From assembly GCF_005490985.1 (NCBI RefSeq), contig NZ_CP027869.1, forward strand, positions 3,467,992 to 3,531,991: DNA of 64,000 nucleotides, read 5' to 3'. The notes beneath the pieces were generated by a model that saw only the letters and a program-made list of their open reading frames with translations, was not told where the DNA came from and did not search any database. The position numbers were made by a program, and so were the translations under genes. Shown here in pieces: positions 1 to 64,000 of this stretch (position 1 is its first letter; the number at the start of each line of letters is the position of its first letter). Origin of the DNA: Curtobacterium sp. SGAir0471. GTDB taxonomy: Bacteria; Actinomycetota; Actinomycetes; Actinomycetales; Microbacteriaceae.

Positions 1-129
1 CTCACCCGGGACCGGGCGCACGAGCAACGGGTCCTCGCCGAGGCAGCCGTCCGCCTGCAGCCCGGCCCCTGGGCGATCGGTCTGCTCCTCCGTCGGGACC
101 CCGACACCGACCAGGTCCCGCGCCGATGA
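1..129 (+). CDS. C-terminal end of an unidentified protein (truncated by window edge)
   Basis: An open frame enters from the left edge and runs 42 codons to a TGA at 127-129. Its stop overlaps the ATG of the MFS gene (126-128) as ATGA, the pattern of translationally coupled operon partners. The visible tail is rich in Arg, Ala and Leu (it includes QRVLAEAAVRLQPGPWAIG) and has no motif I recognise. An upstream regulator of the transporter is possible but cannot be shown from this fragment. Confidence 0.5.
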   Translation, partial: LTRDRAHEQRVLAEAAVRLQPGPWAIGLLLRRDPDTDQVPRR

Positions 130-1334
130 GCGAGGACGCCCCTCCGGCGACGATGACGCGTGGCCGGACGCTGCTCTTCGCCGTGGCCGGTGGTGCGGCC
201 GTCGGGAACCTGTACTGGGCGCAGCCCCTGCTCGACGACGTCGCGTCGGACCTCGGGACCTCGCCGGCGTCCGCGGGACTCCTCGTCACGCTGACGCAGG
301 TCGGCTACGCGCTCGGGATCCTGCTGCTCGTGCCGCTCGGCGACGTCGTCGACCGACGACGCCTGGTCCCCGGCGTGCTCGCGGCCTCCGCGGTCGCCCT
401 GCTCGCCGCCGCGCTCGCGCCGGGGTTCCCCGCGCTGCTCGTCGCACTCGCGTTGGTCGGTGCGACGACGGTCGCCGGGCAGCTCCTCATCCCGCTCGCG
501 GGCGACCTGGCAGACCCGGCGGCACGCGGCCGGGTGGTGGGGACGATCGCATCCGGGGTGCTGACCGGCATCCTGCTGTCCCGGACGGTCAGCGGGGTGA
601 TCGCGGACGTCGCCGGGTGGCGCAGCGTGTACGTCCTCGCCGCGGTGGTCGCGGTCGTGCTGGCGGTCCTGCTCGCACGGGCGGTCCCGCGTCTGCCGGA
701 GCGCGAGCGGGTGCGGTACCCGCAGCTCCTGGCGTCGGTGGCCGGCGTCGTCCGCGCACACCGGGCGGTCCGCGTGACGCTGGTCGTCAGCGCGTCCGTG
801 TTCGCCGTGTTCACGATGTTCTGGACGGCGCTGACGTTCCTGCTCAGCGGCGCGCCGTTCGGGTACTCGACCACCGCGATCGGCGCCGTCGGCCTGGTCG
901 GGCTCGCGGGGGCCGTGGCGGCGCAGCGGGTCGGGCGGCTGCACGACCGTGGCTGGTCGGTCCCGGTGACCGGTGCCGCGCTCGTGCTGGTGCTCGTGTC
1001 GCTGGTGGTCGCCGGCCTGGGCGCGCGGTCGATCGTGGTGGTGCTCGTCGCGGTGCTGCTGCTCGACGTCGGGGTGCAGGGCGCGAACGTGCTGAACCAG
1101 ACGCGCCTGTTCGCGATCGACCCCGCGGCACGCAGTCGGCTGAACACGGCCTTCGTCACGTGCAACTTCGTCGGCGGCGCGGTCGGTTCCGCCGTCGCCG
1201 GGGTGCTCTGGAAGGTCGGTGGTTGGACCGCCGTGACGATCGGCGCCGCCGTGCTCATCGGTTTCGCGACGACGGTCTGGGCCGTGCACCGGCGCGGGGC
1301 GCTCGCGCTCCCGGAGCGCGCTGCACAGAGCTGA
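126..1334 (+). CDS. MFS transporter, drug/sugar efflux type
   Basis: This 402-residue protein has about 12 hydrophobic segments, the usual size and layout of a single-domain major facilitator superfamily permease. The loop between helices 2 and 3 carries GDVVDRRRLVP, matching the family's G-x3-D-R-x-G-R/K-type signature in degenerate form. It lacks long soluble domains. The start overlaps the preceding stop by four bases, so it is probably translated with the upstream gene. The substrate is not readable from sequence; an efflux role in the inner membrane is an inference from similarity to EmrD/AraJ-like carriers. Confidence 0.85.
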   Translation: MSEDAPPATMTRGRTLLFAVAGGAAVGNLYWAQPLLDDVASDLGTSPASAGLLVTLTQVGYALGILLLVPLGDVVDRRRLVPGVLAASAVALLAAALAPGFPALLVALALVGATTVAGQLLIPLAGDLADPAARGRVVGTIASGVLTGILLSRTVSGVIADVAGWRSVYVLAAVVAVVLAVLLARAVPRLPERERVRYPQLLASVAGVVRAHRAVRVTLVVSASVFAVFTMFWTALTFLLSGAPFGYSTTAIGAVGLVGLAGAVAAQRVGRLHDRGWSVPVTGAALVLVLVSLVVAGLGARSIVVVLVAVLLLDVGVQGANVLNQTRLFAIDPAARSRLNTAFVTCNFVGGAVGSAVAGVLWKVGGWTAVTIGAAVLIGFATTVWAVHRRGALALPERAAQS

Positions 1335-1391
1335 CAGCCGGCCCGCGGCACGCGCACCGAGAGTGCGCGTCCTGCCTCCGGACGCCCGCAC

Positions 1392-2363
1392 TCAGGGGCG
1401 GAACGTCCCCGGCACGTCGAGATCGCCGTGGGCCGCCTGCCACCGCAGCGCGTCGCGCACCGTCTCCGACGCCGTGTACGCCGGCGCGTAACCGAGCACA
1501 CGCTGCGGCTTCTCGGTGCTGAACACCTGGCTGCGGGACAGGTGCTCCCAGCTGGCGTCGGCGTGCTCCGGAGCCGTGGTCTCACGGAACCGGTCCCAGC
1601 TGACGGACTCGAGCCGTGCCTCCCGGCCGACCCACGATGCGACCAGGTCCGCGTACCCGCGGACCGTGAGCGCCGTCGGGGCGGTCGCGAAGAAGTCCTG
1701 TCCGGCCGCGGCGTCACGCTGCTCGACCGCCAGCTGGAACAGCTGGGCGACGTCGTCGGCGTGCACGTGGGCCATCGACTCCGCGCCGAGACCGGGGACC
1801 TCGACGGTCTCGCCGGTGGCCAACCGCGTGATCACCGACGGGTCGAGGTTGCCGAGCGGTCCGATCGGCATCCAGCCCGGACCGCTGATGTGCCCGGGGT
1901 GGATCGAGGTCGTCGTGACACCACCATGGGCGGTCTCCTGCAGGAGCATGCGGGCGATCGCGTCCTTCTGGGTGCCGTACTCGCCGGACGGCGGGGTGGC
2001 GGTCTCCTCGGTGATCGGCAGCACGTGCGAGACGCCGGCACGCCAGATCGAGCCGCAGTGCACGAGGTGGGTGCGGCTGCCGCGGAGCGCCCGGACGAGC
2101 TGCTCGGCGGAGTGGAGGGTGAAGCAGACGAGGTCGACGACGGCGTCGGCACCGAGCGCGGCGATGCGGGCGCCGAAGGTGCCGTCACGGTCCTCCTGCT
2201 CACGGTCGGCGGTGATCCGCTCGACCTGCTCCCACTCGGGAGCGTCCGCGTACGGGGCGCTGGTGCCGCGCGTCACGACGGTGACGCGGTGGCCGGCCCG
2301 GACGAGGCGGGGGACCAGGAATGTGCCGATGTGGCCGGTGGCTCCGATGACGACGATGTCCAT
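1392..2363 (-). CDS. NAD-dependent epimerase/dehydratase family protein
   Basis: The protein (323 aa) starts MDIVVIGATGHIGTF, an N-terminal Rossmann GxxGxxG nucleotide-binding motif, and its length fits atypical/extended short-chain dehydrogenases that modify sugars or act as reductases. Downstream segments such as VVDLVCFTLHSAEQL and THLVHCGSIW follow the extended-SDR layout. I chose the ATG at 2361-2363 over a longer open frame because the Rossmann strand begins exactly there. A TAGCGT hexamer (2371-2376) lies 7 nt before it, which would make the transcript leaderless. The substrate is unknown. Confidence 0.8.
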   Translation of the reverse strand: MDIVVIGATGHIGTFLVPRLVRAGHRVTVVTRGTSAPYADAPEWEQVERITADREQEDRDGTFGARIAALGADAVVDLVCFTLHSAEQLVRALRGSRTHLVHCGSIWRAGVSHVLPITEETATPPSGEYGTQKDAIARMLLQETAHGGVTTTSIHPGHISGPGWMPIGPLGNLDPSVITRLATGETVEVPGLGAESMAHVHADDVAQLFQLAVEQRDAAAGQDFFATAPTALTVRGYADLVASWVGREARLESVSWDRFRETTAPEHADASWEHLSRSQVFSTEKPQRVLGYAPAYTASETVRDALRWQAAHGDLDVPGTFRP

Positions 2364-2455
2364 GCGGGCCACGCTAGGCGCGCACTGCCGTGCGCGACAG
2401 GCCCTGGTGGTGCTCCCTCGGTGGACGCGACGCGGCTGGGCCGGGTGGCGGACGG

Positions 2456-2493
2456 ACGGGAGGCCCGTGGCGGGTCCGCCACGAGCCTCCCGT
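2456..2493. repeat. GGGAGGC/GCCTCCC palindromic element, copy A (likely terminator)
   Basis: Arms ACGGGAGGC (2456-2464) and GCCTCCCGT (2485-2493) pair perfectly. A second stem CGTGGCG/CGCCACG (2466-2472, 2477-2483) closes a four-base loop, with one mismatch between the stems. It lies just past the stop of the minus-strand gene ending at 2512, so it can terminate that transcript. Similar elements occur at 6961, 8447, 11429, 14801 and 23951. Confidence 0.75.
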
Positions 2494-2511
2494 TCAGTCG
2501 GGTGGTCGGGT

Positions 2512-2997
2512 CTAGGACCCGCTGACCGCCTTGACGGAACCGGCGATGACCGCGGCGTCCTCGGCGAGCGCGCCGACCGGGTCGGGCAGGCCCGAGCTGC
2601 TGAGCGCCTTGCGCGCCGCCCAGCCGAGGAAGCTGCCGACGACCGCACCGATCCCACCGAGCACCGCGCCCTCGATGCGCAGGTCGCGCCGACCCGTGGT
2701 GCCGAGCGCCGCGCCCGCGAACGCTCCGGCTCCGATGCGGCCGATCAGCCCGAGCGGCGAGATGCGCGCGGGGGCCTTCGGGGACTTGTCACCGATGAGT
2801 TCACCGATGGCAGAGGCGACGAGCAGGCCGCGGCCGAGCGGCGTGCTGAACACCTTCCACTGCTGCCAGTCACCCTTCACGGCCTTGTTGTCGTGGTTCA
2901 GCGCGAGCACCGCCAGCGGGGTGCTGCTCCGTCCGCCGCTGAGGAACCCGAGTGCCAGGGTCCGGACCAGGGTGTGCTGCTCGTCGTGCTTGCTCAT
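2512..2997 (-). CDS. Hypothetical glycine-rich membrane protein, DUF4126-like
   Basis: This 161-residue protein has a hydrophilic N-terminus (MSKHDEQHTLVRTLALGFLSG) followed by Gly/Ala-rich hydrophobic stretches with glycine-zipper spacing (GRIGAGAFAGAALG, GGIGAVVGSFLGWAARKAL). It resembles the DUF4126 group of small predicted membrane proteins in its first half (RSSTPLAVLALNHDN) and its closing glycine-rich helix. No catalytic residues stand out. It stands alone, with a palindromic terminator candidate after its stop. Function is unknown. Confidence 0.65.
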   Translation of the reverse strand: MSKHDEQHTLVRTLALGFLSGGRSSTPLAVLALNHDNKAVKGDWQQWKVFSTPLGRGLLVASAIGELIGDKSPKAPARISPLGLIGRIGAGAFAGAALGTTGRRDLRIEGAVLGGIGAVVGSFLGWAARKALSSSGLPDPVGALAEDAAVIAGSVKAVSGS

Positions 2998-3110
2998 GGT
3001 TCTCCTGTCGAGTCCGCTCGGACGTCGTGTCCGCTCGGACGGTACTCGCCGGGCGCTGGGGGACGGACCGCCGCCGCCCCCTCCGAGCCGTGCCGCGTAC
3101 CGTCCGGGCC

Positions 3111-3755
3111 ATGAGCAACGTCATCCTGTTCGGCGGCCACGGCAAGGTCGCACTCCTCGCCACCCGCATCCTCACCGAGCGCGGCCACAGCGTCACGTCG
3201 GTGATCCGCAACCCGGACCAGCAGGACGAGGTCCGCGCGCACGGCGGCGAGCCCCGCATCGCCGACGTGCAGGAGCAGTCGCTCACGGACTTCGCCGACC
3301 TGATCCGCGGGCACGACGCCGTCGTCTGGTCGGCCGGCGCCGGTGGCGGGTCTGCGGACCGCACCTGGGCGATCGACCGCGACGCGGCCGTGCTGTCCGT
3401 GCAGGGCGCCGCGCAGGCCGGGGTCGACCGGTACGTGATGGTGTCGTGGTCCGGATCGACGCTCGACCACGGGATCCCGCAGGACCAGGACTTCTTCGCG
3501 TACGCGCAGTCCAAGATGATCGCCGACGCGGTGCTCCGTGACTCCGGGCTGCAGTGGACGATCGTCGCGCCGAGCACCCTGACCGACGACGAGCCGACCG
3601 GGTCGGTGGACTGGGACGGCTCGTCGTCGCAGGTGCCGCGCGGCGACGTGGCGCACGTGGTCGCCGACGTCGTCGAGGACTCGTCGACGGCCGGTCGGAC
3701 CATCCGCTTCAACGGCGGCGGGACGGCGATCGCCGAGTTCCTGCAGCAGCGGTAG
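3111..3755 (+). CDS. NAD(P)H-binding SDR-family protein (atypical, NmrA-like)
   Basis: The 214-residue product begins MSNVILFGGHGKVALLATRI, an N-terminal Rossmann strand with a GGxGxxA dinucleotide motif typical of atypical SDR proteins (SDR_a5, NAD(P)H-binding domain). It lacks a YxxxK catalytic pair, so a binding, sensing or isomerase role is as likely as oxidoreduction. I use ATG 3111 because it sits at the Rossmann strand and 7 nt after a TACCGT -10-like hexamer (3098-3103); the frame could be opened further upstream but would add Arg-rich, unlikely sequence. Confidence 0.8.
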   Translation: MSNVILFGGHGKVALLATRILTERGHSVTSVIRNPDQQDEVRAHGGEPRIADVQEQSLTDFADLIRGHDAVVWSAGAGGGSADRTWAIDRDAAVLSVQGAAQAGVDRYVMVSWSGSTLDHGIPQDQDFFAYAQSKMIADAVLRDSGLQWTIVAPSTLTDDEPTGSVDWDGSSSQVPRGDVAHVVADVVEDSSTAGRTIRFNGGGTAIAEFLQQR

Positions 3756-3797
3756 CGGTCGGGTGTCGGTGACGGACCGGTCGGGTCGGCCCTGCTG

Positions 3798-5075
3798 ATG
3801 CACGCGCTGCTCGTCCGCGTCCGCGAGTCGTTCTGGTTCCTGCCCGCCCTGCTCGGGGTCGTGGCGATCGTCGTCGCGCAGCTGCTCGTCACGCTCGACC
3901 GCGAGGTCCTGGACGGGCAGGTGCCGGCGGTCCCGTTCCTCGACGCCCTGAGCGCCGGCGGTGGTCGGTCGATCCTGACGACGATCGGCACGGCCATGCT
4001 CACGGTGGCGGGCACCTCGTTCTCGATCACGATCTCGGTCCTCGCGACCACGTCGTCGACGTACGGGCCGCGGCTCGTGCGGAACTTCACGGCGGACCGG
4101 GCGAACCAGCTCGTGCTCGCGGCGTTCACCTCGACGTTCCTGTACGCGATGGTCGTGCTGCGGACCGTGCACACCGACGTCGACGACGGCGACGCGTTCG
4201 TGCCCGTCGTCGCCATCCACGTCGCCGTGCTGCTCGCGGTGCTCGACGTCGGTGTGCTCGTCTTCTTCATCCACCACATCGCGTCGAGCACGCAGATCAC
4301 GTCGCTGCAGCGGCAGGTGCAGACCGACCTGCGTGCCGCGGTCGACGAGGCCTACCGGGACGGCGACGACGAGCGACGGACGATCCAGCCCGTCACCGTC
4401 CCCGAGGACGGCTGGTACGCGGTCCGGGCGGCCTCCGACGGCTACGTGCAGTCGGTGGAGTGGCGGACGCTGACGGCATGGGCGGTCCGCAACGACCGTC
4501 TGGTGGACGTCGTCGCGACCCCGGGCCGGTACGTCATCCAGGGCGACGTCGTCGTCCGCGTGCGCGTCCGCGCGGACGGGGACCAGATCGACCGATCGCG
4601 CGACGACGACAGCACCCCGGCGATCGACGCCGCGACCTCCCGGACGCTGCGCGCCGCGGTGGTCCTCGGCACCGCCCGGACGCCCGTGCAGGACGTCGAG
4701 TTCGCCCTCCAGCAGCTCGTCGAGATCGCCGTCCGCGGTCTGGCGTCCGGCTCGAACGACCCGTACACGGCGGTCAGCGCCCTGGACATGGCGACGCCGG
4801 TCCTGGTGCCGCTCTGGCGCGACCGGAGCGCCGTGACGGCACTGCTCGGGCCGGACGGGACGCCGCGGGTCCTGCAGCACTGGCCGTCCCCCGAGGACCT
4901 GGTGGCCGGACTCTTCGCGACCGTCGGGCACTACGGCGCCGGACAACCGCTCGTCGAGCGGGCCGCCGATCGGCTCGCTGAGCGGCTGGAGCACCAGGCG
5001 CCGGAGCACCGGCGCGGACTCGTGGCCGGGACGCGCGCGCGGCGTGACGACCCCGACGGCGAGCCACCTGCCTGA
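3798..5075 (+). CDS. DUF2254 family membrane protein
   Basis: This 425-residue protein has four hydrophobic segments in its first 160 residues (including LLGVVAIVVAQLLVTL) and a long soluble C-terminal half. The layout, length and the region TSFSITISVLATTSSTYGPR match DUF2254, a family of predicted membrane proteins of unknown function found in many bacteria. The C-terminal part holds a conserved block around SGSNDPYTAVSALD. It lies between a dinucleotide-binding protein and a BCCT transporter on the same strand, with short gaps, but no functional link is evident. Confidence 0.85.
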   Translation: MHALLVRVRESFWFLPALLGVVAIVVAQLLVTLDREVLDGQVPAVPFLDALSAGGGRSILTTIGTAMLTVAGTSFSITISVLATTSSTYGPRLVRNFTADRANQLVLAAFTSTFLYAMVVLRTVHTDVDDGDAFVPVVAIHVAVLLAVLDVGVLVFFIHHIASSTQITSLQRQVQTDLRAAVDEAYRDGDDERRTIQPVTVPEDGWYAVRAASDGYVQSVEWRTLTAWAVRNDRLVDVVATPGRYVIQGDVVVRVRVRADGDQIDRSRDDDSTPAIDAATSRTLRAAVVLGTARTPVQDVEFALQQLVEIAVRGLASGSNDPYTAVSALDMATPVLVPLWRDRSAVTALLGPDGTPRVLQHWPSPEDLVAGLFATVGHYGAGQPLVERAADRLAERLEHQAPEHRRGLVAGTRARRDDPDGEPPA

Positions 5076-5108
5076 ACGGAGTCACAGCACGTCAGGCACC
5101 ATGGACCG

Positions 5109-6944
5109 ATGGCCACGACCAGACCACCAGCATCATCCACCGACCAGCTCCGCCCCGGGGAGCCGGTCCGCACCACCCCCGAGCTCGCGCGCTGGGTCTT
5201 CTGGCCGGCCGCCGTCATCGTGCTCGGCTTCGTCGCCTGGACCCTCGTCGCACCCTCGTCCGCCGAGGCCGTGTTCACCGCGCTGCAGAGCGGGATCGTC
5301 CGCAACTTCAGCTGGTACTACGTGCTCATCGCGGCGTTCTTCGTCGGGTTCTCGCTGTTCGTCGGGTTCTCGAAGTACGGCGACATCAAGCTCGGCAAGG
5401 ACCAGGACGAGCCCGAGTTCACCACCGGCTCGTGGTTCGCCCTGCTCTTCGCGGCGGGCATGGGCATCGGACTCGTCTTCTACGGTGTCTCCGAGCCGCT
5501 CAGCCACTTCGCCTCACCCCGGCCCGGCGTCACGGGCACCGAGAACCAGCTCGCGCAGCAGGCGATGACCCAGACGTTCCTGCACTGGGGCCTGCACGCC
5601 TGGGCCATCTACGTCGTCCTCGGCCTCGCCCTGGCCTACGCGATCCACCGTCGCGGCCGTCCGGTCTCGATCCGGTGGGCACTCGAACCGCTGCTCGGCA
5701 ACCGCGTCCGCGGCGGGTGGGGCAACCTCATCGACGTGATCGCCCTGATCGGCACGCTGTTCGGCGTCGCGACCTCGCTCGGCCTCGGTGTCATCCAGAT
5801 CGGCGCCGGACTCGAGAGCGCCGGTCTCGCCGAGAGCAGCACGGTCAGCCAGATCGCGATCATCGCGGTCATCACCGCGGTGACGATCGTCTCCCTGGTC
5901 ACCGGCGTGACCAAGGGGATGAAGATCCTGTCGAACTTCAACCTCATCCTCGCGGCGGCACTGCTGCTCTTCATCCTGATCGTCGGCCCCACGCAGTTCC
6001 TGCTGCGGGACTTCGTGCAGTCGATCGGCGCCTACCTGCAGAACGTCGTCGGACTCTCCTTCAACGTGACCGCGCAGCAGGGTGCGGCCGGCGAGGAGTG
6101 GCAGGGCGCCTGGACGACGTTCTACTGGGGCTGGTGGATGTCGTGGGCCCCCTTCGTCGGCATCTTCATCGCACGCATCTCGCGCGGCCGCACCGTGCGT
6201 GAGTTCGTCTTCGGCGTGCTGCTCGTGCCGACGGCACTGACCTTCCTCTGGTTCGCCGTCCTCGGTGGTGCCGCCATCCACCAGGAGACGGACGGCGCCG
6301 GCGGCCTCGTCGGCGCGGACGGGTCGGTCGACGTCGAGGGCTCGCTCTTCACGCTGCTCGCCGACCTGCCCGCCGGCGTCGTGCTGACCTTCGGCGCGAT
6401 CCTGCTCATCGGCGTCTTCTTCGTGACGTCGTCGGACTCGGGGTCACTCGTCATGGCGATGATCGCGTCGGGCGGCGACATCGAGCCGAAGAACTGGCTG
6501 CGCGTGTTCTTCGCGCTCGTCGCTGCGCTGCTGGCCGTGGCGCTGCTCCTGACCGGAGGGTTGAACGCGCTGAAGACCGCGGCGATCACCACGGCGTTGC
6601 CGTTCAGCATCGTCCTGCTGATGACCTGTTGGTCGACGATCATCGCCTTCAACCGCGAGCGCCGGGCGTACGACAAGGCGGAGCGCGAGGTCCTGCTCGA
6701 GCACGTCGGTGCGTACTACGGCCTCGAGGTGGACGCGCCGAACGAGCGCGCAGCCGGACGGCCGTGGGACATCGTCCGTCGCCTCCGTGGCCGGACGCCG
6801 CAGCGCAGTGGTGTGAGCACCTCGCCGGATGCGTTCCCCGTGCACACCGACACCGTCTCACCGGATCCCGGGATCGACGCGAGCCTCGACCCGGCGCCAG
6901 CCGACGCAGCAGCGGACGCTCAGGAGGCGCAGCCGCGGTCCTGA
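5109..6944 (+). CDS. BCCT family transporter (betaine/choline/carnitine type)
   Basis: This 611-residue permease has the BCCT core of about 12 helices. Two family signatures are intact: GMGIGLVFYGVSEPLSHF, the glycine-rich segment of helix 3, and FYWGWWMSWAPFVGIFIARI, the Trp-rich segment that forms the aromatic substrate box in BetP. It is therefore expected to import glycine betaine or a related trimethylammonium compound with Na+ or H+, as osmoprotection. The C-terminal about 75 residues are hydrophilic and acidic, where BetP-like proteins carry an osmosensory tail. CACCAT lies 6 nt before the start, a weak leaderless promoter candidate. A perfect hairpin follows the stop. Confidence 0.93.
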   Translation: MATTRPPASSTDQLRPGEPVRTTPELARWVFWPAAVIVLGFVAWTLVAPSSAEAVFTALQSGIVRNFSWYYVLIAAFFVGFSLFVGFSKYGDIKLGKDQDEPEFTTGSWFALLFAAGMGIGLVFYGVSEPLSHFASPRPGVTGTENQLAQQAMTQTFLHWGLHAWAIYVVLGLALAYAIHRRGRPVSIRWALEPLLGNRVRGGWGNLIDVIALIGTLFGVATSLGLGVIQIGAGLESAGLAESSTVSQIAIIAVITAVTIVSLVTGVTKGMKILSNFNLILAAALLLFILIVGPTQFLLRDFVQSIGAYLQNVVGLSFNVTAQQGAAGEEWQGAWTTFYWGWWMSWAPFVGIFIARISRGRTVREFVFGVLLVPTALTFLWFAVLGGAAIHQETDGAGGLVGADGSVDVEGSLFTLLADLPAGVVLTFGAILLIGVFFVTSSDSGSLVMAMIASGGDIEPKNWLRVFFALVAALLAVALLLTGGLNALKTAAITTALPFSIVLLMTCWSTIIAFNRERRAYDKAEREVLLEHVGAYYGLEVDAPNERAAGRPWDIVRRLRGRTPQRSGVSTSPDAFPVHTDTVSPDPGIDASLDPAPADAAADAQEAQPRS

Positions 6945-6960
6945 CGTGACCCGGTGACGG

Positions 6961-6998
6961 ACGGGAGGCGCGGTGCCGGCTGGCACCGCGCCTCCCGT
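6961..6998. terminator. GGGAGGC/GCCTCCC palindromic element, copy B
   Basis: A perfect 17-bp stem, ACGGGAGGCGCGGTGCC (6961-6977) paired with 6982-6998 across a GGCT loop, sits 16 nt after the BCCT stop. It is the most regular copy of the palindromic family and fits an intrinsic terminator, although no T-run follows. Confidence 0.8.
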
Positions 6999-7054
6999 TC
7001 GCCTGCTCATCGGTCGACTGAGCCGCTGTCGGTGGCCCCGCCTAGCCTGACGAC

Positions 7055-7879
7055 ATGCCCGAGGGTGACTCCGTCCACCGCCTGGCGTCACGCCTCCGCG
7101 CCGTCGACGGTGCCCTGGTCACCCGCGGTGAACTGCGCGGTGGCGCCGACGCCGGCGTTCCGCTCGGCGGCCGGCGGATCATCGGGCACGCGACGCACGG
7201 CAAGCACCTGCTGACCCGGTTCGACGACGGCAGCACGCTGCACACGCACATGCGGATGACGGGCTCGTGGACGACGACGGGCGCCGGGAAGCGCCTGCCC
7301 GTGCACGCCGCGCGGGACGCCCGCGTCCGGATGGCCCTCGACGACGGCCGGACGGTGTGGGGGATCGCCCTGCCCGTGGTCGAGCTGCTCTCCACCCGTG
7401 ACGAGCACCTGGCGGTCGGGTACCTCGGCCCGGACCTGCTCCACGACGACTTCGACCGCGACGAGGCCCTCCGTCGCTGCACGGCCGACCCCGACCTGCC
7501 CGTGCGCACCGTCCTGCTCGACCAGCGGCGCGTGGCGGGGCTCGGCAACCTCTGGGCGAACGAGCTCGGCTTCGTCCGCGGGCTACACCCCGACCGGCCG
7601 ATCGGCACGGTCGACGTCGGGGCACTGCTCGACACGGCGCAGCGCATGCTCCGCCACTCGGCGACGACGCCCGACGCGTACCAGGTGACCACCGGGGTGC
7701 TCCGCCGCGGCGAGCGCCACTGGGTCGTCGGTCGGGCCGGTCGGCCGTGCCTGCGCTGCGGGACGCGGGTGCGCGCCCGCGACGACGTCGAGGTGGTCGG
7801 TTCCGCGCCCCGACGCGTCTGGTGGTGCCCCCGTTGTCAGCCCGTGACGGTCGAGGCGGCGGCGACCGCTGCCGGCTGA
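7055..7879 (+). CDS. nei: Fpg/Nei family DNA glycosylase (endonuclease VIII-like)
   Basis: The 274-residue protein begins MPEGDSVHR. In this family Pro2 is the Schiff-base nucleophile and Glu3 the general acid, and the DSVHR continuation separates Nei-type enzymes from Fpg. It ends with a zinc finger of two CxxC pairs (CLRC and CPRC). The expected function is excision of oxidised bases followed by strand cleavage. A TAGCCT hexamer lies exactly 6 nt before ATG (7043-7048), indicating a leaderless transcript. The last 43 nt overlap the convergent ATPase gene. Confidence 0.93.
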   Translation: MPEGDSVHRLASRLRAVDGALVTRGELRGGADAGVPLGGRRIIGHATHGKHLLTRFDDGSTLHTHMRMTGSWTTTGAGKRLPVHAARDARVRMALDDGRTVWGIALPVVELLSTRDEHLAVGYLGPDLLHDDFDRDEALRRCTADPDLPVRTVLLDQRRVAGLGNLWANELGFVRGLHPDRPIGTVDVGALLDTAQRMLRHSATTPDAYQVTTGVLRRGERHWVVGRAGRPCLRCGTRVRARDDVEVVGSAPRRVWWCPRCQPVTVEAAATAAG

Positions 7880-8388
7880 CCGTCGGCGATGTCCCGGGCG
7901 ACCTGCTCCGGCGCGCGGTCGACAGTGGAGACGACCTCGGCGGCCTCGTGCAACCAGCCGTCCGCGGCCTCGGCGTAGGGTGCGAGCCGGCTCATCCGGA
8001 ACGTCGAGTACCCGACGACCGCGTCGTCCTCGATCCGCCGGCGCAGGGTGTCCTGGTCGGCATGGAGCACGACGTGCCGCACCGGGATCCCGTGCTGCGC
8101 GAAACCGTCGGCGATCTCCCGCCAGTAGGCCTCGACCAGCACGGTCTGCGGCATGACGAGCGTGCCGCCGACCTGGTCGAGCACCCGTCGGGCCGTCTCG
8201 ACGACGAGCGGCCGCCACGGGGCCCAGTGCTGGAAGTCACCGTGGTCCGGCAGCGGCGGCCGGACGTCCATCAGGACCTCGCCGATCTTCTCGGGGTCGA
8301 GCACGTGGGCGTCGGGCAGCATCGGCTGCAGCAGACGTGCCGTCGTCGTCTTGCCGGCCCCGTGGGTGCCGTTGATCCACACGATCAC
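7837..8388 (-). CDS. P-loop ATPase/kinase-like protein (TmrB-like)
   Basis: The 183-residue product starts IVWINGTHGAGKTTTARLL, a Walker A motif (GTHGAGKTT) at the extreme N-terminus as in TmrB-type tunicamycin-resistance ATPases and shikimate-kinase-like small kinases. The following segments (HVLDPEKIGEVL, VVLHADQDTLRRRIE) fit a nucleoside/small-molecule kinase fold. Start is GTG at 8386-8388, with TAGCGT 7 nt upstream on the minus strand. It converges on nei with a 43-nt overlap. The substrate is unknown, and tunicamycin resistance is only a family association. Confidence 0.8.
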   Translation of the reverse strand: MIVWINGTHGAGKTTTARLLQPMLPDAHVLDPEKIGEVLMDVRPPLPDHGDFQHWAPWRPLVVETARRVLDQVGGTLVMPQTVLVEAYWREIADGFAQHGIPVRHVVLHADQDTLRRRIEDDAVVGYSTFRMSRLAPYAEAADGWLHEAAEVVSTVDRAPEQVARDIADGQPAAVAAASTVTG

Positions 8389-8446
8389 CCTGCGGACGCT
8401 ACCGCACCGCTCCGCGCGGGTGGGTCACGATCCGGCACCGGCCACG

Positions 8447-8492
8447 GGACGGCCTGGAGGCGCGGCGGCGGCCCGCGACGAGCCTCCCGTCC
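8447..8492. repeat. GGGAGGC/GCCTCCC palindromic element, copy C (degenerate)
   Basis: The right arm GCCTCCCGTCC (8482-8492) is canonical, but the left arm is interrupted (GGACGGCCTGGAGGC, 8447-8461). Unlike the other copies it lies between two divergent gene starts (8388 minus, 8529 plus) and so cannot be a 3'-end terminator of either neighbour. Confidence 0.55.
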
Positions 8493-8528
8493 GCCGGACG
8501 CATCGTCCGTTCACCTCGGTGCGGCAGG

Positions 8529-8966
8529 ATGACCCCACCCGTCGCCCCCACCCCCGGAGTCACCGTGCCCGACCAGAAGCCCGCCGTCCTGTTCGTCTGC
8601 GTCCACAACGCCGGCCGCTCCCAGATGGCGGCCGGGTGGCTGCGCCACCTGGCGGGCGACCGCGTCGACGTGTTCTCCGCCGGGTCGGAGCCCGCCGACC
8701 GGATCAACGCGGTCGCGGTGCAGGCGATGGCCGAGGAGGGCATCGACATCGCGGGGGAGCAGCCCGCCGTCCTCACCACCGACGCGGTCCGCCAGGCCGA
8801 CGTGGTGGTGACCATGGGCTGCGGCGACGCCTGCCCCGTCTTCCCGGGCAAGCGCTACGAGGACTGGGCACTCACCGACCCGGCCGGCCTGCCGATCGAG
8901 CAGGTCCGTCCGGTGCGCGACGCGGTCCGGCAGCGCGTCGAGACCCTGCTCGCCGAGCTCGTCTAG
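8529..8966 (+). CDS. arsC: Arsenate reductase / low-molecular-weight phosphatase family (ArsC)
   Basis: The 145-residue protein has the low-molecular-weight phosphatase loop CVHNAGRSQ near its N-terminus and a second conserved cysteine in MGCGDACPVF, as in thioredoxin- or mycothiol-linked arsenate reductases. The C-terminal DPAGLPIEQVRPVRD matches the acid-residue loop of the family. It would reduce arsenate to arsenite in the cytoplasm. An in-frame GTG at 8565 has a GGAG 5 nt upstream and would give a 133-residue protein with the usual N-terminus, so the true start may be there. No arsenite pump or ArsR lies nearby. The stop overlaps the convergent neighbour through CTAG. Confidence 0.88.
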   Translation: MTPPVAPTPGVTVPDQKPAVLFVCVHNAGRSQMAAGWLRHLAGDRVDVFSAGSEPADRINAVAVQAMAEEGIDIAGEQPAVLTTDAVRQADVVVTMGCGDACPVFPGKRYEDWALTDPAGLPIEQVRPVRDAVRQRVETLLAELV

Positions 8967-9349
8967 ACCAGCGCGGCGATCCCGAGCGCGACCAGCGCCA
9001 GGAGCGGCAGCGCGCCCTGCGTGCTCGCGGCGCGGCGCTTCGTCGCGTCGCTCGTGAACAGCACCAGGGCGGCGGCGAGCATGCTGCCGGTGCCGGCGAC
9101 GACGAGGGTCAGGCCGACCGCGGTCTGACCGGAGGCGACGACGACGATGCCGACCAGGACGAGCACGGCGAGGAACAGGTTGTAGAAGCCCTGGTTGAAC
9201 GCGAGCGACCGGGTGGCGGCGGCCTCCTGCTCCGAGGTGCCGAAGGTGTTCCGCGCGCGCGGGGTGGTCCAGAGGACGGACTCGAGCACGAAGATGTACA
9301 CGTGCAGGAGCGCGGCGAGGGCGGCGAACACGAGCGCGACGATGGTCAT
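8963..9349 (-). CDS. DUF1304 family membrane protein
   Basis: This 128-residue protein has four hydrophobic helices and the conserved DUF1304 features: LLHVYIFVLESVLW in helix 1, then NTFGTSEQE and NQGFYNLFLA. Members are small integral membrane proteins of unknown function. ATG 9347-9349 is preceded at 6 nt by TAGGGT on the minus strand (9356-9361), a leaderless arrangement. It converges on arsC with a 4-nt overlap. Confidence 0.9.
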   Translation of the reverse strand: MTIVALVFAALAALLHVYIFVLESVLWTTPRARNTFGTSEQEAAATRSLAFNQGFYNLFLAVLVLVGIVVVASGQTAVGLTLVVAGTGSMLAAALVLFTSDATKRRAASTQGALPLLALVALGIAALV

Positions 9350-9371
9350 GCCCCGACCCTACGACGACCGG

Positions 9372-10082
9372 TCAGCGCCCGGAGGGGAGCGGCAGCTCGT
9401 GCGACGCGTCCCACGGCTCCGTCCAGGCGAGCCGGTCGAAGAGCGCGTCGAGGAGCATCGCGGTGAACCCCCAGAGCGTGTGCACGCCCTGGTCCGACCG
9501 TACCGTGAAGGCCGGTCCGCGCCACTCCTGACCACCCCGCCTCAGGACCGTCACGCCGCGGTTCGCCGGGTCGAGCAGCTCTGCCACCGGCGTCCGGAAG
9601 ACCGCGGCGGACTCCCGCTGGTCGACGACCCGCACGGGCGTCGGGTCGCGCCACCACCCGAGCACGGGCCGCACCAGGTGGTTCGAGTGGGCGAGCGGCA
9701 CGGCGGGCAGGGTCCCGAGGACCTCCACACCGGACGGGTCGAGCCCGGTCTCCTCGCGGGCCTCGCGCAGGGCCGCGGCGGGGGCGTCCGCGTCGCCGGG
9801 GTCGATGCGTCCACCGGGGAAGGCGACCTCGCCCGGGTGCGACCGGAGCGTCGATGCCCGGGCGAGCAACAGGACGTCGAGGTCGCGGTGGACGGCACCG
9901 GCTGCGGCCGGCCGGTCGGCGGGCACCCGGTCGAGGACGCCGAAGAGCATGAGCACGGCCGCCGCACGAGGGTCCGCGGTGGTCGGCAACGCAGGGACCA
10001 GCGGGGCCGCTCCGGGACCGGCGACGGCGGCGAGCGCAGCGCGGGCAGCGTCGACCGACGGCGACCGGTCCGTCCGCGTCAC
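9372..10082 (-). CDS. NUDIX hydrolase, CoA pyrophosphatase type
   Basis: The 236-residue enzyme contains a NUDIX box: GGRIDPGDADAPAAALREAR followed by EETG, preceded by LLARASTLRSHPGEVAFP, the HPGEVAFPGG element typical of the CoA/8-oxo-dGTP NudL (YeaB) branch. It should hydrolyse nucleoside-diphosphate derivatives such as CoA or its derivatives. I place the start at GTG 10080-10082 because it overlaps the copC-like stop as GTGA, indicating coupled translation; the frame remains open upstream inside that gene. Product preference between CoA and other substrates is not provable here. Confidence 0.85.
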   Translation of the reverse strand: MTRTDRSPSVDAARAALAAVAGPGAAPLVPALPTTADPRAAAVLMLFGVLDRVPADRPAAAGAVHRDLDVLLLARASTLRSHPGEVAFPGGRIDPGDADAPAAALREAREETGLDPSGVEVLGTLPAVPLAHSNHLVRPVLGWWRDPTPVRVVDQRESAAVFRTPVAELLDPANRGVTVLRRGGQEWRGPAFTVRSDQGVHTLWGFTAMLLDALFDRLAWTEPWDASHELPLPSGR

Positions 10083-10792
10083 CGCTGCGTGCCGTCCTCG
10101 GCGGCGCTGCCGGCTGCCGGGCCGTCCGATCCGGCCCCGTCCGGGCCGTCGGCGGGGACGCCGTTCCGACGGGCCAGCAGGGCGCGGATGCCGACGACAC
10201 CGGCGAACCCGACGACGACCAGCGCGACGATCAGCAGCAGGATGGTGTGGTGCTGGTGGCCACCTGCGGGTGCAGCTGCGGTCGTGGCGGACATGTCGTC
10301 GCGGATGCTGGACGCATCGTCCGCCCGCGCGGTCGCGGTCGCGGTCGGCGCAGCCGTGGCACTCGGCACCGGTGTCTCCGCGATGCCCGAGTCCGTCGAG
10401 GAGTCCAGCGCCGCCGGGCCGCTCGACCGGAAGCGGTACTCGCCCGAGATCGGGTGCCCGTCGACGGAGACGCTCCGCCACCGCACCAGGTACGAGCCGG
10501 CCTCGGAGACGTCGAGGTCCTTCGCGATGGTGTTGCCCTCGACGCTGACGTCCCCGGACGTGTGCTCGGCGCCCTCCGCGTCGGTGACGCTGATCACGAT
10601 GCCGGTCTGCAGCCCGCTGAGCGGCGGTTCGGACAGGGTCAGGAGGACGTGGTCCACGTCTCCCGCGACCGTCACGTCGGCGACGGGATCAGACGCGACC
10701 AGCACGTCGTGGGCCGATGCCGGTCCGGCGACCAGCAGGACGGGCGCGAACGCTGCGACGACGACGGTGGCGAGGAGGGCTCGGAGACGCAC
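10079..10792 (-). CDS. Copper-resistance CopC domain protein
   Basis: This 237-residue protein has a signal peptide (about residues 1-27, cleaving after ASA) so that the mature chain would begin HDVLVASDP; an N-terminal His is a CopC copper ligand. The CopC beta-sandwich follows, including VLLTLSEPP and YLVRWRSVSVDGHPISG. A Ser/Thr/Ala-rich linker with GGHQHH leads to a C-terminal helix (about residues 183-205) and a charged tail. It is probably an exported, membrane-anchored copper-binding protein. No CopD follows; the next gene is the coupled NUDIX hydrolase. The GTG start has an AAAGG ribosome-binding site. Confidence 0.88.
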   Translation of the reverse strand: MRLRALLATVVVAAFAPVLLVAGPASAHDVLVASDPVADVTVAGDVDHVLLTLSEPPLSGLQTGIVISVTDAEGAEHTSGDVSVEGNTIAKDLDVSEAGSYLVRWRSVSVDGHPISGEYRFRSSGPAALDSSTDSGIAETPVPSATAAPTATATARADDASSIRDDMSATTAAAPAGGHQHHTILLLIVALVVVGFAGVVGIRALLARRNGVPADGPDGAGSDGPAAGSAAEDGTQR

Positions 10793-10825
10793 GGGTGCCT
10801 TTCATCGGCGGCGGACCCGGCTGGT

Positions 10826-10859
10826 ACCGGACGCCCCGAGCGTACCCGGGGCGTCCGGT
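10826..10859. terminator. Perfect 13-bp hairpin after the ester-cyclase-like gene
   Basis: ACCGGACGCCCCG (10826-10838) pairs perfectly with CGGGGCGTCCGGT (10847-10859) across eight bases. It lies 13 nt downstream of the minus-strand stop at 10873 and upstream of the copC start, so it probably separates the two transcription units. Confidence 0.75.
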
Positions 10860-10872
10860 GCGGCGGCGCGGG

Positions 10873-11310
10873 TCAGTCCTTGCTGACGAACTGCGCGTCG
10901 GACGAGCCGAGCTGCAGCTGCTCCTCGATGCCCTTCTGGTCCGTCGAGCCCCAGCGCTCGGCGATCTTCCCGTCGACGAACTTCGACACCTGGATGCCGC
11001 GGACGGTGAACTCGCGGCCGGTCGGCTCGTGTCCCTGGAACGGCCCGGTGTGGGTGCCGTGGATCGTGAACACCGCGGTGATGAAGTCGTCGGTCACCAC
11101 GAGCGGGTCCGCCTCGAGCGTGACGTCCGGGAACGCGGTCGTGAACTCCGTCCAGAAGTCGACGATGCCGGCGAGCCCCGGCGCCTGGTCGGGTGCGGGG
11201 TCGTGGTCGACGACGTCCTCGTGCCAGGCCTCGTGCATGCGGCTCCAGTCGCGTGCCTCGAGGATCCCGCCGAGCTTCTCCTGCGTGGCGGCGTTCGCGT
11301 CCTTGGTCAT
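10873..11310 (-). CDS. SnoaL-like ester cyclase / NTF2-fold protein
   Basis: The 145-residue product is of NTF2-like size and shows the SnoaL pattern: WHEDVVDHDPAPDQAPGLAG, then FWTEFTTAFPDVTLE and a C-terminal QVSKFVDGKIAERWGSTD. Such proteins act as small polyketide cyclases or hydrolases, and many have no known substrate. The ATG at 11308-11310 is preceded by GGGAGGAA, a clear ribosome-binding site. It stands as a single gene between two hairpins. Confidence 0.85.
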   Translation of the reverse strand: MTKDANAATQEKLGGILEARDWSRMHEAWHEDVVDHDPAPDQAPGLAGIVDFWTEFTTAFPDVTLEADPLVVTDDFITAVFTIHGTHTGPFQGHEPTGREFTVRGIQVSKFVDGKIAERWGSTDQKGIEEQLQLGSSDAQFVSKD

Positions 11311-11428
11311 GTGGGTTCCTCCCGTGGTCGGACGGTGAGGGTCCTGGCTACGCCGGGCACCCCGGAGGGTCCCGAGGATCGAGGGACACGCTGTCCGGTC
11401 GGCGCACGTGCCCGGGACGGTGGAGGAG

Positions 11429-11474
11429 CCGGACCGGAGGCCCGTGGCGAGCCCGCCACGCGCCTCCCGTCCGG
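11429..11474. repeat. GGGAGGC/GCCTCCC palindromic element, copy D (likely terminator)
   Basis: CCGGACCGGAGGC (11429-11441) pairs with GCCTCCCGTCCGG (11462-11474) with one mismatch, and the inner stem CGTGGCG/CGCCACG (11443-11449, 11454-11460) is identical to copy A. It lies 12 nt past the stop of the LamG gene on the minus strand. Confidence 0.75.
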
Positions 11475-11486
11475 CTGGTGGTCGCG

Positions 11487-12347
11487 TCAGCGACCGGCTG
11501 CGGCGTGGTTCGCGACCTGCGTTGCGGACAGCTCGGTGGAGTAGACGGCGGCGTAGCGCATCTGCCCGGTGAACCAGTAGTTCGCCGGCGCTCCCGGCCA
11601 CCCGGTGATGGTGTCGTACCCGATCCGGAAGTACCCGGTCGCGTTCTCGGGCGTCCGGTACGCGGCGTTCGACGCGACGAGCGTGCCGTCGAGGTACAGG
11701 CGCATGCCGTTCGTCGGCGACATGGTCGAGACGACGTGGTGCCAGGCACCGTCGGTGACGGCCTTCGGCGAGGTGATCACCTGGGTCGTGCCGTTGTACG
11801 CGCCGAAGACGAGCTGCCCCGCGGTGTTGATGTAGATCTGCCGGTCGTGCTGCCCCGAGGTGGCGACCTGGTTGCTGCCGAACCCGATGAGGAGCCCGCC
11901 CGCGACGGTCGTGCGGAACCAGACCTCCTCGCTGAAGGTCGTCGGGTTCTGGTACGAACGCGGTGTCGAGACGAAGCTCGTCGACCCGTTCAGCGTGTAC
12001 GCCGGACCGCCGTCGCGCGCGCAGGCGGCGGGGTTCGCCGTCGTCGTCATGCTGCCCTGGTACGTCCCCGCAGCGTTCTTGCCGGAGGAGTCGGCGGCGG
12101 TGCGCGACCCGGCGGCCTCGTCGAGGTCGTAGGCGAACAGCGCACCGGAGGCGTCGGCCAGCGCTGCGGCGCCGCAGGTGAAGTACGGCGCGGTCGCCGC
12201 GGTGTTGCCGGTGTTCGTGACGGTGGCGCTGTACGCGGACCGGGTCGGCGCGAACTGGTTCAGCAGGACGACCACGGCGAGGGCGACGACGAGCAGGGCG
12301 GCGACGACCCGGCCGTCGCGCAGGGAGCGCAGGGGGCGGCCGGTCAC
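11487..12347 (-). CDS. LamG/concanavalin-like surface protein with SipW-type N-terminus
   Basis: The 286-residue protein has one N-terminal hydrophobic helix (VVAALLVVALAVVVLLNQF) followed by AYSATVTNTGNTAATAPYF, closely similar to the cargo motif of the TasA-like neighbour. A laminin-G-like jelly roll fills the rest, with FSEEVWFRTTV, DGAWHHVVSTM, LYLDGTLV and GYFRIGYDT as typical LamG strands. It is probably exported and processed by the adjacent signal peptidase, then binds carbohydrate or another surface ligand. Its GTG start overlaps the signal-peptidase stop (GTGA, 12344-12347), so translation is coupled. Confidence 0.8.
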   Translation of the reverse strand: MTGRPLRSLRDGRVVAALLVVALAVVVLLNQFAPTRSAYSATVTNTGNTAATAPYFTCGAAALADASGALFAYDLDEAAGSRTAADSSGKNAAGTYQGSMTTTANPAACARDGGPAYTLNGSTSFVSTPRSYQNPTTFSEEVWFRTTVAGGLLIGFGSNQVATSGQHDRQIYINTAGQLVFGAYNGTTQVITSPKAVTDGAWHHVVSTMSPTNGMRLYLDGTLVASNAAYRTPENATGYFRIGYDTITGWPGAPANYWFTGQMRYAAVYSTELSATQVANHAAAGR

Positions 12348-13225
12348 GATGCACGCACCGGTTCGACACGACCGACGGCAAGGCAGAGCACGAGCGGCAC
12401 GAGGCACACCGCGACGAGGGCGGCCCAGCCCGTCGGGTCGAGGTCGATGGTCGAGCTCAGCTGGTAGTGCCCGTTCCTCGTGAGCTCGTGGATGACGACG
12501 CGTCCGACCTGGCCGTCGACCAGGTGGACCGAGTTCCCGCCGTGGGCGTCGACGCGGACGGGGAAGATGCCGGAGGAGACGATCGTCGCCTCGACCCCGC
12601 GCGGGCTCGAGGTGTTCGTGATCGTCGTGACGTTGACGAACGGCTTGAGCACGAACGCGGCGTAGGACGTGGTGAGGGCACCGCCGGCGATGCGCAGGCA
12701 GGTGCGGGTCACACGGTCGGTGAAGGCGCTCGTGAGGGTCCAGATGAGCAGGGTGCCGACGAGCAGGATCGGAGCGGCCCGGAAGAGCCACCCGAGGTGG
12801 GGGACGAGCGCCACCGGGGTCCCGATGACGTCGCGCTGCGTGAGGGCCCACGGGTCGGTGGCGCCGTTGATGTCACCACGGGTGTGGAGTCCGGCCGCGT
12901 CGATGCCGATGATGCGGTGCGTGTAGACGACACCGGGGTTGGCATCTGTCGCGAAGGAGACGACGTCGCCGACCGCGAGCGTGTCCACGTCGACGGGCAG
13001 GTCGAGCACGAGCGTGCCGACCGGTGCGGCCTCGCCCATCGAGGGCGTCTCGACGACGAACCAGCGACCACCTGCGGACAGGAACAGCACGGCGGCGACG
13101 AGCAGCAGGGCGGCGATCGCGGCGACCGTCCAGGCGAGGACGGTCTCGGAACGGGAGACTGCCCGTCCGCGCAGGACCGGACGGTCGAGCGTGCCGCTGA
13201 GCGGGATCGCCGCGGTCTGGCTCAT
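12344..13225 (-). CDS. SipW/ER-type signal peptidase I
   Basis: This 293-residue protein has a membrane helix near residues 30-52 and the S26B-type active site: Ser62 in VVETPSMGE, His103 in VYTHRIIG, and Asp118 or Asp124 in RGDINGATD. A His in place of the Lys general base marks the archaeal/ER (SipW) branch rather than LepB. A second membrane segment and a C-terminal extracellular-type domain with NTSSPRGVEA follow, then a last helix. It is expected to mature the TasA-like and LamG proteins encoded on either side. ATG is preceded by GGAGCACCAG. Confidence 0.88.
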   Translation of the reverse strand: MSQTAAIPLSGTLDRPVLRGRAVSRSETVLAWTVAAIAALLLVAAVLFLSAGGRWFVVETPSMGEAAPVGTLVLDLPVDVDTLAVGDVVSFATDANPGVVYTHRIIGIDAAGLHTRGDINGATDPWALTQRDVIGTPVALVPHLGWLFRAAPILLVGTLLIWTLTSAFTDRVTRTCLRIAGGALTTSYAAFVLKPFVNVTTITNTSSPRGVEATIVSSGIFPVRVDAHGGNSVHLVDGQVGRVVIHELTRNGHYQLSSTIDLDPTGWAALVAVCLVPLVLCLAVGRVEPVRAS

Positions 13226-13293
13226 CTGGTGCTCCGGTGGGGTCGGCCGCCCCGGGGGACGGCGGGAGGTGCGGGGGCTCTGTGGGAGAGGGG

Positions 13294-13334
13294 CGGCGGC
13301 ACTCGGACGTGGGGGGGTCGTCCGAGTGCCGCCG
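13294..13334. promoter_or_regulatory. Perfect 16-bp hairpin with a G7 loop, between tasA-like gene and sipW (attenuator candidate)
   Basis: CGGCGGCACTCGGACG (13294-13309) pairs perfectly with 13319-13334 around TGGGGGGGT. It lies in the 285-bp gap between the TasA-like gene and sipW, all on the minus strand. It could partly terminate transcription so that the structural protein is made in excess of its peptidase. The rest of this gap has many G-runs on the plus strand and no gene. Confidence 0.65.
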
Positions 13335-13510
13335 GGGTGGGCGCGGTCCGACCGGACGGGGGGATGACGGTCGGACTGCGCCGGGGGGTGACGTCGCCCG
13401 GCCGGAAGGGGGGGAGGCCGGTCGGGGGGCGTCGGTCTGGGGCGGGTGCGGGAGCGGGGCGGTGCCGGCGGGGCGGGATCAGGGCGTCACGCCGACTCGC
13501 TCGCGGTGGG

Positions 13511-14164
13511 TCAGGCGGTGAAGGTCCAGGTCATCGGGACCGAGGCGGCGAGACCCTGGTACGTGTTGCCGGCCGACGGGTCGAGGGTCACGGCGAAGTT
13601 GAACGGGACGCTCGCACCGGCTGCGGGGGCCTGGGGCATCGTGAAGGACGAGGCCGGCGCACCCTTGAAGCTGGCGAGCGTGCCGCTGAACACGGTGGTC
13701 GAGCCCGAGGTGATGACGAGGTTCATCTTGGCGCAGAGGTCGGTGGCGGTGCCGTTCTGGGTGCCGTTGGCCGACTGCGTGCACGTCGCGCCCGGGGTGA
13801 GCGTGAAGGTCGCGGCGTTCGCGGTGCCGGTGTTCTTGATCGAGATCGCCGTGTTCACGGTGTTGCCCGGCGTCATCGTCGTGCTGCCACCGAACTTGTT
13901 GATCGTCGAGCAGGTCGCCGCGTTCGTCGAGACCGAGCCGCCGTCGGTGCTGAGGCAGGTGACGGTCGCGCCGGCGTTCTGCTCCTGCATGACCAGGGTG
14001 CCGGTGGCTGCGGTGTTGCTCGAGTTGGTGATGCTCGCCGCGAACCCGGACAGCGTGCCGGTCAGCGAGAGCGAGAGGAGGACGGCGGCGAAGATGCCGG
14101 CCAGGAGCGCCACGGGGGCGAAACGGATCCGCTTCAGTGCGGAGGTGCGGAGCTTGGTGGACAC
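13511..14164 (-). CDS. TasA/camelysin-like surface or fibre protein (SipW-dependent)
   Basis: The 217-residue protein has a positively charged N-terminus, a hydrophobic segment (about 17-36) and GFAASITNSSNTAATG at the likely processing region, as seen in SipW-dependent proteins. The mature chain is rich in Thr, Ser, Ala and Asn, with a beta-sandwich pattern and four cysteines that may form disulfides. It resembles the TasA/camelysin family, whose members form biofilm fibres or cell-surface coats. The GTG start has AAGAGG upstream. Fibre formation is inferred from family and from the adjacent dedicated peptidase. Confidence 0.78.
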   Translation of the reverse strand: MSTKLRTSALKRIRFAPVALLAGIFAAVLLSLSLTGTLSGFAASITNSSNTAATGTLVMQEQNAGATVTCLSTDGGSVSTNAATCSTINKFGGSTTMTPGNTVNTAISIKNTGTANAATFTLTPGATCTQSANGTQNGTATDLCAKMNLVITSGSTTVFSGTLASFKGAPASSFTMPQAPAAGASVPFNFAVTLDPSAGNTYQGLAASVPMTWTFTA

Positions 14165-14248
14165 GGTGGACCTCTTCGTTCGGTGTGGTGCGGGAAGTCT
14201 GGGAGCAAGGGGTTCGGGCCGACTTGCTTCAACCATCAAGATAGTTAG

Positions 14249-14277
14249 TTGTTCGCCAACTTGGCCACTCGTATACT
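14249..14277 (+). promoter_or_regulatory. Promoter of the MarR gene with operator-like palindrome
   Basis: TTGTTC (14249-14254) and TATACT (14272-14277) are separated by 17 bp, a good SigA-type promoter. GCCAACTTGGC (14255-14265), an inverted repeat around one base, lies in the spacer and could be the MarR autoregulatory site. An ATG at 14249 lies on the -35 element itself, which argues against using it as a start codon. Confidence 0.6.
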
Positions 14278-14329
14278 TACCCCAGACCGGGGGACGCCCC
14301 GTGTCCCCCCTTCGACGGAAGCAGGCCAC

Positions 14330-14785
14330 GTGGCCCCCACCACCCCCGAAGATGCCGACCTGATGGCAGCCTTCGCCGCGGTCGTCCGTGCGAACACGAG
14401 CCTGATCGGGCAACTGAGCGCTCGGGCCGGCATCCACGAGAACGCCCTGCGCGCCCTCGTGCTCGTCAGCGACACCGGCTACTCGACCCCGACCGAGGTC
14501 GCGGGGTACCTCGGACTGACCTCGGGTGCGGTGACGAACATGATCGACCGCATGACGGCCGCCGGACTGCTCGAGCGGGCACCGAACCCCGCCGACCGAC
14601 GCGGATCGCTGCTGCGCCTGCTGCCCGCGGGTGACGCCGTCGTCGAGGACTACCGGGCCCGGTACGGCGCCATGCTGCGTGCCGTCGACGGCGCGCACGG
14701 CGGCGAACTGCACGAGGTGCTGAACGCCCTGGCGACCAGCCTGTACGAGCAGGCGGCCGACGCGGTCGGCGACCACGGGGACTGA
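14330..14785 (+). CDS. MarR family transcriptional regulator
   Basis: The 151-residue protein has a winged helix-turn-helix with TPTEVAGYLGLTSGAVTNMI as the HTH, followed by ERAPNPADRRGSLLRLLPAG, the DxRxxxxxLT-like wing of MarR regulators. I place the start at GTG 14330, with GGAAG upstream, because the longer frame begins inside the promoter. It is divergent from the TasA-like/sipW locus and may control it, but binding is not shown. A palindromic terminator candidate follows the stop. Confidence 0.85.
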   Translation: MAPTTPEDADLMAAFAAVVRANTSLIGQLSARAGIHENALRALVLVSDTGYSTPTEVAGYLGLTSGAVTNMIDRMTAAGLLERAPNPADRRGSLLRLLPAGDAVVEDYRARYGAMLRAVDGAHGGELHEVLNALATSLYEQAADAVGDHGD

Positions 14786-14800
14786 GCCGGGGACGCGAGG

Positions 14801-14840
14801 GACGGGAGGCACGCGGCAGCCCGCCCGCGCGCCTCCCGTC
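14801..14840. terminator. GGGAGGC/GCCTCCC palindromic element, copy E
   Basis: GACGGGAGGC (14801-14810) pairs perfectly with GCCTCCCGTC (14831-14840); the 20-base interior is GC-rich and only partly self-complementary. It lies 16 nt past the marR stop and ends just before the promoter of the TerC gene. Confidence 0.7.
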
Positions 14841-14861
14841 CGCATGCCCCAGACTGGGACG

Positions 14862-15845
14862 ATGCCCCAGCTCCCCGTCGTCTTCGAGGTCGGCTCCATC
14901 ATCGCGCTCGTCGCGATCCTGCTCGTCGACCTGCTCATCGTCGCCCGGCGGCCCCACGTGCCGAGCCTGCGGGAGTCCGGTGCGTGGGTCGGGGTCTACG
15001 TCGGACTCGCGCTCGTCTTCGCCGTGCTCATGCTCGTCTTCGCGGGCGGGGACGCCGCCGGGCAGTTCGTCGCCGGCTGGCTGACCGAGTACAGCCTGAG
15101 CATCGACAACCTGTTCGTCTTCGTCATCATCATGGCGCGTTTCAGCGTGCCGAAGGCGATCCAGCAGGAGGTGCTGATGCTCGGCATCATCATCGCCCTG
15201 GTGCTGCGCGGGGTGTTCATCCTCGTCGGCGCGCAGCTCATCGAGGACTTCACCTGGATCTTCTACCTGTTCGGCGCCTGGCTGATCTGGACCGCGATCC
15301 AGCAGCTCCGCGAGGAGGACGACGAGGAGCAGCAGGACAGCGCCCTCGTCCGACTGCTCCGTCGACGCGTCCGGATCACCGACGAGTTCGACGGCATGAA
15401 GTTCCGCGTGTCCCAGGACGGCGCGAAGCACTTCACCCCGCTGCTCATCGTGCTCATCGCGATCGGCACGACCGACCTGCTGTTCGCGCTCGACTCGATC
15501 CCCGCGATCTTCGGCATCACCGAGAGCGCCTTCATCGTGTTCACCGCGAACGTCTTCGCCCTGATGGGCCTGCGGCAGCTGTACTTCCTGCTCGGCGGGC
15601 TGCTCGAGCGCCTGGTCTACCTGAAGTACGGGATCGCGCTCATCCTGGCCTTCATCGGCGTGAAGCTCGTGCTGCACGCCCTGCACGAGAACGAGCTCCC
15701 GTTCCTCAACGGCGGCGAGGGCTTCTCGTGGGCGCCGGAGATCCCGACGTGGGTGTCGCTCGTGGTGATCCTCGTCGCGATGGCGGGTGCGACCGGCGCG
15801 AGCCTGGTGCGGATGCGGCGGGACGCGGTGGTCAGCGGCCGCTGA
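14862..15845 (+). CDS. TerC family integral membrane protein
   Basis: The 327-residue protein has about nine hydrophobic helices and TerC/Alx signatures: TEYSLSIDNLFVFVIIM, with the paired acidic residues of SIDN, and TTDLLFALDSIPAIFGIT later in the chain. Related proteins act in metal homeostasis (manganese efflux in Alx/TerC-like systems) and tellurite resistance. I prefer ATG 14862 over 14844 because CAGACT (14850-14855) lies 6 nt before it, matching the leaderless pattern of neighbouring genes. Its last 14 nt overlap the convergent TetR gene. Confidence 0.92.
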   Translation: MPQLPVVFEVGSIIALVAILLVDLLIVARRPHVPSLRESGAWVGVYVGLALVFAVLMLVFAGGDAAGQFVAGWLTEYSLSIDNLFVFVIIMARFSVPKAIQQEVLMLGIIIALVLRGVFILVGAQLIEDFTWIFYLFGAWLIWTAIQQLREEDDEEQQDSALVRLLRRRVRITDEFDGMKFRVSQDGAKHFTPLLIVLIAIGTTDLLFALDSIPAIFGITESAFIVFTANVFALMGLRQLYFLLGGLLERLVYLKYGIALILAFIGVKLVLHALHENELPFLNGGEGFSWAPEIPTWVSLVVILVAMAGATGASLVRMRRDAVVSGR

Positions 15846-16431
15846 CCGTCCGGGCGCCGAGGTCCGACCCGAGCATCATCTCCATCGCGTCCCCGACGAG
15901 CCGGTCCCCGTCGGCGCGGGAGATCCGGTGTGCGGCGACGAGCGCTGCGATGCCCTGCATCGAGGCGGCGAACAGCATCTTGAACGTGTCGCGGGCGCCC
16001 TCGTCCGTGCGTCCGTCCCGCGGCCCCATCGCGCTGTCGAGCGCGTCGAACAGGTCCCGCGCGGCGCTCGAGACGGCCTCCGGGCGGCCGCCTGGGCCGG
16101 GCTGGAACATCAGGTCCATGAGCGCTGCGTCGTCGATGGCGAAGTCGACGTAGGCGCGGGCGACGCGGAGGAACCGCTCCCGGACGTCGTGCTGCCCCGC
16201 CACGGCGCGTCGGACCTCGTTCGTCAGGCGGTGGAAGCCGGCCTCCGCCAGCGCATCGAGCAGTGCCTGCCGGTCCACGAAGTGGCTCCGGGGTGCGCCG
16301 TGGCTCACGCCCACCCGTCGGGCGAGGTCACGGAGGGACAGCCCGTCGACGCCGGACTGGCGGATGACGACGATCGCCTCGTCGAGCAGCGCGGTGCGCA
16401 GGTTCCCGTGGTGGAAGGGCCGGTCGCTCAC
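15832..16431 (-). CDS. TetR/AcrR family transcriptional regulator
   Basis: The 199-residue protein starts VSDRPFHHGNLRTALLDEAI, then has a TetR HTH with LSLRDLARRVGVSHGAPRSHF. The remaining helices form the ligand domain. I place the start at GTG 16429-16431, which lies 7 nt after TAGGAT (minus strand, 16439-16444); an in-frame ATG at 16440 would overlap that hexamer. It is divergent from the NAD(P)H-binding gene at 16495, with a palindrome between them, so autoregulation and control of that gene are likely. Confidence 0.87.
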   Translation of the reverse strand: MSDRPFHHGNLRTALLDEAIVVIRQSGVDGLSLRDLARRVGVSHGAPRSHFVDRQALLDALAEAGFHRLTNEVRRAVAGQHDVRERFLRVARAYVDFAIDDAALMDLMFQPGPGGRPEAVSSAARDLFDALDSAMGPRDGRTDEGARDTFKMLFAASMQGIAALVAAHRISRADGDRLVGDAMEMMLGSDLGARTVSGR

Positions 16432-16453
16432 GGGACCCATCCTACCGCGGAAC

Positions 16454-16488
16454 TAGTCATTGACTACTTTCTTGTCACTGTCTAGATT
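16454..16488 (+). promoter_or_regulatory. Promoter with TetR operator candidate
   Basis: TTGACT (16460-16465) and TAGATT (16483-16488) are 17 bp apart and the start codon follows 6 nt later. The palindrome TAGTCA-T-TGACTA (16454-16466) overlaps the -35 element, which is where a TetR repressor would block transcription of the plus-strand gene. Confidence 0.65.
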
Positions 16489-16494
16489 GGCCGC

Positions 16495-17148
16495 ATGACC
16501 TCGACACAGACGATCCTCGTGCTCGGCGCGACCGGCCAGACCGGCCAGCACTTCACCCGACTCGCCCTCGACGCCGGCCACCGGGTCCGGGCGCTCGCCA
16601 GGACCCCCGCGAAGCTCGCGCTGCAGCACGACGGGCTCGAGGTCGTGCAGGGGTCGATCTCGGCACCGCTCGACCTCGACGCCCTGCTCGAGGGCGTCGA
16701 TGCAGTGGTCCTCATGCTCGGCGACGTGGTGGCGCAGCGCGACTGCCTCGTGAACACCCCGTTCGTGCAGGCGCTCGTCCCGGCGATGCGCCGGAAGGGT
16801 GTGCGTCGCCTGCTCTACCAGGCGGGTGGGCTCAGTGCGGCGCCGGGGAAGCGGCTCATGCCCGTGCTGCGGCTCGTCCGCGCGACCGTCGCCCGCTCGT
16901 ACGACGGGCAGCACCGGGACAACGAGGCCGTGATGCGCTGGCTCGACACCGAGGCCCGCGACCTGGCCTGGGTCGTGCACCGCGCGGGCATCGGTTCGGA
17001 CGGTCCGTCGAAGGGCGAGCTGCGACGGTCGCGGACCTGGATCAGCATCGCGACCTTCGTGGACTGCGCTGCCTACTCGCTGCGCCTGCTCTTCGACGAC
17101 GACGCCGTGCACACGTGCGACGGGAGCGCCTACCGCCGCGGACGGTGA
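16495..17148 (+). CDS. NAD(P)H-binding protein, atypical SDR (NmrA-like)
   Basis: The 217-residue protein opens with TILVLGATGQTGQHFTRLAL, a GxTGxxG dinucleotide motif, and continues with RALARTPAKLAL, where an Arg after strand 2 favours NADP. It lacks a YxxxK pair, as in NAD(P)H-binding quinone-reductase-like or NmrA-like proteins. A promoter with a palindromic operator lies directly upstream and the gene is divergent from a TetR regulator, so expression is probably inducible. The inducer and substrate are unknown. Confidence 0.83.
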   Translation: MTSTQTILVLGATGQTGQHFTRLALDAGHRVRALARTPAKLALQHDGLEVVQGSISAPLDLDALLEGVDAVVLMLGDVVAQRDCLVNTPFVQALVPAMRRKGVRRLLYQAGGLSAAPGKRLMPVLRLVRATVARSYDGQHRDNEAVMRWLDTEARDLAWVVHRAGIGSDGPSKGELRRSRTWISIATFVDCAAYSLRLLFDDDAVHTCDGSAYRRGR

Positions 17149-17156
17149 GCGGCGCG

Positions 17157-17196
17157 GCGCGGCGCCGCGGTGGGCGTCGGGGTAGCGGCGCCGCGC
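17157..17196. terminator. 12-bp GC hairpin between convergent genes
   Basis: GCGCGGCGCCGC (17157-17168) pairs with GCGGCGCCGCGC (17185-17196). It lies between the stops of the plus-strand NAD(P)H gene (17148) and the minus-strand AI-2E gene (17250), so it can serve both transcripts. Confidence 0.65.
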
Positions 17197-17211
17197 GGAT
17201 CCGGACCGGCC

Positions 17212-17259
17212 GGCTCGTCACCCGGCCGGATCGTCACCCGGCCGGATCGTCACCCGGCC
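17212..17259. repeat. Three tandem 16-bp repeats running into the AI-2E gene stop
   Basis: The unit GGMTCGTCACCCGGCC (M = A or C) occurs three times at 17212-17227, 17228-17243 and 17244-17259. The TGA of the AI-2E-type gene (17250-17252) lies inside the third copy, so the repeat array forms the end of the coding region and its 3' flank. Confidence 0.8.
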
Positions 17260-18350
17260 GGCTCGGCGCTCTTCGGGATCGGCAGCGCGATCTCGACGTC
17301 GGGGTCGTCCTGCCGGGCTGCACGGATCATGGAGTTCGCGGTCGCGGCGAGCGGCACGGCGAAGAAGCCGCCCGCGATGCCGCCGATCGTCGTGCCCGCG
17401 ATCACGGCGAGCAGCACCGCGAGCGGGTGGACCGCGACGACCGAGCCCGTCAGGAACGGGTGCAGCACCTGTCCCTCGAGCTGCTGCACGAGCACGACGA
17501 TCCCGAGCATGACGAGGGCGACCACCCACCCCTTGAACACCAGCGCGAGCAGCACCGCGACCGCCCCGGCGGCGAAGGCACCGACGACCGGGATGAACGC
17601 CCCCACGAAGACGACGACGCCGATGGGTCCGGCGAGCGGCACCCCGAGCAGGAACGCGCCGAGCGCGATGCCGATCGCGTCGGTCGCCGCGATGACGACC
17701 TGCACGCGGATGAAGTGCGTCAGGGTCGTCCACCCGGCCTCGCCGGCGACGCCGATCCGGTGCTGCGCGGCCCGCGGGAAGAGCGAGACGACCCACTCCC
17801 ACATGTGGCGACCGCCGGTGAGCGCGAAGATCGTCACGAAGGTCACGATGAAGAGCCCTTCGCCGAGGTGGACGAGGGTGGCGCCCGCGACGACGATGCC
17901 CTGCTGGAGCTCCGCCGAGTGCTGCTCGACGAAGGTCCGCGCGTTCGCCGAGAGGGTGTCGAGGTCGACCGACGGCAGGCCGAACGGCGGGTGCCGCAGC
18001 AGGTCCTGCACGTTGCCGATGAGCGCGACCGTGCGGTCCTCGAGGCTCGGGAGCTGCTCGCTCACCCGCCAGACGACCAGGAACACGAGCAGCGCGATCC
18101 CGACGACGAGCGACAGCAGCGCGAGGACGATCGCGAGCCACTTCGGGACGCCGTGGCGCTGCAGCGCCGCGCTGAAGGGCACGAGGAGCGCCGCGACGAC
18201 GAGCCCGATGAGCAGGGGCACCACGACGTTCGACAGCGTGAACGCGACCCAGCCGACCAGACCGACGGCCGCCGCGATGACGAGGATCCGACCGGCGAAG
18301 ACGGCACCGGTGCGCAGACCGGACGCGCGGGGCGAGGGGGTGACGGTCAC
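17250..18350 (-). CDS. AI-2E family transporter (PerM/YhhT type)
   Basis: The 366-residue permease has paired N-terminal helices, a soluble middle (about residues 85-145, EDRTVALIGNVQDLL) and a helix-rich C-terminal half containing GAFIPVVGAFAAGAVAVLLAL, a region typical of the AI-2E/PerM family. The family includes TqsA-like AI-2 exporters and Na+/H+ antiporters, so substrate cannot be assigned. GTG 18348-18350 overlaps the blh stop as GTGA, which makes it the last gene of the rhodopsin operon. Tandem 16-bp repeats cover its stop. Confidence 0.87.
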   Translation of the reverse strand: MTVTPSPRASGLRTGAVFAGRILVIAAAVGLVGWVAFTLSNVVVPLLIGLVVAALLVPFSAALQRHGVPKWLAIVLALLSLVVGIALLVFLVVWRVSEQLPSLEDRTVALIGNVQDLLRHPPFGLPSVDLDTLSANARTFVEQHSAELQQGIVVAGATLVHLGEGLFIVTFVTIFALTGGRHMWEWVVSLFPRAAQHRIGVAGEAGWTTLTHFIRVQVVIAATDAIGIALGAFLLGVPLAGPIGVVVFVGAFIPVVGAFAAGAVAVLLALVFKGWVVALVMLGIVVLVQQLEGQVLHPFLTGSVVAVHPLAVLLAVIAGTTIGGIAGGFFAVPLAATANSMIRAARQDDPDVEIALPIPKSAEPAG

Positions 18351-19438
18351 GGGGTGTCCTTCGTTCGGGGTGACGAGGCTCGAGGAGCGGGCGGGTTCGC
18401 GGTCCAGGTGCGCTGGACGTGGTCCATCCAGGTGACGACCACGGTGTGCGGGGTGGTGAGTGCGGCGATCAGGGCGAGGTAGACGCCGAGGTCGAGGCGA
18501 TGCACGACGACGGCGAGGACCACGAGTACCACGATCGCGACCGCCGTGATCGGCCATGCCTGACGGGCGAAGCGGAGGAACGGCGCGAGCAGTCGCCCGC
18601 GGTGCAGCTGCCGCGCGCTGGTCGGGTCCGTGAGCTCCAGGCGGAGGATGTGCCGGACCGCGTGCCACAGCGTGAAGTAGAGCCCGACCGCGAGCACCGG
18701 CGGCACGACGGTGAAGAAGGCGACGAGCACGAGGTCCTCGGAGACCTGCCGCCACCGGGGTCCACCCGACCGGCCGACCACGACGGCGTGCAGCACGACG
18801 AGCACGGCGACGAGGACGGCGCCCGCGATCCGGACCGCCGTGGGGACGACGAGGACGGCACTGCCGAGCCCGCCGTCGACCACGCTCGCCGACTCGACGA
18901 CGACCTGCACGGCAGCGCCCGGCTGTGCCACGAAGGGGACGAGCATCGGCAGCGCGCCGCGCACCAGCACGGTCAGGACGGAACCGGCCCGTCCCGGTGC
19001 ACCGTCACCGAGCAGCCGGTCCACGAACAGGTCCCCCTGCCCCCAGTGGAACCAGGTGATCCCCACGAACACGGCGAAGCCCAGCAGCGGCGCGGCGACC
19101 CAGAGCGCCGCGGTGGCCGAACCGACGACGAGGTACAGGGCGACGACCACCAGGACCGAGCGCGCGGTGCTCGTCCCCAGGCGCAGCCGGGCGGGGACGA
19201 GGTGGTCGAGCGCACCGTGCGGGAGTCCGAAGACCAGGACGCTGACGGCGAAGGGGACGAGCTGGACGGCCGTCGGCACCGGTGTGCCGGTGAGCCGGAG
19301 GACGGCGCAGACCAGGGCGACGACGACGAGGACCGCGGTCACGGGTGCCAGCACGTGGTCGGCGACCCAGGTGCGCAGCGCGGGGGGAGCCTCCTCCGGG
19401 CGCGCGAGCACGGGCAGCCCGGCGGTCACGGCGCTCAC
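18347..19438 (-). CDS. blh: Brp/Blh family beta-carotene 15,15'-dioxygenase
   Basis: The 363-residue membrane protein has several helices and the His-containing motifs of Brp/Blh enzymes: GLPHGALDH, WFHWGQGD, FTLWHAVRH and TTPHTVVVTWMD. These His residues bind the catalytic iron that cleaves beta-carotene into two retinal molecules. It is encoded between crtY, which makes beta-carotene from lycopene, and the AI-2E-type gene, with 4-nt GTGA overlaps at both ends. The retinal would be the chromophore for the rhodopsin at the head of the operon. Confidence 0.93.
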   Translation of the reverse strand: MSAVTAGLPVLARPEEAPPALRTWVADHVLAPVTAVLVVVALVCAVLRLTGTPVPTAVQLVPFAVSVLVFGLPHGALDHLVPARLRLGTSTARSVLVVVALYLVVGSATAALWVAAPLLGFAVFVGITWFHWGQGDLFVDRLLGDGAPGRAGSVLTVLVRGALPMLVPFVAQPGAAVQVVVESASVVDGGLGSAVLVVPTAVRIAGAVLVAVLVVLHAVVVGRSGGPRWRQVSEDLVLVAFFTVVPPVLAVGLYFTLWHAVRHILRLELTDPTSARQLHRGRLLAPFLRFARQAWPITAVAIVVLVVLAVVVHRLDLGVYLALIAALTTPHTVVVTWMDHVQRTWTANPPAPRASSPRTKDTP

Positions 19439-20718
19439 CGGACGCTCCGCGCAGCACGGGCACTGCGCAGGACCGCGTCGACCACGGTGCGGCCGAGGGC
19501 CGCGAGGAACGGTGGCTTCTGCAGCGCCAGCACGATGCGCAGCTCGTCCACCGGCGTCGAACGCTCCGTCAGGAAGCGCACGACGAGCGGCCCGGGCAGC
19601 GCGAACAGACGACGGAACGCCTCGGGCGCCTGCTCCGGCCGGTCGCGCAGGAACCGGAGGAACACGGCGTCGAGGAACCGCGTGCGCCAGCCGTCCGTGA
19701 ACGGCGGGACGGGCGCGCCTGCCGCCAGGTGCTGCGCGACGACGGCGCAGTGCCGGTTGCTCCGGGCGAACCCGTAGCCGCTGCTCGGTCGGGTCGTCCC
19801 GAGGACGGTCTCCGCGGCCGACCACCGCGCACCGGGTCGGACCGGGGCGTCGGTCATCGGGATGCACCCCCGCTCCGTGTCGACGATCCGCCACTCGTCC
19901 TGCCGCAGACCCCAGCGCCGCTCGACGTAGCGCTCGACGTGGTCCTCGTGGTCGAACGGATCGGCGGCGTCCGGCGAGAAGAGCGTGCTCTCGACGAGGG
20001 CCTCGGTGGGGGAGACCGGCAGGACGTACACGAACCGCACGGGTCCGGCGTCGTCCTGCCCGCTGAAGTCCATGAGCGTCGCGGTCGTCGTGTCGAAGAC
20101 CGGCCGGTCCGCGGTGATCCAGTGCCCGACGAAGCGCTGGTGGAGCAGCACCCGGCCGGCGTCGACGTGCTCCGGGCAGCGCGGTCCCCGAGCGTCGAGC
20201 ACGGTCCCGGCGCGCACCTCGCCCAGGGCCGAACGGACCGAGACGCCCGACCCGTCCGTCGCGGACTCCGCCGTCACCGCCGTCACGGGGGCACCGTCGA
20301 CGAACCGGACGCCACCGAGCGCGGCCAGCCGTCGCTCGGCCGCTGCACGTCGGTCGGCCGCCCGCACCAGGACGTACGGGTGCGCTGGGTCCGTCCCGAC
20401 GCTCGCTCCCCGGTCGGTCCGGACCTCCCACCTCGTCCACGACGCCGAGCGGGCCTCGGGCAGGGGATCACTGCCGTCGTCCCACGAGCACCACGAGCGC
20501 GGGTCCGGCTCCGAGCGGCCCTCGAGCACCAGGACGGACCGGTCACCCGGGAGCTCGGCGAGCCGGATCGCCGTCGCGGTGCCGGAGCAGCCCCCGCCCA
20601 CCACGGCGACGTCGACGGTGGCGGGGAGCGGCCCCGCGACGGGGCCGGGGGCCGGAGCGACGTGCGCTCCGGCCCCCGTGGTGGTCGTGCCGGTGTCAGC
20701 GACGGACACGGTGCTCAC
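19435..20718 (-). CDS. crtY: Lycopene beta-cyclase, CrtY type
   Basis: The 427-residue flavoprotein-like enzyme has an N-terminal Rossmann motif VAVVGGGCSGTATA after a 35-residue Thr/Ala/Pro-rich extension, and later RPSSGYGFARSNRH, a conserved cyclase segment. It should convert lycopene to beta-carotene at the membrane. The GTG start (20716-20718) lies 23 nt inside the rhodopsin gene, and an in-frame GTG at 20709 is possible. Position between rhodopsin and blh defines its job as supplying beta-carotene for retinal. The rest of the carotenoid pathway is not in this window. Confidence 0.9.
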   Translation of the reverse strand: MSTVSVADTGTTTTGAGAHVAPAPGPVAGPLPATVDVAVVGGGCSGTATAIRLAELPGDRSVLVLEGRSEPDPRSWCSWDDGSDPLPEARSASWTRWEVRTDRGASVGTDPAHPYVLVRAADRRAAAERRLAALGGVRFVDGAPVTAVTAESATDGSGVSVRSALGEVRAGTVLDARGPRCPEHVDAGRVLLHQRFVGHWITADRPVFDTTTATLMDFSGQDDAGPVRFVYVLPVSPTEALVESTLFSPDAADPFDHEDHVERYVERRWGLRQDEWRIVDTERGCIPMTDAPVRPGARWSAAETVLGTTRPSSGYGFARSNRHCAVVAQHLAAGAPVPPFTDGWRTRFLDAVFLRFLRDRPEQAPEAFRRLFALPGPLVVRFLTERSTPVDELRIVLALQKPPFLAALGRTVVDAVLRSARAARSVR

Positions 20719-21613
20719 CGCGACCTGCGACGGTGGCGGTGTCGGACCCGGACGCGGTGTCGGGCAGGGTGCCGTCGGCGAGCTTCTCGGACGAGACCCA
20801 CAGCGCCTCGGGCAGGGTGTCGACCCCGGCGCGGACGTCCTCGGCGGACCGGAACTTGGCGACCTTGTGGATCATCGCGCCGAAGCCGACCTTCGCGACG
20901 ATGTCCGCGGCCGACAGGACGACCTGCATCCAGGTGATGACGGCGCCACCGTGGCCCCAGCCCTGCAGCCCGAAGATGATCGGGTACGCCATCCAGGTGA
21001 CGATGAGCAGGATCCCCGCGTTGCGGAGCGTCGTCGCCGCCTCGGAGCCCTTCAGGTCGCGGCCCCCCTTGACGACCACGTAGATCACGAGGAGGTACAG
21101 GATCACCATGAAGACGCCGGAGATGACGCCCCAGGTCCAGAGGGCCGGGATGCTCGTGCCGGAGTCGATCACGACACCACCGACGAAGCCGGTGCTGATC
21201 ATCAGGAACGCGGCGGCCACGCCGACGGCACGCAGGCGACGGGCCGCGACGCCGGCGAGGGTGGCGACGGCCAGGAGCTCGATGACGAGCAGCGGCACGG
21301 TGACGGTCCAGTCGAAGTAGCGCGGTGCCCAGGACAGGATCGCGTTCGCGTTCGGGACCCACGAGTCACCCTTGCGGTCGTACCCGAGGGCGAAGGACGC
21401 GACGAGCACGACGTACGACAGGAAGGCGACGCCGGTGATCGCCGTCCCGGCGTAGACGCCGGTCCGGTAGCGACCGGTGACCTCGTTCGTGGACACGAGC
21501 GACTTCACGAAGAACGCGAGGAGCGCCAGTCCCGCGACGGAGAGTGCGTAGACGATGATCGAGTGCTCCGCGAGCGTCAGCGTCGCGTTCCACGGAGCGA
21601 GTGCATCCGACAT
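20696..21613 (-). CDS. Microbial rhodopsin, light-driven outward proton pump (DTE type)
   Basis: The 305-residue protein has seven helices. Helix C carries RYFDWTVTVPLLVIELL, giving the DTE triad Asp101, Thr105, Glu112 of proteorhodopsin-like proton pumps. Helix G has SAADIVAKVGFG, with Lys241 for the retinal Schiff base and Asp237 as second counterion. Leu109 occupies the position where Leu gives green and Gln gives blue absorption in proteorhodopsin. The proteorhodopsin His75 position appears to be Ser66. The C-terminus extends about 50 residues beyond helix G. A strong GGAAGGAA site precedes ATG, and it heads the crtY-blh operon. Confidence 0.95.
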   Translation of the reverse strand: MSDALAPWNATLTLAEHSIIVYALSVAGLALLAFFVKSLVSTNEVTGRYRTGVYAGTAITGVAFLSYVVLVASFALGYDRKGDSWVPNANAILSWAPRYFDWTVTVPLLVIELLAVATLAGVAARRLRAVGVAAAFLMISTGFVGGVVIDSGTSIPALWTWGVISGVFMVILYLLVIYVVVKGGRDLKGSEAATTLRNAGILLIVTWMAYPIIFGLQGWGHGGAVITWMQVVLSAADIVAKVGFGAMIHKVAKFRSAEDVRAGVDTLPEALWVSSEKLADGTLPDTASGSDTATVAGRGEHRVRR

Positions 21614-21804
21614 GGGGTTCCTTCCGGGGGATCGAGGGGCGGCGCATCACGGCCGACCAGGAAAACTTGCTCCCGGGCAACCGTCGTGGTTCCCAGGCCC
21701 GGCTGCAGACGGGGTACAAGGCCGTCCGTAGCGTGGTGATCCCGACGGAACTCGCGTCGATCAGCACCCGTCTCACCCCCAGGGGTGGTCCTGAGAGGAT
21801 CCAG

Positions 21805-22458
21805 ATGCCCGACCGCATCCGCGTCGCGCTCGTCAACGACTACGAGCTGGTCCTCCGCGGCCTCGCCGATCTGCTCGCGCCGTTCGCGGACCGGCTCGAG
21901 GTGGTGCAGCTCGACGCCCGACGACGGGTCACCGTGGACGTCGACGTGGCGCTCTACGACACGTTCGCGCAGCCGGAGCCCGACGACGAGGACGTCACCC
22001 GGTTGGCGTCGAACCCCCGCATCCGAACCGTCGCCGTGTTCACGTGGAAGATGGACCAGGACCTCATCGACGCTGCGGTCGCCCGCGGTGCGACGGGGTA
22101 CTTCGCGAAGAGCTCCACCGCCGAGCATCTCGCCGACGGGCTCCTGCGGGTCGCCGCCGGCGAACGGGTGCTCGACGCCCCTCGACGCCGGGTCCCCAGC
22201 GGTCCCGGGGTCGACTGGCCGGGTCGGGAGCACGGGATCTCCGACCGGCAGTCCGAGATCCTCGCGCTGATCACCCAGGGCAAGCGGAACGACGAGATCG
22301 CCGAGCTCACGCACCTGAGCCCGAACACGGTCAAGACCCACATCCGGACGCTCTACAGCAAGATCGGCGCGGTGAACCGGGTCGACGCGGTCCTCTGGGG
22401 TACCGACCACGGGTTCCGGCCCGACCACCGCAGCGTCGACCGGGCGACCTCGCCGTAG
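21805..22458 (+). CDS. LuxR/NarL-type response regulator
   Basis: The 217-residue protein has a receiver-like domain (acidic Asp in VALVNDYE, the likely phospho-acceptor in DVALYDTF, the Thr of AVFTWK and the Lys of GYFAKSS) and a C-terminal LuxR HTH with GKRNDEIAELTHLSPNTVKT. I chose ATG 21805, preceded by GAGAGGA, because the longer frame adds sequence upstream of the receiver strand. It is divergent from the rhodopsin operon and may regulate it. No sensor kinase lies nearby. Confidence 0.85.
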   Translation: MPDRIRVALVNDYELVLRGLADLLAPFADRLEVVQLDARRRVTVDVDVALYDTFAQPEPDDEDVTRLASNPRIRTVAVFTWKMDQDLIDAAVARGATGYFAKSSTAEHLADGLLRVAAGERVLDAPRRRVPSGPGVDWPGREHGISDRQSEILALITQGKRNDEIAELTHLSPNTVKTHIRTLYSKIGAVNRVDAVLWGTDHGFRPDHRSVDRATSP

Positions 22459-22467
22459 GCTTACGGC

Positions 22468-22950
22468 GTGAGCGACGACGATGAGCAGCAGTCACGAACG
22501 GAGTCGTCCGTCGTGGACGCGTCGGTCGTCGGACTCGGCATCGTGCTCCGGTCACTCGCGCCCGCGCTCGAGCAGGTGACGCTGCAGCAGTACCGGATCC
22601 TCGTCCTCCTCGTCACCCGCGGGTCACTGCGTGCCGGGGACCTGGCCGTCGAGCTCGGACTGCTGCCGTCGGGCATCACCCGGATGGTCGACCGTCTGGT
22701 CCGCGACGGCTGGGTGACCCGGCGGACCTCCGGTCGCGAGGTCCTGGTCACCGCCAGCGACGAGGCCGTCGCGCTCGTCGAGCACGTGCTCGCCCGTCGA
22801 GCGGTCGAGATCCGGGCGGCACTCCGCCGGATGACCCCCGAGGAGCGGACCGCGGTCCGCACCGCCGCCGACGCGCTGGTCCGGACCGCGGGTGCGGAGC
22901 CGATGCTGGACGCACAGATCCTCCTCGCCACCGCGCCGCCCGGGCGCTGA
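22468..22950 (+). CDS. MarR family transcriptional regulator
   Basis: The 160-residue protein has a winged helix-turn-helix (SLRAGDLAVELGLLPSGITRMV) and the following wing region (TRRTSGREVLVT). It starts at GTG 22468, with TAGGCT exactly 6 nt upstream (22456-22461), so transcription is probably leaderless. It follows the LuxR gene by 9 nt but appears to have its own promoter. Targets are unknown; the adjacent GNAT gene is a candidate. Confidence 0.83.
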   Translation: MSDDDEQQSRTESSVVDASVVGLGIVLRSLAPALEQVTLQQYRILVLLVTRGSLRAGDLAVELGLLPSGITRMVDRLVRDGWVTRRTSGREVLVTASDEAVALVEHVLARRAVEIRAALRRMTPEERTAVRTAADALVRTAGAEPMLDAQILLATAPPGR

Positions 22951-22975
22951 TCAGGCCGGGCCGTAGCGTGGTCGC

Positions 22976-23530
22976 GTGACGATCGCGCTGACCAGGACCG
23001 ACCCGCAGGGTGCCGACCGGGAGGCCCTGGTCACCTTCCACAAGTCGGCCGACTTCCCCTTCCACGTCCGCGCACACCCCACTCGCGCCGACCTGGAGCG
23101 CGCGGTCGACCGCGGCGCGTTCCGCGACGACGAGCACGACTCCTGGTGGCTCGACGACGACCGGCTCGGCCGCGTCGGCCTGGTCGTGCTCGAGGACCTG
23201 CAGGACCCGGCCCCACTGCTCGACCTCCGGCTCGCGCCGGCGTTCCGTGGGCGGGGACTCGGGCTCCCGGCCCTGCGCGCGGTCACGGACCACGTGTTCC
23301 GCTCGATGCCGGAGGTCACGCGCTTCGAGGGGCAGACGCGCGAGGACAACACCGCCATGCGCCGGGTGTTCCTGCGCACCGGGTGGGTTCAGGAGGCGCA
23401 CTACCGGGAGTCGTGGCCGATCGAGGGCGGGTCACCGAAGGCGTCGGTGGCGTACGGGGTGCTTCGCCGCGACTGGGAGACGGGCGCGGTGACACCGGTC
23501 CCCTGGGGTGACGTCTCGCTCGACGGCTGA
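22976..23530 (+). CDS. GNAT family N-acetyltransferase
   Basis: The 184-residue protein has the GNAT acetyl-CoA-binding region LRLAPAFRGRGLGLPALRAV (the R/Q-x-x-G-x-G/A pyrophosphate loop) followed by GQTREDNTAMRRVFLRTGW, the typical N-x-x-x-x-x-x-x-x-x-x-G C-terminal motif. This matches RimJ/RimL-like acetyltransferases acting on amines or protein N-termini. The GTG start lies 6 nt after TAGCGT (22964-22969). The substrate is unknown. Confidence 0.86.
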   Translation: MTIALTRTDPQGADREALVTFHKSADFPFHVRAHPTRADLERAVDRGAFRDDEHDSWWLDDDRLGRVGLVVLEDLQDPAPLLDLRLAPAFRGRGLGLPALRAVTDHVFRSMPEVTRFEGQTREDNTAMRRVFLRTGWVQEAHYRESWPIEGGSPKASVAYGVLRRDWETGAVTPVPWGDVSLDG

Positions 23531-23574
23531 CCTGGTCGTCAGTGTCCCGTCCGGGTCCGCGCAGGCGGTTCCGC

Positions 23575-23931
23575 TCAGGCGGGCTCGTCGACCAGCGCCG
23601 TGAACCGACTGCCGACGCCGTACACGAGGTGCCGCATGGTCCCGGGCGCGGGCGCCGGCACCTCGTCGTGGTCGTGGCACACCAGCAGGGTCCACTCGGG
23701 CCACCACTTCTTCGGCCGCTCCTGCTCCGAGAACCCGCAGACGGCGCACTCAAGGTGCGCCCAGACCTTCTTCGCGCCGGTGCGGTTGCCCCGCGACTGC
23801 ACGAGCCACGCGGGCGGGTCCTGCTCGATCCGCTCGAGCTCGGACTCGCTGACGTGGGACGGGATGCCGTGGCGGGCGGCCATCTCGAGCGGGATGTCGA
23901 GCCGGATGGCGGCGTCGCGGCGGGAGAGCAT
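23575..23931 (-). CDS. Conserved-looking hypothetical protein with HTH-like N-terminus and Cys/His pairs
   Basis: I do not recognise the family of this 118-residue protein. Its N-terminal part (LSRRDAAIRLDIPLEMAARHGI) looks like a short helix-turn-helix, and the middle carries LECAVCGF followed by LVCHDHDE, a Cys-x2-Cys and Cys-x-His-type pair that could hold a metal. Coding is supported by a TACCCT hexamer 6 nt before ATG (23938-23943 on the minus strand) and by a frame undisturbed across its length. It might be a DNA- or nucleic-acid-binding regulator. Confidence 0.6.
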   Translation of the reverse strand: MLSRRDAAIRLDIPLEMAARHGIPSHVSESELERIEQDPPAWLVQSRGNRTGAKKVWAHLECAVCGFSEQERPKKWWPEWTLLVCHDHDEVPAPAPGTMRHLVYGVGSRFTALVDEPA

Positions 23932-23950
23932 CCGTCCAGGGTAGGTCGTC

Positions 23951-23996
23951 CCGGCCGGGAGGCTCCTCCCGCGGCCCCGCCACGTCCCTCCCGGAC
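23951..23996. repeat. GGGAGGC/GCCTCCC palindromic element, copy F
   Basis: CCGGGAGG (23955-23962) pairs with CCTCCCGG (23987-23994), with a CG-rich interior. It lies 35 nt past the stop of the minus-strand SDR gene (24031) and upstream of the start at 23931, so it can terminate the SDR transcript. It is a shorter copy than A, B, D or E. Confidence 0.55.
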
Positions 23997-24030
23997 GCGA
24001 CGGGGCCGTTGCGATCGGTGGCCGGGTGGG

Positions 24031-24765
24031 TCAGACGGCGATGCGTCCGCCGTCGACCGGCACGACGGCTCCGTGCACGAAGGACGCCGTGTCGGCCGCG
24101 AGGAACGCGATCGCCTCGGCGACCTCCTGCGCGGAGCCCGGACGTCCCGCCGGACCGGCCGCCGCGAGCTGGTCGAGCGCCTCACCCATGGCCGCGGTGC
24201 CCTCGGTGCGGGTCGGTCCGGGGCTCACGGCGTTCACGCGGACGCCGGACGGCCCGAACTCGGCCGCCCAGGACTTCGTGAGCAGCACAAGGGCCGCCTT
24301 GGTCGAGCCGTACAGGCCCATGCCGGCGGCACCGAACTCGGCGACCATCGTGGTCACGTTGACGATCGCGCCGGTTCCGCGCTCCGCCATGCCCGGAGCG
24401 AGCGCCGCGACGAGGAAGTACGGCGCCTTGACGTTGAGGTCGAACACCTCGTCGAACCCCTCGGGCGTCGTGTCCGCGGTCGGCCCGAACGGGAAGATGC
24501 CCGCACTGTTCACGAGCACGTCGACCCGGCCGTCACCGATGCGGAGCGCCTCGGCGGCGAGGGCACGGGCGCTCCCCGCGTCGCCGAGCTCGGCGCGGAC
24601 GAAGTCGGCGGTACCGCCGGCAGCGCGGATGCCGCGGACGACCTCGTCGCCGCGCTCGGCGTTGCGGCCGGAGACGACGACGTGCATACCGCGAGCGGCG
24701 AGGAGTTCGGCGGTGGCGCGACCGATGCCGCTGGTGGACCCGGTGACGAGGGCGATGGGAGTCAT
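24031..24765 (-). CDS. Classical SDR-family oxidoreductase
   Basis: The 244-residue protein has the classical SDR motifs: TGSTSGIG for NAD(P) binding, NSAG, and the catalytic YxxxK in LYGSTKAAL. RVNAVSPGPTRTE follows as the canonical PG motif. It probably reduces or oxidises a small carbonyl or hydroxyl compound. The ATG at 24763-24765 is preceded by AGGAAGG. It is divergent from a TetR regulator with palindromic operators between them, so it is probably the repressed target. The substrate is unknown. Confidence 0.9.
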   Translation of the reverse strand: MTPIALVTGSTSGIGRATAELLAARGMHVVVSGRNAERGDEVVRGIRAAGGTADFVRAELGDAGSARALAAEALRIGDGRVDVLVNSAGIFPFGPTADTTPEGFDEVFDLNVKAPYFLVAALAPGMAERGTGAIVNVTTMVAEFGAAGMGLYGSTKAALVLLTKSWAAEFGPSGVRVNAVSPGPTRTEGTAAMGEALDQLAAAGPAGRPGSAQEVAEAIAFLAADTASFVHGAVVPVDGGRIAV

Positions 24766-24780
24766 GATGCCTTCCTGAAT

Positions 24781-24826
24781 GAACAGATCTGTTCGGTTTG
24801 TGGTGCTGGTAACTGTACAGATCAGT
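24781..24826. promoter_or_regulatory. Paired palindromic operators between SDR and TetR genes
   Basis: GAACAGATCTGTTC (24781-24794) is a perfect 14-bp palindrome. A second inverted repeat with ACTG/CAGT arms lies at 24812-24826 and shares the ACAGATC core. These sites flank the divergent SDR and TetR starts, and the second overlaps the -35 zone of the TetR promoter whose TAAAGT -10 is 24831-24836. Confidence 0.7.
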
Positions 24827-24842
24827 GCAGTAAAGTCAAACC

Positions 24843-25421
24843 ATGCCCGAGCCCACCAGGACACGTCGTCGCCCCGCGTACGAACGCGCCGTCGCCACCG
24901 CCGACCGGCTGTTCTACGAGCAGGGCATCCACGCCGTCGGCGTCGACCAGGTCGCGGCCGAGGCGGACATCTCGAAGGCCAGCCTCTACGCGCACTTCCG
25001 CACGAAGGACGAGCTCGTGCTCGGCTACCTGCGCGGCCGCAGCACCGCGTGGCAGGACCACGTCGCCGCCGAGCTGCCGCAGCGCGGGGCGACCCCGGAG
25101 GAGCGGATCGTCGCCGTGTTCGCGCTCCTCGGCGAGTGGTTCGAGGAGCCCGGGTACCGCGGGTGCCCGTTCATCAACGTCGAGGCGGAGTACGGCGCCG
25201 GACACCCCACGCACGAGGTGACCCTCGAGCACCGCGACTGGGTGCGCGGGCTGTTCATCGGCCTCCTCGCCGACGCGGGCGTCGCGGACGTCGACGGCAC
25301 CGCACTCCAGCTGTGCCTGCTCTACGACGGCGCGATGGCGAGTGCGCAGGCCGATCCGTCGCGGCCATGGGCACGGGCCGCCGGTGCAGCAGCCACGGCG
25401 CTGCTCGCGGCGGGGCGGTAG
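24843..25421 (+). CDS. TetR/AcrR family transcriptional regulator
   Basis: The 192-residue protein has a TetR HTH (GVDQVAAEADISKASLYAHF) after an N-terminal RRRPAYERAVATADRLFYEQG helix, and a C-terminal ligand domain with FEEPGYRGCPFINVEAEY as a conserved stretch of the TetR_C family. A TAAAGT hexamer lies 6 nt before the ATG, making the transcript leaderless. Two palindromes with AGATC cores between this gene and the divergent SDR are the expected binding sites for its own product. Confidence 0.9.
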   Translation: MPEPTRTRRRPAYERAVATADRLFYEQGIHAVGVDQVAAEADISKASLYAHFRTKDELVLGYLRGRSTAWQDHVAAELPQRGATPEERIVAVFALLGEWFEEPGYRGCPFINVEAEYGAGHPTHEVTLEHRDWVRGLFIGLLADAGVADVDGTALQLCLLYDGAMASAQADPSRPWARAAGAAATALLAAGR

Positions 25422-25476
25422 TCCGGCGACAGCGCCCGCGGTGGTCGGGCGGGAGGGACCTCGCGCTCGAGTGGTC

Positions 25477-26718
25477 CTACCTGGCGCGCTCCGGCCGCCG
25501 GTCCCGAGCGGTCGCGCGCCTCGGTCCCGAGGTCACGGCGAGCGCGATCATCGGGACCAGGGTGAGCGCGACGATCCCGGCCCCGATGAGCGCCGGGCCG
25601 GTGACTCCGGTGGTGGCGAGGAGGCCCCCGACGAGCGCGGTGCCGATCGCGGTGCCGAGGTTGAACGCCGACACGGTCAGGGCTGCACCGAGGGGCGCGG
25701 CGTCGCCCGCGGCGTGCACGGCGGTGTGGATCAGGACCCCGTTGGCGCTGAGCCCGAACAGCCCGAGCGCGGCGACGAGGACCACCGTCAGGACGGGCTG
25801 GTCCGCGACGGTGCCGATCAGGACGAGCAGGACCGCGCTGGCCGCCGGGGTGACGATGGTCACCGCTCCCGGGCGCGTGTCACCGAGCCGGCCGCCGACG
25901 AGCGTCCCGACGAGGGACCCCACGCCGAACGCGGTCAGCACGACCGGGACCAGACCGGCTGCGACACCGGCACGGTCCGTGAGCAGCGGGGCGATGAAGG
26001 AGTAGGCGGAGACGATCCCGCCGCTGGTGGTGACGCAGGCGAGCAGGGTGAGCCAGAGTCGTGCGGAGCGCAGGCCCGTGAACTCCCCGCGGATCGACGC
26101 GCGACCGGTCGCGGACGGGTCGTGGGGCACGAGCCGCGCGACGAGCACGGCGAGGACGACCGCGGCGGCGGCGATCGCCCAGAAGGTGCCGCGCCAGCCG
26201 ACCGCCTGCGCGAGGAACGCTCCGAGCGGCACACCGAGCACGGTGCCGAGCGAGCCCCCGGCACCGACGACGCCCTGCGCACGTGACCCGAGTTGCGGTC
26301 CTGCGGCGCGGGCGGCCACGACGGAGGCCACCGACCAGAACGCTCCCGTCGCGAACGCGGTGACGAGCCGGGCGAGCAGCAGGACGGTGAAGTCGTCCGC
26401 CAGTGCGACCACGACGTGCCCGGCGACGAACAGTGCCAGGGCGAGCAGGAGTGCGAGACGCTTCGGCAGCCGGATCGTCAGCAGCGTCATCAGGGGAGCG
26501 CCGACGATCATGCCGACCGCGAAGACCGTGATGAGCAGTCCCGCCCGGCCGAGCGGGACGTCGAGGTCGGCGGCGACCTCCGGCAGGATGCCCGCGATGA
26601 CGAACTCCGTCGTGATCATCAGGAAGGTACCGGCGGCCAGGACCGGGACCACGAGGGGGAGGCGCTGCCGTGCGGTGGTCGTGACGGCGGTTCCGCTGGT
26701 GGTGGTCGGTGCGTGCAT
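25477..26718 (-). CDS. MFS transporter, AraJ/chloramphenicol-resistance type
   Basis: The 413-residue permease has 12 predicted helices and the family segment TVFAVGMIVGAPLMTLLTIRLP, the A-type loop motif of drug/arabinose-polymer exporters. The N-terminal helix contains LMITTEFVIAGILPEVA, frequent in CmlR/AraJ-like carriers. I use ATG 26716-26718 with GAGAG upstream; the frame is open well beyond it without membrane helices. It diverges from the carboxymuconolactone decarboxylase-like gene. The substrate is unknown. Confidence 0.87.
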   Translation of the reverse strand: MHAPTTTSGTAVTTTARQRLPLVVPVLAAGTFLMITTEFVIAGILPEVAADLDVPLGRAGLLITVFAVGMIVGAPLMTLLTIRLPKRLALLLALALFVAGHVVVALADDFTVLLLARLVTAFATGAFWSVASVVAARAAGPQLGSRAQGVVGAGGSLGTVLGVPLGAFLAQAVGWRGTFWAIAAAAVVLAVLVARLVPHDPSATGRASIRGEFTGLRSARLWLTLLACVTTSGGIVSAYSFIAPLLTDRAGVAAGLVPVVLTAFGVGSLVGTLVGGRLGDTRPGAVTIVTPAASAVLLVLIGTVADQPVLTVVLVAALGLFGLSANGVLIHTAVHAAGDAAPLGAALTVSAFNLGTAIGTALVGGLLATTGVTGPALIGAGIVALTLVPMIALAVTSGPRRATARDRRPERAR

Positions 26719-26899
26719 GAAGACTCTCGTTCGGCGGGGTCGGTCCGTCCCACGGTAGGGACGGAGCCACGGCGGGAGAGAGGTTCCACCGGACCCCGTC
26801 TCGGCAGCACCGGGCACGGTGCGCAGCGGAGCGGTTGCATGGCACCACCGGGACATCGACCGGGAGCATCGATCGGGACGACGAGGAGTGTGCTCGAGC

Positions 26900-27262
26900 A
26901 TGACGGACGACGACACGCAGACGGGATGGACCGGCGGCAGGGACGCCTTCGGGGACTTCGCGCCCGGGATGGTGCACTACACCGACGCGGTCCTGTTCGA
27001 CGAGGTGTGGGAACGAAACGGGCTGTCCAAGCGCGACCGAAGCCTGGTCACGATCGCGGCGCTGACCGCGCTCGGGAAGACGGACCAGTTGCGGTTCCAC
27101 CTCGGCTTCGCCCGCAGCAACGGCGTCACCGACCGAGAACTCGAGGAAGCACTGCTCCACCTGGCGTTCTACACCGGCTGGCCCAACGGCATGAGCGGGA
27201 CCACCGTCCTGCGGGACGTCATCGAGGACGACGGTGACGACGAGAGCGAGCAGCATCGATGA
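26900..27262 (+). CDS. Carboxymuconolactone decarboxylase (CMD) family protein
   Basis: The 120-residue protein has the CMD pattern: DEVWERNGLSKRDRSLVTIA, then LRFHLGFARSNGVTDRELEE and LLHLAFYTGWP. It lacks the CxxC pair of AhpD-type peroxidases, so it belongs to the decarboxylase/lactonase-like branch. I use ATG 26900; a GTG at 26888 in the same frame is possible. Its stop overlaps the cupin start (ATGA, 27259-27262), and the two form one operon, divergent from the MFS gene. Substrate unknown. Confidence 0.85.
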   Translation: MTDDDTQTGWTGGRDAFGDFAPGMVHYTDAVLFDEVWERNGLSKRDRSLVTIAALTALGKTDQLRFHLGFARSNGVTDRELEEALLHLAFYTGWPNGMSGTTVLRDVIEDDGDDESEQHR

Positions 27263-27696
27263 CCGAGACCGACTTCCAGCAGCCCTTCCCGACCGGCGAA
27301 CCGAACGACGCGTTCGCGCAGTACTTCTCCGGTCGGAGCTTCAACGCTCCCGTCGTCGACGGCGACGTGCCGGTGAACAACATCACCTTCGAACCGGGGT
27401 GCCGGAACGACTGGCACATCCACCACGGCGGCGAGCACGGCGGCGGCGACCAGGTCCTCATCTGCACCGCCGGATCCGGCTGGTACCAGGCCGAGGGCTC
27501 CGACCCGGTCAGCCTGACCCCCGGCACGACCGTCCGCGTGCCCGCCGGCACGAAGCACTGGCACGGTGCGAAGGCCGACTCGTGGTTCTCGCACCTGGCG
27601 TTCATCACGCCCGGTGAGGGCGTCCGCAACGAGTGGCTCGAGTCCGTCCCCGACGAGGTCTACGACGCCCTGCCGTCGCACGGGTCGGCCGGCTGA
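27259..27696 (+). CDS. Cupin domain protein
   Basis: This 145-residue cupin has the metal-binding pattern NDWHIHHGGEHGG in motif 1 and VRVPAGTKHWHGAKAD in motif 2, so the His ligands are present. Its start overlaps the CMD gene, a common pairing in which small cupin and CMD proteins act in quinol or aromatic compound metabolism. The CMD-cupin pair is probably regulated together with the divergent MFS permease. The reaction is not identifiable from sequence. Confidence 0.88.
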   Translation: MTETDFQQPFPTGEPNDAFAQYFSGRSFNAPVVDGDVPVNNITFEPGCRNDWHIHHGGEHGGGDQVLICTAGSGWYQAEGSDPVSLTPGTTVRVPAGTKHWHGAKADSWFSHLAFITPGEGVRNEWLESVPDEVYDALPSHGSAG

Positions 27697-27760
27697 CACG
27701 GGCCGCGGACGACGACGAGATCAACTCCTCGGCGCTGCAGACCGGGGACGCAGTGACGGG

Positions 27761-28144
27761 TCACCCGAGCTGATCCGACTCCGGCCGGCTGAAGAGGTTG
27801 ACGACGTTGCCGTCGGGATCGCGGACCAGTGCGGACCGGTTGCCCCAGGGCATCGTGGTCGGTCCGAGGACGACGTGCTCGGGCTCGGGACGGAGCTGCG
27901 CGAAGCGGGCGTCGACGTCGTCGACCTCGAACTCGATGAACACGGACCGGTTCGTCGCGGGCGTCATGGCGCCGCCGAGCATCGCGACGGTGGCGGTGCT
28001 GGCGATCGCGAGGGTCGCACCGGGGCCGGTGAACTGCGCGAAGACGGGCGCGGGGCGCTCGGCGCGCTGGCCGGTGAGCTGTTCGTAGAAGGCGACGAGG
28101 CCGTCGAGGTCGTCGGTGACGATGCGGATGGATGCGAACGACAC
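27761..28144 (-). CDS. VOC superfamily protein (glyoxalase/bleomycin-resistance/dioxygenase)
   Basis: The 127-residue protein has the beta-alpha-beta repeat of the vicinal oxygen chelate fold, with FASIRIVTDDLDGLVAFYEQ at the start and the GNRSALVRDPDGNVVNLFSR closing block typical of VOC proteins. The GTG start at 28142-28144 is preceded by GGAGGAA. The metal ligand set is not complete enough to name a reaction. It follows the WYL regulator by 153 nt on the same strand and may be one of its targets. Confidence 0.86.
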   Translation of the reverse strand: MSFASIRIVTDDLDGLVAFYEQLTGQRAERPAPVFAQFTGPGATLAIASTATVAMLGGAMTPATNRSVFIEFEVDDVDARFAQLRPEPEHVVLGPTTMPWGNRSALVRDPDGNVVNLFSRPESDQLG

Positions 28145-28297
28145 GGGATTCCTCCGGTGGTGCTGGTGCTGACGCGGTCGTCGACCAGCGTCCCGGGCCG
28201 TCGCGACACCGTCCTGTCGGTGTTCGCCGGATCCCGTCGTCGGAGATCGCCCTCGCGCGTCGCCGGACCGCCGTCGGTCCGCGGCTCGGTCGCCGGT

Positions 28298-28993
28298 TCA
28301 GTCGCCGACGACGGGACGCAGTCGTCCGTACTCGATGCCCAGGTCCTCGGTGCGCAGCACGCGCCGGGGTGGCCGCTCGTCGGTCACCTCGATCGATGCC
28401 ATCCGGTCGCCGCGGAACGCTCGGACTCCGTCGCGCAGCCGGCACCACGCGACCAGGTACCAGTGCCCCTCCTTCTCGATCGACCCGAGCGGTTCGACGT
28501 CACGAGTCGACTCCGTGCCGTCCGCAGCGCGGTACCGCAGCCGCACCACGCGGTCCGAACGCAGGGCCTCGGCGAAGGCGACCGGCGTGACGGGGTCCTC
28601 GTCGGCCTCCAGGAAGTGGACCCGTGACGCGACCGCACCCGCGCGCGCCGCATCCCGGTCCGGCATGACGGCGAGCACCTTGCGTGCCGCGGTGCGAGCA
28701 GCCTGCCGGAACGGGCTGGCGCCGAGGGCACCGAGGCCGATCAGCACCGCGAGCGCCTCGTCCGGCGTGAAGCCGGCGGGGCCGAGCGTCGCCGACGCGT
28801 CGATGACGTACCCGCCCGTGCGGCCGGGCTCCGCCCAGATCGGCAGCCCCGACTGCTGCAGTGCCGCGAGGTCCCGCTCCACGGTCCGGACGGACACCTC
28901 GAACCGCTCGGCGAGGCGGCGTGCGCTCCGCGGTCGCGGTGCGGCGGCCCGCAGTTCCTCGACGATGCCGTACAGGCGGTCGGTGCGGTTCAC
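28298..28993 (-). CDS. YafY-type HTH/WYL-domain transcriptional regulator
   Basis: The 231-residue protein has a DeoR-like winged HTH (RSARRLAERFEVSVRTVERD) and a C-terminal WYL domain with HWYLVAWCRLRDGVRAFRGD. This fits the YafY/PafC-like family, whose WYL domain binds ligands or nucleic acids. GTG 28991-28993 is 6 nt after GATGAT on the minus strand, a weak leaderless candidate. It probably controls the VOC gene downstream. Confidence 0.88.
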   Translation of the reverse strand: MNRTDRLYGIVEELRAAAPRPRSARRLAERFEVSVRTVERDLAALQQSGLPIWAEPGRTGGYVIDASATLGPAGFTPDEALAVLIGLGALGASPFRQAARTAARKVLAVMPDRDAARAGAVASRVHFLEADEDPVTPVAFAEALRSDRVVRLRYRAADGTESTRDVEPLGSIEKEGHWYLVAWCRLRDGVRAFRGDRMASIEVTDERPPRRVLRTEDLGIEYGRLRPVVGD

Positions 28994-29054
28994 CGACCCA
29001 TCATCCGGCAGGTCGGACGGTCAGCGGAAGTCGCCGAACGGTCGGGCGGTGCGG

Positions 29055-30800
29055 TCAGTCCCGGTCGCCGAAGAGTCCGGCGCCGTGCTCGGTGAGGACG
29101 TCGTAGGCGTCCCCGAACGTCGTGGGTACCGGGGCGTCGGGCTCGTACTTGGCCAGCAGCAGCCCGAGCAGCCCGATCCCCGGCGCGGTCAGGGGCCGGC
29201 GACGGTCCCGTTCCGACGGCGGACCGCTCCTGCCCTCCGGGTTGGTCGGCACGTACTGCGGGGCGACGTCCGGCCAGAGTTGCGGTTGCCGGGGGACCTT
29301 CCGGTTCAGCACGTTGTGGATCCCCGTGGCCTCGGCGTCCCGGTGGGTGAGGGGTTCGAGGCCGTGTTGCTCCGTCAGCGTCCGGATGACCGCGGCGTGG
29401 TGCATCGGCTCGTTGATGATCGTCCCGGGTTCCGTGTAGGCGGACACCACGAAGGCCGGCACCCGCCCGCCGAGTCGGTCGAAGGTGAACCCCATCTCGC
29501 CCGGGGTCGGCGACCCCGACGGTGACGCGACGCCTGCGGGTGGCGGGACGTGGTCGTAGATCCCGCCGTGCTCGTCGAAGGTCACCACGAGGGCGGTGTT
29601 GATCGCGTTCGATCCGCGCTCGCTCCGTCCGCCGCGGACGGCGTCGTAGACGCTGGCGAGGAGCGCTTCCGCTGCGCGGACGTCGGACGTCGCCGACTCG
29701 TACGCGCCGGCGTCCGGCGCGCTGTGGTCACCCGGGCTGCCGACCGGCGGGTGCATGTCGTTGTGGTCGAACATCATGCGCGGCTCGATGAACGCGTAGT
29801 CGGGGAGGTTGCCGCTCGCCGCATCGGCGTGGAACTGTTCCATGCTCCGGAAGTTGGTCTTCCAGTACCGCTCGATCGACGGTGCGTGCAGGAACCCGGT
29901 CAGGGACACCACCTGGCGCGCGTCGAAGTACACGCGCCAGGTCTTCCCCGCCTCCTCGAGTCGGTTGAAGATCGTCGGGACGGCGTCCGCACCCAGCCAC
30001 TTCTGCGGGCCGCCCTCCCGGCCGTTCGTGACGAAGCCGTGCGAGGTGCTGGCGTGGAAGAACGAGCGGTTGCAGAAGGTCTGCGACGGCACCGCGCAGT
30101 GCCAGTGGTCGTAGACGGCGAACGATCTGGCGAGCGTGGAGAAGACGGGCAGCATCGCCGGCGAGAAGCCGCCCATCACCCGCGAGTACTCCTCGACGCT
30201 CGGCTCCCGGCCGCGCTCCAGCCGGAAGTTCACGACGTAGTCGTGGACGAACCCGGACATCGTCGGCGTGCTCGTGTCCGCCGGGGCGTTGAACGGCGCC
30301 GCGTACCCGTTCCGTGCCGGGTCGGCGTTCTCCGCGGGTTCGACGAGACCGAACCACTGCGTGTTGACGTGCGGGTAGAACTCGCCCGGGTCCGGGTCGG
30401 GCTGGCTCATCACGTGGTCGGTCGTCCCCTCGTACACGTGCGCGGGGACGACGGTGCCGTCGGGGGCGGTGTTCTCGTGGCGTCCGTCCTGCAGCCCGGC
30501 GAAGGACTGCCCGGGGCGGAGGTCGGCGTCGGTGTACAGCCGGCCGAGGACGTGGTCGAAGCTCCGGTTCTCGAACATCACGACGACGACGTGGTCGAAA
30601 CCCGGCTCGGGCCGTGCCGGGAGCGGCGTGAAGCCGTACCGGGCATCGTGCACCGACCGGTCGTACGCGGTCCCGGCGCCCACGAGTCCGGCACCGACGG
30701 CAGCGCTGGCCGCGCCGACACCGGCCCGGCGCAGGAAGGTCCGCCGGCTCGGTGCCGGCGTCCCACGGTCCTCGCTCTGGTGGTCCATGCGGTCCATCAT
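29055..30800 (-). CDS. Tat-exported phosphoesterase (phospholipase C / acid phosphatase AcpA family)
   Basis: The 581-residue protein begins with a twin-arginine signal (SRRTFLRRAGVG, then a hydrophobic Ala/Gly stretch), so it should be exported folded. The catalytic domain is the phosphoesterase family (PF04185): FDHVVVVMFENRSFDHVLG carries the Asn/Glu metal-site region, HDYVVNF and VVTFDEHGGIYDHV the remaining acidic and His ligands. Members are phospholipase C or acid phosphatases acting outside the membrane. Starts at 30800, 30797 and 30788 are all possible; I favour 30800 because AGGA lies just upstream. The frame is open much further but without protein-like sequence. Confidence 0.88.
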   Translation of the reverse strand: MMDRMDHQSEDRGTPAPSRRTFLRRAGVGAASAAVGAGLVGAGTAYDRSVHDARYGFTPLPARPEPGFDHVVVVMFENRSFDHVLGRLYTDADLRPGQSFAGLQDGRHENTAPDGTVVPAHVYEGTTDHVMSQPDPDPGEFYPHVNTQWFGLVEPAENADPARNGYAAPFNAPADTSTPTMSGFVHDYVVNFRLERGREPSVEEYSRVMGGFSPAMLPVFSTLARSFAVYDHWHCAVPSQTFCNRSFFHASTSHGFVTNGREGGPQKWLGADAVPTIFNRLEEAGKTWRVYFDARQVVSLTGFLHAPSIERYWKTNFRSMEQFHADAASGNLPDYAFIEPRMMFDHNDMHPPVGSPGDHSAPDAGAYESATSDVRAAEALLASVYDAVRGGRSERGSNAINTALVVTFDEHGGIYDHVPPPAGVASPSGSPTPGEMGFTFDRLGGRVPAFVVSAYTEPGTIINEPMHHAAVIRTLTEQHGLEPLTHRDAEATGIHNVLNRKVPRQPQLWPDVAPQYVPTNPEGRSGPPSERDRRRPLTAPGIGLLGLLLAKYEPDAPVPTTFGDAYDVLTEHGAGLFGDRD

Positions 30801-30823
30801 CACCCCGTCCTGCCCGCAACCGT

Positions 30824-31375
30824 CTACAACTGGTGCATCGACAGGAGCGCGCGCAGTCGCAGCGTCCGTCGGAGCGGAGGCCGCTCGAGCCCGTCGACCA
30901 CGACGGCGGCACCGAGCCAGGTCGCGCCGGCCATGTCGGTCAGCGCCCGAGCGGCTTCTGCCTGCGCTCCCGTGGCAATCCAGTCGTCGACGAACAGCAC
31001 TCGGTCGCCGGACCGCAGCAGGCTCCGGCGGACGCCGAGCCGCAGGGAGCGGTCCCGGTAGTCCGGGCCGGTCGTCACATCCCACCACGCATCGGTGTCC
31101 GCGGCACGGCTCGGGTCCTTCCGAGCCTCGGCGAGACCCACCCCGAGGTGCGCTGCGACGAGCGCTCCGAGGAGCGTTCCGCGCGACTGGATGCCGAGCA
31201 CCACCGTTGGCTGAGCATCGTCGAACAGGGCGGCGAGGCCGGGACCGAGCGCGCCCAGGACGTGCGGATCGCGCCACCAGCCGGTCACGTCGGCGGTGGA
31301 GTACGGATCCGTCCGATCACTCCGCCACCGGAACGAGTCCTGCAGCCGTCGTCTGAGGTCGGTGTCCACGGTCAC
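30824..31375 (-). CDS. Phosphoribosyltransferase domain protein (Apt-like)
   Basis: This 183-residue protein contains VLFVDDWIATGAQAEAA, the PRPP-binding loop of type I phosphoribosyltransferases, with a Trp in place of the usual Val/Thr after the two acidic residues. QSRGTLLGALVAAHLGVG gives the pyrophosphate-loop region. It resembles adenine phosphoribosyltransferase-like proteins, but its N-terminal part is short and unusual, so a salvage enzyme and a regulator of the neighbouring exported phosphatase are both possible. GTG 31375 has GGGAGAA upstream. Confidence 0.78.
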   Translation of the reverse strand: MTVDTDLRRRLQDSFRWRSDRTDPYSTADVTGWWRDPHVLGALGPGLAALFDDAQPTVVLGIQSRGTLLGALVAAHLGVGLAEARKDPSRAADTDAWWDVTTGPDYRDRSLRLGVRRSLLRSGDRVLFVDDWIATGAQAEAARALTDMAGATWLGAAVVVDGLERPPLRRTLRLRALLSMHQL

Positions 31376-31418
31376 GACGTGATTCTCCCGGTTCGCGCGA
31401 GGGGACGGCGACGGGTCG

Positions 31419-31793
31419 TCAGGTCGAACAGTCGATCGAGGGGTCGGTCGAGGCGGCCGACAGCCGGAGCTCCTGCGGTGCGTCGAGCCGACCTCGGGCG
31501 TCGAGCACCAGGCACCCGTACTCCGTCGAGCCGTCGTGCGCATCGACCTCGCAGTCCTCGGTCGATCCCGCATCGACGAGGAGCGTCGTCCGGTCGCCGG
31601 GTACCAGTCCGTCTCGGTTGTCCCACAGGCACGTCAGGTCGACCGAGCGGCCGAGGTCGTTGACGACCGCGATCGGCACCTGGGCTCGGAAGGTACCGAG
31701 AGCCCAGCCGACGGCAGCGGCGACGGCCAGGAGCGCGACGCAACCGACCAGCACGCCGATGATGATGGTGTTCCCGAGCCGACGCGTCGTCAC
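31419..31793 (-). CDS. Hypothetical membrane-anchored protein
   Basis: I do not recognise this 124-residue protein. It has one N-terminal hydrophobic helix (GNTIIIGVLVGCVALLAVAAAVG) followed by an external-type domain with three cysteines in its second half (SVDLTCLWDN, STEDCEVDA and others). The topology suggests a membrane-tethered extracytoplasmic protein. Its GTG start is 9 nt past the dnaB stop, in a short intergene. Confidence 0.55.
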   Translation of the reverse strand: MTTRRLGNTIIIGVLVGCVALLAVAAAVGWALGTFRAQVPIAVVNDLGRSVDLTCLWDNRDGLVPGDRTTLLVDAGSTEDCEVDAHDGSTEYGCLVLDARGRLDAPQELRLSAASTDPSIDCST

Positions 31794-31802
31794 ACGCGTG
31801 CC

Positions 31803-33167
31803 CTACTGCGGCATGTCGACGAACCGCGAGAACATCCCGTGGAACGCCACCGTGATCGTGTCCGTCGGGCCGTTGCGGTGCTTCGCCACGATGAGGTCCG
31901 CCTCGCCCTGGCGCGGGTTGTCCTTCTCGTACGCCGACTCACGGTGCAGCAGGATCACCATGTCGGCGTCCTGCTCGATGGAGCCCGACTCGCGCAGGTC
32001 CGAGATCATCGGCTTCTTGTCCGCTCGCTGCTCAGGACCACGGTTCAGCTGCGACAGCGCGATGACCGGGACGCCGAGCTCCTTCGCCATGAGCTTCAGC
32101 GCACGCGAGAACTCGGAGACCTCCTGCTGACGGCTCTCGACCTTCTTGCCCGAGGTCATCAGCTGCAGGTAGTCGATGACCACGAGCTTGAGGTTGTGCT
32201 GCTGCTTGAGCCGGCGGCACTTCGCACGGATCTCGACGAGCGTCATGTTGGGGGAGTCGTCGATGAAGAACGGGGCGTCGTTGATGCGCCCGCGGGTCTG
32301 CGCGATCGTGGTCCAGTCGCGGGAGTCGACGGTGCCCTTGCGCATGTTCTGCAGCGGCACGCTCGACTCGGCGGACAGCAGGCGCATCGCGATCTCGGCG
32401 CGGCCCATCTCGAGCGAGAAGAACGCGGCGGTCTGGTCGTGCTTGAGCGCTGCGGCGCGGCACAGGTCGAGCGCCAGGGTCGACTTGCCGAGTGCGGGGC
32501 GCGCGGCGACGATGATGAGCTGCCCGGGGTGGAAGCCGTTCGTCAGGGCGTCGAGCCCGCTGAACCCGGTCGGCACGCCGGTCATCTGCCCGTCGCGGCC
32601 CTTCGCGGCCTCGATCTCGTCGATCGCGGCGCCGATGGCGTCGGTCAGGGGCACGTAGTCCTCGGTCTGCACGCCACCTGCGACGTTGTAGACCTCGGCC
32701 TGGGCGCTGTTGACGAGGTCGGTGACCTCACCCTCGGACGCGTAGCCCATCTGCACGATGCGGGTACCGGCGTCGACCAGGCGGCGGAGCACGGCCTTCT
32801 CGGCGACGATGGCTGCGTAGTACCCGGCGTTCGCCGCGGTCGGCACCATGCTCGTGACGCTGTGCAGGTACTCGGCGCCGCCGGCTCGCGAGAGCAGACC
32901 GGTCTTCGTCAGCTCGTCGGTGACGGCGATCACGTCGGTCGGTTCGCCGTGCGAGTAGAGCGACAGGATCGCGTCGAAGATGACCTCGTGCTTGGGGATG
33001 TAGAAGTCCACGCCACGGGCGGTCTCGATGACGTCGGCGACCGCGTCCTTCGACAGCAGCATGCCGCCGATGGTCGACTGCTCGGCGAGCAGGTCGTGCG
33101 GCGGCGTCCGTTCCGAGCCCCGGTCGGACAGGTCCTGCGGGGACGGATCGAGATGCGCGATCGACAC
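31803..33167 (-). CDS. dnaB: Replicative DNA helicase DnaB
   Basis: The 454-residue helicase has the DnaB N-terminal helical domain (DLLAEQSTIGGMLL) and a RecA-like C-terminal domain with Walker A ARPALGKST, Walker B LKLVVIDYLQLM and the C-terminal arginine-finger region. No intein interrupts it, unlike mycobacterial DnaB. It unwinds DNA ahead of the replisome and is loaded at the origin. The GTG start (33165-33167) is preceded by GAGGGAG. Upstream is a 426-bp gap with a promoter and several DnaA-box-like sites. Confidence 0.96.
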   Translation of the reverse strand: MSIAHLDPSPQDLSDRGSERTPPHDLLAEQSTIGGMLLSKDAVADVIETARGVDFYIPKHEVIFDAILSLYSHGEPTDVIAVTDELTKTGLLSRAGGAEYLHSVTSMVPTAANAGYYAAIVAEKAVLRRLVDAGTRIVQMGYASEGEVTDLVNSAQAEVYNVAGGVQTEDYVPLTDAIGAAIDEIEAAKGRDGQMTGVPTGFSGLDALTNGFHPGQLIIVAARPALGKSTLALDLCRAAALKHDQTAAFFSLEMGRAEIAMRLLSAESSVPLQNMRKGTVDSRDWTTIAQTRGRINDAPFFIDDSPNMTLVEIRAKCRRLKQQHNLKLVVIDYLQLMTSGKKVESRQQEVSEFSRALKLMAKELGVPVIALSQLNRGPEQRADKKPMISDLRESGSIEQDADMVILLHRESAYEKDNPRQGEADLIVAKHRNGPTDTITVAFHGMFSRFVDMPQ

Positions 33168-33265
33168 ACGGACTCCCTCTTGTCGTGACGGTGCAGGCCT
33201 CGGCCCACACCGGCTTTCCTACCCCGGACGACCGACATCCCCTGCCTCCGCCGAGTCGCTGGGCC

Positions 33266-33445
33266 AAGCTACGGGGACAGAGTTATCCCCAGCAAACGGC
33301 CCTGTGGATAACTCTGTGGAGAGCATGCGGAACACGCCGGGTTCCCATGTGCACAACTGTGGACGAGTATGTGGACAACTGCACGGTAGAACACGTGTTC
33401 GACGGATTGAACTGGGGTTTTCCGTTCCACACCATGTGTGGAGAA
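33266..33445. promoter_or_regulatory. DnaA-box-like cluster and dnaB promoter (33168-33593 gap)
   Basis: The 426-bp gap 33168-33593 has no gene. A minus-strand promoter fits TTGCTG (33290-33295) and TAGCTT (33266-33271) with an 18-bp spacer, reading into dnaB. DnaA-box-like nonamers are TTATCCCCA (33283-33291, over the -35), TGTGGATAA (33303-33311, perfect), TGTGCACAA (33348-33356), TGTGGACGA (33358-33366), TGTGGACAA (33370-33378, actinobacterial consensus) and TGTGGAGAA (33437-33445). The density is well above background in GC-rich DNA. Confidence 0.6.
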
Positions 33446-33593
33446 CCGGGCTTCAACTACACCTTGAAGGTTGTCCCGGGTGGCGTTTCAACTGTGTAAA
33501 ACGACTTGACAAAGGGGTGCCCTGTGGGGAGCGTTCTCGGGTCGCTCTCAGCATCGGCAGAACGCCGCGAGCAGTAACCGGCCAGCACCAGCC

Positions 33594-36500
33594 TCAGCCG
33601 ACCAGCGCCCCGGTCCCGGCCCCGGTCCCCGCCAGCGTCCCGCGCGGGACCATCGGCACCTGCAGCGTCGACGCCAGCCCGGTCCCCAGGTGCACGAGCG
33701 CCGACCCGGGCTCGATCCGTGTGGAGATCGACGACCGCGCGATGCGCACCCCGATCAGGTCCCCGGCCAGGGTGTCCTGCGGCGACAGCAGCGCCCCGCG
33801 CCGGTTCTTCTTGGCGTCGACCTGCCAGCCGCCGAACCCGGCCGCGAGCCCCGTGGTGTTCCCTCCGAGCAGCATCCCCTGCCCGTTGTCCACCGCGGCG
33901 CGACCCCAGTCGCGCAGCCACCGCGCCGCCGAGCAGTCGATGAGCAGCTCACCGTCGTCCACGACGAGCACGAGGGGAGTGCCGTCGGGTGCGAGCACGG
34001 GTTCGAGCTGCTCCTGCGTGACGTCGTCCCCGCTGAACACCGCACGCACGCCGGGCAACCCCTCGAGGTCCCGCACGGGCCCCGGCCGCGGCGCGAGGAC
34101 GACGAGCGACGTGCCGCCGGCCAGCAGCGACCGCGCCATGGCAGCGAGCATGGTGGACCGACCGGACCGAGACGGTCCGGCGACCACGAAGGTGCCGCCC
34201 CCCGTGCGCAGGTCGACGGTCTGCAGCTCCATGTCGTCCCCGCCGATCCCGGTGATCGCGACCATCGGGGCGGGTTCGGGAGCGGACTCCAGGGCGAGTG
34301 CGGTGTCGAGGTCCAGGTCCTTCGGCATCGCGTCCACGCGGAACGGGCGCGGCGACGGCGGGACCGGTGCGGCCGCTCGGAGCTCCGCGGCGAGGTCACG
34401 CACCGCGGTGGTCTGCCCCTGCCCGGACACGTCGGTGCCGAGCGTCGCGAAGTGCACCTCGGTGCCCGAGTCGGCGCGGAACCCCCGCCCCGGCGGGATG
34501 GACGCGGGCAGCTTCCGGTGGTTGATGCCGCCGAGCGAGTAGTCGAGCCGGTCGGTCAGCCGCAGCACGACCTTGTCGTCGGTGAGCGTCGACATGCGCG
34601 ACGACAGCAACGACCGGTCACCGGACACCACGACGTGGATCCCGGCTGCTGCGCCGTCGCGCAGCAGCGACTGCACGGCGTCGGTCAGCGCCCCGCCGTC
34701 GACCTCGCCGAGCGAGGTGGTGAAGTTCTCCCACCGGTCGATGAGCACGAGCACGTGCGGCAGTCGCTGGCCCGGCGCCGCGAGCAGGCGCTGCTCGGTG
34801 ACGTCCGCTGCGGACGCCGCGGCGATCAGGTCGTGCCGCCGGGCGGTCTCCCGTGTCAACCGGTCGATCAGGCGCGTGGCGCGTTCGACCTGCGTCCGCT
34901 GCACCACGGCACCGCAGTGCGGCAGCTGCTGGAGCGATGCGAGGGCACCGTTGCCGCAGTCGATCGCGTACACGTGCAGGTCGGCGGACGACAGGGACCG
35001 CGCCGCGGACGCGGCCAGGGTGCGGAGCGCCGTCGACCGACCCGACCCCGGCGCGCCGACGACGAACTGGTGCGTGAAGCGGGCGAGGTCGACCTCGGCT
35101 GCGCGCTGCTCCTGGGTGTCCGGCAGGTCCTCGAGCCCGACGGCGAAGCGCAGCGACTCCACGGACGACGACGAGGAAGACGACGGAGACGAAGACGGGG
35201 ACGACGACGACCCGACCGCGGCCGACGCGACCTGCGCGAGCGGCAGCAGCTCCGGCAGCGGCGGCAGCCACGGGCTGTGCACCCGTCCGATGCCGAGCCG
35301 GTCGCGGGCGTCACCCATCGCCTGCACCAGGACCGAGAGGTCCGTGGCGGCGGTCGCCTGGTCGCTGCGCGACGGTCGCGCGGGCGGTGCGGTGGCGAAG
35401 TCGCGCCACTCGAGCACCCGGACGAACGGGAGGCCCGTGGCCGGGTCCTCCTCGCCGGCCCACCGACCGCCGACCCGCGCCGACTGGAAGGGCACGACCG
35501 ACGAGTGACCGAGGCGCGCGTACGCGCGCCCCGGCACGCTCTTCGGGATCCGCGCGGCATCGGCCACGTCGATGACGTCGGTGCTCTCCCCGGAGTCGGT
35601 CATCCGCAGCGCGACGCGCAGGTTCGTGTTCGCCCGGATGTCCGGCCCAACGACACCGCCGGGGCGCTGGGTGGCCAGGATCAGGTGCACCCCGAGCGAG
35701 CGACCGCGCTGCGCGATGCCGATGAGCCCGGTGACGAAGTCGGGCAGCTCGGTGACCATCGCCGCGAACTCGTCGATGACGAGCACGAGCCGTGGCATCG
35801 CCTCGCCGGCACCGCCGCGGGCGAGGTGCGCCTCGTGGTCCTCGATGTCCTTCGCACCCGAGGCAGCGAGGATGTGCTCACGCCGGGTGAGCTCGGCGCG
35901 CAGCGACCGGAGCGCCCGCTCGACCAGGTGCTGGTCGAGGTCGGTGACGAGCCCGACCGTGTGCGGCAGGTCCGACGCCACGCTGAAGGCCGCACCGCCC
36001 TTGTAGTCGACGAGCACGAACGTCATCCGGTCCGGGCGGTTCCGCAGCGCGAGCGACGCGACGAGGGTCTGCAGGAACTCGGACTTGCCGGACCCGGTGG
36101 TGCCGGCGACCAGGCCGTGCGGACCGTCCTTGACCAGGTCGAGCTCGAAGGCGCCGTCGATCCCCACGCCCACGACCGCTGCCGTGCTCGTGCCCGACGC
36201 CGCCCAGCGTTCGGCGACGGTCCGGCCGTCTGGCTGCGGCAGGTCGACCACGTCGAGCAGTCGGGCGGCGTCCGGCACCAGGCCGTCCCCGTCGGACCCG
36301 CTCGTGTCACGCAACGGCGAGGTCCCGCGGGCGACGTCGTCGTACCAGTCGTCCGCGACCCGGTCCGCGAGCACGAGCTCGACGGGCGCGGACAGCTGCC
36401 GGCGGAGCACGAGCTCGGTGGCGCTGCGGTGCGTGACGGTGGCGACGCACTCCTCGGGCAGCTGCCACTCCTCCTCGTCGATGCAGACCAGGCGGATGCC

Positions 36501-38054
36501 GCACGCGGGCCCGTCCCGGAGCAGTCCGACGACGCCGGGCATCGCGCGGAGCCGTCTGGCGCCGTCGAGCACCACGACGATCTCGGGCGAGAACCGGCTC
36601 CGGTGCGTCCCGTTCTTCTGCCGCTCCGCCCGGCGCTCGGCGAGCACCTGGGTGAGCTCGGCCAGGCGCCGGCCGATCGTCTCGCCGTCGGCGCCGATGA
36701 GCGCCAGCGCCTCCTGCCCACCGGTCGGACGCAGGTGCGGCAGCCAGAGCGTCCAGGTCCACGCCGGGACGTGCTGCTGCGCCGTGAGCACGACGAACTG
36801 CACCTCGCGCGGGCTCTGCGTGACGGCGAGCTGGCCGAGCACCCAGCGTCCGAGGTCGCGCGGGGTGTCACCGGCGCCGGCGATGCCGAGCACCCCGACC
36901 TCGGCGAGCGGGACCGTCACGGGCACGCCGCGGGTGACGCGGGGCGCGTGGGCGAGTCCGTCGAGGTCGCGGTCGTCGACCACGGTGACGGTCGACGGCA
37001 GGTCGCCCGTGCCGATCCGCACGTGCAGGTGGTCACCGTCGGACGGTCGGCGCTCCCAGAGCCGCCGACCCGGGGTGGTCGCGACCACCCGCAGCGAGGC
37101 GGCGTCGAGCGCGGACGTCCGCCGCTGGTCGCGCTGGTCGAGCACCGCCTGGTCGATCGCCGCCTCGAGCGCGGCGACCCGTTCGCGGTGCTCGGCGAGC
37201 TGCTTCCGGTGGCTCTTCTTCCCCGTGCGCCGCGCACTGATCGTCTGCCCGATCACCATCATCGGCGTCATCGCCGCGAAGAGCAGGTAGAACGGCGAGC
37301 GGAACACGGTCGCCATCACGATGCCGAACATCGCCGGGACGAACACCATGATCCACGGGATCGCGGACCGCTGCGGTGGCACCGGCGGCTTCGGGATCCG
37401 GAAGTCCGTCTGCAGGAACGGCGGGAGCAGCCGCGGCGGCCGGTTGAAGTCGAGCTGCCCGGAGTCCGGCGGACGGAGCAGCATGCGGTCGACGACCTCG
37501 ACCGGCGCGACGCTCAGCACCGTGTCGCCGAGGCGCACGAGGGCGTGTGCCGGCCAGTCCGTCCACTCAGCCGCGATCGGCTCGCCCTCGAGGGTGGGCG
37601 CGGGACGGTCCGTGGGACGCTCGCCGTCGTCCTCGGGCGGGGTGAGCCGGACCGTCACCGACCCGTCGAACGCGGTGCGGGCCTCCAGACCGGGACCGTC
37701 GGCGGCCGCACCGACCGCGGCCGCACCGTCCTCGGCGAGGGCGATGCGGACCGTGCCCGGCGACAGCCGTCGGACGCGACCCGCGTCGACCCCGCCCACG
37801 ACGAGCAGGTGCACGGTGCCGTGCTCGGGCTGCGGCCGCTCGGTACCGCCGACGTGCAGGACGGCGCCGTCGACCAGCCCGCTGCGCGCGAACGGCACGT
37901 CGCCGTCGGGGGCGCCGTCCGGGACGGGCCGCCCGCCGGTCCGTCGGACCAGGGCGTCGACGACGGTCCGCATCGGCGTCTGTCCGGCGGCGTCGACGAG
38001 GACGTCGGAGTGCTCACCGGTCGCGTCGTCGACGACCGTGACGACGACGCGCAT
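33594..38054 (-). CDS. EccC/EssC-type FtsK/SpoIIIE triple-ATPase of a type VII secretion-like system
   Basis: The 1,486-residue protein has two N-terminal membrane helices (about residues 228-270) after a soluble FHA-like or ubiquitin-like N-domain. Three RecA/FtsK-like domains follow: Walker A GTTGSGKSE (about 655, intact, with LVLVIDEFA Walker B), GAPGSGRST (about 1003, Walker B VLVLIDRWE) and GPSRSGRST (about 1296, with LVLVVDDGE). Domains 2 and 3 retain Lys-less Walker motifs (SGR), typical of regulatory or substrate-binding ATPase sites in T7SS. A poly-Ser linker lies near residues 947-967. The start is ATG 38052-38054, sharing one base with the previous stop. Confidence 0.9.
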   Translation of the reverse strand: MRVVVTVVDDATGEHSDVLVDAAGQTPMRTVVDALVRRTGGRPVPDGAPDGDVPFARSGLVDGAVLHVGGTERPQPEHGTVHLLVVGGVDAGRVRRLSPGTVRIALAEDGAAAVGAAADGPGLEARTAFDGSVTVRLTPPEDDGERPTDRPAPTLEGEPIAAEWTDWPAHALVRLGDTVLSVAPVEVVDRMLLRPPDSGQLDFNRPPRLLPPFLQTDFRIPKPPVPPQRSAIPWIMVFVPAMFGIVMATVFRSPFYLLFAAMTPMMVIGQTISARRTGKKSHRKQLAEHRERVAALEAAIDQAVLDQRDQRRTSALDAASLRVVATTPGRRLWERRPSDGDHLHVRIGTGDLPSTVTVVDDRDLDGLAHAPRVTRGVPVTVPLAEVGVLGIAGAGDTPRDLGRWVLGQLAVTQSPREVQFVVLTAQQHVPAWTWTLWLPHLRPTGGQEALALIGADGETIGRRLAELTQVLAERRAERQKNGTHRSRFSPEIVVVLDGARRLRAMPGVVGLLRDGPACGIRLVCIDEEEWQLPEECVATVTHRSATELVLRRQLSAPVELVLADRVADDWYDDVARGTSPLRDTSGSDGDGLVPDAARLLDVVDLPQPDGRTVAERWAASGTSTAAVVGVGIDGAFELDLVKDGPHGLVAGTTGSGKSEFLQTLVASLALRNRPDRMTFVLVDYKGGAAFSVASDLPHTVGLVTDLDQHLVERALRSLRAELTRREHILAASGAKDIEDHEAHLARGGAGEAMPRLVLVIDEFAAMVTELPDFVTGLIGIAQRGRSLGVHLILATQRPGGVVGPDIRANTNLRVALRMTDSGESTDVIDVADAARIPKSVPGRAYARLGHSSVVPFQSARVGGRWAGEEDPATGLPFVRVLEWRDFATAPPARPSRSDQATAATDLSVLVQAMGDARDRLGIGRVHSPWLPPLPELLPLAQVASAAVGSSSSPSSSPSSSSSSSVESLRFAVGLEDLPDTQEQRAAEVDLARFTHQFVVGAPGSGRSTALRTLAASAARSLSSADLHVYAIDCGNGALASLQQLPHCGAVVQRTQVERATRLIDRLTRETARRHDLIAAASAADVTEQRLLAAPGQRLPHVLVLIDRWENFTTSLGEVDGGALTDAVQSLLRDGAAAGIHVVVSGDRSLLSSRMSTLTDDKVVLRLTDRLDYSLGGINHRKLPASIPPGRGFRADSGTEVHFATLGTDVSGQGQTTAVRDLAAELRAAAPVPPSPRPFRVDAMPKDLDLDTALALESAPEPAPMVAITGIGGDDMELQTVDLRTGGGTFVVAGPSRSGRSTMLAAMARSLLAGGTSLVVLAPRPGPVRDLEGLPGVRAVFSGDDVTQEQLEPVLAPDGTPLVLVVDDGELLIDCSAARWLRDWGRAAVDNGQGMLLGGNTTGLAAGFGGWQVDAKKNRRGALLSPQDTLAGDLIGVRIARSSISTRIEPGSALVHLGTGLASTLQVPMVPRGTLAGTGAGTGALVG

Positions 38055-38974
38055 CAGGCCTGTTCCCGCGCGTCGGCCGGGACCTGACCGTCCACCGGCG
38101 CAGCCGGGTCCACCGGGACCGAGCGACCGAGGGCCGCCCACTGCAGCGTGCCGAGCTCGTCGGACACGTGGGTGCCGTCCCGCCGCACCGCGATCGTCCA
38201 GCGTGTGAGCGGGTCCGGGGCGGCCGCGATGCACGCCCAGCGGCCGCCCGGCCGCTCGAGCAGACGGGCGAGCTCGCGTCCGTCCGCGCCGGCCGGCACC
38301 CGGGACACGACCAGGAGGCCCGGGGTCGCGTCCGCCGTGACCGCCGCGATCGCCTCGTGCACCGTCACGGCCGTGCCCACCCCGACCGGCGACCCCACCT
38401 CGAGCACGGTGGTGCCGGCCGCCCACGGGGCGGCCGTGAACTGTTCGACGACGCGGACGAGCAGCGCCGCACGGGCGGCGCCCTCCCCGCGCAGGGCCAC
38501 GATCCCGCGCACCCGACGCAGGTCGACCACGACCGTCTCGTCCTCTCGGGTGCCGACCGGTACGGCCGTCGCGAACTCGACCGGGGCCCCGCCGACGAGC
38601 GGGACCGCCTGCAGCGCCCACATCGGCGCCGACCACGTCCGACCGTCCGGCGTGGCCGTCCACGGCGCCGGCGGCGCGATCGTCGGCGACGCGACGTCGA
38701 TCCGCACGGTGTGGCCGATCGTGATCCGCACCGCGCCGGGGAACAGCACGCCCGCCCCGGCGCACGAGGCCTCGATCCCCCGGAGCACCCGGTCGACGGC
38801 CCAGGCCGCGGCCGGGTCCCGGCGCACCTGGTCGGCCCAGACCAGTGCGTCGGTCGAGGTGCGGCGGCGGAGCGCGACGATCGTGGGCACCACGACGGCG
38901 AGGGCGCCGAGGAGCACGACGACCGACATGGTCAGCAGCAGGTGCGACTCCGGCGTCAGGAACGACCAGGTCAC
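38054..38974 (-). CDS. Unidentified T7SS-locus protein with one N-terminal membrane helix
   Basis: This 306-residue protein is not recognised. It starts VTWSFLTPESHLLLTMSVVVL, with one clear membrane helix (about residues 12-34) followed by a basic flank and a soluble domain of about 260 residues. Its GTG start overlaps the previous stop (GTGA, 38971-38974) and its stop touches the EccC start, so it is translated with the ATPase. A membrane-anchored partner analogous to EccE is plausible but there is no motif support. Confidence 0.7.
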   Translation of the reverse strand: MTWSFLTPESHLLLTMSVVVLLGALAVVVPTIVALRRRTSTDALVWADQVRRDPAAAWAVDRVLRGIEASCAGAGVLFPGAVRITIGHTVRIDVASPTIAPPAPWTATPDGRTWSAPMWALQAVPLVGGAPVEFATAVPVGTREDETVVVDLRRVRGIVALRGEGAARAALLVRVVEQFTAAPWAAGTTVLEVGSPVGVGTAVTVHEAIAAVTADATPGLLVVSRVPAGADGRELARLLERPGGRWACIAAAPDPLTRWTIAVRRDGTHVSDELGTLQWAALGRSVPVDPAAPVDGQVPADAREQA

Positions 38975-39699
38975 GAACGGGCCTCGGCGATCTCGGCGAT
39001 CCGACGCTCGAGCGGGGTCGGCTCGGTGCCGGGGACGTCCGTCCAGCGGAAGGTGGTCATCACGGCGTCGAAGAGCATCACGAGCGCGTCCGTCAGCTGC
39101 TCGGCGGCCTCGGGGTCCTCCGGGTCGCTGGGGCTGATCGCCGAGAACGACATGATCACCCACCGACCCGGTCGGTGCGGGACGGGGATCGAGTACGTCA
39201 CCTGTCGGTCGTCCACCACGGGCAGGTCCGCGCCGACCTCCGGGAGCTCGGCGGCGACGTCCGCGCGCCGGACCGTCTGCTCGGTGCGCGCCGCGATGCC
39301 GCCGTCGACCTCGCGCAGCCCGGTGTCGTCCGGATCGCGCCGGGTGGGCAGCGCTTCGGCGAGCAGCTGCGCGACCACCTGCTCGGGCGCTTCCTCGGAC
39401 TCGTCGTCCACCTCGGACTCGATGATCGACACCGGCGGGGTGTACCCGTCGACGGGCTGGACCGGCATGTGGACGGCGGTGGCGCCGTTGTCCCCGGCCT
39501 CGACCACCGCGCGCAGGAGGCGCTTCCGCATCTCCTGCCGCAGCGGCTCGGCGCGGTCCCGTGGCAGGTCGTCCGGCAGCGCCCGCGCGATCACGGTGCG
39601 GACGGTCTCGCCGAGCTCCTCGCGTTGGTCCTCGCCGGCGGGCAGACGGGCCCACCCCGGCGGGACGACGACCAGGAACGACGCGGTCGGAGTGGTCAT
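38971..39699 (-). CDS. Unidentified soluble T7SS-locus protein
   Basis: The 242-residue protein has no membrane helix or signal peptide and an acidic middle (EVDDESEEAPEQVVAQLLAE). It starts MTTPTASFLVVVPPGWARLP and overlaps genes on both sides by 4 nt. No motif identifies it. The strict coupling with the EccC-type ATPase points to a secretion-related role such as a chaperone or cytosolic scaffold, which is inference from position. Confidence 0.65.
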   Translation of the reverse strand: MTTPTASFLVVVPPGWARLPAGEDQREELGETVRTVIARALPDDLPRDRAEPLRQEMRKRLLRAVVEAGDNGATAVHMPVQPVDGYTPPVSIIESEVDDESEEAPEQVVAQLLAEALPTRRDPDDTGLREVDGGIAARTEQTVRRADVAAELPEVGADLPVVDDRQVTYSIPVPHRPGRWVIMSFSAISPSDPEDPEAAEQLTDALVMLFDAVMTTFRWTDVPGTEPTPLERRIAEIAEARS

Positions 39700-40289
39700 G
39701 CGTGCACCTCGTTCTCGACGGTGGCCAGCAGGTCGACGACGAGCGGCGCGAACACCGGGACCAGCCCGAGGTCCGTCGTCCGCCAGAGCACGTGCGTGTC
39801 GACGCCGTCAGCCCGACGGACGGCGGTGACCGACGCCCAGATCGCCCCGTCGTCGTCGAGGTCGTAGCGGGTGACGACGGGCCCCTCGCCACCCACGTGG
39901 TCCGGGAGCTCGTCGACCGAGGGCGGCTCGACCGGCAGACCACCGGTCGCGCCGGCCAGGTCGAGCAGGTCCGCGGTGCCGCCCTCGGCGAGCCCGACGG
40001 TGACCACCACGGGGAGCGGCCAGTTCCCCGGCACCGCGAGCGAGGCGAGCAGACGCTGCCCGGACCCGAGACCCGCGCGGAAGGCCAGCAGCGTGTCGAG
40101 CGCCGCGACGGTGTCGAGCTCGGTGACCGCCGACCCTCCCGAGCGAGCACGGTCGAGCCCGACGACCGCGTCGAACAGCTCGAGGGTCTCTGCACGCCAG
40201 GCGGTGTCGACCTCGTCGGGGTGCGGGACGAGCAGCCACGAGGCGTCGGTCGTGATGCTCGACGTCACCGTGGGGGTCGCAGTCGTCAT
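39696..40289 (-). CDS. Unidentified soluble T7SS-locus protein
   Basis: The 197-residue protein is acidic and soluble with no recognised motif. It has a GAGGAG ribosome-binding site and overlaps the next gene by 4 nt (ATGA). It is the first of three partner genes between the T7SS-type cassette and the EccC ATPase, all co-directional and overlapping. A function cannot be assigned. Confidence 0.65.
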   Translation of the reverse strand: MTTATPTVTSSITTDASWLLVPHPDEVDTAWRAETLELFDAVVGLDRARSGGSAVTELDTVAALDTLLAFRAGLGSGQRLLASLAVPGNWPLPVVVTVGLAEGGTADLLDLAGATGGLPVEPPSVDELPDHVGGEGPVVTRYDLDDDGAIWASVTAVRRADGVDTHVLWRTTDLGLVPVFAPLVVDLLATVENEVHA

Positions 40290-40326
40290 GGTGCTCCTCG
40301 GTTCTCGTTCCGGTCCGGCGATCGGG

Positions 40327-41901
40327 TCAGCGCTGGGCTGCGGGCACGGTCGGCAGGTCGGTGACGGGGTGCTTGTGCTCCGAGACCCACTCGGTCCACG
40401 GCCGCTCCTGGTCGGCACCGATGCCGATCGGGCCGATGACCAGGCCGGCGATCGCGTTGCCCTTGCCCCACGCGCTCATGAACCCGTTCGCACCGACGTG
40501 GTACCACGGGGCCGCGGTGACGCCGGACCGCAGTCGGTTCAGCTTCTCGAAGTCACTCAAGCGGTCCCGGGTGAACTGGAAGTCGACGCCACCCAAACGC
40601 TCGCCCCAGTCCTTGAGTCCGCCGCGGGTGCCGACCTCGGTCCAGAACTGCTTCTTGACGAGCTTCGCGTCGTTCGCGATCACCTTGTGGATCTTCGCGA
40701 CGTTCCACCAGTTCGGGTTGTCGGCGAACTTCGCCGCGAACGACGCCTCGGTTCCGATCCACTCCACATCGACGGCGTCGCGACGACCTCGAGCCCGTTC
40801 CAGTGCCCTCGTCGCCTTGCTGATCTGTGCCTGCAGCCCGTCGAGCTGCTTCGTGATCGTCTGCGCCTGCGCCGACGACACGGGCCGGTCGAGGCGCTTG
40901 TCGAGCTTCGAGAAGTCCCGCTTCAGCGCCTGCAGCTCGTCCTTCCGCACACCGACCGCCTTGTGCGCGGCCTTGCTCGCGGACGAGAACTTCGTGGTCA
41001 TGGCGCCCTTGGTGGCCTTGATGCCGTTGCTCACCGCGGTCGAGGTGACCTTCGTGATCGCGGTGCCGAGACCGAGCGTCAGCACGCCGACGACCGCCAT
41101 GACGAGGTCGAAGACGTTGCCCTCGCCCATCGCGAAGGTCGCCGCCTGCGCGATCAACGTCATCCCCGCCGAGATCGCGCCGAGGATGGCACCGATGCCG
41201 AGGCCAGGGATCAGGAAGGCGAACACGGCCAGGACGATCCCGATGATGGTCAGGATCTTGATGAGCATGTGGATGAACTTGTACCACCCGGAGTCGTGCA
41301 GCCCGTCGTGCCAGCCGTCCCGCATGGTGCTCGCGGCCGCCCGGCCGGCGGCGCTGAGCTGTTCGCGGGCGTCCTGCAGCTTCCGCTTGGCCGCCGCGAC
41401 GGCATCCTCTGCGCTCGAGATCCGGTCCGCGCGCTTCTGACTGTCGGCGGTGTCCTCCGGCGTCGGCTCCTTCCCGCCGGCCTCCGCATCGGCGACGGGA
41501 TCGGCGAGTCCCTGGGCCGACCCGAGGTCGCCCTTCGCGGCGATCGCGTCCTGCAGCGCCTGCCACGAGGTCCCCATCACGGTCCCGGCCCCGCGGGCAC
41601 TCTCGTCGCCGACCGCTGCGGCGAAGCCCTGCAGAGCCTCGCCCGCCGACCGGTACCGACCGGTCATCTGCTGCAGGGATCCGGCGACGTCCTTCGCCCG
41701 CTTGCGGACGGCGTCGACGGCCTCGCCCTTGCCGACGGACTCGTCGCCGCTGCCGACCTTCTCGAGCGTCGCGGCGGTGGTCTCCATCGACTCCGCCATG
41801 TCCCGGTAGTACGCCGCGAGTTCGAGCACCTTCGCCGGCTGCGTCGCGATCGGGTCACCCGGCTCGTCGAGGGCGGCCCAGTCACCTGCGCGGGCGGTCA
41901 T
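40327..41901 (-). CDS. T7SS-type protein with WXG-like N-domain and three membrane helices (paralog of 42844-44283)
   Basis: The 524-residue protein has an N-terminal helical region with GDWAALDEPGDPIATQPAKV, the GDP-containing start typical of T7SS-secreted signal domains, and VGKGEAVDAVRKRAKDVAGS as a WXG-like helical hairpin. Three hydrophobic segments lie at about 215-290, then a C-terminal domain ending IGIGADQERPWTEW. The 479-residue paralog at 42844-44283 has the same plan and the same GADQER motif. It is preceded by a short partner gene, which it overlaps by one base (TGATG). Whether it is secreted or a membrane component is open. Confidence 0.8.
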   Translation of the reverse strand: MTARAGDWAALDEPGDPIATQPAKVLELAAYYRDMAESMETTAATLEKVGSGDESVGKGEAVDAVRKRAKDVAGSLQQMTGRYRSAGEALQGFAAAVGDESARGAGTVMGTSWQALQDAIAAKGDLGSAQGLADPVADAEAGGKEPTPEDTADSQKRADRISSAEDAVAAAKRKLQDAREQLSAAGRAAASTMRDGWHDGLHDSGWYKFIHMLIKILTIIGIVLAVFAFLIPGLGIGAILGAISAGMTLIAQAATFAMGEGNVFDLVMAVVGVLTLGLGTAITKVTSTAVSNGIKATKGAMTTKFSSASKAAHKAVGVRKDELQALKRDFSKLDKRLDRPVSSAQAQTITKQLDGLQAQISKATRALERARGRRDAVDVEWIGTEASFAAKFADNPNWWNVAKIHKVIANDAKLVKKQFWTEVGTRGGLKDWGERLGGVDFQFTRDRLSDFEKLNRLRSGVTAAPWYHVGANGFMSAWGKGNAIAGLVIGPIGIGADQERPWTEWVSEHKHPVTDLPTVPAAQR

Positions 41902-42194
41902 CAGGCGGACTCCTCGTGCGACTGCAGGCCGTCGGTCAGCTGCTGCTGCAGGTCGCGCCACGTGTCGACCGAGTTCTGCAGGTTCTTGTCGAGCTTGTCG
42001 ACGTTCTTGCGGATCTTCTCGCGGTGGAGCTTCCAGTCCTTGCTGAAGTGCGAGAAGGCGTCCTGCAGGTGGGACTCGCCGAAGACGCCGTGGTACTGGT
42101 CGTCGTCGGACTTCTGGTGTTCGAGCTCGTCGTTGATGGCGTGCACCTTCGCGGCGCTGTCGCTGAGCTCCTGGCTGATCACGAGATCGGACAC
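41901..42194 (-). CDS. Small WXG100-like helical protein of cassette 2
   Basis: The 97-residue protein is predicted all-helical, with shared segments ELEHQKSDD and DWKLHREKI also present in the 106-residue paralog at 44283-44603. It lies between an Esx protein and the membrane-type T7SS protein, the usual place for a WXG100-family partner. It may form a complex with the Esx protein or the downstream substrate. No Trp-x-Gly is present in the turn region. Confidence 0.72.
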   Translation of the reverse strand: MSDLVISQELSDSAAKVHAINDELEHQKSDDDQYHGVFGESHLQDAFSHFSKDWKLHREKIRKNVDKLDKNLQNSVDTWRDLQQQLTDGLQSHEESA

Positions 42195-42227
42195 GGGTAC
42201 CTCCGAGGGGACGGGTCGGGAACGGAT

Positions 42228-42272
42228 CGCGCCCCGGCCGACGTCGCTGACGGCAGCGTCGACCGGGGCGCG
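42228..42272. terminator. Hairpin directly after the second esx gene
   Basis: A 16-bp stem with one mismatch joins CGCGCCCCGGCCGACG (42228-42243) and CGTCGACCGGGGCGCG (42257-42272), with a further small stem inside the loop. It lies just past the esx stop at 42280 on the minus strand and before the next gene at 42194, so it could reduce read-through. Confidence 0.65.
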
Positions 42273-42279
42273 GAGCGCG

Positions 42280-42573
42280 CTACTTGATGGCGTTGGCGAG
42301 TTCCTGGTCGGTCTGCTGCAGCGCCTCGGCCGCCTTGTTCAGGTACATCGACATGCCCTCGAGACCCTCGATGGTCTTCGTGGCACCGTCGTTGAACTCC
42401 TGGTACGAGCTCCCGAACGCGACCGAGGACTGGTCCGTCACGTAGCCGCCGCTGATCAGCGAGTCCACGAGCGCCTTCAGCTCCCGCAGCTTCGAGGTGA
42501 TGTCCTGCTCACCGTTCACGAGTCGGGTCGCGGCGTCCTGCATCTCGCCGTAGGTCACGTTCAAGTTGGGCAT
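42280..42573 (-). CDS. WXG100-like Esx protein, copy 2 (identical to copy 1)
   Basis: The 97-residue protein is helical with a hinge SGGYVTDQSS (about residues 41-50) in place of Trp-x-Gly and a C-terminal Tyr/Phe-containing helix, so it belongs to the WXG100 superfamily of T7SS substrates. It is identical in sequence to the product of 44734-45027. AGGAGC precedes the ATG. A strong hairpin follows the stop. It is expected to be an exported dimer recognised by the EccC-type ATPase. Confidence 0.85.
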   Translation of the reverse strand: MPNLNVTYGEMQDAATRLVNGEQDITSKLRELKALVDSLISGGYVTDQSSVAFGSSYQEFNDGATKTIEGLEGMSMYLNKAAEALQQTDQELANAIK

Positions 42574-42795
42574 GGCCTGCTCCTGTCGTTCGTCGCGCCC
42601 CCCGGTCGAGGGACACCGGGAACGTTATTCCAGGGCGGAACGATCTCGGGGGGTACATTTCTCGACCCGGTCGACCCGGAGGTCTGCACAGTGATGTGCA
42701 CATTCCAGTACATCGGCGTCCCGACGGGCTCGGTACCGAGCGGTATTCACATGCCACAGTGGCCAAGACCACCGCGGTCATCGGCGTGTCGCGGT

Positions 42796-42840
42796 GCGCC
42801 GATCGGACCGGTGTCCCCCGGAGTGCGGACCGATCGGCGC
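42796..42840. terminator. Hairpin after the first T7SS membrane-type gene
   Basis: GCGCCGATCGG (42796-42806) pairs with CCGATCGGCGC (42830-42840), 11 bp with a 23-nt interior. It lies just past the stop at 42844 on the minus strand. The rest of the 270-bp gap 42574-42843 has no gene and probably carries the promoter of esx copy 2. Confidence 0.65.
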
Positions 42841-42843
42841 GGC

Positions 42844-44283
42844 TCAGGCGGTGGTGAGGGCGCCCGAGACGGCCTCGTACCCGGGCACGCGTTCCTGGTC
42901 GGCACCCCAGCCCGTCGGCTTGATCCCCTGGCCGTACACGAAGGTGTTGACCCAGCTCGTGACCACGCGTCCGCCGGCCGCCCAGGTGTGCCACGTCGGC
43001 GACGCCGCGATCTGCACGCCGTACTTCGCCCACAGCTCCTTCTGCATCTTCGTCATCTCGAACTGCCGGTCGACACTGAACAGGCGCTCCCACTGCCAGC
43101 CCTTGCCGTCCTTCCCGAAGACGTCGAGCACCTTCGCCTTGTCCTCGTTCCAGAGCGCCCGGTTCGGCCGCCACCAGTTCGGCTTCTCCTTGAAGCCGTC
43201 GAGGACGTTCTTCGTCCTCGCAGCCGCGAAGGTCTCCTTCACCGTCGCGATCTGCTTGCTGAGGTCCTGCACCTCGGTCCGCGCCGCGGAGTACTCGCTC
43301 GCCGTCCGGGCGCCGAGCGCCTTCGTGATCTGCACGGAACGCAGGTCCTGCAGGTTCCGGATCTTGTCCAGCGACGTCTTCTGGAACCCGGCGAACCCCT
43401 TCGCGAGCCCCGCCGTCTTGAGCGTCGAGACCGCCTTGGTCAACGCGCCGCCGACACCGACGAGCACCAGGCCGACCGCCGAGGTGATCACGTCGAGCCA
43501 CGAGCCCTCGCCCATGCTCGCGAGCGCGATGTTCGCGACGAGGGTCACCGACGCCGCCACGGCCGCCATGAAGGTCAGGATCCCCACGCCGGGGATCAGG
43601 ATGGCGAGCGCGGCCAGGGCGATGCCGATGTACGTGAAGATCTTGACCAGGATCTTGAGCAGCTTCGAGAAGAACGCCTTGATCTTGTCACCGAGGGTGT
43701 CGTGCAGGCCGTCGTCCCATGCGGCGCGGATCGTCGACGCAGCCTGACGGCCGGCACCGTTCAGGGTGTCGACGGCCCGTCGGAGCTTCGCGGTCGCCGC
43801 ATCCGCTCCTGCCCGTGCGTCCTCGGTCGCCCGGTGCTTCGCGTCGACGGCCCCCTGCTCGTCCGCGGTCAGGGGCGGCGCGTCCTGCGCCCGTCCCTGC
43901 GACGGGTCCACCATGCTCGCGGCGCGCGACCCCGCTGCCGACGCGTCCTCGGCCTCGCGCAGCGCTGCGGCAGACTCGTCGAGTGCGGTCTCGAGCGACG
44001 GCAGGTACCCGGTCAGCGCGTCGCGGATCGCGTCGTAGCGGCCGGACATCTTCTGCAGCGAGGCGGCGACCTCGCCGCTCTTCTTCCGCACGGCAGCGGC
44101 GGACTCGCCCTTGAACTGCGACTCGTCGCCCTCGCCGATCCGCTTCAGGACGTCCGCCTCGCTGCGGATCTCGTCCGCGATGGAGCGGTAGTAGTCGACC
44201 AGCTCGCGGACGACCTGCGTGTCCGCGACGATCGGGTCCGAGGCCTCGCCGACGAGCGACCAGTTCCCTCCGCGGGCGGGCAT
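42844..44283 (-). CDS. T7SS-type protein with WXG-like N-domain and three membrane helices (paralog of 40327-41901)
   Basis: The 479-residue protein mirrors the 524-residue paralog: an N-terminal helical domain with EASDPIVADTQVV and GESAAAVRKKSGEVAASLQK, three hydrophobic segments near residues 212-290 and a C-terminal domain ending TGWGADQERVPGYE. The alignable C-terminus shows conserved KPNWW. Toxin-type activity is not evident: no HNH, ADP-ribosylating or nuclease motif is visible and no immunity-type gene follows, so a conserved secretion component is equally possible. It shares one base with the previous stop. Confidence 0.8.
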   Translation of the reverse strand: MPARGGNWSLVGEASDPIVADTQVVRELVDYYRSIADEIRSEADVLKRIGEGDESQFKGESAAAVRKKSGEVAASLQKMSGRYDAIRDALTGYLPSLETALDESAAALREAEDASAAGSRAASMVDPSQGRAQDAPPLTADEQGAVDAKHRATEDARAGADAATAKLRRAVDTLNGAGRQAASTIRAAWDDGLHDTLGDKIKAFFSKLLKILVKIFTYIGIALAALAILIPGVGILTFMAAVAASVTLVANIALASMGEGSWLDVITSAVGLVLVGVGGALTKAVSTLKTAGLAKGFAGFQKTSLDKIRNLQDLRSVQITKALGARTASEYSAARTEVQDLSKQIATVKETFAAARTKNVLDGFKEKPNWWRPNRALWNEDKAKVLDVFGKDGKGWQWERLFSVDRQFEMTKMQKELWAKYGVQIAASPTWHTWAAGGRVVTSWVNTFVYGQGIKPTGWGADQERVPGYEAVSGALTTA

Positions 44284-44603
44284 CAGGCGGCCGTCCCGTC
44301 GGTGTGACCCGTGTCGGTGCGCTCGGTCGTGAGCTTCTCCGCCAGGTCGTGCTCGAGCGCCGACCAGTTCTCGACCGACTTCTGCATCTTGTCGTGCAGG
44401 TCCTTCACGGCGCCCGTCATCTTCTCGCGGTGGATCTTCCAGTCGCCGGAGAAGTCGTGCATCGCCCGCTGCACGTCGTGCTGGCCGTAGACCTCGGTCA
44501 GGGCACGGTCGTCGGACTTCTGGTGCTCCAGCTCGTCCGAGATGTGCCGGAGCTTCGTGGCCGAGTCCTCGAGGACGGCCTTGGTGATGATGAGGTCTGC
44601 CAT
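44283..44603 (-). CDS. Small WXG100-like helical protein of cassette 1
   Basis: The 106-residue all-helical protein shares SDELEHQKSDD and DWKIHREKM with the 97-residue paralog at 41901-42194, and extends at its C-terminus with a Thr-rich tail. It precedes its own membrane-type partner gene by a one-base stop-start overlap. The pairing repeats in both cassettes, so the two genes probably form a functional unit. Confidence 0.72.
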   Translation of the reverse strand: MADLIITKAVLEDSATKLRHISDELEHQKSDDRALTEVYGQHDVQRAMHDFSGDWKIHREKMTGAVKDLHDKMQKSVENWSALEHDLAEKLTTERTDTGHTDGTAA

Positions 44604-44665
44604 GGGTGCTCCCGATCGCTGCCCGTGCCGATGCGCCGCTGCGCTGGTGTGCCGGTGGAAGGTGG

Positions 44666-44694
44666 GACGGGCGGCCCGCAGTGGGCCGCCCGTC
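44666..44694. terminator. Hairpin directly after the first esx gene
   Basis: GACGGGCGGCCC (44666-44677) pairs perfectly with GGGCCGCCCGTC (44683-44694) around GCAGT. It lies 39 nt past the stop of esx copy 1 and upstream of the partner start at 44603. Together with the hairpin after esx copy 2, this indicates that esx is meant to be expressed above the rest of its cassette. Confidence 0.72.
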
Positions 44695-44733
44695 GTCCGG
44701 AGCGGTCGTGGACCGGCCGTCCGGTGTCGCGCG

Positions 44734-45027
44734 CTACTTGATGGCGTTGGCGAGTTCCTGGTCGGTCTGCTGCAGCGCCTCGGCCGCCTTGTTCAGGTAC
44801 ATCGACATGCCCTCGAGACCCTCGATGGTCTTCGTGGCACCGTCGTTGAACTCCTGGTACGAGCTCCCGAACGCGACCGAGGACTGGTCCGTCACGTAGC
44901 CGCCGCTGATCAGCGAGTCCACGAGCGCCTTCAGCTCCCGCAGCTTCGAGGTGATGTCCTGCTCACCGTTCACGAGTCGGGTCGCGGCGTCCTGCATCTC
45001 GCCGTAGGTGACGTTCAAGTTGGGCAT
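44734..45027 (-). CDS. WXG100-like Esx protein, copy 1
   Basis: The 97-residue protein is identical to copy 2 (42280-42573), with the same hinge SGGYVTDQSS. Across 294 bp of coding DNA I see a single difference, near the start (a third-position C/G at 45009 versus 42555). It has an AGGAGC site before ATG and a strong hairpin after its stop. It heads the whole T7SS-like locus on the minus strand, adjacent to the rplI terminator. Confidence 0.85.
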   Translation of the reverse strand: MPNLNVTYGEMQDAATRLVNGEQDITSKLRELKALVDSLISGGYVTDQSSVAFGSSYQEFNDGATKTIEGLEGMSMYLNKAAEALQQTDQELANAIK

Positions 45028-45225
45028 GTCGTGCTCCTGGTGTCGAGGTGGTACGCCTCCGGTACCGGAAGCCGGGACGACCGTACCGACCCGTTGCCTC
45101 CCGGACGGGGGTGTTCGGGTGTTGTTCACCGGGAGTTCGTGCCGTCGCGACGGACGTGAACGTCCGCCGCACACCCGCACCGACGTGTGTCGCGGCCCCC
45201 TGCGGGACGCGATCAGCGCGCACGA

Positions 45226-45261
45226 CGAAGGGCGGGCCTCCCGGAGGAGACCCGCCCTTCG
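45226..45261. terminator. Terminator of the rpsF-ssb-rpsR-rplI operon
   Basis: CGAAGGGCGGG (45226-45236) pairs with CCCGCCCTTCG (45251-45261) across 14 bases. It lies 17 nt past the rplI stop (45278) on the minus strand. Confidence 0.8.
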
Positions 45262-45277
45262 ACGGTGGTGCCGCTGC

Positions 45278-45730
45278 TTACTTGGCGGCGACGACCTGCA
45301 GGGAGATCACCGCGGTGATGTCCTCGCGCAGACGCACGGTGGCCTCGTGGTCACCGACGGTCTTGATGGTCGCGGGGACCTCGACCTTGCGCTTGTCCAG
45401 CGAACCGACGCCCTGCGCCTGGACGGCGTCGGCGACGTCCGCCGGGCGGACCGAACCGAACAGGCGGCCGTCCTTGCCGGCCTTGACGGTCAGCTTGATG
45501 GTCGCGTTCTCGAGCTTCATCTTGAGGTCCTGGGCCTCTTCGATGGTGGCGAGCTCGCGAGCGGCACGGGCCGCACGGATCGACTCGACCTGCTTCTCGC
45601 CGCCCTTGGACCACGCGACGGCGAAGCCCTGGGGGATGAGGTAGTTGCGGGCGTAGCCGTTCTTGACGTCGACGACGTCACCGGCGGAACCGAGGCCGGA
45701 GACCTCGTGGGTGAGGATGAGCTTCGACAT
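45278..45730 (-). CDS. rplI: 50S ribosomal protein L9
   Basis: This 150-residue protein begins [20 protein letters not shown] and continues [17 protein letters not shown], the canonical N-terminal rRNA-binding region of L9. The long helix linker and C-terminal domain follow. It is the last gene of the rpsF-ssb-rpsR-rplI operon, here followed by a terminator, a break before the T7SS-like genes. Confidence 0.98.
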
Positions 45731-45744
45731 GTGAACTCCTCCGA

Positions 45745-46002
45745 TCAGCGGCCGGAGCCGGCGTAGGGGAGGAGCGCCATCTCACGGGCGTTCTTCACGG
45801 CACGGGCGATGAGGCGCTGCTCCTGGACGGAGACGCCGGTGATGCGACGGGCGCGGATCTTGCCACGCTCGGAGATGAACTTGCGAAGGGTCGCGACGTC
45901 CTTGTAGTCGATGACGCCGACCTTGATCGACTTCGCGGGAGCGGCGTTCTTGCCGCCCTTGCCGCGAGGCTTCCGGCGGTCGCCGGTGCTCTTTCCAGCC
46001 AT
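45745..46002 (-). CDS. rpsR: 30S ribosomal protein S18
   Basis: The 85-residue protein carries the S18 core [38 protein letters not shown] and the closing MALLPY. A basic N-terminal extension rich in Lys, Gly and Arg precedes it, as in actinobacterial S18. It lies 14 nt upstream of rplI in the operon. Confidence 0.98.
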
Positions 46003-46052
46003 TGTGATTCCTTAGAGAAGAAGAAGTTGTGTGTCCGTCAGACCGCTGAGGA

Positions 46053-46622
46053 TCAGAACGGCGTCTCGTCGTCGTACGAACCGCCGGGCTGGCTCCACAC
46101 GTCGTTCGACTGTGCGTTGCCGCCCTGCTGGCCGCCCTGGGGCGACCACGGTGCGTCCGACTGACCGCCGTTGTTGTTCCAGCCGCCGCCGTTGCCGCCC
46201 TGGCCACCACCGGAAGCGTTGCCGCCCCCGACCTGGCCACGACCGCCGCCGGAGCCACCCGCAGCACGGGTGACCTGCGCGGTCGCGTAGCGGAGCGACG
46301 GGCCGATCTCGTCGACCTCGAGCTCGATGCTCGTGCGCTGCTGGCCCTCACGGTCCTGGTAGGAGCGCTGACGCAGACGACCCTGCGCGATGACGCGCGA
46401 GCCCTTCGTCAGCGAGCCCGCCACGTGCTCGGCGAACTCGCGCCACACGCTCGCACGGAGGAACAGCGCGTCGCCGTCCTTCCACTCGTTCGCCTGACGG
46501 TCGAACGTGCGAGGGGTGGATGCGATGGTGAAGTTCGCCACCGCGAGCCCGTTCTGCGTGTAACGCAGCTCGGGGTCCGCGGTGAGGTTGCCCACCACCG
46601 TGATGACGGTTTCGCCGGCCAT
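46053..46622 (-). CDS. ssb: Single-stranded DNA-binding protein
   Basis: The 189-residue protein has the OB-fold of SSB ([30 protein letters not shown]) and a flexible Gly/Asn-rich linker, ending in an acidic tip DDETPF that recruits replication and repair partners. It lies between rpsF and rpsR. The linker is unusually glycine-rich. Confidence 0.97.
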
Positions 46623-46625
46623 GAC

Positions 46626-46997
46626 CTACTCGGCGCTCGCGGTCGCGTTGGCGGCCTTGCGGGCCGCACGGGCCTCGTCGCGCTGCTTCTGCGCGGCGAC
46701 CTGGGCGATCGCCTCTTCGGCGCGGAGGACCTTCGTGCGGAGCACGGCCTCGGAGAGACCGAGCTGACGGTCGAGCTCCTTGGCGGCCTCGGGGGTCGAG
46801 GTGAAGTCGACGACGGCGTAGATGCCCTCGGACTTCTTCGCGATCTCGTAGGCCAGGCGACGACGGCCCCAGACGTCCACGTTGTCGACGGTGCCACCGT
46901 CATTGCGGATGACCGCGAGGAACTTGTCCAGGCTGGGAGCAACGGTGCGCTCGTCGATCTCGGGGTCGAGGATCGCCATCAGTTCGTACTGGTGCAT
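46626..46997 (-). CDS. rpsF: 30S ribosomal protein S6
   Basis: The 123-residue protein begins [20 protein letters not shown], the S6 N-terminal strand, and carries [20 protein letters not shown]. It has an extended Ala-rich C-terminus. It opens the operon; AAAGGAGGTG lies 8 nt before the ATG, a near-perfect Shine-Dalgarno sequence and the strongest in the window. The 187-nt gap upstream (46998-47184) has no other gene. Confidence 0.98.
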
Positions 46998-47184
46998 GCG
47001 GAACCCACCTCCTTTGGTCTCGGCGGCCCCGGGCGGTTCCCGGAGCAGGAGGGTTGATGCATGTGTCCGGTGGCGCAGGAGCGCAAGGACAACCCGAGTA
47101 GCTTAGCCCACGGCCTGGAGGCGCGCCACCGGCTGTGCAGAACGGCCCCGGTCCGGCAGGCGGTCGCGTCGGGACCGGGGCGGC

Positions 47185-48621
47185 TCAGGCCGTCGCGTCC
47201 CGCTCGGCCCACCAGGCGCGCAGGCGCTGCTCGGCCTCGTCGGCGCCGAGGGGCCCCTCGTCCATCCGCACCTCGAGCAGGTACCGGTAGGCCTCGCCCA
47301 CGGCACGCCCCGGCTGGATGTCGAGGATGCGCATGATGTCGTCACCCGTCAGGTCGGGCCGGATTGCCTCGAGCTCCTCCTGCTCCGCGAGCGCCGTGAT
47401 GCGGTCCTCGAGGTCGTCGTAGGCGAAGCCGAGGCGGTCGGCCTTCCGGCGGTTCCGCGTCGTGACGTCCGAGCGGGTGAGCTCGTGCAGACGTTCGAGC
47501 AGCGGACCCGCGTCACGGACGTAGCGGCGGACGGCGGAGTCGGTCCACGCACCCTCGGTGTAGCCGAAGAACCGCAGGTGCAGCTCGATGAGACGGGACA
47601 CCGCCGCGATGGTGTCGTTGTCGAACCGCAGCGCCCGCAGTCGCTTCTTCGCGAGCTTCGCGCCGACCAGGTCGTGGTGGTGGAAGCTGACGGCACCGCC
47701 CGGTTCGAGCTTCCGGGTCGCCGGCTTGCCGATGTCGTGCAGGAGCGCGGCGAGCCGGAGCACCGTGTCCGGGGCCTCGCCCGGGTGCCGCTCGGCCTCG
47801 TACCCGATCGCCTGCGACAGCACGGTCAGCGAGTGCTCGTAGACGTCCTTGTGGTGGTGGTGCTCGTCGATCTCCAGGCGCATCGCGGGGAGCTCGGGCA
47901 GGAAGCGCTCGGCGAGACCGGTGTCCACGAGCAGGCGGACGCCGGGGACCGGCCCGGACGTGTTCAGCAGCTTGACGAGCTCGTCGCGGACCCGCTCTGC
48001 CGACACGATGTCGATCGAGTCCGCGAGGTCCGTCATCGCGGCACGGACCTCGTCGGACACCGTGAAGCCGAGCTGGGCGGTGAAGCGTGCGGCCCGCATC
48101 ATGCGCAGCGGGTCGTCGCGGAACGACACGGGTGCCGCCTGCGGGGTGTGCAGCCGGCCGGCCAGCAGGTCCTCGACACCGCCGTGCACATCGACGAGCT
48201 CGCGCTGGGGGAGTCGGAGCGCCATGGCGTTCACGGTGAAGTCCCGGCGGAGCAGGTCGTCCTCGATCGTGTCGCCGAACGCCACCTCGGGCTTCCGGGT
48301 CTCGCCGTCGTAGAAGTCGCTGCGGTAGGTCGTGATCTCGACCTGTTCGCCGGCGACCCGGGCGGCGATCGTGCCGAACTGCCGACCGACGTCCCACGTC
48401 GCACTCGCGATCGGCTCGACGATGCGCAGGACGTCGTCGGGGCGGGCGTCGGTCGTGAAGTCGAGGTCGGTGACGGGTCGACCGAGGAACGCGTCGCGGA
48501 CGGGGCCGCCGACCAGGGCCAGCTCGTGTCCGGCATCGGCGAACGCCCGAGCGAGGACGGCGACCGGCTCGGTGGCTGCGAGTGCGTCGAGTCGTTCGAC
48601 GGCCTGGGCAACGGACTGCAT
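47185..48621 (-). CDS. cca: CCA tRNA nucleotidyltransferase
   Basis: The 478-residue enzyme has the class II polymerase-beta-type head LALVGGPVRDAFLGRPVTDL followed by DFTTDA, and later motifs RRDFTVNAMAL and DPLRMMRAARF. A C-terminal HD domain (LAALLHDIGKP) is present, typical of bacterial PcnA/Cca-type enzymes. It adds CCA to tRNA 3' ends. I use ATG 48619-48621 with GAGG at good spacing; an ATG at 48633 adds four codons but sits directly against a GGGAGG site. Confidence 0.94.
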   Translation of the reverse strand: MQSVAQAVERLDALAATEPVAVLARAFADAGHELALVGGPVRDAFLGRPVTDLDFTTDARPDDVLRIVEPIASATWDVGRQFGTIAARVAGEQVEITTYRSDFYDGETRKPEVAFGDTIEDDLLRRDFTVNAMALRLPQRELVDVHGGVEDLLAGRLHTPQAAPVSFRDDPLRMMRAARFTAQLGFTVSDEVRAAMTDLADSIDIVSAERVRDELVKLLNTSGPVPGVRLLVDTGLAERFLPELPAMRLEIDEHHHHKDVYEHSLTVLSQAIGYEAERHPGEAPDTVLRLAALLHDIGKPATRKLEPGGAVSFHHHDLVGAKLAKKRLRALRFDNDTIAAVSRLIELHLRFFGYTEGAWTDSAVRRYVRDAGPLLERLHELTRSDVTTRNRRKADRLGFAYDDLEDRITALAEQEELEAIRPDLTGDDIMRILDIQPGRAVGEAYRYLLEVRMDEGPLGADEAEQRLRAWWAERDATA

Positions 48622-48744
48622 GACGGACCTCATCCTCCCAGATCGGCGCACCGAGTTCTCCACACGGCCCGCGCGCACGGGATCGTCCCCGTCCGCCCCT
48701 CGTACACTCGTGCTCGGCCGGAACCGACCCTCGGGCCCTCCTGT

Positions 48745-51700
48745 ATGCACATCCTCCGCTCCACGCTCGCCGCCGCTGCGACGGCCCTCGTCGCCATCGG
48801 CATCGTCGTCACGCCCGCAGGTCCGGACCCGGCCCACGCCGCCACGGTCGACCGCACCACGACCCGCACCGCCGCTCCGGCCGCTGCCGACCAGGGGAGG
48901 ACGACGGTCTCGATCGCTCCCGCCGGCCGCGGGATCGTCCGACGCGACCAGGACCTGCAGCTCACGGTCACGGTGAGGAACGACACGGACACCGAGGTTC
49001 CCGCCGGCTCGGTCGAGCTCGACATCTTCCGCTCCGAGAGCACACGCGACGTCCTCTCCGACTGGCTTGCCGACACCAGCACGACCGGTTACCTCGGCGC
49101 CCCGATGGACACCACGGACGTCCCGGCGGTCCCGGCGCACCGATCGGTGACGCAGACCGTGACCATCGTGCCGGGCAACGTCGCCCTGGGCGGGTACTCG
49201 TCGTTCGGCGCCCGACGCATCGCCGCCGAGTACACCGCAGGCGACACCTCGGCCGTCGCCCGGTCCGCGATCACGTGGTACCCGGACTTCCAGCAGACCC
49301 CGGTCGGCGTCTCCGTCGCCATGCCGATCACCCTCCCGGCCACCGTCGACGGCGTGATCGGCGCCGACGCCCTCGCGGCCGCGACCTCGGTGGACGGGAC
49401 CCTCACCCAGCAGCTCGACGCCGCCGTGGACCACAACGTGGCCGTGGGCGTCGACCCGCGGATCATCGCCTCGATCCGGTTGCTCGGCGAGAACGCACCG
49501 TCCAGCGCCCGGAGCTGGCTCGACCGGCTCGAGGGGCTCCGGAACGAGACCTTCGCGCTGCCGTACGCCGACGCCGACGTGACCGGGCTGCGCCAGGCGG
49601 GTGCGGACGGCATCCCCGGCGTCATCTCGCTCGACCAGGCGGTCGAGGAGCAGAACTTCCCCGGTGCCAGCACGCCGACCCCGACCCCCACGGCCACCGC
49701 CACGGGGACGCCGACGGCCTCCGCCGGTGCCACCCCCGACGAGACTCCGGGCACGACCCCGACCACCACGGACGACGCGACCGCCGACGCGCAGGACGGC
49801 GCGGACCAGGACGGTGCAGCACCGGACGGCACGGGCCAGGACGGCACGGGCCAGGACGGCACGACCACGACACTGCCGACGACGGCCAGCCTGCTCGACT
49901 TCCCCTACGCGCTCGACGGTGTCGCCTGGCCCGTCGAGAACACCCTGGCCACGGACGACCTGCCCGCGCTCGCGAAGGCCGGCGCCGAGACGACCATCGT
50001 CGCGAGCGGCAACACCTCGGCCGGCCCGGACACCACCGTCGCGGCCTCGGAGCGCATCGGCGACCAGAAGGTGCTCGTCGCCGACCAGGGCATGTCAGCG
50101 CTGCTCCGCGAGGCGGCCACCGCCACCGACCAGCGCGACCACGACGCCGCGATGGCCGAGCTCACCGCGACCCTCGCGACCGCAGCCCGTTCCGGCAGCG
50201 CGCAGAGCCCCGTGCTCCTGACCCTCGGCCGCGAGTGGCCGACCGACTCGACGATGCTGAGCAGCGCCCTCGACGCGCTCGAGGACACCCCGTGGGTCGC
50301 TCCCGCCGACCTCTCGACCGCGGCGAAGGCCACCGCCGGGTCCCTCACGCTGGCCCCGGCCGACGACGGGTCGGACCGCCTCGACCGACTGCGCCGACTG
50401 GTCGCGAGCGAGCAGGACCTCACCGCCTTCGCATCCGCCGTCGACGACCCCGCGACCGTCACCGCCCCGGCACGACTGCGCCTGCTCGCCCTGGCGTCGA
50501 ACGCCTGGCGCGGCGATCCCGAGGCGCTGACCACCGCCGTCGGCAAGCAGGTCCGGACCTGGACGCAGACCACCGACCAGGTGAGCATCCCCGACTCGAG
50601 CTCGCTCACGCTCCTCGGCGACCGCTCGTCGTTGCCCGTGTCGGTACGCAACCGCACGGACTACCCGATCACCGTCCTGCTCAACGTCCAGCCGTCGAGC
50701 TCGGCGCTGCAGGTCGTGCGGAACGACGTCGAGGTGAAGCTCCAACCGCAGTCCTCGGCCCGCACGACGATCCCGGTCCGGTCGGTCGCGAACGGCAAGG
50801 TCAGCCTGACGATGTCGCTGACCACGCCGACCGGGGTCACCGTGTCGCAGCCCACGACCGTCGAGCTCAACGTGCAGGCGCAGTGGGAGACGGTCATCAC
50901 GGCCGTGGCAGCGATCGGTCTCGTCGCGATCTTCGGCTTCGGGATCTTCCGTAGCATCCGGAAGCGCATCCGACGCCGCAACGGCGATCTCGACGACGAG
51001 GACGACGACGACCCGAACCGCCCGCTCGCGGTGCAGCCCGATGCGCCCGGTGCTCCCGCCGCCCGGTCTGGAGGCTCGTCCGGCGTCGCGCAGGCGGCCC
51101 CCGCAGCCGCGGTGGTCGGCGCAGGGGCGGTCGGTGCAGGGGCGGTCGGTGCAGCAGCCGTCGGCACCACCGCCGTGTCCGGTCCCGCGCACGTCGCACC
51201 GAACGGGTCCGGCGCACCACAGCAGGACGGCGCGCGCCCTGCGGACGCGACCGTCCGCGACGGAGGTGAGCCGCGCCTCCCGGCCGGCCGACCTGACCAG
51301 GACGACACCGTGTCCGATCCCGAGGAGCCGACCATCAGCACGCAGCAGCAGCCCGCCGTCGACGCGGAGCCCGCAGCCGAGCGGAACCTCGGACGGGCGA
51401 GCGCGATGCTCGCCGCGGGCACGATGCTCTCGCGGGTGCTCGGCTTCGGCAAGACCTTCGTGCTGGCGTACGCGATCGGCCAGGCGCACTCGCCGGGTGC
51501 CGACGCCTTCGCCCTGGCGAACCAGCTGCCGAACAACATCTACGCCCTCATCGCGGGTGGCCTGCTCTCCGCGGTGCTCATCCCGCAGATCGTGCGGTCG
51601 ATGCAGCAGAGCCGCGACGGCGGGACGGCGTACGTCAACAAGATCGTGACGCTCGGCACCACCGTGTTCGTCGTCATCACGATCGTCGCCACGGTCCTCG

Positions 51701-53007
51701 CGCCGTTCCTCGTCTGGCTGTACAGCCAACAGGCCACGGGCGACGGCAAGGGCTTCACGCCGGCCCAGACCGACCTCGCGGTCGCGTTCGCGTTCTGGTG
51801 CCTCCCCCAGATCCTCTTCTACGCGCTGTACTCGCTGCTCGGCGAGGTCCTGAACGCCAAGCAGGTCTTCGGTCCGTTCACGTGGGCGCCGCTCATCAAC
51901 AACGTCATCGCGATCGCCGGCCTCGTCGTCTTCATCGCGATGTTCGGCGACCAGGCGGTCAACTCCTCGGTCGACTCGTGGACCCCCCTGAAGATCGCCG
52001 TCCTCGCCGGCAGTGCATCGCTCGGTGTGATGGCCCAGGCCGCGTTCCTGCCGTTCTTCTGGAAGCGTGCGGGACTGTCGTTCCGTCCGGACTTCCGGTG
52101 GCGCGGGGTCGGGCTCAAGGCGACCGGCACGGCGGCAGGCTGGCTCTTCGCGATGATCCTCGTCACGCAGCTCGCGGGCATCGTGCAGTCGCGCGTCGCG
52201 TCGCTCGGCACGGGCGCCGCGGGCAACGCGGTCCTGCAGAACGCGTGGCTGCTCTTCATGTTGCCGCACTCGATCTTCGCGGTGTCGATCGCGACGGCGT
52301 ACTTCACGCGGATGAGCCACGACGCAGAACGGGGCGACCTGGACGCCGTCCGGCGCAACCTGTCGCTGTCCCTGCGGATCGTCGGACTGTTCACGGTGTT
52401 CGCGTCCGTGGCACTGATCGTGGTGTCCGTGCCGTTCGGGCGCATGTTCGCCGGCACCTTCGAGCAGGCGCTCTCCATCGGCGCGGTGCTGCTCGCCTAC
52501 ATGCCCGGTCTGGTGCTGTTCAGCATGCTCTTCATCATCCAGCGGGTCTTCTGGGCGATGCACGACCACCGCACGCCGTTCCTCATGCAGTGCGTGCAGT
52601 CGGTGCTGTTCGTCATCGGGGCCCTCGCCGTCGCGACGTTCCCGCAGAGCATCGTCGGTGTCTCGATCGCAGCGTGCACGACGCTGGCGGGGACCGCGCA
52701 GACGATCGTGGCGCTCGTCCTCGTCCGTCGTCGCCTGAACGGCATCGAGGGGCCCGTCGTCACCCGTTCGCACGTGCAGTTCGTCATCGCCGCGCTCATC
52801 GCGGGCGTCGCCGGTGCCGTGGTCGTGTCCACCCTCGGCGCCTTCGTCGAGGACGGCTTCGCGATGTCCGACCGGACGGGCGCGTTCATCACCATCGTGC
52901 TCAGCGGTGCAGCGATGGCGGTCGTGTACTTCGGCGCCCTGGTCGTCGCGAGGAACGGCGAGATCGCGAACGCCGTGAAGCTCCTCCGCGCGCGACTCGG
53001 ACGCTGA
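48745..53007 (+). CDS. murJ: DUF6049 domain fused to lipid II flippase MurJ
   Basis: One open frame of 1,420 residues covers two usually separate proteins. Residues 1-32 are a signal peptide, followed by an extracytoplasmic DUF6049 domain with a Thr/Pro/Asp-rich insertion (about 308-376), a membrane helix at about 713-735 and a basic flank (RSIRKRIRRRNGDLD). A long Ala/Gly/Val-rich linker leads to MurJ from about residue 882 (AERNLGRASAMLAAGTMLSR), with about 14 helices. MurJ exports lipid II for peptidoglycan synthesis. I see no stop codon or promoter between the parts. Internal initiation, for example at a GTG in the linker, cannot be ruled out. Confidence 0.85.
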   Translation: MHILRSTLAAAATALVAIGIVVTPAGPDPAHAATVDRTTTRTAAPAAADQGRTTVSIAPAGRGIVRRDQDLQLTVTVRNDTDTEVPAGSVELDIFRSESTRDVLSDWLADTSTTGYLGAPMDTTDVPAVPAHRSVTQTVTIVPGNVALGGYSSFGARRIAAEYTAGDTSAVARSAITWYPDFQQTPVGVSVAMPITLPATVDGVIGADALAAATSVDGTLTQQLDAAVDHNVAVGVDPRIIASIRLLGENAPSSARSWLDRLEGLRNETFALPYADADVTGLRQAGADGIPGVISLDQAVEEQNFPGASTPTPTPTATATGTPTASAGATPDETPGTTPTTTDDATADAQDGADQDGAAPDGTGQDGTGQDGTTTTLPTTASLLDFPYALDGVAWPVENTLATDDLPALAKAGAETTIVASGNTSAGPDTTVAASERIGDQKVLVADQGMSALLREAATATDQRDHDAAMAELTATLATAARSGSAQSPVLLTLGREWPTDSTMLSSALDALEDTPWVAPADLSTAAKATAGSLTLAPADDGSDRLDRLRRLVASEQDLTAFASAVDDPATVTAPARLRLLALASNAWRGDPEALTTAVGKQVRTWTQTTDQVSIPDSSSLTLLGDRSSLPVSVRNRTDYPITVLLNVQPSSSALQVVRNDVEVKLQPQSSARTTIPVRSVANGKVSLTMSLTTPTGVTVSQPTTVELNVQAQWETVITAVAAIGLVAIFGFGIFRSIRKRIRRRNGDLDDEDDDDPNRPLAVQPDAPGAPAARSGGSSGVAQAAPAAAVVGAGAVGAGAVGAAAVGTTAVSGPAHVAPNGSGAPQQDGARPADATVRDGGEPRLPAGRPDQDDTVSDPEEPTISTQQQPAVDAEPAAERNLGRASAMLAAGTMLSRVLGFGKTFVLAYAIGQAHSPGADAFALANQLPNNIYALIAGGLLSAVLIPQIVRSMQQSRDGGTAYVNKIVTLGTTVFVVITIVATVLAPFLVWLYSQQATGDGKGFTPAQTDLAVAFAFWCLPQILFYALYSLLGEVLNAKQVFGPFTWAPLINNVIAIAGLVVFIAMFGDQAVNSSVDSWTPLKIAVLAGSASLGVMAQAAFLPFFWKRAGLSFRPDFRWRGVGLKATGTAAGWLFAMILVTQLAGIVQSRVASLGTGAAGNAVLQNAWLLFMLPHSIFAVSIATAYFTRMSHDAERGDLDAVRRNLSLSLRIVGLFTVFASVALIVVSVPFGRMFAGTFEQALSIGAVLLAYMPGLVLFSMLFIIQRVFWAMHDHRTPFLMQCVQSVLFVIGALAVATFPQSIVGVSIAACTTLAGTAQTIVALVLVRRRLNGIEGPVVTRSHVQFVIAALIAGVAGAVVVSTLGAFVEDGFAMSDRTGAFITIVLSGAAMAVVYFGALVVARNGEIANAVKLLRARLGR

Positions 53008-53035
53008 TCACCGGCTGTCCGCTCCCCGGTGGCGC

Positions 53036-53061
53036 GGAATGTCCCGCCGGTACCATGTGTT
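53036..53061 (+). promoter_or_regulatory. SigR-type promoter of trxBA
   Basis: GGAAT (53036-53040) and GTT (53059-53061) are separated by exactly 18 nt, the consensus for the actinobacterial redox-stress sigma factor SigR/SigH. It lies 37 nt before the trxB start. In Streptomyces the trxBA operon is a SigR target. Confidence 0.7.
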
Positions 53062-53098
53062 GACCCGGTCAGCACTCAACGGAAGGGCAGCGAGGCAC

Positions 53099-54097
53099 AT
53101 GCGCCAGCTCATCATCATCGGTTCCGGTCCCGCCGGGTTCACCGCCGGCATCTACGCCGCGCGCGCGGAGCTCAAGCCCCTGATCGTCGCGTCGAGCGTC
53201 GAGACCGGTGGCGAGCTCACCAAGACCACCGAGGTCGAGAACTTCCCGGGCTTCCCCGAGGGGATCCAGGGCCCGGACCTCATGATCAAGATGCAGGAGC
53301 AGGCCGAGAAGTTCGGTGCCGAGGTCCTGTACGACGACGCCGTCTCGGTCGACCTGACCGGCGAGGTCAAGAAGGTCACGGTCGGCTCCGGTGAGACGTA
53401 CGAGGCCCTCGCGGTCATCTACGCGACCGGTTCGGCGTACCGACACCTCGGCCTCGCCGACGAGGAGCGACTCTCCGGCCACGGTGTGAGCTGGTGCGCG
53501 ACCTGCGACGGCTTCTTCTTCCGCCAGAAGAACATCGCGGTGGTCGGCGGTGGCGACTCCGCGATGGAGGAGGCCACGTTCCTCACCCGCTTCGCCGACA
53601 AGGTGACGGTCATCCACCGCAAGGACACCCTGCGTGCGTCGAAGATCATGCAGGACCGCGCGATGAACGACCCGAAGATCGAGTTCGCGTGGAACAAGGA
53701 GGTCACCGGGATCACGGGTGACTCCTCGGTCGAGGGCGTCACCCTCCGCGACACGGTGACCGGTGAGGAATCCTCACTCCAGCTCGACGGGCTGTTCATC
53801 GCCATCGGCAACGACCCGCGCACGCACCTGGTCCACGGGCAGATCGACCTCGCGCCCGAGGGCACCATCGCGGTCCAGGGTCGCTCGTCGCGGACCAACC
53901 TGCCGGGTGTCTTCGCCGCGGGTGACGTCATCGACCCGACCTACCGCCAGGCGATCACGGCGGCCGGCTCCGGCACCGTCGCCGCCCTCGACGCGGAGAA
54001 GTACCTCGCCGACCTCGACGACGCGCTCGTCGACCAGGCCGAGGGTGTCACGCCCGAGGGCCCGGCGATCATCGACGTCGAGGCCGCCAGAGCCTGA
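53099..54097 (+). CDS. trxB: Thioredoxin reductase
   Basis: The 332-residue flavoenzyme has an FAD motif LIIIGSGPAGFTAGIYAARA, the redox-active WCATCDG and an NADPH motif VVGGGDSAMEEA. The C-terminal FAAGDVIDPTYRQAITAAGSG closes the FAD site. It reduces thioredoxin with NADPH. ATG 53099 follows GAGG. trxA follows after 63 nt, and a SigR-type promoter lies upstream. Confidence 0.97.
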   Translation: MRQLIIIGSGPAGFTAGIYAARAELKPLIVASSVETGGELTKTTEVENFPGFPEGIQGPDLMIKMQEQAEKFGAEVLYDDAVSVDLTGEVKKVTVGSGETYEALAVIYATGSAYRHLGLADEERLSGHGVSWCATCDGFFFRQKNIAVVGGGDSAMEEATFLTRFADKVTVIHRKDTLRASKIMQDRAMNDPKIEFAWNKEVTGITGDSSVEGVTLRDTVTGEESSLQLDGLFIAIGNDPRTHLVHGQIDLAPEGTIAVQGRSSRTNLPGVFAAGDVIDPTYRQAITAAGSGTVAALDAEKYLADLDDALVDQAEGVTPEGPAIIDVEAARA

Positions 54098-54160
54098 CCC
54101 ACCTCGGAATACCGCGGCGGCCCAGCCGTTGCACCAACTGAACTTCTCGAAGGAGCACAC

Positions 54161-54487
54161 ATGTCCAACGCAAAGGCCGTCACCGACGCCACCTTCTCGG
54201 ACGAGGTCCTCAAGTCCGACAAGACCATCCTCGTCGACTTCTGGGCCGAGTGGTGCGGCCCGTGTCGCGCCGTCTCCCCGATCCTCGACCAGATCGCCGC
54301 GGAGCACGCCGACAAGATCGAGATCGTCAAGCTCAACGTCGACGACAACCCGCAGTCGGCCATGAACTACCAGATCACGTCCATCCCGGCGATGAAGGTG
54401 TTCAAGGGCGGCGAGGTCGTCAAGACCGTCATCGGCGCGAAGCCGAAGCCGGCGCTCGAGGCCGACCTCGCCGAGTTCCTGGCGTAG
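54161..54487 (+). CDS. trxA: Thioredoxin
   Basis: This 108-residue thioredoxin has the active site WAEWCGPCRAVSP and the cis-proline region TSIPAMKVFKGG. It is the reductant made by TrxB, encoded directly upstream in the same operon. A hairpin terminator follows 19 nt after the stop. Confidence 0.98.
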   Translation: MSNAKAVTDATFSDEVLKSDKTILVDFWAEWCGPCRAVSPILDQIAAEHADKIEIVKLNVDDNPQSAMNYQITSIPAMKVFKGGEVVKTVIGAKPKPALEADLAEFLA

Positions 54488-54505
54488 GCACCCCGCACGA
54501 CCCTG

Positions 54506-54537
54506 ACGGCCCCGCTCTCCCCGGAGAGCGGGGCCGT
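54506..54537. terminator. Terminator of trxBA
   Basis: ACGGCCCCGCTCTCC (54506-54520) pairs perfectly with GGAGAGCGGGGCCGT (54523-54537), a 15-bp stem with a two-base loop, directly after trxA. Confidence 0.8.
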
Positions 54538-54678
54538 CGTCGTCCGGGTCGTCGTGCGGGGGGAGTGCCAGCTGGACGTGGGCGGGCCACAGCTTCAGGA
54601 TCGGCCCCTGACTCCCACCGCAGATCCGGCGGGCAATGTCGTAGTGTGGCGGGAATGTCCCACTGAACGGAGCACACG

Positions 54679-55983
54679 ATGACGAACGGCAACAGCCTCG
54701 ACCCCTGGTACGACTCCTACGCCCAGCGCACCGCCGGGCTGAGCGCCTCCGAGGTCCGAGCCCTGTTCGCCGTGGCATCGCGGCCCGAGGTGGTCTCGCT
54801 CGCCGGTGGCATGCCGTACGTCTCGGCGCTGCCGCGCGAGCTCGTCACCGGGTCGATCGACCGGGTGATGACCGAGGACGCCGCCATGGCGCTGCAGTAC
54901 GGCGGCGGCCAGGGTCTGCGGTCCCTGCGCGAGCACATCGTCGACGTGATGAGCCTCGAGGGCATCCGTGCCAGTGCCGAGGACGTCGTGGTCACCACCG
55001 GCTCGCAGCACGCGCTGGACCTCGTCACGCGACTGTTCATCGACCCGGGCGACGTCGTGCTCGCCGAGTCGCCCTCGTACGTCGGCGCCATCGGCGTCTT
55101 CCGCTCGTACCAGGCGGAGACGGTCCACGTCACGACCGACGAGCACGGCCTGGTCCCCGAGGCGCTGCGCGAGGCGATCGCGAACCTGCGCGCGCAGGGC
55201 AAGCGGATCAAGTTCCTCTACACGATCCCGAACTTCCACAACCCGGCCGGCGTCACGATGAGCCGTGAGCGTCGCATCGAGGTCCTCGACATCTGCCGAT
55301 CGAACGGCATCCTCGTGCTCGAGGACAACCCCTACGGACTGCTCTGGTTTGACGAGCCCGCGCCGCAGGCGATCCGTTCGATCGACGACGAGGGCGTGGT
55401 CTACCTCGGGTCCTTCTCGAAGACCCTCGCCCCGGGCTTCCGCGTCGGCTGGGCGCTCGCCCCGCACGCGATCCGCGAAAAGCTCGTCCTGGCCAACGAG
55501 TCCGCCGTCCTCGCGCCGAACTCCTTCGGTCAGTACGTCGTGAACGCCTACCTGGACGCCGCAGACTGGAAGGGGCAGGTCGACACCTTCCGAGGCCTCT
55601 ACGCGGAGCGCAGGGACGCCATGCTGGCCGCGCTGGGGGAGTTCCTGCCCGACCTGTCGTGGACGAAGCCGAACGGCGGCTTCTTCGTCTGGCTCACGCT
55701 GCCGGAGTCGCTCGACTCGAAGGGCATGCTGCCCCGTGCCGTGAAGGAGTTGGTCGCCTACACGCCCGGGACCGCGTTCTACGCCGACGGCCGCGGCGGG
55801 GGCAACATCCGCCTGTCGTTCTGCTACCCGACGCCGGACCAGATCCGGGTCGGGGTCAAGCGCCTCGCGACGGTCATCAACGACGAGCTCGAGCTACTCG
55901 AGACCTTCGGGCACTCCACGCGGCCGAGCGCGGTCACCGAGTCGCGCTCCACCGTGGTCGCACCGCCGCCGAACATCTCCTGA
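54679..55983 (+). CDS. PLP-dependent aminotransferase, class I/II
   Basis: The 434-residue protein has the fold-type I aminotransferase layout, with GSFSKTLAPGFRVGW as the PLP-binding Lys region and YTIPNFHNPAGVTMS as the canonical Asn/Pro loop. It resembles the MocR/2-aminoadipate transaminase group but has no HTH domain. GGAG lies upstream. It precedes the D-Ala-D-Ala ligase-like gene by 40 nt on the same strand; an amino-acid role related to it is possible. Substrate unknown. Confidence 0.9.
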   Translation: MTNGNSLDPWYDSYAQRTAGLSASEVRALFAVASRPEVVSLAGGMPYVSALPRELVTGSIDRVMTEDAAMALQYGGGQGLRSLREHIVDVMSLEGIRASAEDVVVTTGSQHALDLVTRLFIDPGDVVLAESPSYVGAIGVFRSYQAETVHVTTDEHGLVPEALREAIANLRAQGKRIKFLYTIPNFHNPAGVTMSRERRIEVLDICRSNGILVLEDNPYGLLWFDEPAPQAIRSIDDEGVVYLGSFSKTLAPGFRVGWALAPHAIREKLVLANESAVLAPNSFGQYVVNAYLDAADWKGQVDTFRGLYAERRDAMLAALGEFLPDLSWTKPNGGFFVWLTLPESLDSKGMLPRAVKELVAYTPGTAFYADGRGGGNIRLSFCYPTPDQIRVGVKRLATVINDELELLETFGHSTRPSAVTESRSTVVAPPPNIS

Positions 55984-56023
55984 CCAGCACTTCCATCGAC
56001 CGTTCCACCCGGAGGACCCTCGC

Positions 56024-56986
56024 ATGGCCGAGCTCACCCGTCGTCACGTCGTCGTCGTCGCGGGAGGGATCTCGCACGAGCGCGACGTCTCGCTCCGATC
56101 GGGTCGTCGCGTTGCCGACTCCCTGACGGGCTACGGCTGGCAGGTCGACCTACGTGACGCCGACGCCACCCTCCTGCCGGCGCTCCGCGAATCTCGCCCG
56201 GACGTCGTGTGGCCGGCGCTGCACGGCGCGTCCGGTGAGGACGGCGCGCTGCGCGGTGTCTTGGAGGCACTCGACATCCCGTTCGTCGGCTCGCGGTCGA
56301 CATCCGCTCGGCTCGCGTGGGACAAGCCCACCTCGTCCGCGCTGGTCGCGCGTGCGGGCGTGCGTACCCCGCGGTCGGTCACGCTGTCGCACGACGTCTT
56401 CCGTGAGCTCGGGGCCGTCGGGGTGCTCGACGCGATCGCGGCGGAGCACCCGGTGCCGCTGGCGGTGAAGCCCGCACGAGGCGGCAGTGCACAGGGCGTG
56501 ACGCTCGTCGAGGACCCGCACGACCTGCCCCGTGCGATGGTGTCGGCGTACACCTACTGCGACGACGTCATCGTCGAGCAGCTTATCCGCGGGACCGAGG
56601 TGGCCGTCGGCATCATCGACACCGGCGACGGTCCGGTCGCCCTGGCCGCGGTCGAGATCGTCCCGAAGAGCGGGACCTACGGCTTCGAGGCGCGGTACAA
56701 CGCGGGGGAGACGACGTTCTTCACACCGGCTCGGCTCTCCGACGAGTTCGCTCGCGCAGCAGCAGACGCCGCAGTTGCAGCACACACCGCGCTCGGCCTC
56801 CGCCACCTCTCGCGCGTCGACCTGATCGTGGACGGCGCTGGTACGCCCTGGTTCCTCGAGGCGAACGTCCTTCCGGGGCTGACTGAGACCTCACTCGTTC
56901 CGCAGGCCCTCAGCGCATCCGGCTTCGACCTCGGGTGGACGTACGCCGAGCTGGCGGAGCAGGCGATCCGCGACCACCGCGCCTGA
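56024..56986 (+). CDS. D-alanine--D-alanine ligase-like ATP-grasp protein
   Basis: The 320-residue protein has the ATP-grasp D-Ala-D-Ala ligase core: VVAGGISHERDVSLRSGR at the N-terminus, LHGASGEDGALRGVLEAL, VKPARGGSAQGVTLVED and FLEANVLPGLTETSLVPQ, the Mg-binding closing loop. It is slightly shorter than typical Ddl (about 350-370), so it could be a second ligase or an enzyme for a related dipeptide. The downstream gene starts 2 nt after its stop. Confidence 0.88.
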   Translation: MAELTRRHVVVVAGGISHERDVSLRSGRRVADSLTGYGWQVDLRDADATLLPALRESRPDVVWPALHGASGEDGALRGVLEALDIPFVGSRSTSARLAWDKPTSSALVARAGVRTPRSVTLSHDVFRELGAVGVLDAIAAEHPVPLAVKPARGGSAQGVTLVEDPHDLPRAMVSAYTYCDDVIVEQLIRGTEVAVGIIDTGDGPVALAAVEIVPKSGTYGFEARYNAGETTFFTPARLSDEFARAAADAAVAAHTALGLRHLSRVDLIVDGAGTPWFLEANVLPGLTETSLVPQALSASGFDLGWTYAELAEQAIRDHRA

Positions 56987-56988
56987 TC

Positions 56989-57663
56989 ATGTCCGCGAAG
57001 GGCAGTGTTCCACGTGGAACACTGCCCTTTGTCGTTGCTCTGGTGGGTTCGGCCACCCTCGCCGCGCTGACCTTCGGTGAGGCGGTCCATGCCCGGGCAT
57101 CAGCGCAGGCACGTGCAGAGCTCGGCGACAACCAGCGGTACGGGGAGGAGCTGATTGCTTCGCATCAGGGCCGTACCTGCAATGTCGTCGTCCTCGGTTT
57201 CGCCGATCGAGGGGATCGCCCCAATGCCGTGAACCGCTGGCGAGCGCGGATCGCTGCCCGGACAGCGCTGCGTCTTGCGGCGCATGGAGTAACCATCACC
57301 GTCATATGCTGCGGTGGAGCCGCCCGGGGCACCCGTCCTGAAGCCGACCTGCTCGCTGAAACAGTGCGCGCAACAGGGTGGCTCGGTGAGATTCGGTGCG
57401 ACCGGGAGAGTGTGTCGACATGGGAGAACATCACCAATGCGCGGAAGCTCCTCAATGACTCGGCCATGATCGCGATCTGCTCGAACGGTCTCCACGCTGC
57501 CAAGGCTCGTGCGTACCTCCGTCGTCAAGACCTGCGGCTCGCAAACCGGCTCGTGCCCGCTGACGACTATCGGTTCGGAGAGATGATCCTCTTCAAGCCG
57601 ATCTTCGCGGCAGTCGGGCTCTGGAAGCTCGCTTCGCTGCGCAGCGTTTCACGTGGAACATGA
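56989..57663 (+). CDS. YdcF/DUF218 family-like membrane protein
   Basis: The 224-residue protein has an N-terminal hydrophobic segment (PFVVALVGSATLAALTFG) and a DUF218-like body with NVVVLGFADRGDRPNAVNRW, VTITVICCGGAARGTRPEAD and DDYRFGEMILFKPIFAAV. The start is uncertain because a parS palindrome (56998-57029) covers the first codons; a downstream start is possible. Codon use here is less GC-rich than neighbouring genes. A second parS-like site overlaps its last codons. Confidence 0.6.
   Translation: MSAKGSVPRGTLPFVVALVGSATLAALTFGEAVHARASAQARAELGDNQRYGEELIASHQGRTCNVVVLGFADRGDRPNAVNRWRARIAARTALRLAAHGVTITVICCGGAARGTRPEADLLAETVRATGWLGEIRCDRESVSTWENITNARKLLNDSAMIAICSNGLHAAKARAYLRRQDLRLANRLVPADDYRFGEMILFKPIFAAVGLWKLASLRSVSRGT
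56998..57029. other. parS-like site 1, inside a 32-bp perfect palindrome
   Basis: TGTTCCACGTGGAACA (57006-57021) resembles the parS consensus TGTTTCACGTGAAACA, which binds ParB. It sits at the centre of a perfect 32-bp inverted repeat (56998-57029) with AAGGGCAG and CTGCCCTT ends. The repeat could also fold into a terminator hairpin for the ddl-like gene. Confidence 0.8.
57645..57660. other. parS-like site 2
   Basis: CGTTTCACGTGGAACA overlaps the last codons of the YdcF-like gene; it contains GTTTCACGTGGAAC and differs from the consensus at few positions. Confidence 0.75.
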
Positions 57664-58454
57664 ACTCCTGCTGCGCCATCCCTCCGGGCGCAGTCGTACG
57701 ACGGTCCCGACACCGATCGGCTGCAGGCCGGAAGCAGGTGCGATGCGCTGAGCGTCCTGCTCCGCCCGGTAGCCCTCTCGCCCCGCGGGTCTCCCTTTCG
57801 GACAGACCCGGCGGATCCCGCCGGCAAGGGGATGAGACGGGGCAATTCGCCGCCCTGGCCATCGCCAGCCCATCAGCGCGCGATACCTCTCGGACCACGA
57901 CCGCCAGCTGGTGGGGAGCAGGCAACTCCTCGTCCGCGCCCCGGGCTTCCGCCTCCGAGGAATCCCGGTCATCCTTCGACGACCCTCATCTCGAGCCGGC
58001 AGTCGTACTCGGACGCTTGCGGACGCCTCGTTCGGCTTGAGGCTCTCCACTCAGTCCTTGGCGCCCTGGCCACTCAGACGACGGGATCGGCTCGGATAGC
58101 CGAGGCATCCGGAACCCCGACCGTTGAGCCGTAGCGGGCCACAGCTCCCGATCAACGGGCCTTCGTCTTCATGGGGATCGGGCGGCAGTGTCGAATGTTC
58201 CACGTGGAACGGACGCTGGATTGCCGCACGACCGTCAGCAGGCGAATACGAGACCACGGTGGCCACAGAGACGACAGGAGGGCACGACAGCCCGCCAGAG
58301 CGCTCCTGCCGGCTCAGAAGGGCCTTGCCGTTATGCGAACCAGCCAGACCTGAGCGAGGCCGTCAGAAGGGCGCCTGCGGCTCAGGGCGCGTCTTGCCGA
58401 GTGCACTCGAACCGGCAGATCAGCTCCGTGAACACAGTGACGTGCGGGAGCGGC
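57664..58454. other. Gene-free 791-bp stretch carrying a parS-like site
   Basis: No frame in this stretch has a recognisable protein, a credible start signal or plausible codon bias, although several open frames of 100-130 codons occur by chance. It lies between the YdcF-like stop and parB stop and holds the parS-like site at 58196-58211. It may be a degraded gene or a spacer kept for segregation complexes. Confidence 0.55.
58196..58211. other. parS-like site 3
   Basis: TGTTCCACGTGGAACG, a 15-of-16 match to the palindromic form at site 1, lies within the gene-free stretch before parB. Confidence 0.8.
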
Positions 58455-59435
58455 TCAGTCGGTGACGTCGCTGATGCCGAGTTCGCCGAGGATGCGGTTC
58501 AGGTCGTCCCCGTTCGCGAAGTCGATCGTGACGGAACTCTTCCGGGCTCCGACAGCGATCTTCACACGCGTGTTCAGCCGGTCGCCGATGCGCTCAGCCA
58601 GGTCGTTGAAGTGCGCCTGTCGCTTCGACGGCTCCGCCTTCGGCTTCACCGGCGTCTTCGCCGCGAGCTGCTGCGCGATGGCCTCGGCCGCGCGCACCGA
58701 CAGGTCCTCGTTGACGATCTTCTCGGCCAGGTACTCCATCGCCTCTGCATCGGGCGCCGCGAGGATCGCCCGCGCGTGTCCAGCCGACAGCACACCGGCG
58801 GCGACGCGGCGCTGCACGGGGGAGGGCAGGCGGAGCAGCCGGATGGTGTTCGTGATCTGCGGGCGCGACCGACCGATACGCTGCGCGAGCTGCTCCTGGG
58901 TGATCCCGAAGTCAGCGAGGAGCTGCTGGTACGCCGACGCCTCTTCCAGCGGGTTCAGCTGTGCGCGGTGCAGGTTCTCGAGCAACGCGTCTCGCAGCAT
59001 CGCATCATCGGGGGTGTCCTTGACGATCGCCGGGATCGTCGCGAGCCCGAGTTCCTTCGTCGCACGGAGACGCCGCTCACCCATGATGAGCTCGTACTGC
59101 GGCTCGGTTCCCGAGGCACCCGCGATCGGGCGGACGACGATCGGCTGGAGCACGCCGATCTCGCGGATCGAGTGCACGAGCTCCTGGAGCTCTTCCTCGC
59201 GGAACTCCTTCCGCGGCTGCTGCGCGTTCGGCACCACGTCGAGCGGGTTGAGGTTCGCGAGCCGCGCACCCGGAACGGCCACCAGGTCCTCGGCGGTCGC
59301 CCCGCCGGCAGACGGGGGAGATGCCGGGGATCCACCGGTCGGGAAGAACACGTCGACCGGGCGGTCCTGCTGGTCCGACGCCGTGGGGATCAGGGCGCCG
59401 ATACCTCGACCGAGGCCGGTTCGCTTGGGTGCCAT
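58455..59435 (-). CDS. parB: Chromosome-partitioning protein ParB (CTPase/parS-binding)
   Basis: The 326-residue protein begins with the conserved TGLGRGIGALIP, has the ParB/Srx CTP-binding box (LNPLDVVPNAQQPRKEF), GERRLRATKELGL and the HTH AQRIGRSRPQITNTIRLLRL that reads parS. It forms a partition complex over nearby parS sites and drives origin segregation with ParA. Its start overlaps the parA stop by one base. Four parS-like sites lie within 3.4 kb. Confidence 0.97.
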   Translation of the reverse strand: MAPKRTGLGRGIGALIPTASDQQDRPVDVFFPTGGSPASPPSAGGATAEDLVAVPGARLANLNPLDVVPNAQQPRKEFREEELQELVHSIREIGVLQPIVVRPIAGASGTEPQYELIMGERRLRATKELGLATIPAIVKDTPDDAMLRDALLENLHRAQLNPLEEASAYQQLLADFGITQEQLAQRIGRSRPQITNTIRLLRLPSPVQRRVAAGVLSAGHARAILAAPDAEAMEYLAEKIVNEDLSVRAAEAIAQQLAAKTPVKPKAEPSKRQAHFNDLAERIGDRLNTRVKIAVGARKSSVTIDFANGDDLNRILGELGISDVTD

Positions 59436-60328
59436 CAGTCCTGCGCTCCTCGTGCTGCGATCTCGGCGGCCGCCTCCAGGTAGGAGAGCGACCCTGACGA
59501 GTTGACGTCGTACGACACGACGCTCTGGCCGTAACTCGGTGCTTCGCTCACGCGAACCGACCGGGGGATCACGGCCTTGAGGACCTGTTCTCCGAAGTGC
59601 TCACGGACATCCGCTGCAACCTGGTTCGACAGGTTGGTGCGCCCGTCGAACATCGTGAGCAGGATGGTCGAGACGCGGAGATTCGGGTTGAGATGCCGCT
59701 CGATCAGCTCGATGTTCCGCAGGAGCTGGCTGAGGCCCTCGAGTGCGTAGTACTCGGTCTGGATCGGGATCAGCACCTCGTGGGCCGCGACGAACGCGTT
59801 GATCGTCAGCAGTCCGAGCGAGGGCGGGCAGTCGATGAACACGTAGTGGTACGGCTCGTCGAGCGAGGACAGGTACTGGTCGAGCGCCGTTCGTAGCCGC
59901 TGCTCGCGGGCGACCAGGGAGACGAGCTCGATCTCGGCGCCGGCGAGGTGGATCGTCGCTGGCACGCACCACAGCGTTTCGGACTCGGGGGAGCGTTGCA
60001 CCGCATCAGCGATCGGCGCCTCGTCGACGATCACGTCGTAGACGCTCGTCACCTCGGCCTGGTGCTCGACTCCGAGCGCCGTCGAGGCGTTGCCCTGCGG
60101 GTCGAGGTCGATCACCAGCACCCGGGCGCCACCGTGGGCCAGCGCGGCGGCCAGGTTGACGGTCGTGGTCGTCTTGCCGACCCCGCCCTTCTGGTTCGAC
60201 ACGGTGAAGACGCGGGTCTTCTCGGGGAGCGGGAACTGCTGGGTCGCGATCGCCCGGCGTCGTCGGTTCAGATCCGCGAGCTCGCGGGCCAGGGGCGTCG
60301 ACGCGTCGTAGTCGGTCGATGAACTCAA
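59435..60328 (-). CDS. parA: Chromosome-partitioning ATPase ParA
   Basis: The 297-residue protein has the deviant Walker A VSNQKGGVGKTTTTVN and the Walker B region HYVFIDCPPSLGLLTINA. It is the ATPase that moves ParB-parS complexes. The start is TTG (60326-60328); GAAGAGG lies 6-7 nt upstream, which supports this unusual start. rsmG lies upstream, with a parS-like site between them. Confidence 0.96.
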   Translation of the reverse strand: MSSSTDYDASTPLARELADLNRRRRAIATQQFPLPEKTRVFTVSNQKGGVGKTTTTVNLAAALAHGGARVLVIDLDPQGNASTALGVEHQAEVTSVYDVIVDEAPIADAVQRSPESETLWCVPATIHLAGAEIELVSLVAREQRLRTALDQYLSSLDEPYHYVFIDCPPSLGLLTINAFVAAHEVLIPIQTEYYALEGLSQLLRNIELIERHLNPNLRVSTILLTMFDGRTNLSNQVAADVREHFGEQVLKAVIPRSVRVSEAPSYGQSVVSYDVNSSGSLSYLEAAAEIAARGAQD

Positions 60329-60351
60329 CGAAGACCTCTTCCCCGGGTCAG

Positions 60352-60367
60352 TGTTCCACGTGGAACG
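60352..60367. other. parS-like site 4
   Basis: TGTTCCACGTGGAACG lies in the gap between parA and rsmG, the classical location of a parS site near the origin. Confidence 0.85.
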
Positions 60368-60409
60368 TCGGGCGTTCGGCGTCCGGCGGAGCCGGACCCA
60401 GCCGCGGCG

Positions 60410-61054
60410 TCAGTCAACTGTAGCCCGGAAGACTCGCGTGGTCTCCTCGACCACACCGTCCCCGAGCTCGAGCACCTCGACATCGGTCAGGCGCTTGCGC
60501 AGGATGACCTTCCGGGCCTTCTCGATCTCCTCGTCGACTCGCGCACCCTTCATGAGGACGAGCTGCCCGCCCGACCGGACCAGCGGCACAGTGAGGGGGA
60601 TGAGCTTCGAGAGCGCACTCACCGCTCGCGCCGTCACCTGGTCGACCACGACGGAGTCCGCGACGTCCTCCGCTCGTCCGCGCAGGACCGTGACGTTCTC
60701 GAGCCCGAGCCGCTCCGACTCCGCGTTCAGCCAGTCGCAGCGACGCTCCATCGGCTCGATGAGCGTGAAGGTGACGTCGGGGCGGGCGATCGCGAGCACG
60801 AGACCGGGCAATCCGGCACCGGAACCAACGTCGGCGACGCGACCGTCGGCCTCCAGAAGGGGAGCGAGCAGTGCAGAGTTGAGGATGTGTCGCGTCCACA
60901 GTCGCGGCAGTTCGAGCGGGCCGATCAGGCCCAGCTCCTCGCCGCGGCGGGCGAGCTCGGCGGTGAAGGACCGTGCGAGCTCGATGCGGTCCCCGAACAG
61001 GACCGCAGCGGCCGCCGGCTCCTGCTCCAGGACCGGCGTGACCTCGTCCGTCAT
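60410..61054 (-). CDS. rsmG: 16S rRNA (guanine527-N7)-methyltransferase RsmG
   Basis: The 214-residue SAM-dependent enzyme has the RsmG hallmarks RHILNSALLAPLL and VADVGSGAGLPGLVLAIARP (SAM-binding motif I), followed by LIEPMERRCDWLNAESERLG. It methylates G527 of 16S rRNA. It lies between jag (4-nt ATGA overlap) and parA, the conserved order of actinobacterial origins. Confidence 0.96.
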   Translation of the reverse strand: MTDEVTPVLEQEPAAAAVLFGDRIELARSFTAELARRGEELGLIGPLELPRLWTRHILNSALLAPLLEADGRVADVGSGAGLPGLVLAIARPDVTFTLIEPMERRCDWLNAESERLGLENVTVLRGRAEDVADSVVVDQVTARAVSALSKLIPLTVPLVRSGGQLVLMKGARVDEEIEKARKVILRKRLTDVEVLELGDGVVEETTRVFRATVD

Positions 61055-61548
61055 CGGGTGACGACCGTGTGGCGGTCTCGTCCCTCGCCCTCGGACTCCG
61101 AGTGGAAGCCCTTCTCCGCGACCAGGTCGTGCACGAGCTTGCGCTCGTACGACGACATCGGGGGCAGTGCTGCGGACGACGAACCCGCCTCGATGCGTTC
61201 GACCGCGGTGTCGACCAGTCGCTGGAGCTCGGTGGCGCGGGCGTCCCGCGAGCCGCCGATGTCCAGGATGAGCCGGCTGAACTCACCGGTCTCCGCCTGC
61301 ACGGCGATCCGGGTGAGCTCCTGCAGGGCCGACACCGTCTCCGGCTTCGACAGCACCCGCAGCGCACCGCCCTCGTCGCTCACGGACAGGTACACCCGCC
61401 CGGCACGTTCCTCGATCTCGATGTCACCGTCGAGGTCGCAGATGTCGAGGAGCTCCTCGATGTAGTCCGCAGCGATGTCCGCTTCGTCGCGGGCGTCGTC
61501 GGTCTCGACGGGAGCGTCGACGGTGGGGGCGGTGTCCTGCTCGGTCAC
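61051..61548 (-). CDS. jag: Jag/KhpB family RNA-binding protein (KH-R3H)
   Basis: The 165-residue protein has an acidic N-terminus, a KH-like region (YLSVSDEGGALRVLSKPETV) and a C-terminal R3H domain with MSSYERKLVHDLVAEKGFHS. It binds RNA in the KhpA/KhpB complex that affects cell division and envelope growth. The GTG start directly adjoins the yidC stop. Confidence 0.93.
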   Translation of the reverse strand: MTEQDTAPTVDAPVETDDARDEADIAADYIEELLDICDLDGDIEIEERAGRVYLSVSDEGGALRVLSKPETVSALQELTRIAVQAETGEFSRLILDIGGSRDARATELQRLVDTAVERIEAGSSSAALPPMSSYERKLVHDLVAEKGFHSESEGEGRDRHTVVTR

Positions 61549-62523
61549 TTACTTCTTCCCGTTCTTCTTGGAGCGGTTCTTGCCGACGGGCTGCTGGCGC
61601 TGCGTGGTCACGCGGACGGGCTCGACCTCGACCGCTGCCGAGCCGGCGCCGGCCTCGGCGAGCACCGGGGTGCCGCGGCGCTGGGCCTTCTTGGCGAGGC
61701 GGGCCTCGCGGGCGAGCGCGGCCTCGGAACCCGGGGTCGGCATGCTGCGGATCACGAAGTACTGCTGCGCCATCGTCCAGATGTTCGACGCGAGCCAGTA
61801 GAACATGACGCCGAGGGGGAAGCTGAGGCCCGAGATCACGAAGACGAGCGGGAGGATGTACAGCATCATCTTCTGCTGGCGGTACATCGGCGACGCCTTG
61901 GTCTCCGGCGACATGTTCTTGGCCACGAGCTGCAGCTGGGTGACGAACTGCGACGCGGTCATCACGACGATCATGAAGCCGGCGATGACGCGGACCTCCC
62001 ACCCGGAGGCGTTCGTGAAGGTCTCGTGCAGGGGAGCGCCGAACAGGGCGGCGTTGCCGAAGTCCTGCGCCAGGGTGTTCGTGAGCAGGCCGATGCCCGT
62101 CTTGTTGATCTGCGCCTCGTGCAGCACCGAGTACAGCGAGAAGAAGATCGGCATCTGGATGAGCAGCGGCAGGCAGGAGCTCAGCGGGTTCGTCCCGGTC
62201 TCCTTGTAGAGCGCCATGGTCTCGCGGCTCATGGCCTCACGCGAGAACTGGTCCTTCTTGCCCTTGTACTTGTCCTGGATCTTCTTCAGCTGCGGCGCGA
62301 CCTCGAGCATCCGGCGCTGCGACTTGATCTGCCGGACGAAGATCGGGATCAGCGCGGCCCGGACCACGAAGGTCAGGAAGATGATCGACAGCACCCACGT
62401 GATGCCGGCCGACGGGTCCATGCCGAGGGACTCGAAGATCCAGTGGAAGGCCACGAGGATCGCCGAGACCACCCACTTCAGTGGCCAGAGGATCGTTCCG
62501 ATGAAGTCCATGAGGACGGTCAC
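61549..62523 (-). CDS. yidC: Membrane protein insertase YidC
   Basis: The 324-residue protein has the Oxa1/YidC core of about five helices, with the cytosolic loop RRMLEVAPQLKKIQDKYKGK and the segment SSCLPLLIQMPIFFSLYSVL. The C-terminus is basic. It inserts membrane proteins with or without SecYEG. GTG 62521-62523 overlaps the yidD stop; an ATG at 62511 is also possible. Confidence 0.95.
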   Translation of the reverse strand: MTVLMDFIGTILWPLKWVVSAILVAFHWIFESLGMDPSAGITWVLSIIFLTFVVRAALIPIFVRQIKSQRRMLEVAPQLKKIQDKYKGKKDQFSREAMSRETMALYKETGTNPLSSCLPLLIQMPIFFSLYSVLHEAQINKTGIGLLTNTLAQDFGNAALFGAPLHETFTNASGWEVRVIAGFMIVVMTASQFVTQLQLVAKNMSPETKASPMYRQQKMMLYILPLVFVISGLSFPLGVMFYWLASNIWTMAQQYFVIRSMPTPGSEAALAREARLAKKAQRRGTPVLAEAGAGSAAVEVEPVRVTTQRQQPVGKNRSKKNGKK

Positions 62524-62915
62524 GCCTTTCGAGTGCGCTGGGGGAGCAGGACCGGACGACGGACATCGCCGGACGACTGGGGGTGCAGCTGGGACGGAGG
62601 GAGCACGAACCCGAACCGGGTCAGGCGGTAGGGACGGTCACGCTCGCGAACGTCGTCGATCCCACCGGCAGCCCACGGGTTGCACCGCGCGATCCGCCAG
62701 GCCCCCATCGCCGACCCGCGCACGACGCCGTACTGCTGGATGGCCTCGAGCGCGTACCGTGAGCACGACGGGTGGTAGCGGCAGACGTTCCCGTACAGGG
62801 GAGAGATGACCGCGCGGTAGGCGCGCAGCACGACGACGCACACGTTGCGTGGGAGCAACGCGACGACCCAGGCCAGTCGGTTCAACGCCAGCCGGGTCCA
62901 CTGGATGCGGTTCAT
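62520..62915 (-). CDS. yidD: Membrane protein insertion efficiency factor YidD
   Basis: The 131-residue protein carries the YidD hallmark RAVISPLYGNVCRYHPSCSR and YALEAIQQYGVVRGSAMGAW with the three conserved cysteines (CRYHPSCS and C in ARCNPW). It assists YidC. A longer-than-usual C-terminal tail is present. It overlaps rnpA (ATGA) and yidC (GTGA) by 4 nt each. Confidence 0.95.
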   Translation of the reverse strand: MNRIQWTRLALNRLAWVVALLPRNVCVVVLRAYRAVISPLYGNVCRYHPSCSRYALEAIQQYGVVRGSAMGAWRIARCNPWAAGGIDDVRERDRPYRLTRFGFVLPPSQLHPQSSGDVRRPVLLPQRTRKA

Positions 62916-63307
62916 GCTGCCTTCTCCACCCCGCGCGCGAAGGAGCGCGAGACGTCTCCGAGCAGGGTAGGCCATCCGGCCTGCGCTGCGGCTGGCAAGG
63001 CCCTGATGACCACGTCGTGGCCGGTCGGTACCTCGGTCAGCAGCTCGTGGGCGATGGCCTTGAGCCGACGACGGATCGTGTTGCGGACGACGGCGTTCCC
63101 GACCGTCTTCGCGACGATGAACCCGAAGCGGGTCGGATCGTCCGGGCCGGGCGCGACGATGTCCGGGCCGCCCGCGCCCTGGGGCGTGCCACCGACCGGC
63201 CGTCGGACCACGGATACGACGACGTGCGCCGTGGCGCTCCTGCGACCACGACGCACGACGGACCGGTAGTCGTCACCGCGGACGATGCGGTTGGCGCGGG
63301 CCAACAC
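62912..63307 (-). CDS. rnpA: Ribonuclease P protein component
   Basis: The 131-residue protein matches RnpA: LARANRIVRGDDYRSVVRRG at the start, RFGFIVAKTVGNAVVRNTIR with the RNR-type motif RRRLKAIAHEL. It aids tRNA 5' maturation by RNase P RNA. I place the start at GTG 63305-63307, 61 nt after the rpmH stop; a longer frame would run into rpmH. Confidence 0.93.
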   Translation of the reverse strand: MLARANRIVRGDDYRSVVRRGRRSATAHVVVSVVRRPVGGTPQGAGGPDIVAPGPDDPTRFGFIVAKTVGNAVVRNTIRRRLKAIAHELLTEVPTGHDVVIRALPAAAQAGWPTLLGDVSRSFARGVEKAA

Positions 63308-63368
63308 GATCGCTACCGGGTTCCGATTCGGGACCGGATCAGACGCTGCCCCGAGGGGCGCAGCCCGA

Positions 63369-63506
63369 TCAGGCGCTGAGCTCGGTGCGGCCCTTGCTGC
63401 GGCGCGCGGCGAGGATGGCGCGGCCGGCACGGGTGCGCATGCGGGCGCGGAAGCCGTGCTTCTTGGCGCGACGACGGTTGTTCGGCTGGAAGGTGCGCTT
63501 GCTCAT
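63369..63506 (-). CDS. rpmH: 50S ribosomal protein L34
   Basis: The 45-residue protein is [20 protein letters not shown] followed by [13 protein letters not shown], the invariant L34 sequence. ATG 63504-63506 has GGAGAT upstream. It opens the rpmH-rnpA-yidD-yidC-jag-rsmG operon next to the origin. Confidence 0.98.
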
Positions 63507-63631
63507 GATGATCTCCACACGGCTGCGCTCGAGGACGGGCTCAGCGCGAGCCGACACGTATGTCTGGACAGCCGCTCGACGAGGCCGAACGACACGATGG
63601 GCGCGACCGAATGGCCGCAGTCAACTGGTTA

Positions 63632-63660
63632 ACGGTACGTGACAGGGGCGGCGAGGTCAA
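63632..63660 (-). promoter_or_regulatory. Promoter of the rpmH operon
   Basis: On the minus strand TTGACC (63655-63660) and TACCGT (63632-63637) are separated by 17 bp. The leader to ATG would be about 120 nt, with no second gene in it. Confidence 0.6.
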
Positions 63661-64000
63661 ACGGTGCCGAGGACCGGGGTCGACCGAGGCATCCGCACGA
63701 TCATCATCCACATTGGGGAAAACGTGCGTTCGGTACGACTCGGTCGGACCCTTTACAGTGGTGTGATCGATCGGCCCGTTCCGCGGAGCGACGGGGGAGT
63801 CACCTCAGCATCCGCAGCCGGACCGCCGTGGACAGGACTGTGGACAACCCTGTGGATCACCACTGCAGGGGACAGCGGTCCGCCCCGTGGAACCGTCCGC
63901 GCCGACACGGCTCGGCGCGCACCGACCACCCACCAGGTGGACCGGTGTCCGGCCACGCCCGACACCAGCACACCGACAGCAGACCAGGAGACCAGCGCGA
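63661..64000. other. oriC-proximal region with DnaA boxes (dnaA presumed beyond window)
   Basis: The region beyond the rpmH promoter contains DnaA-box-like nonamers TCATCCACA (63704-63712), CGTGGACAG (63827-63835), TGTGGACAA (63839-63847) and TGTGGATCA (63851-63859). This matches the rpmH-dnaA spacer of actinobacteria. I see no gene or start codon of dnaA in the window; its start lies further right. Confidence 0.75.

Follow-up and report, generated by a model that had tools for sequence, protein, structure and literature searches.

A putative minimal type VII-like secretion locus of Curtobacterium with a proposed chaperone pair for membrane-bearing effectors

Between rplI and dnaB, the genome of Curtobacterium sp. 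SGAir0471 contains ten genes which probably constitute a minimal type VII-like secretion locus, and two of their products, proteins of 242 and 197 amino acids, would serve as chaperones of membrane-bearing effectors, as Eag proteins do in type VI secretion systems (T6SS). The locus is composed of one triple ATPase gene, three genes for proteins of 306, 242, and 197 amino acids (designated U306, U242, and U197), and two cassettes, each consisting of genes for Esx, a small helical partner (H), and a protein of about 500 amino acids (M). This composition and the position had been described in the original prediction for this DNA and were confirmed; all genes are on the minus strand.

Organization and conservation of the locus

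The window, i.e. the whole stretch of 64,000 nucleotides that was analysed, represents the final 64 kb of a complete 3.53-Mb Curtobacterium genome in one contig. The ten minus-strand genes lie between rplI (45730-45278) and dnaB (33167-31803) and are arranged, from the rplI side, in the order Esx, H106, M479, Esx, H97, M524, U197, U242, U306, and ATPase. Overlaps of one or four bases are found at the H/M, U197/U242, U242/U306, and U306/ATPase junctions.

Cassette 1 comprises Esx (97 aa; 44734..45027), H106 (106 aa; 44283..44603), and the effector-like protein M479 (479 aa; 42844..44283), cassette 2 a further Esx (97 aa; 42280..42573), H97 (97 aa; 41901..42194), and the effector-like protein M524 (524 aa; 40327..41901). 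The view that these are two paralogous cassettes was right. Both Esx genes gave a clear Pfam match to WXG100 (E 3e-18 and 1e-17) and encode the same 97-aa protein, with 1 of 294 bases differing; the DNA identity between the cassettes is 62% for the H pair and 59% for the M pair. Identical Esx copies next to widely diverged H and M genes also occur at L174 and L179, which belong to other genomes of this family, so that a homogenised Esx in diverging cassettes is a recurrent pattern. To judge from the sequences, it is as if the Esx copies were homogenised by gene conversion or held by strong selection while the cassettes around them diverge.

By its size and position, H97 was regarded as EspC/Lap-like; neither H97 nor H106 matched a Lap-type Pfam family. 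In the Lap1/Lap2-LXG cassettes of T7SSb, small helical partners are encoded just ahead of a long effector whose N-domain is helical, according to the available part of the source (PMC9600955). The H genes of the window likewise precede genes of long effector-like proteins with such an N-domain, but here Esx is part of each cassette and is the same in both. Elsewhere, an orphan 581-aa protein (L018:5712-7732) was observed whose N-region matches WXG100 weakly and which also contains an alpha/beta-hydrolase domain (PF06259, 6e-26); a 92-aa partner is encoded upstream, and an ATPase is absent from this 14-kb stretch.

An ATPase with at least 75% identity is present in 11 of 36 Curtobacterium genomes (own genome counted). 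In the gene-neighbourhood survey that had been proposed as a check, the order Esx-H-M (once or twice), U197, U242, U306, ATPase was kept in all nine Curtobacterium orthologous loci examined. Eight of these adjoin rplI, and the ninth (L052, genome G012) is located on a replicon of 163,762 bases which harbours the ATPase, its partners, and one full cassette. A locus from another family of the same order of bacteria (L104) contains Esx, H, M, U197, U242, two U306-type genes, and an ATPase with 51% identity to that of the window in the same gene order, and together with the nine Curtobacterium loci it argues that the gene set is not a product of chance. On plasmid pTCL of Curtobacterium sp. TC1, a protein of 242 aa annotated as hypothetical is 76% identical to U242; the genome paper reported a WXG100 protein on this plasmid and no T7SS genes (PMC8830320). 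EssC-like ATPases with 31-39% identity are encoded at further loci of Curtobacterium and other families (L072-L080, L082-L084), where profiles detected no Esx, H, M, or U242 nearby; some of them adjoin genes for proteins of about 90 aa which might be diverged WXG100 proteins.

The ATPase and its possible membrane partners

The ATPase gene (33594..38054) encodes an EssC/EccC-type protein of 1486 aa when read from the ATG at 38054; the longest ORF extends further upstream of this codon. The protein is composed of a ubiquitin-like domain (residues 1 to ~75), two membrane helices (~229-280), and three FtsK-like domains with the Walker-A-like motifs GTTGSGKS at 651, GAPGSGRS at 1000, and GPSRSGRS at 1293. 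The general features of a T7SS ATPase, namely several RecA-like domains, membership of the FtsK/SpoIIIE family, two membrane helices, and a WXG100 gene nearby, are thus present. The closest solved chain is YukB (9qks; 5e-82), and the scores with the EssC/EccC models are 565.6 bits for EssC (TIGR03928; cut-off 778.4), 395 bits for EccCa (cut-off 509), and 311 bits for EccCb (cut-off 347), all below the respective cut-offs.

A feature overlooked in the original prediction is the N-terminal domain. A profile built from the first ~75 residues of the window ATPase and the equivalent residues of 20 EssC-like ATPases matched a redesigned ubiquitin (3e-7) and ISG15 (7e-4) in the PDB and the ubiquitin-like domain of EccD1 only with an E value of 0.89. 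Pfam YukD was matched by 2 of the 21 N-domains of the family (best 7.5e-4), and the domain of the window ATPase by itself matched no Pfam family. By eye, the stretch that follows can be aligned with the FHA domains of relatives of the ATPase; Pfam reports no FHA domain in the window ATPase. On these grounds, a predicted ubiquitin-like domain is fused to the ATPase in this family. In T7SS, the ubiquitin-like domain is normally a separate subunit or a part of EccD. An FtsK-type ATPase and a ubiquitin-fold domain are said, in the available part of the source, to be the only elements common to T7SSa and T7SSb (PMC9600267), and both are predicted to be united here in one chain.

Standard partners had been reported as missing beside the ATPase, and in genome-wide profile searches this held for EccB, EccD, EssB, and YukD. 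EccB had no match in the own complete genome, with matches in 61 of 197 genomes of the class, one of them of the same family. EccD had none either, the positive controls G060, G052, and G241 being above the cut-off; another Curtobacterium genome (G014) gave a partial match of 24.8 bits, below the cut-off of 95. Searches of the own genome for EssB/YukC and for a stand-alone EsaB/YukD were likewise negative; four controls, B. subtilis among them, matched for the former, and the B. subtilis control for the latter. EsaA was left less clear by these searches: a sub-cut-off match to EsaA-N occurred in all nine genomes tried and was rejected as evidence for EsaA, since it is unspecific. The own genome encodes two further EssC-like ATPases. 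The locus at about 3.14 Mb (L016, C1:3133001-3153000) shows no detected Esx and contains a Ser/Thr-kinase-like gene (by eye) and a protein of 904-929 aa; at the locus near 1.18 Mb (L017, C1:1172001-1192000), a single Esx is accompanied by a short gene resembling those of substrates, by two possible lipoproteins of 162 aa that are similar to each other, and by a protein of 516 aa which is hydrolase-like by eye and has no Pfam match.

With T7SSb (Ess/Yuk, Bacillota), the locus shares an EssC-type single-chain ATPase, Esx, and helical partners with WXG/LXG-like effectors; it differs in that EssB and a stand-alone YukD were not found, the ubiquitin-like domain is located on the ATPase, the ATPase scores below the EssC cut-off, and the EsaA match is sub-cut-off and unspecific. 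With T7SSa (ESX, mycobacteria), it shares the actinobacterial host, WXG100 proteins, a triple FtsK-like ATPase, and a ubiquitin-like domain, which is however carried by the ATPase instead of EccD, and neither EccB nor EccD was found here. The Curtobacterium locus would represent a new T7SS variant.

U306 (306 aa; 38054..38974) has one N-terminal membrane helix followed, in the predicted model, by a RecA/FtsK-like domain that lacks a Walker-A motif. Its profile found nothing significant among solved structures in a sequence search, and because profile comparison with individual ATPase segments gave only weak matches (the best, with the third ATPase domain and the 290-470 stretch, at E 2.5e-4 and a probability of 43%), the RecA/FtsK-like assignment is taken from the model only. 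Longer U306 relatives adjoin related ATPases at L104 and L105, and U306 is missing from 11 of 20 related loci with the same ATPase family. U306, whose RecA/FtsK-like domain is predicted to be inactive, is the sole candidate for an extra membrane partner. U306-type proteins of 624-1117 aa were also observed at the end of Tad-pilus-like gene clusters (L106, L107, L108, L110, L112), of which four contain an EssC-like ATPase and two Esx; a BTAD domain was found in two of these proteins, once over and once under the cut-off. LysM domains, which we presume by eye in longer relatives, were not confirmed by Pfam, which reported F5/8 type C in one and BTAD over the cut-off in one.

Effector-like proteins and the U242/U197 pair

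M479 and M524 each contain three hydrophobic stretches, starting at residues 206-262, in agreement with the three membrane helices claimed originally. The WXG-like N-domain claimed for both is weak in M479 (WXG100 E 0.003; T7SS_signal, PF21725, E 0.018; both below the cut-offs) and, like T7SS_signal, was not seen by Pfam in M524; at E<=1e-4, T7SS_signal was not matched anywhere in the own genome. A profile of T7SS substrates related to them detects both proteins (E 6e-134 and 6e-98), but as it includes both, it shows only their likeness. M-family members elsewhere exceed the T7SS_signal cut-off (L068, L081, L163, L181). For orthologs of the first cassette, identity to M479 amounts to 70-92% in the three blocks that cover residues 1-290 and drops to 36-52% at 291-400; the corresponding values are 62-75% and 23-26% for second-cassette orthologs and 31-42% and 23% for M524 of the window. 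In the C-terminal parts of the window proteins, Pfam recognised no domain. The N-terminal M region with two hydrophobic helices is shared by four proteins of about 1500 residues at other loci. The three of them that were scanned are all RHS-repeat proteins, of which one contains an AHH nuclease domain above the cut-off and one a Tse2-like ADP-ribosyltransferase match just below it. Owing to the substrate-like N-region shared with RHS toxins and to the variable C-termini, M479 and M524 look like effectors with a conserved N-terminus and membrane region. No obvious immunity gene adjoins them in the window, nor does a gene for a small multi-membrane protein; such proteins, possibly immunity proteins, were observed alongside effector genes at L148, L149, L152, L174, L177, and L179.

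The structure predictions and profile comparisons proposed for the unassigned partner proteins gave, besides the RecA/FtsK-like domain of U306, a Mog1/PsbP fold for U242 (242 aa; 38971..39699), which resembles that of Eag chaperones. The model scores similarly against LpqN, PsbP, and the immunity proteins Tsi3 and TplEi. U242 matched no Pfam family at E<=0.1, the Eag family (DUF1795) included, and a sequence search of its profile against solved structures gave nothing significant. Its neighbour U197 (197 aa; 39696..40289), the proposed second chaperone, belongs to a family whose genes adjoin those of the 242-aa family and whose homology to the latter was seen by profile comparison. This match was obtained only with a wider family of 197-aa neighbours, the Curtobacterium clade alone showing none. 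For the wider family, 32 candidates were chosen on position and size, eight were excluded ahead of the alignment because their cluster or FHA content pointed to other families or because they lay too far off, and two neighbours and the window protein were added. When built without the Curtobacterium clade (the L104 member being kept), the profile found nine U197 orthologs with filters off; the window U197 was not found by it at E<=0.01 with filters on.

In T6SS effectors, transmembrane domains at the N-terminus are stabilised by Eag chaperones, as stated in the available part of PMC12881460, and a PsbP/MOG1-like protein near T6SS toxins was earlier noted as a possible adaptor, again in the part available (PMC3482391). 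With Eag proteins such as SciW and EagT6, U242 shares the Mog1/PsbP-like fold of the model and a gene position near effectors with hydrophobic helices, RHS toxins included; in contrast to them, it has no Pfam match, accompanies T7SS effectors, and is joined by a second homologous protein. In the open-licence literature, nothing was found that joins an Eag chaperone with type VII secretion, and the available portions of the papers on Mog1 and type VII secretion place no PsbP/MOG1 protein in a T7SS locus. The pair looks like effector chaperones rather than membrane parts. Of the original proposal that the 306-, 242-, and 197-aa proteins replace the membrane partners, U306 remains as a candidate, though one missing from more than half of the related loci, and U242 and U197 seem less suited.

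Matches to the U242 profile occur in 38 of 345 genomes of the class; the counts given here are not independent throughout, the genomes being related. The 40 neighbourhoods around such matches contain an M-type N-region in 27 cases, an H-type gene in 29, the ATPase in 22, Esx in 19, and a U306-type gene in 6, and both M and H are present in 16 of the 18 without ATPase. In the 26 neighbourhoods with M and U242, the distance to M on the same strand is at most two genes for 28 of 35 U242-type genes, compared with a mean of 11.9 and a maximum of 23 in 5000 shufflings of gene positions. In the full set of loci, M is missing from the examined stretch for 12 of 68 U242-type genes. When 38 loci were sampled by their ATPase, M and U242 occurred together in 20, neither occurred in 16, and M alone in two, namely L017, where M lacks membrane helices, and L069, which is located at a contig end; the p value of this co-occurrence (7e-9) is too small, since the genomes are related.

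Matches to T7SS_signal were merged to 73 proteins, of which 38 were classified (23 without membrane helices and 15 with), the other 35 being outside the count. Seven of the 15 helix-bearing proteins stem from loci first chosen for a U242-type gene, so that their U242 share is biased; such a gene lies within four genes in six of them and in the same stretch at L182 (L182, L212, and L215 were judged from six reading frames only). Within four genes of the 23 helix-free proteins, no gene of the U242/U197 family was found. When sampled by T7SS_signal only, U242/U197 genes were near 1 of 8 helix-bearing effectors versus 0 of 23 helix-free ones, which is not significant (p 0.26), several of the helix-bearing effectors being visible only in stretches of 4.5-8 kb. 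All seven T7SS_signal matches in U242-sampled neighbourhoods are helix-bearing, whereas in domain-only sampling this holds for 8 of 31 (p 5e-4). Among 18 RHS-size proteins, a U242-type gene is near 4 of 6 with helices versus 0 of 12 without (p 0.005); for the remaining two of the six, only 3 kb upstream was visible. Many helix-bearing effectors have no U242-type gene beside them. The link is therefore strong one way, from U242 to a membrane-bearing effector (7/7 versus 8/31), but loose the other, as the single case among eight in domain-only sampling indicates.

Proposed mechanism, alternatives, and significance

In the mechanism we propose, the U242/U197 pair would hold the hydrophobic helices of each M substrate soluble in the cytoplasm in an Eag-like manner, Esx and the helical partner may pair with the N-region of M as a recognition or targeting bundle, and the ATPase would export the substrate complex, perhaps with U306 bracing it. 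The M substrates are predicted to act probably on the membranes of competitor bacteria or to remain surface-bound. The chaperone function is weakened by the facts that Mog1/PsbP folds serve many ends and that two effectors share one U242/U197 pair in the window.

Immunity proteins that neutralise the effectors would be a rather unlikely identity of the pair: a single pair would have to serve two effectors with divergent C-termini, a separate multi-membrane protein adjoining the effector besides the pair at L148, L152, L174, L177, and L179 is the better immunity candidate, and the family was not seen near the helix-free T7SS_signal effectors (0/23), although these need immunity too. That U306 and an EsaA/YhgE-like protein encoded elsewhere complete a diverged T7SSb, and thus a full machine, is unlikely. 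The version contained in the original prediction, in which the membrane-spanning M paralogs replace the missing partners, and with it a channel formed by them as structural components, is very improbable and found no support: the three hydrophobic stretches and the invariable position of M next to Esx and the helical partner in the orthologs would suit it, but the C-termini are variable, the same N-region occurs on RHS toxins, and many M copies have no ATPase gene nearby (the 16 of 18 ATPase-less neighbourhoods).

A more far-reaching form of the chaperone reading remains tentative, namely that the locus represents a third, minimal T7SS of actinobacteria in which one polypeptide with a ubiquitin-like domain and an FtsK-type ATPase is the sole indispensable membrane component and a heteromeric Eag-like pair of Mog1 fold handles effectors with membrane helices. 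Since the set is conserved in Curtobacterium and was seen in another family of the order, it is a natural candidate for a minimal T7SS in an easily grown environmental genus, and the combination of a T7SS signal, a transmembrane region, and a Mog1 gene offers a handle for finding such effectors. If the chaperone reading is true, an unrelated secretion system would have solved this problem in the way that T6SS does, RHS toxins included.
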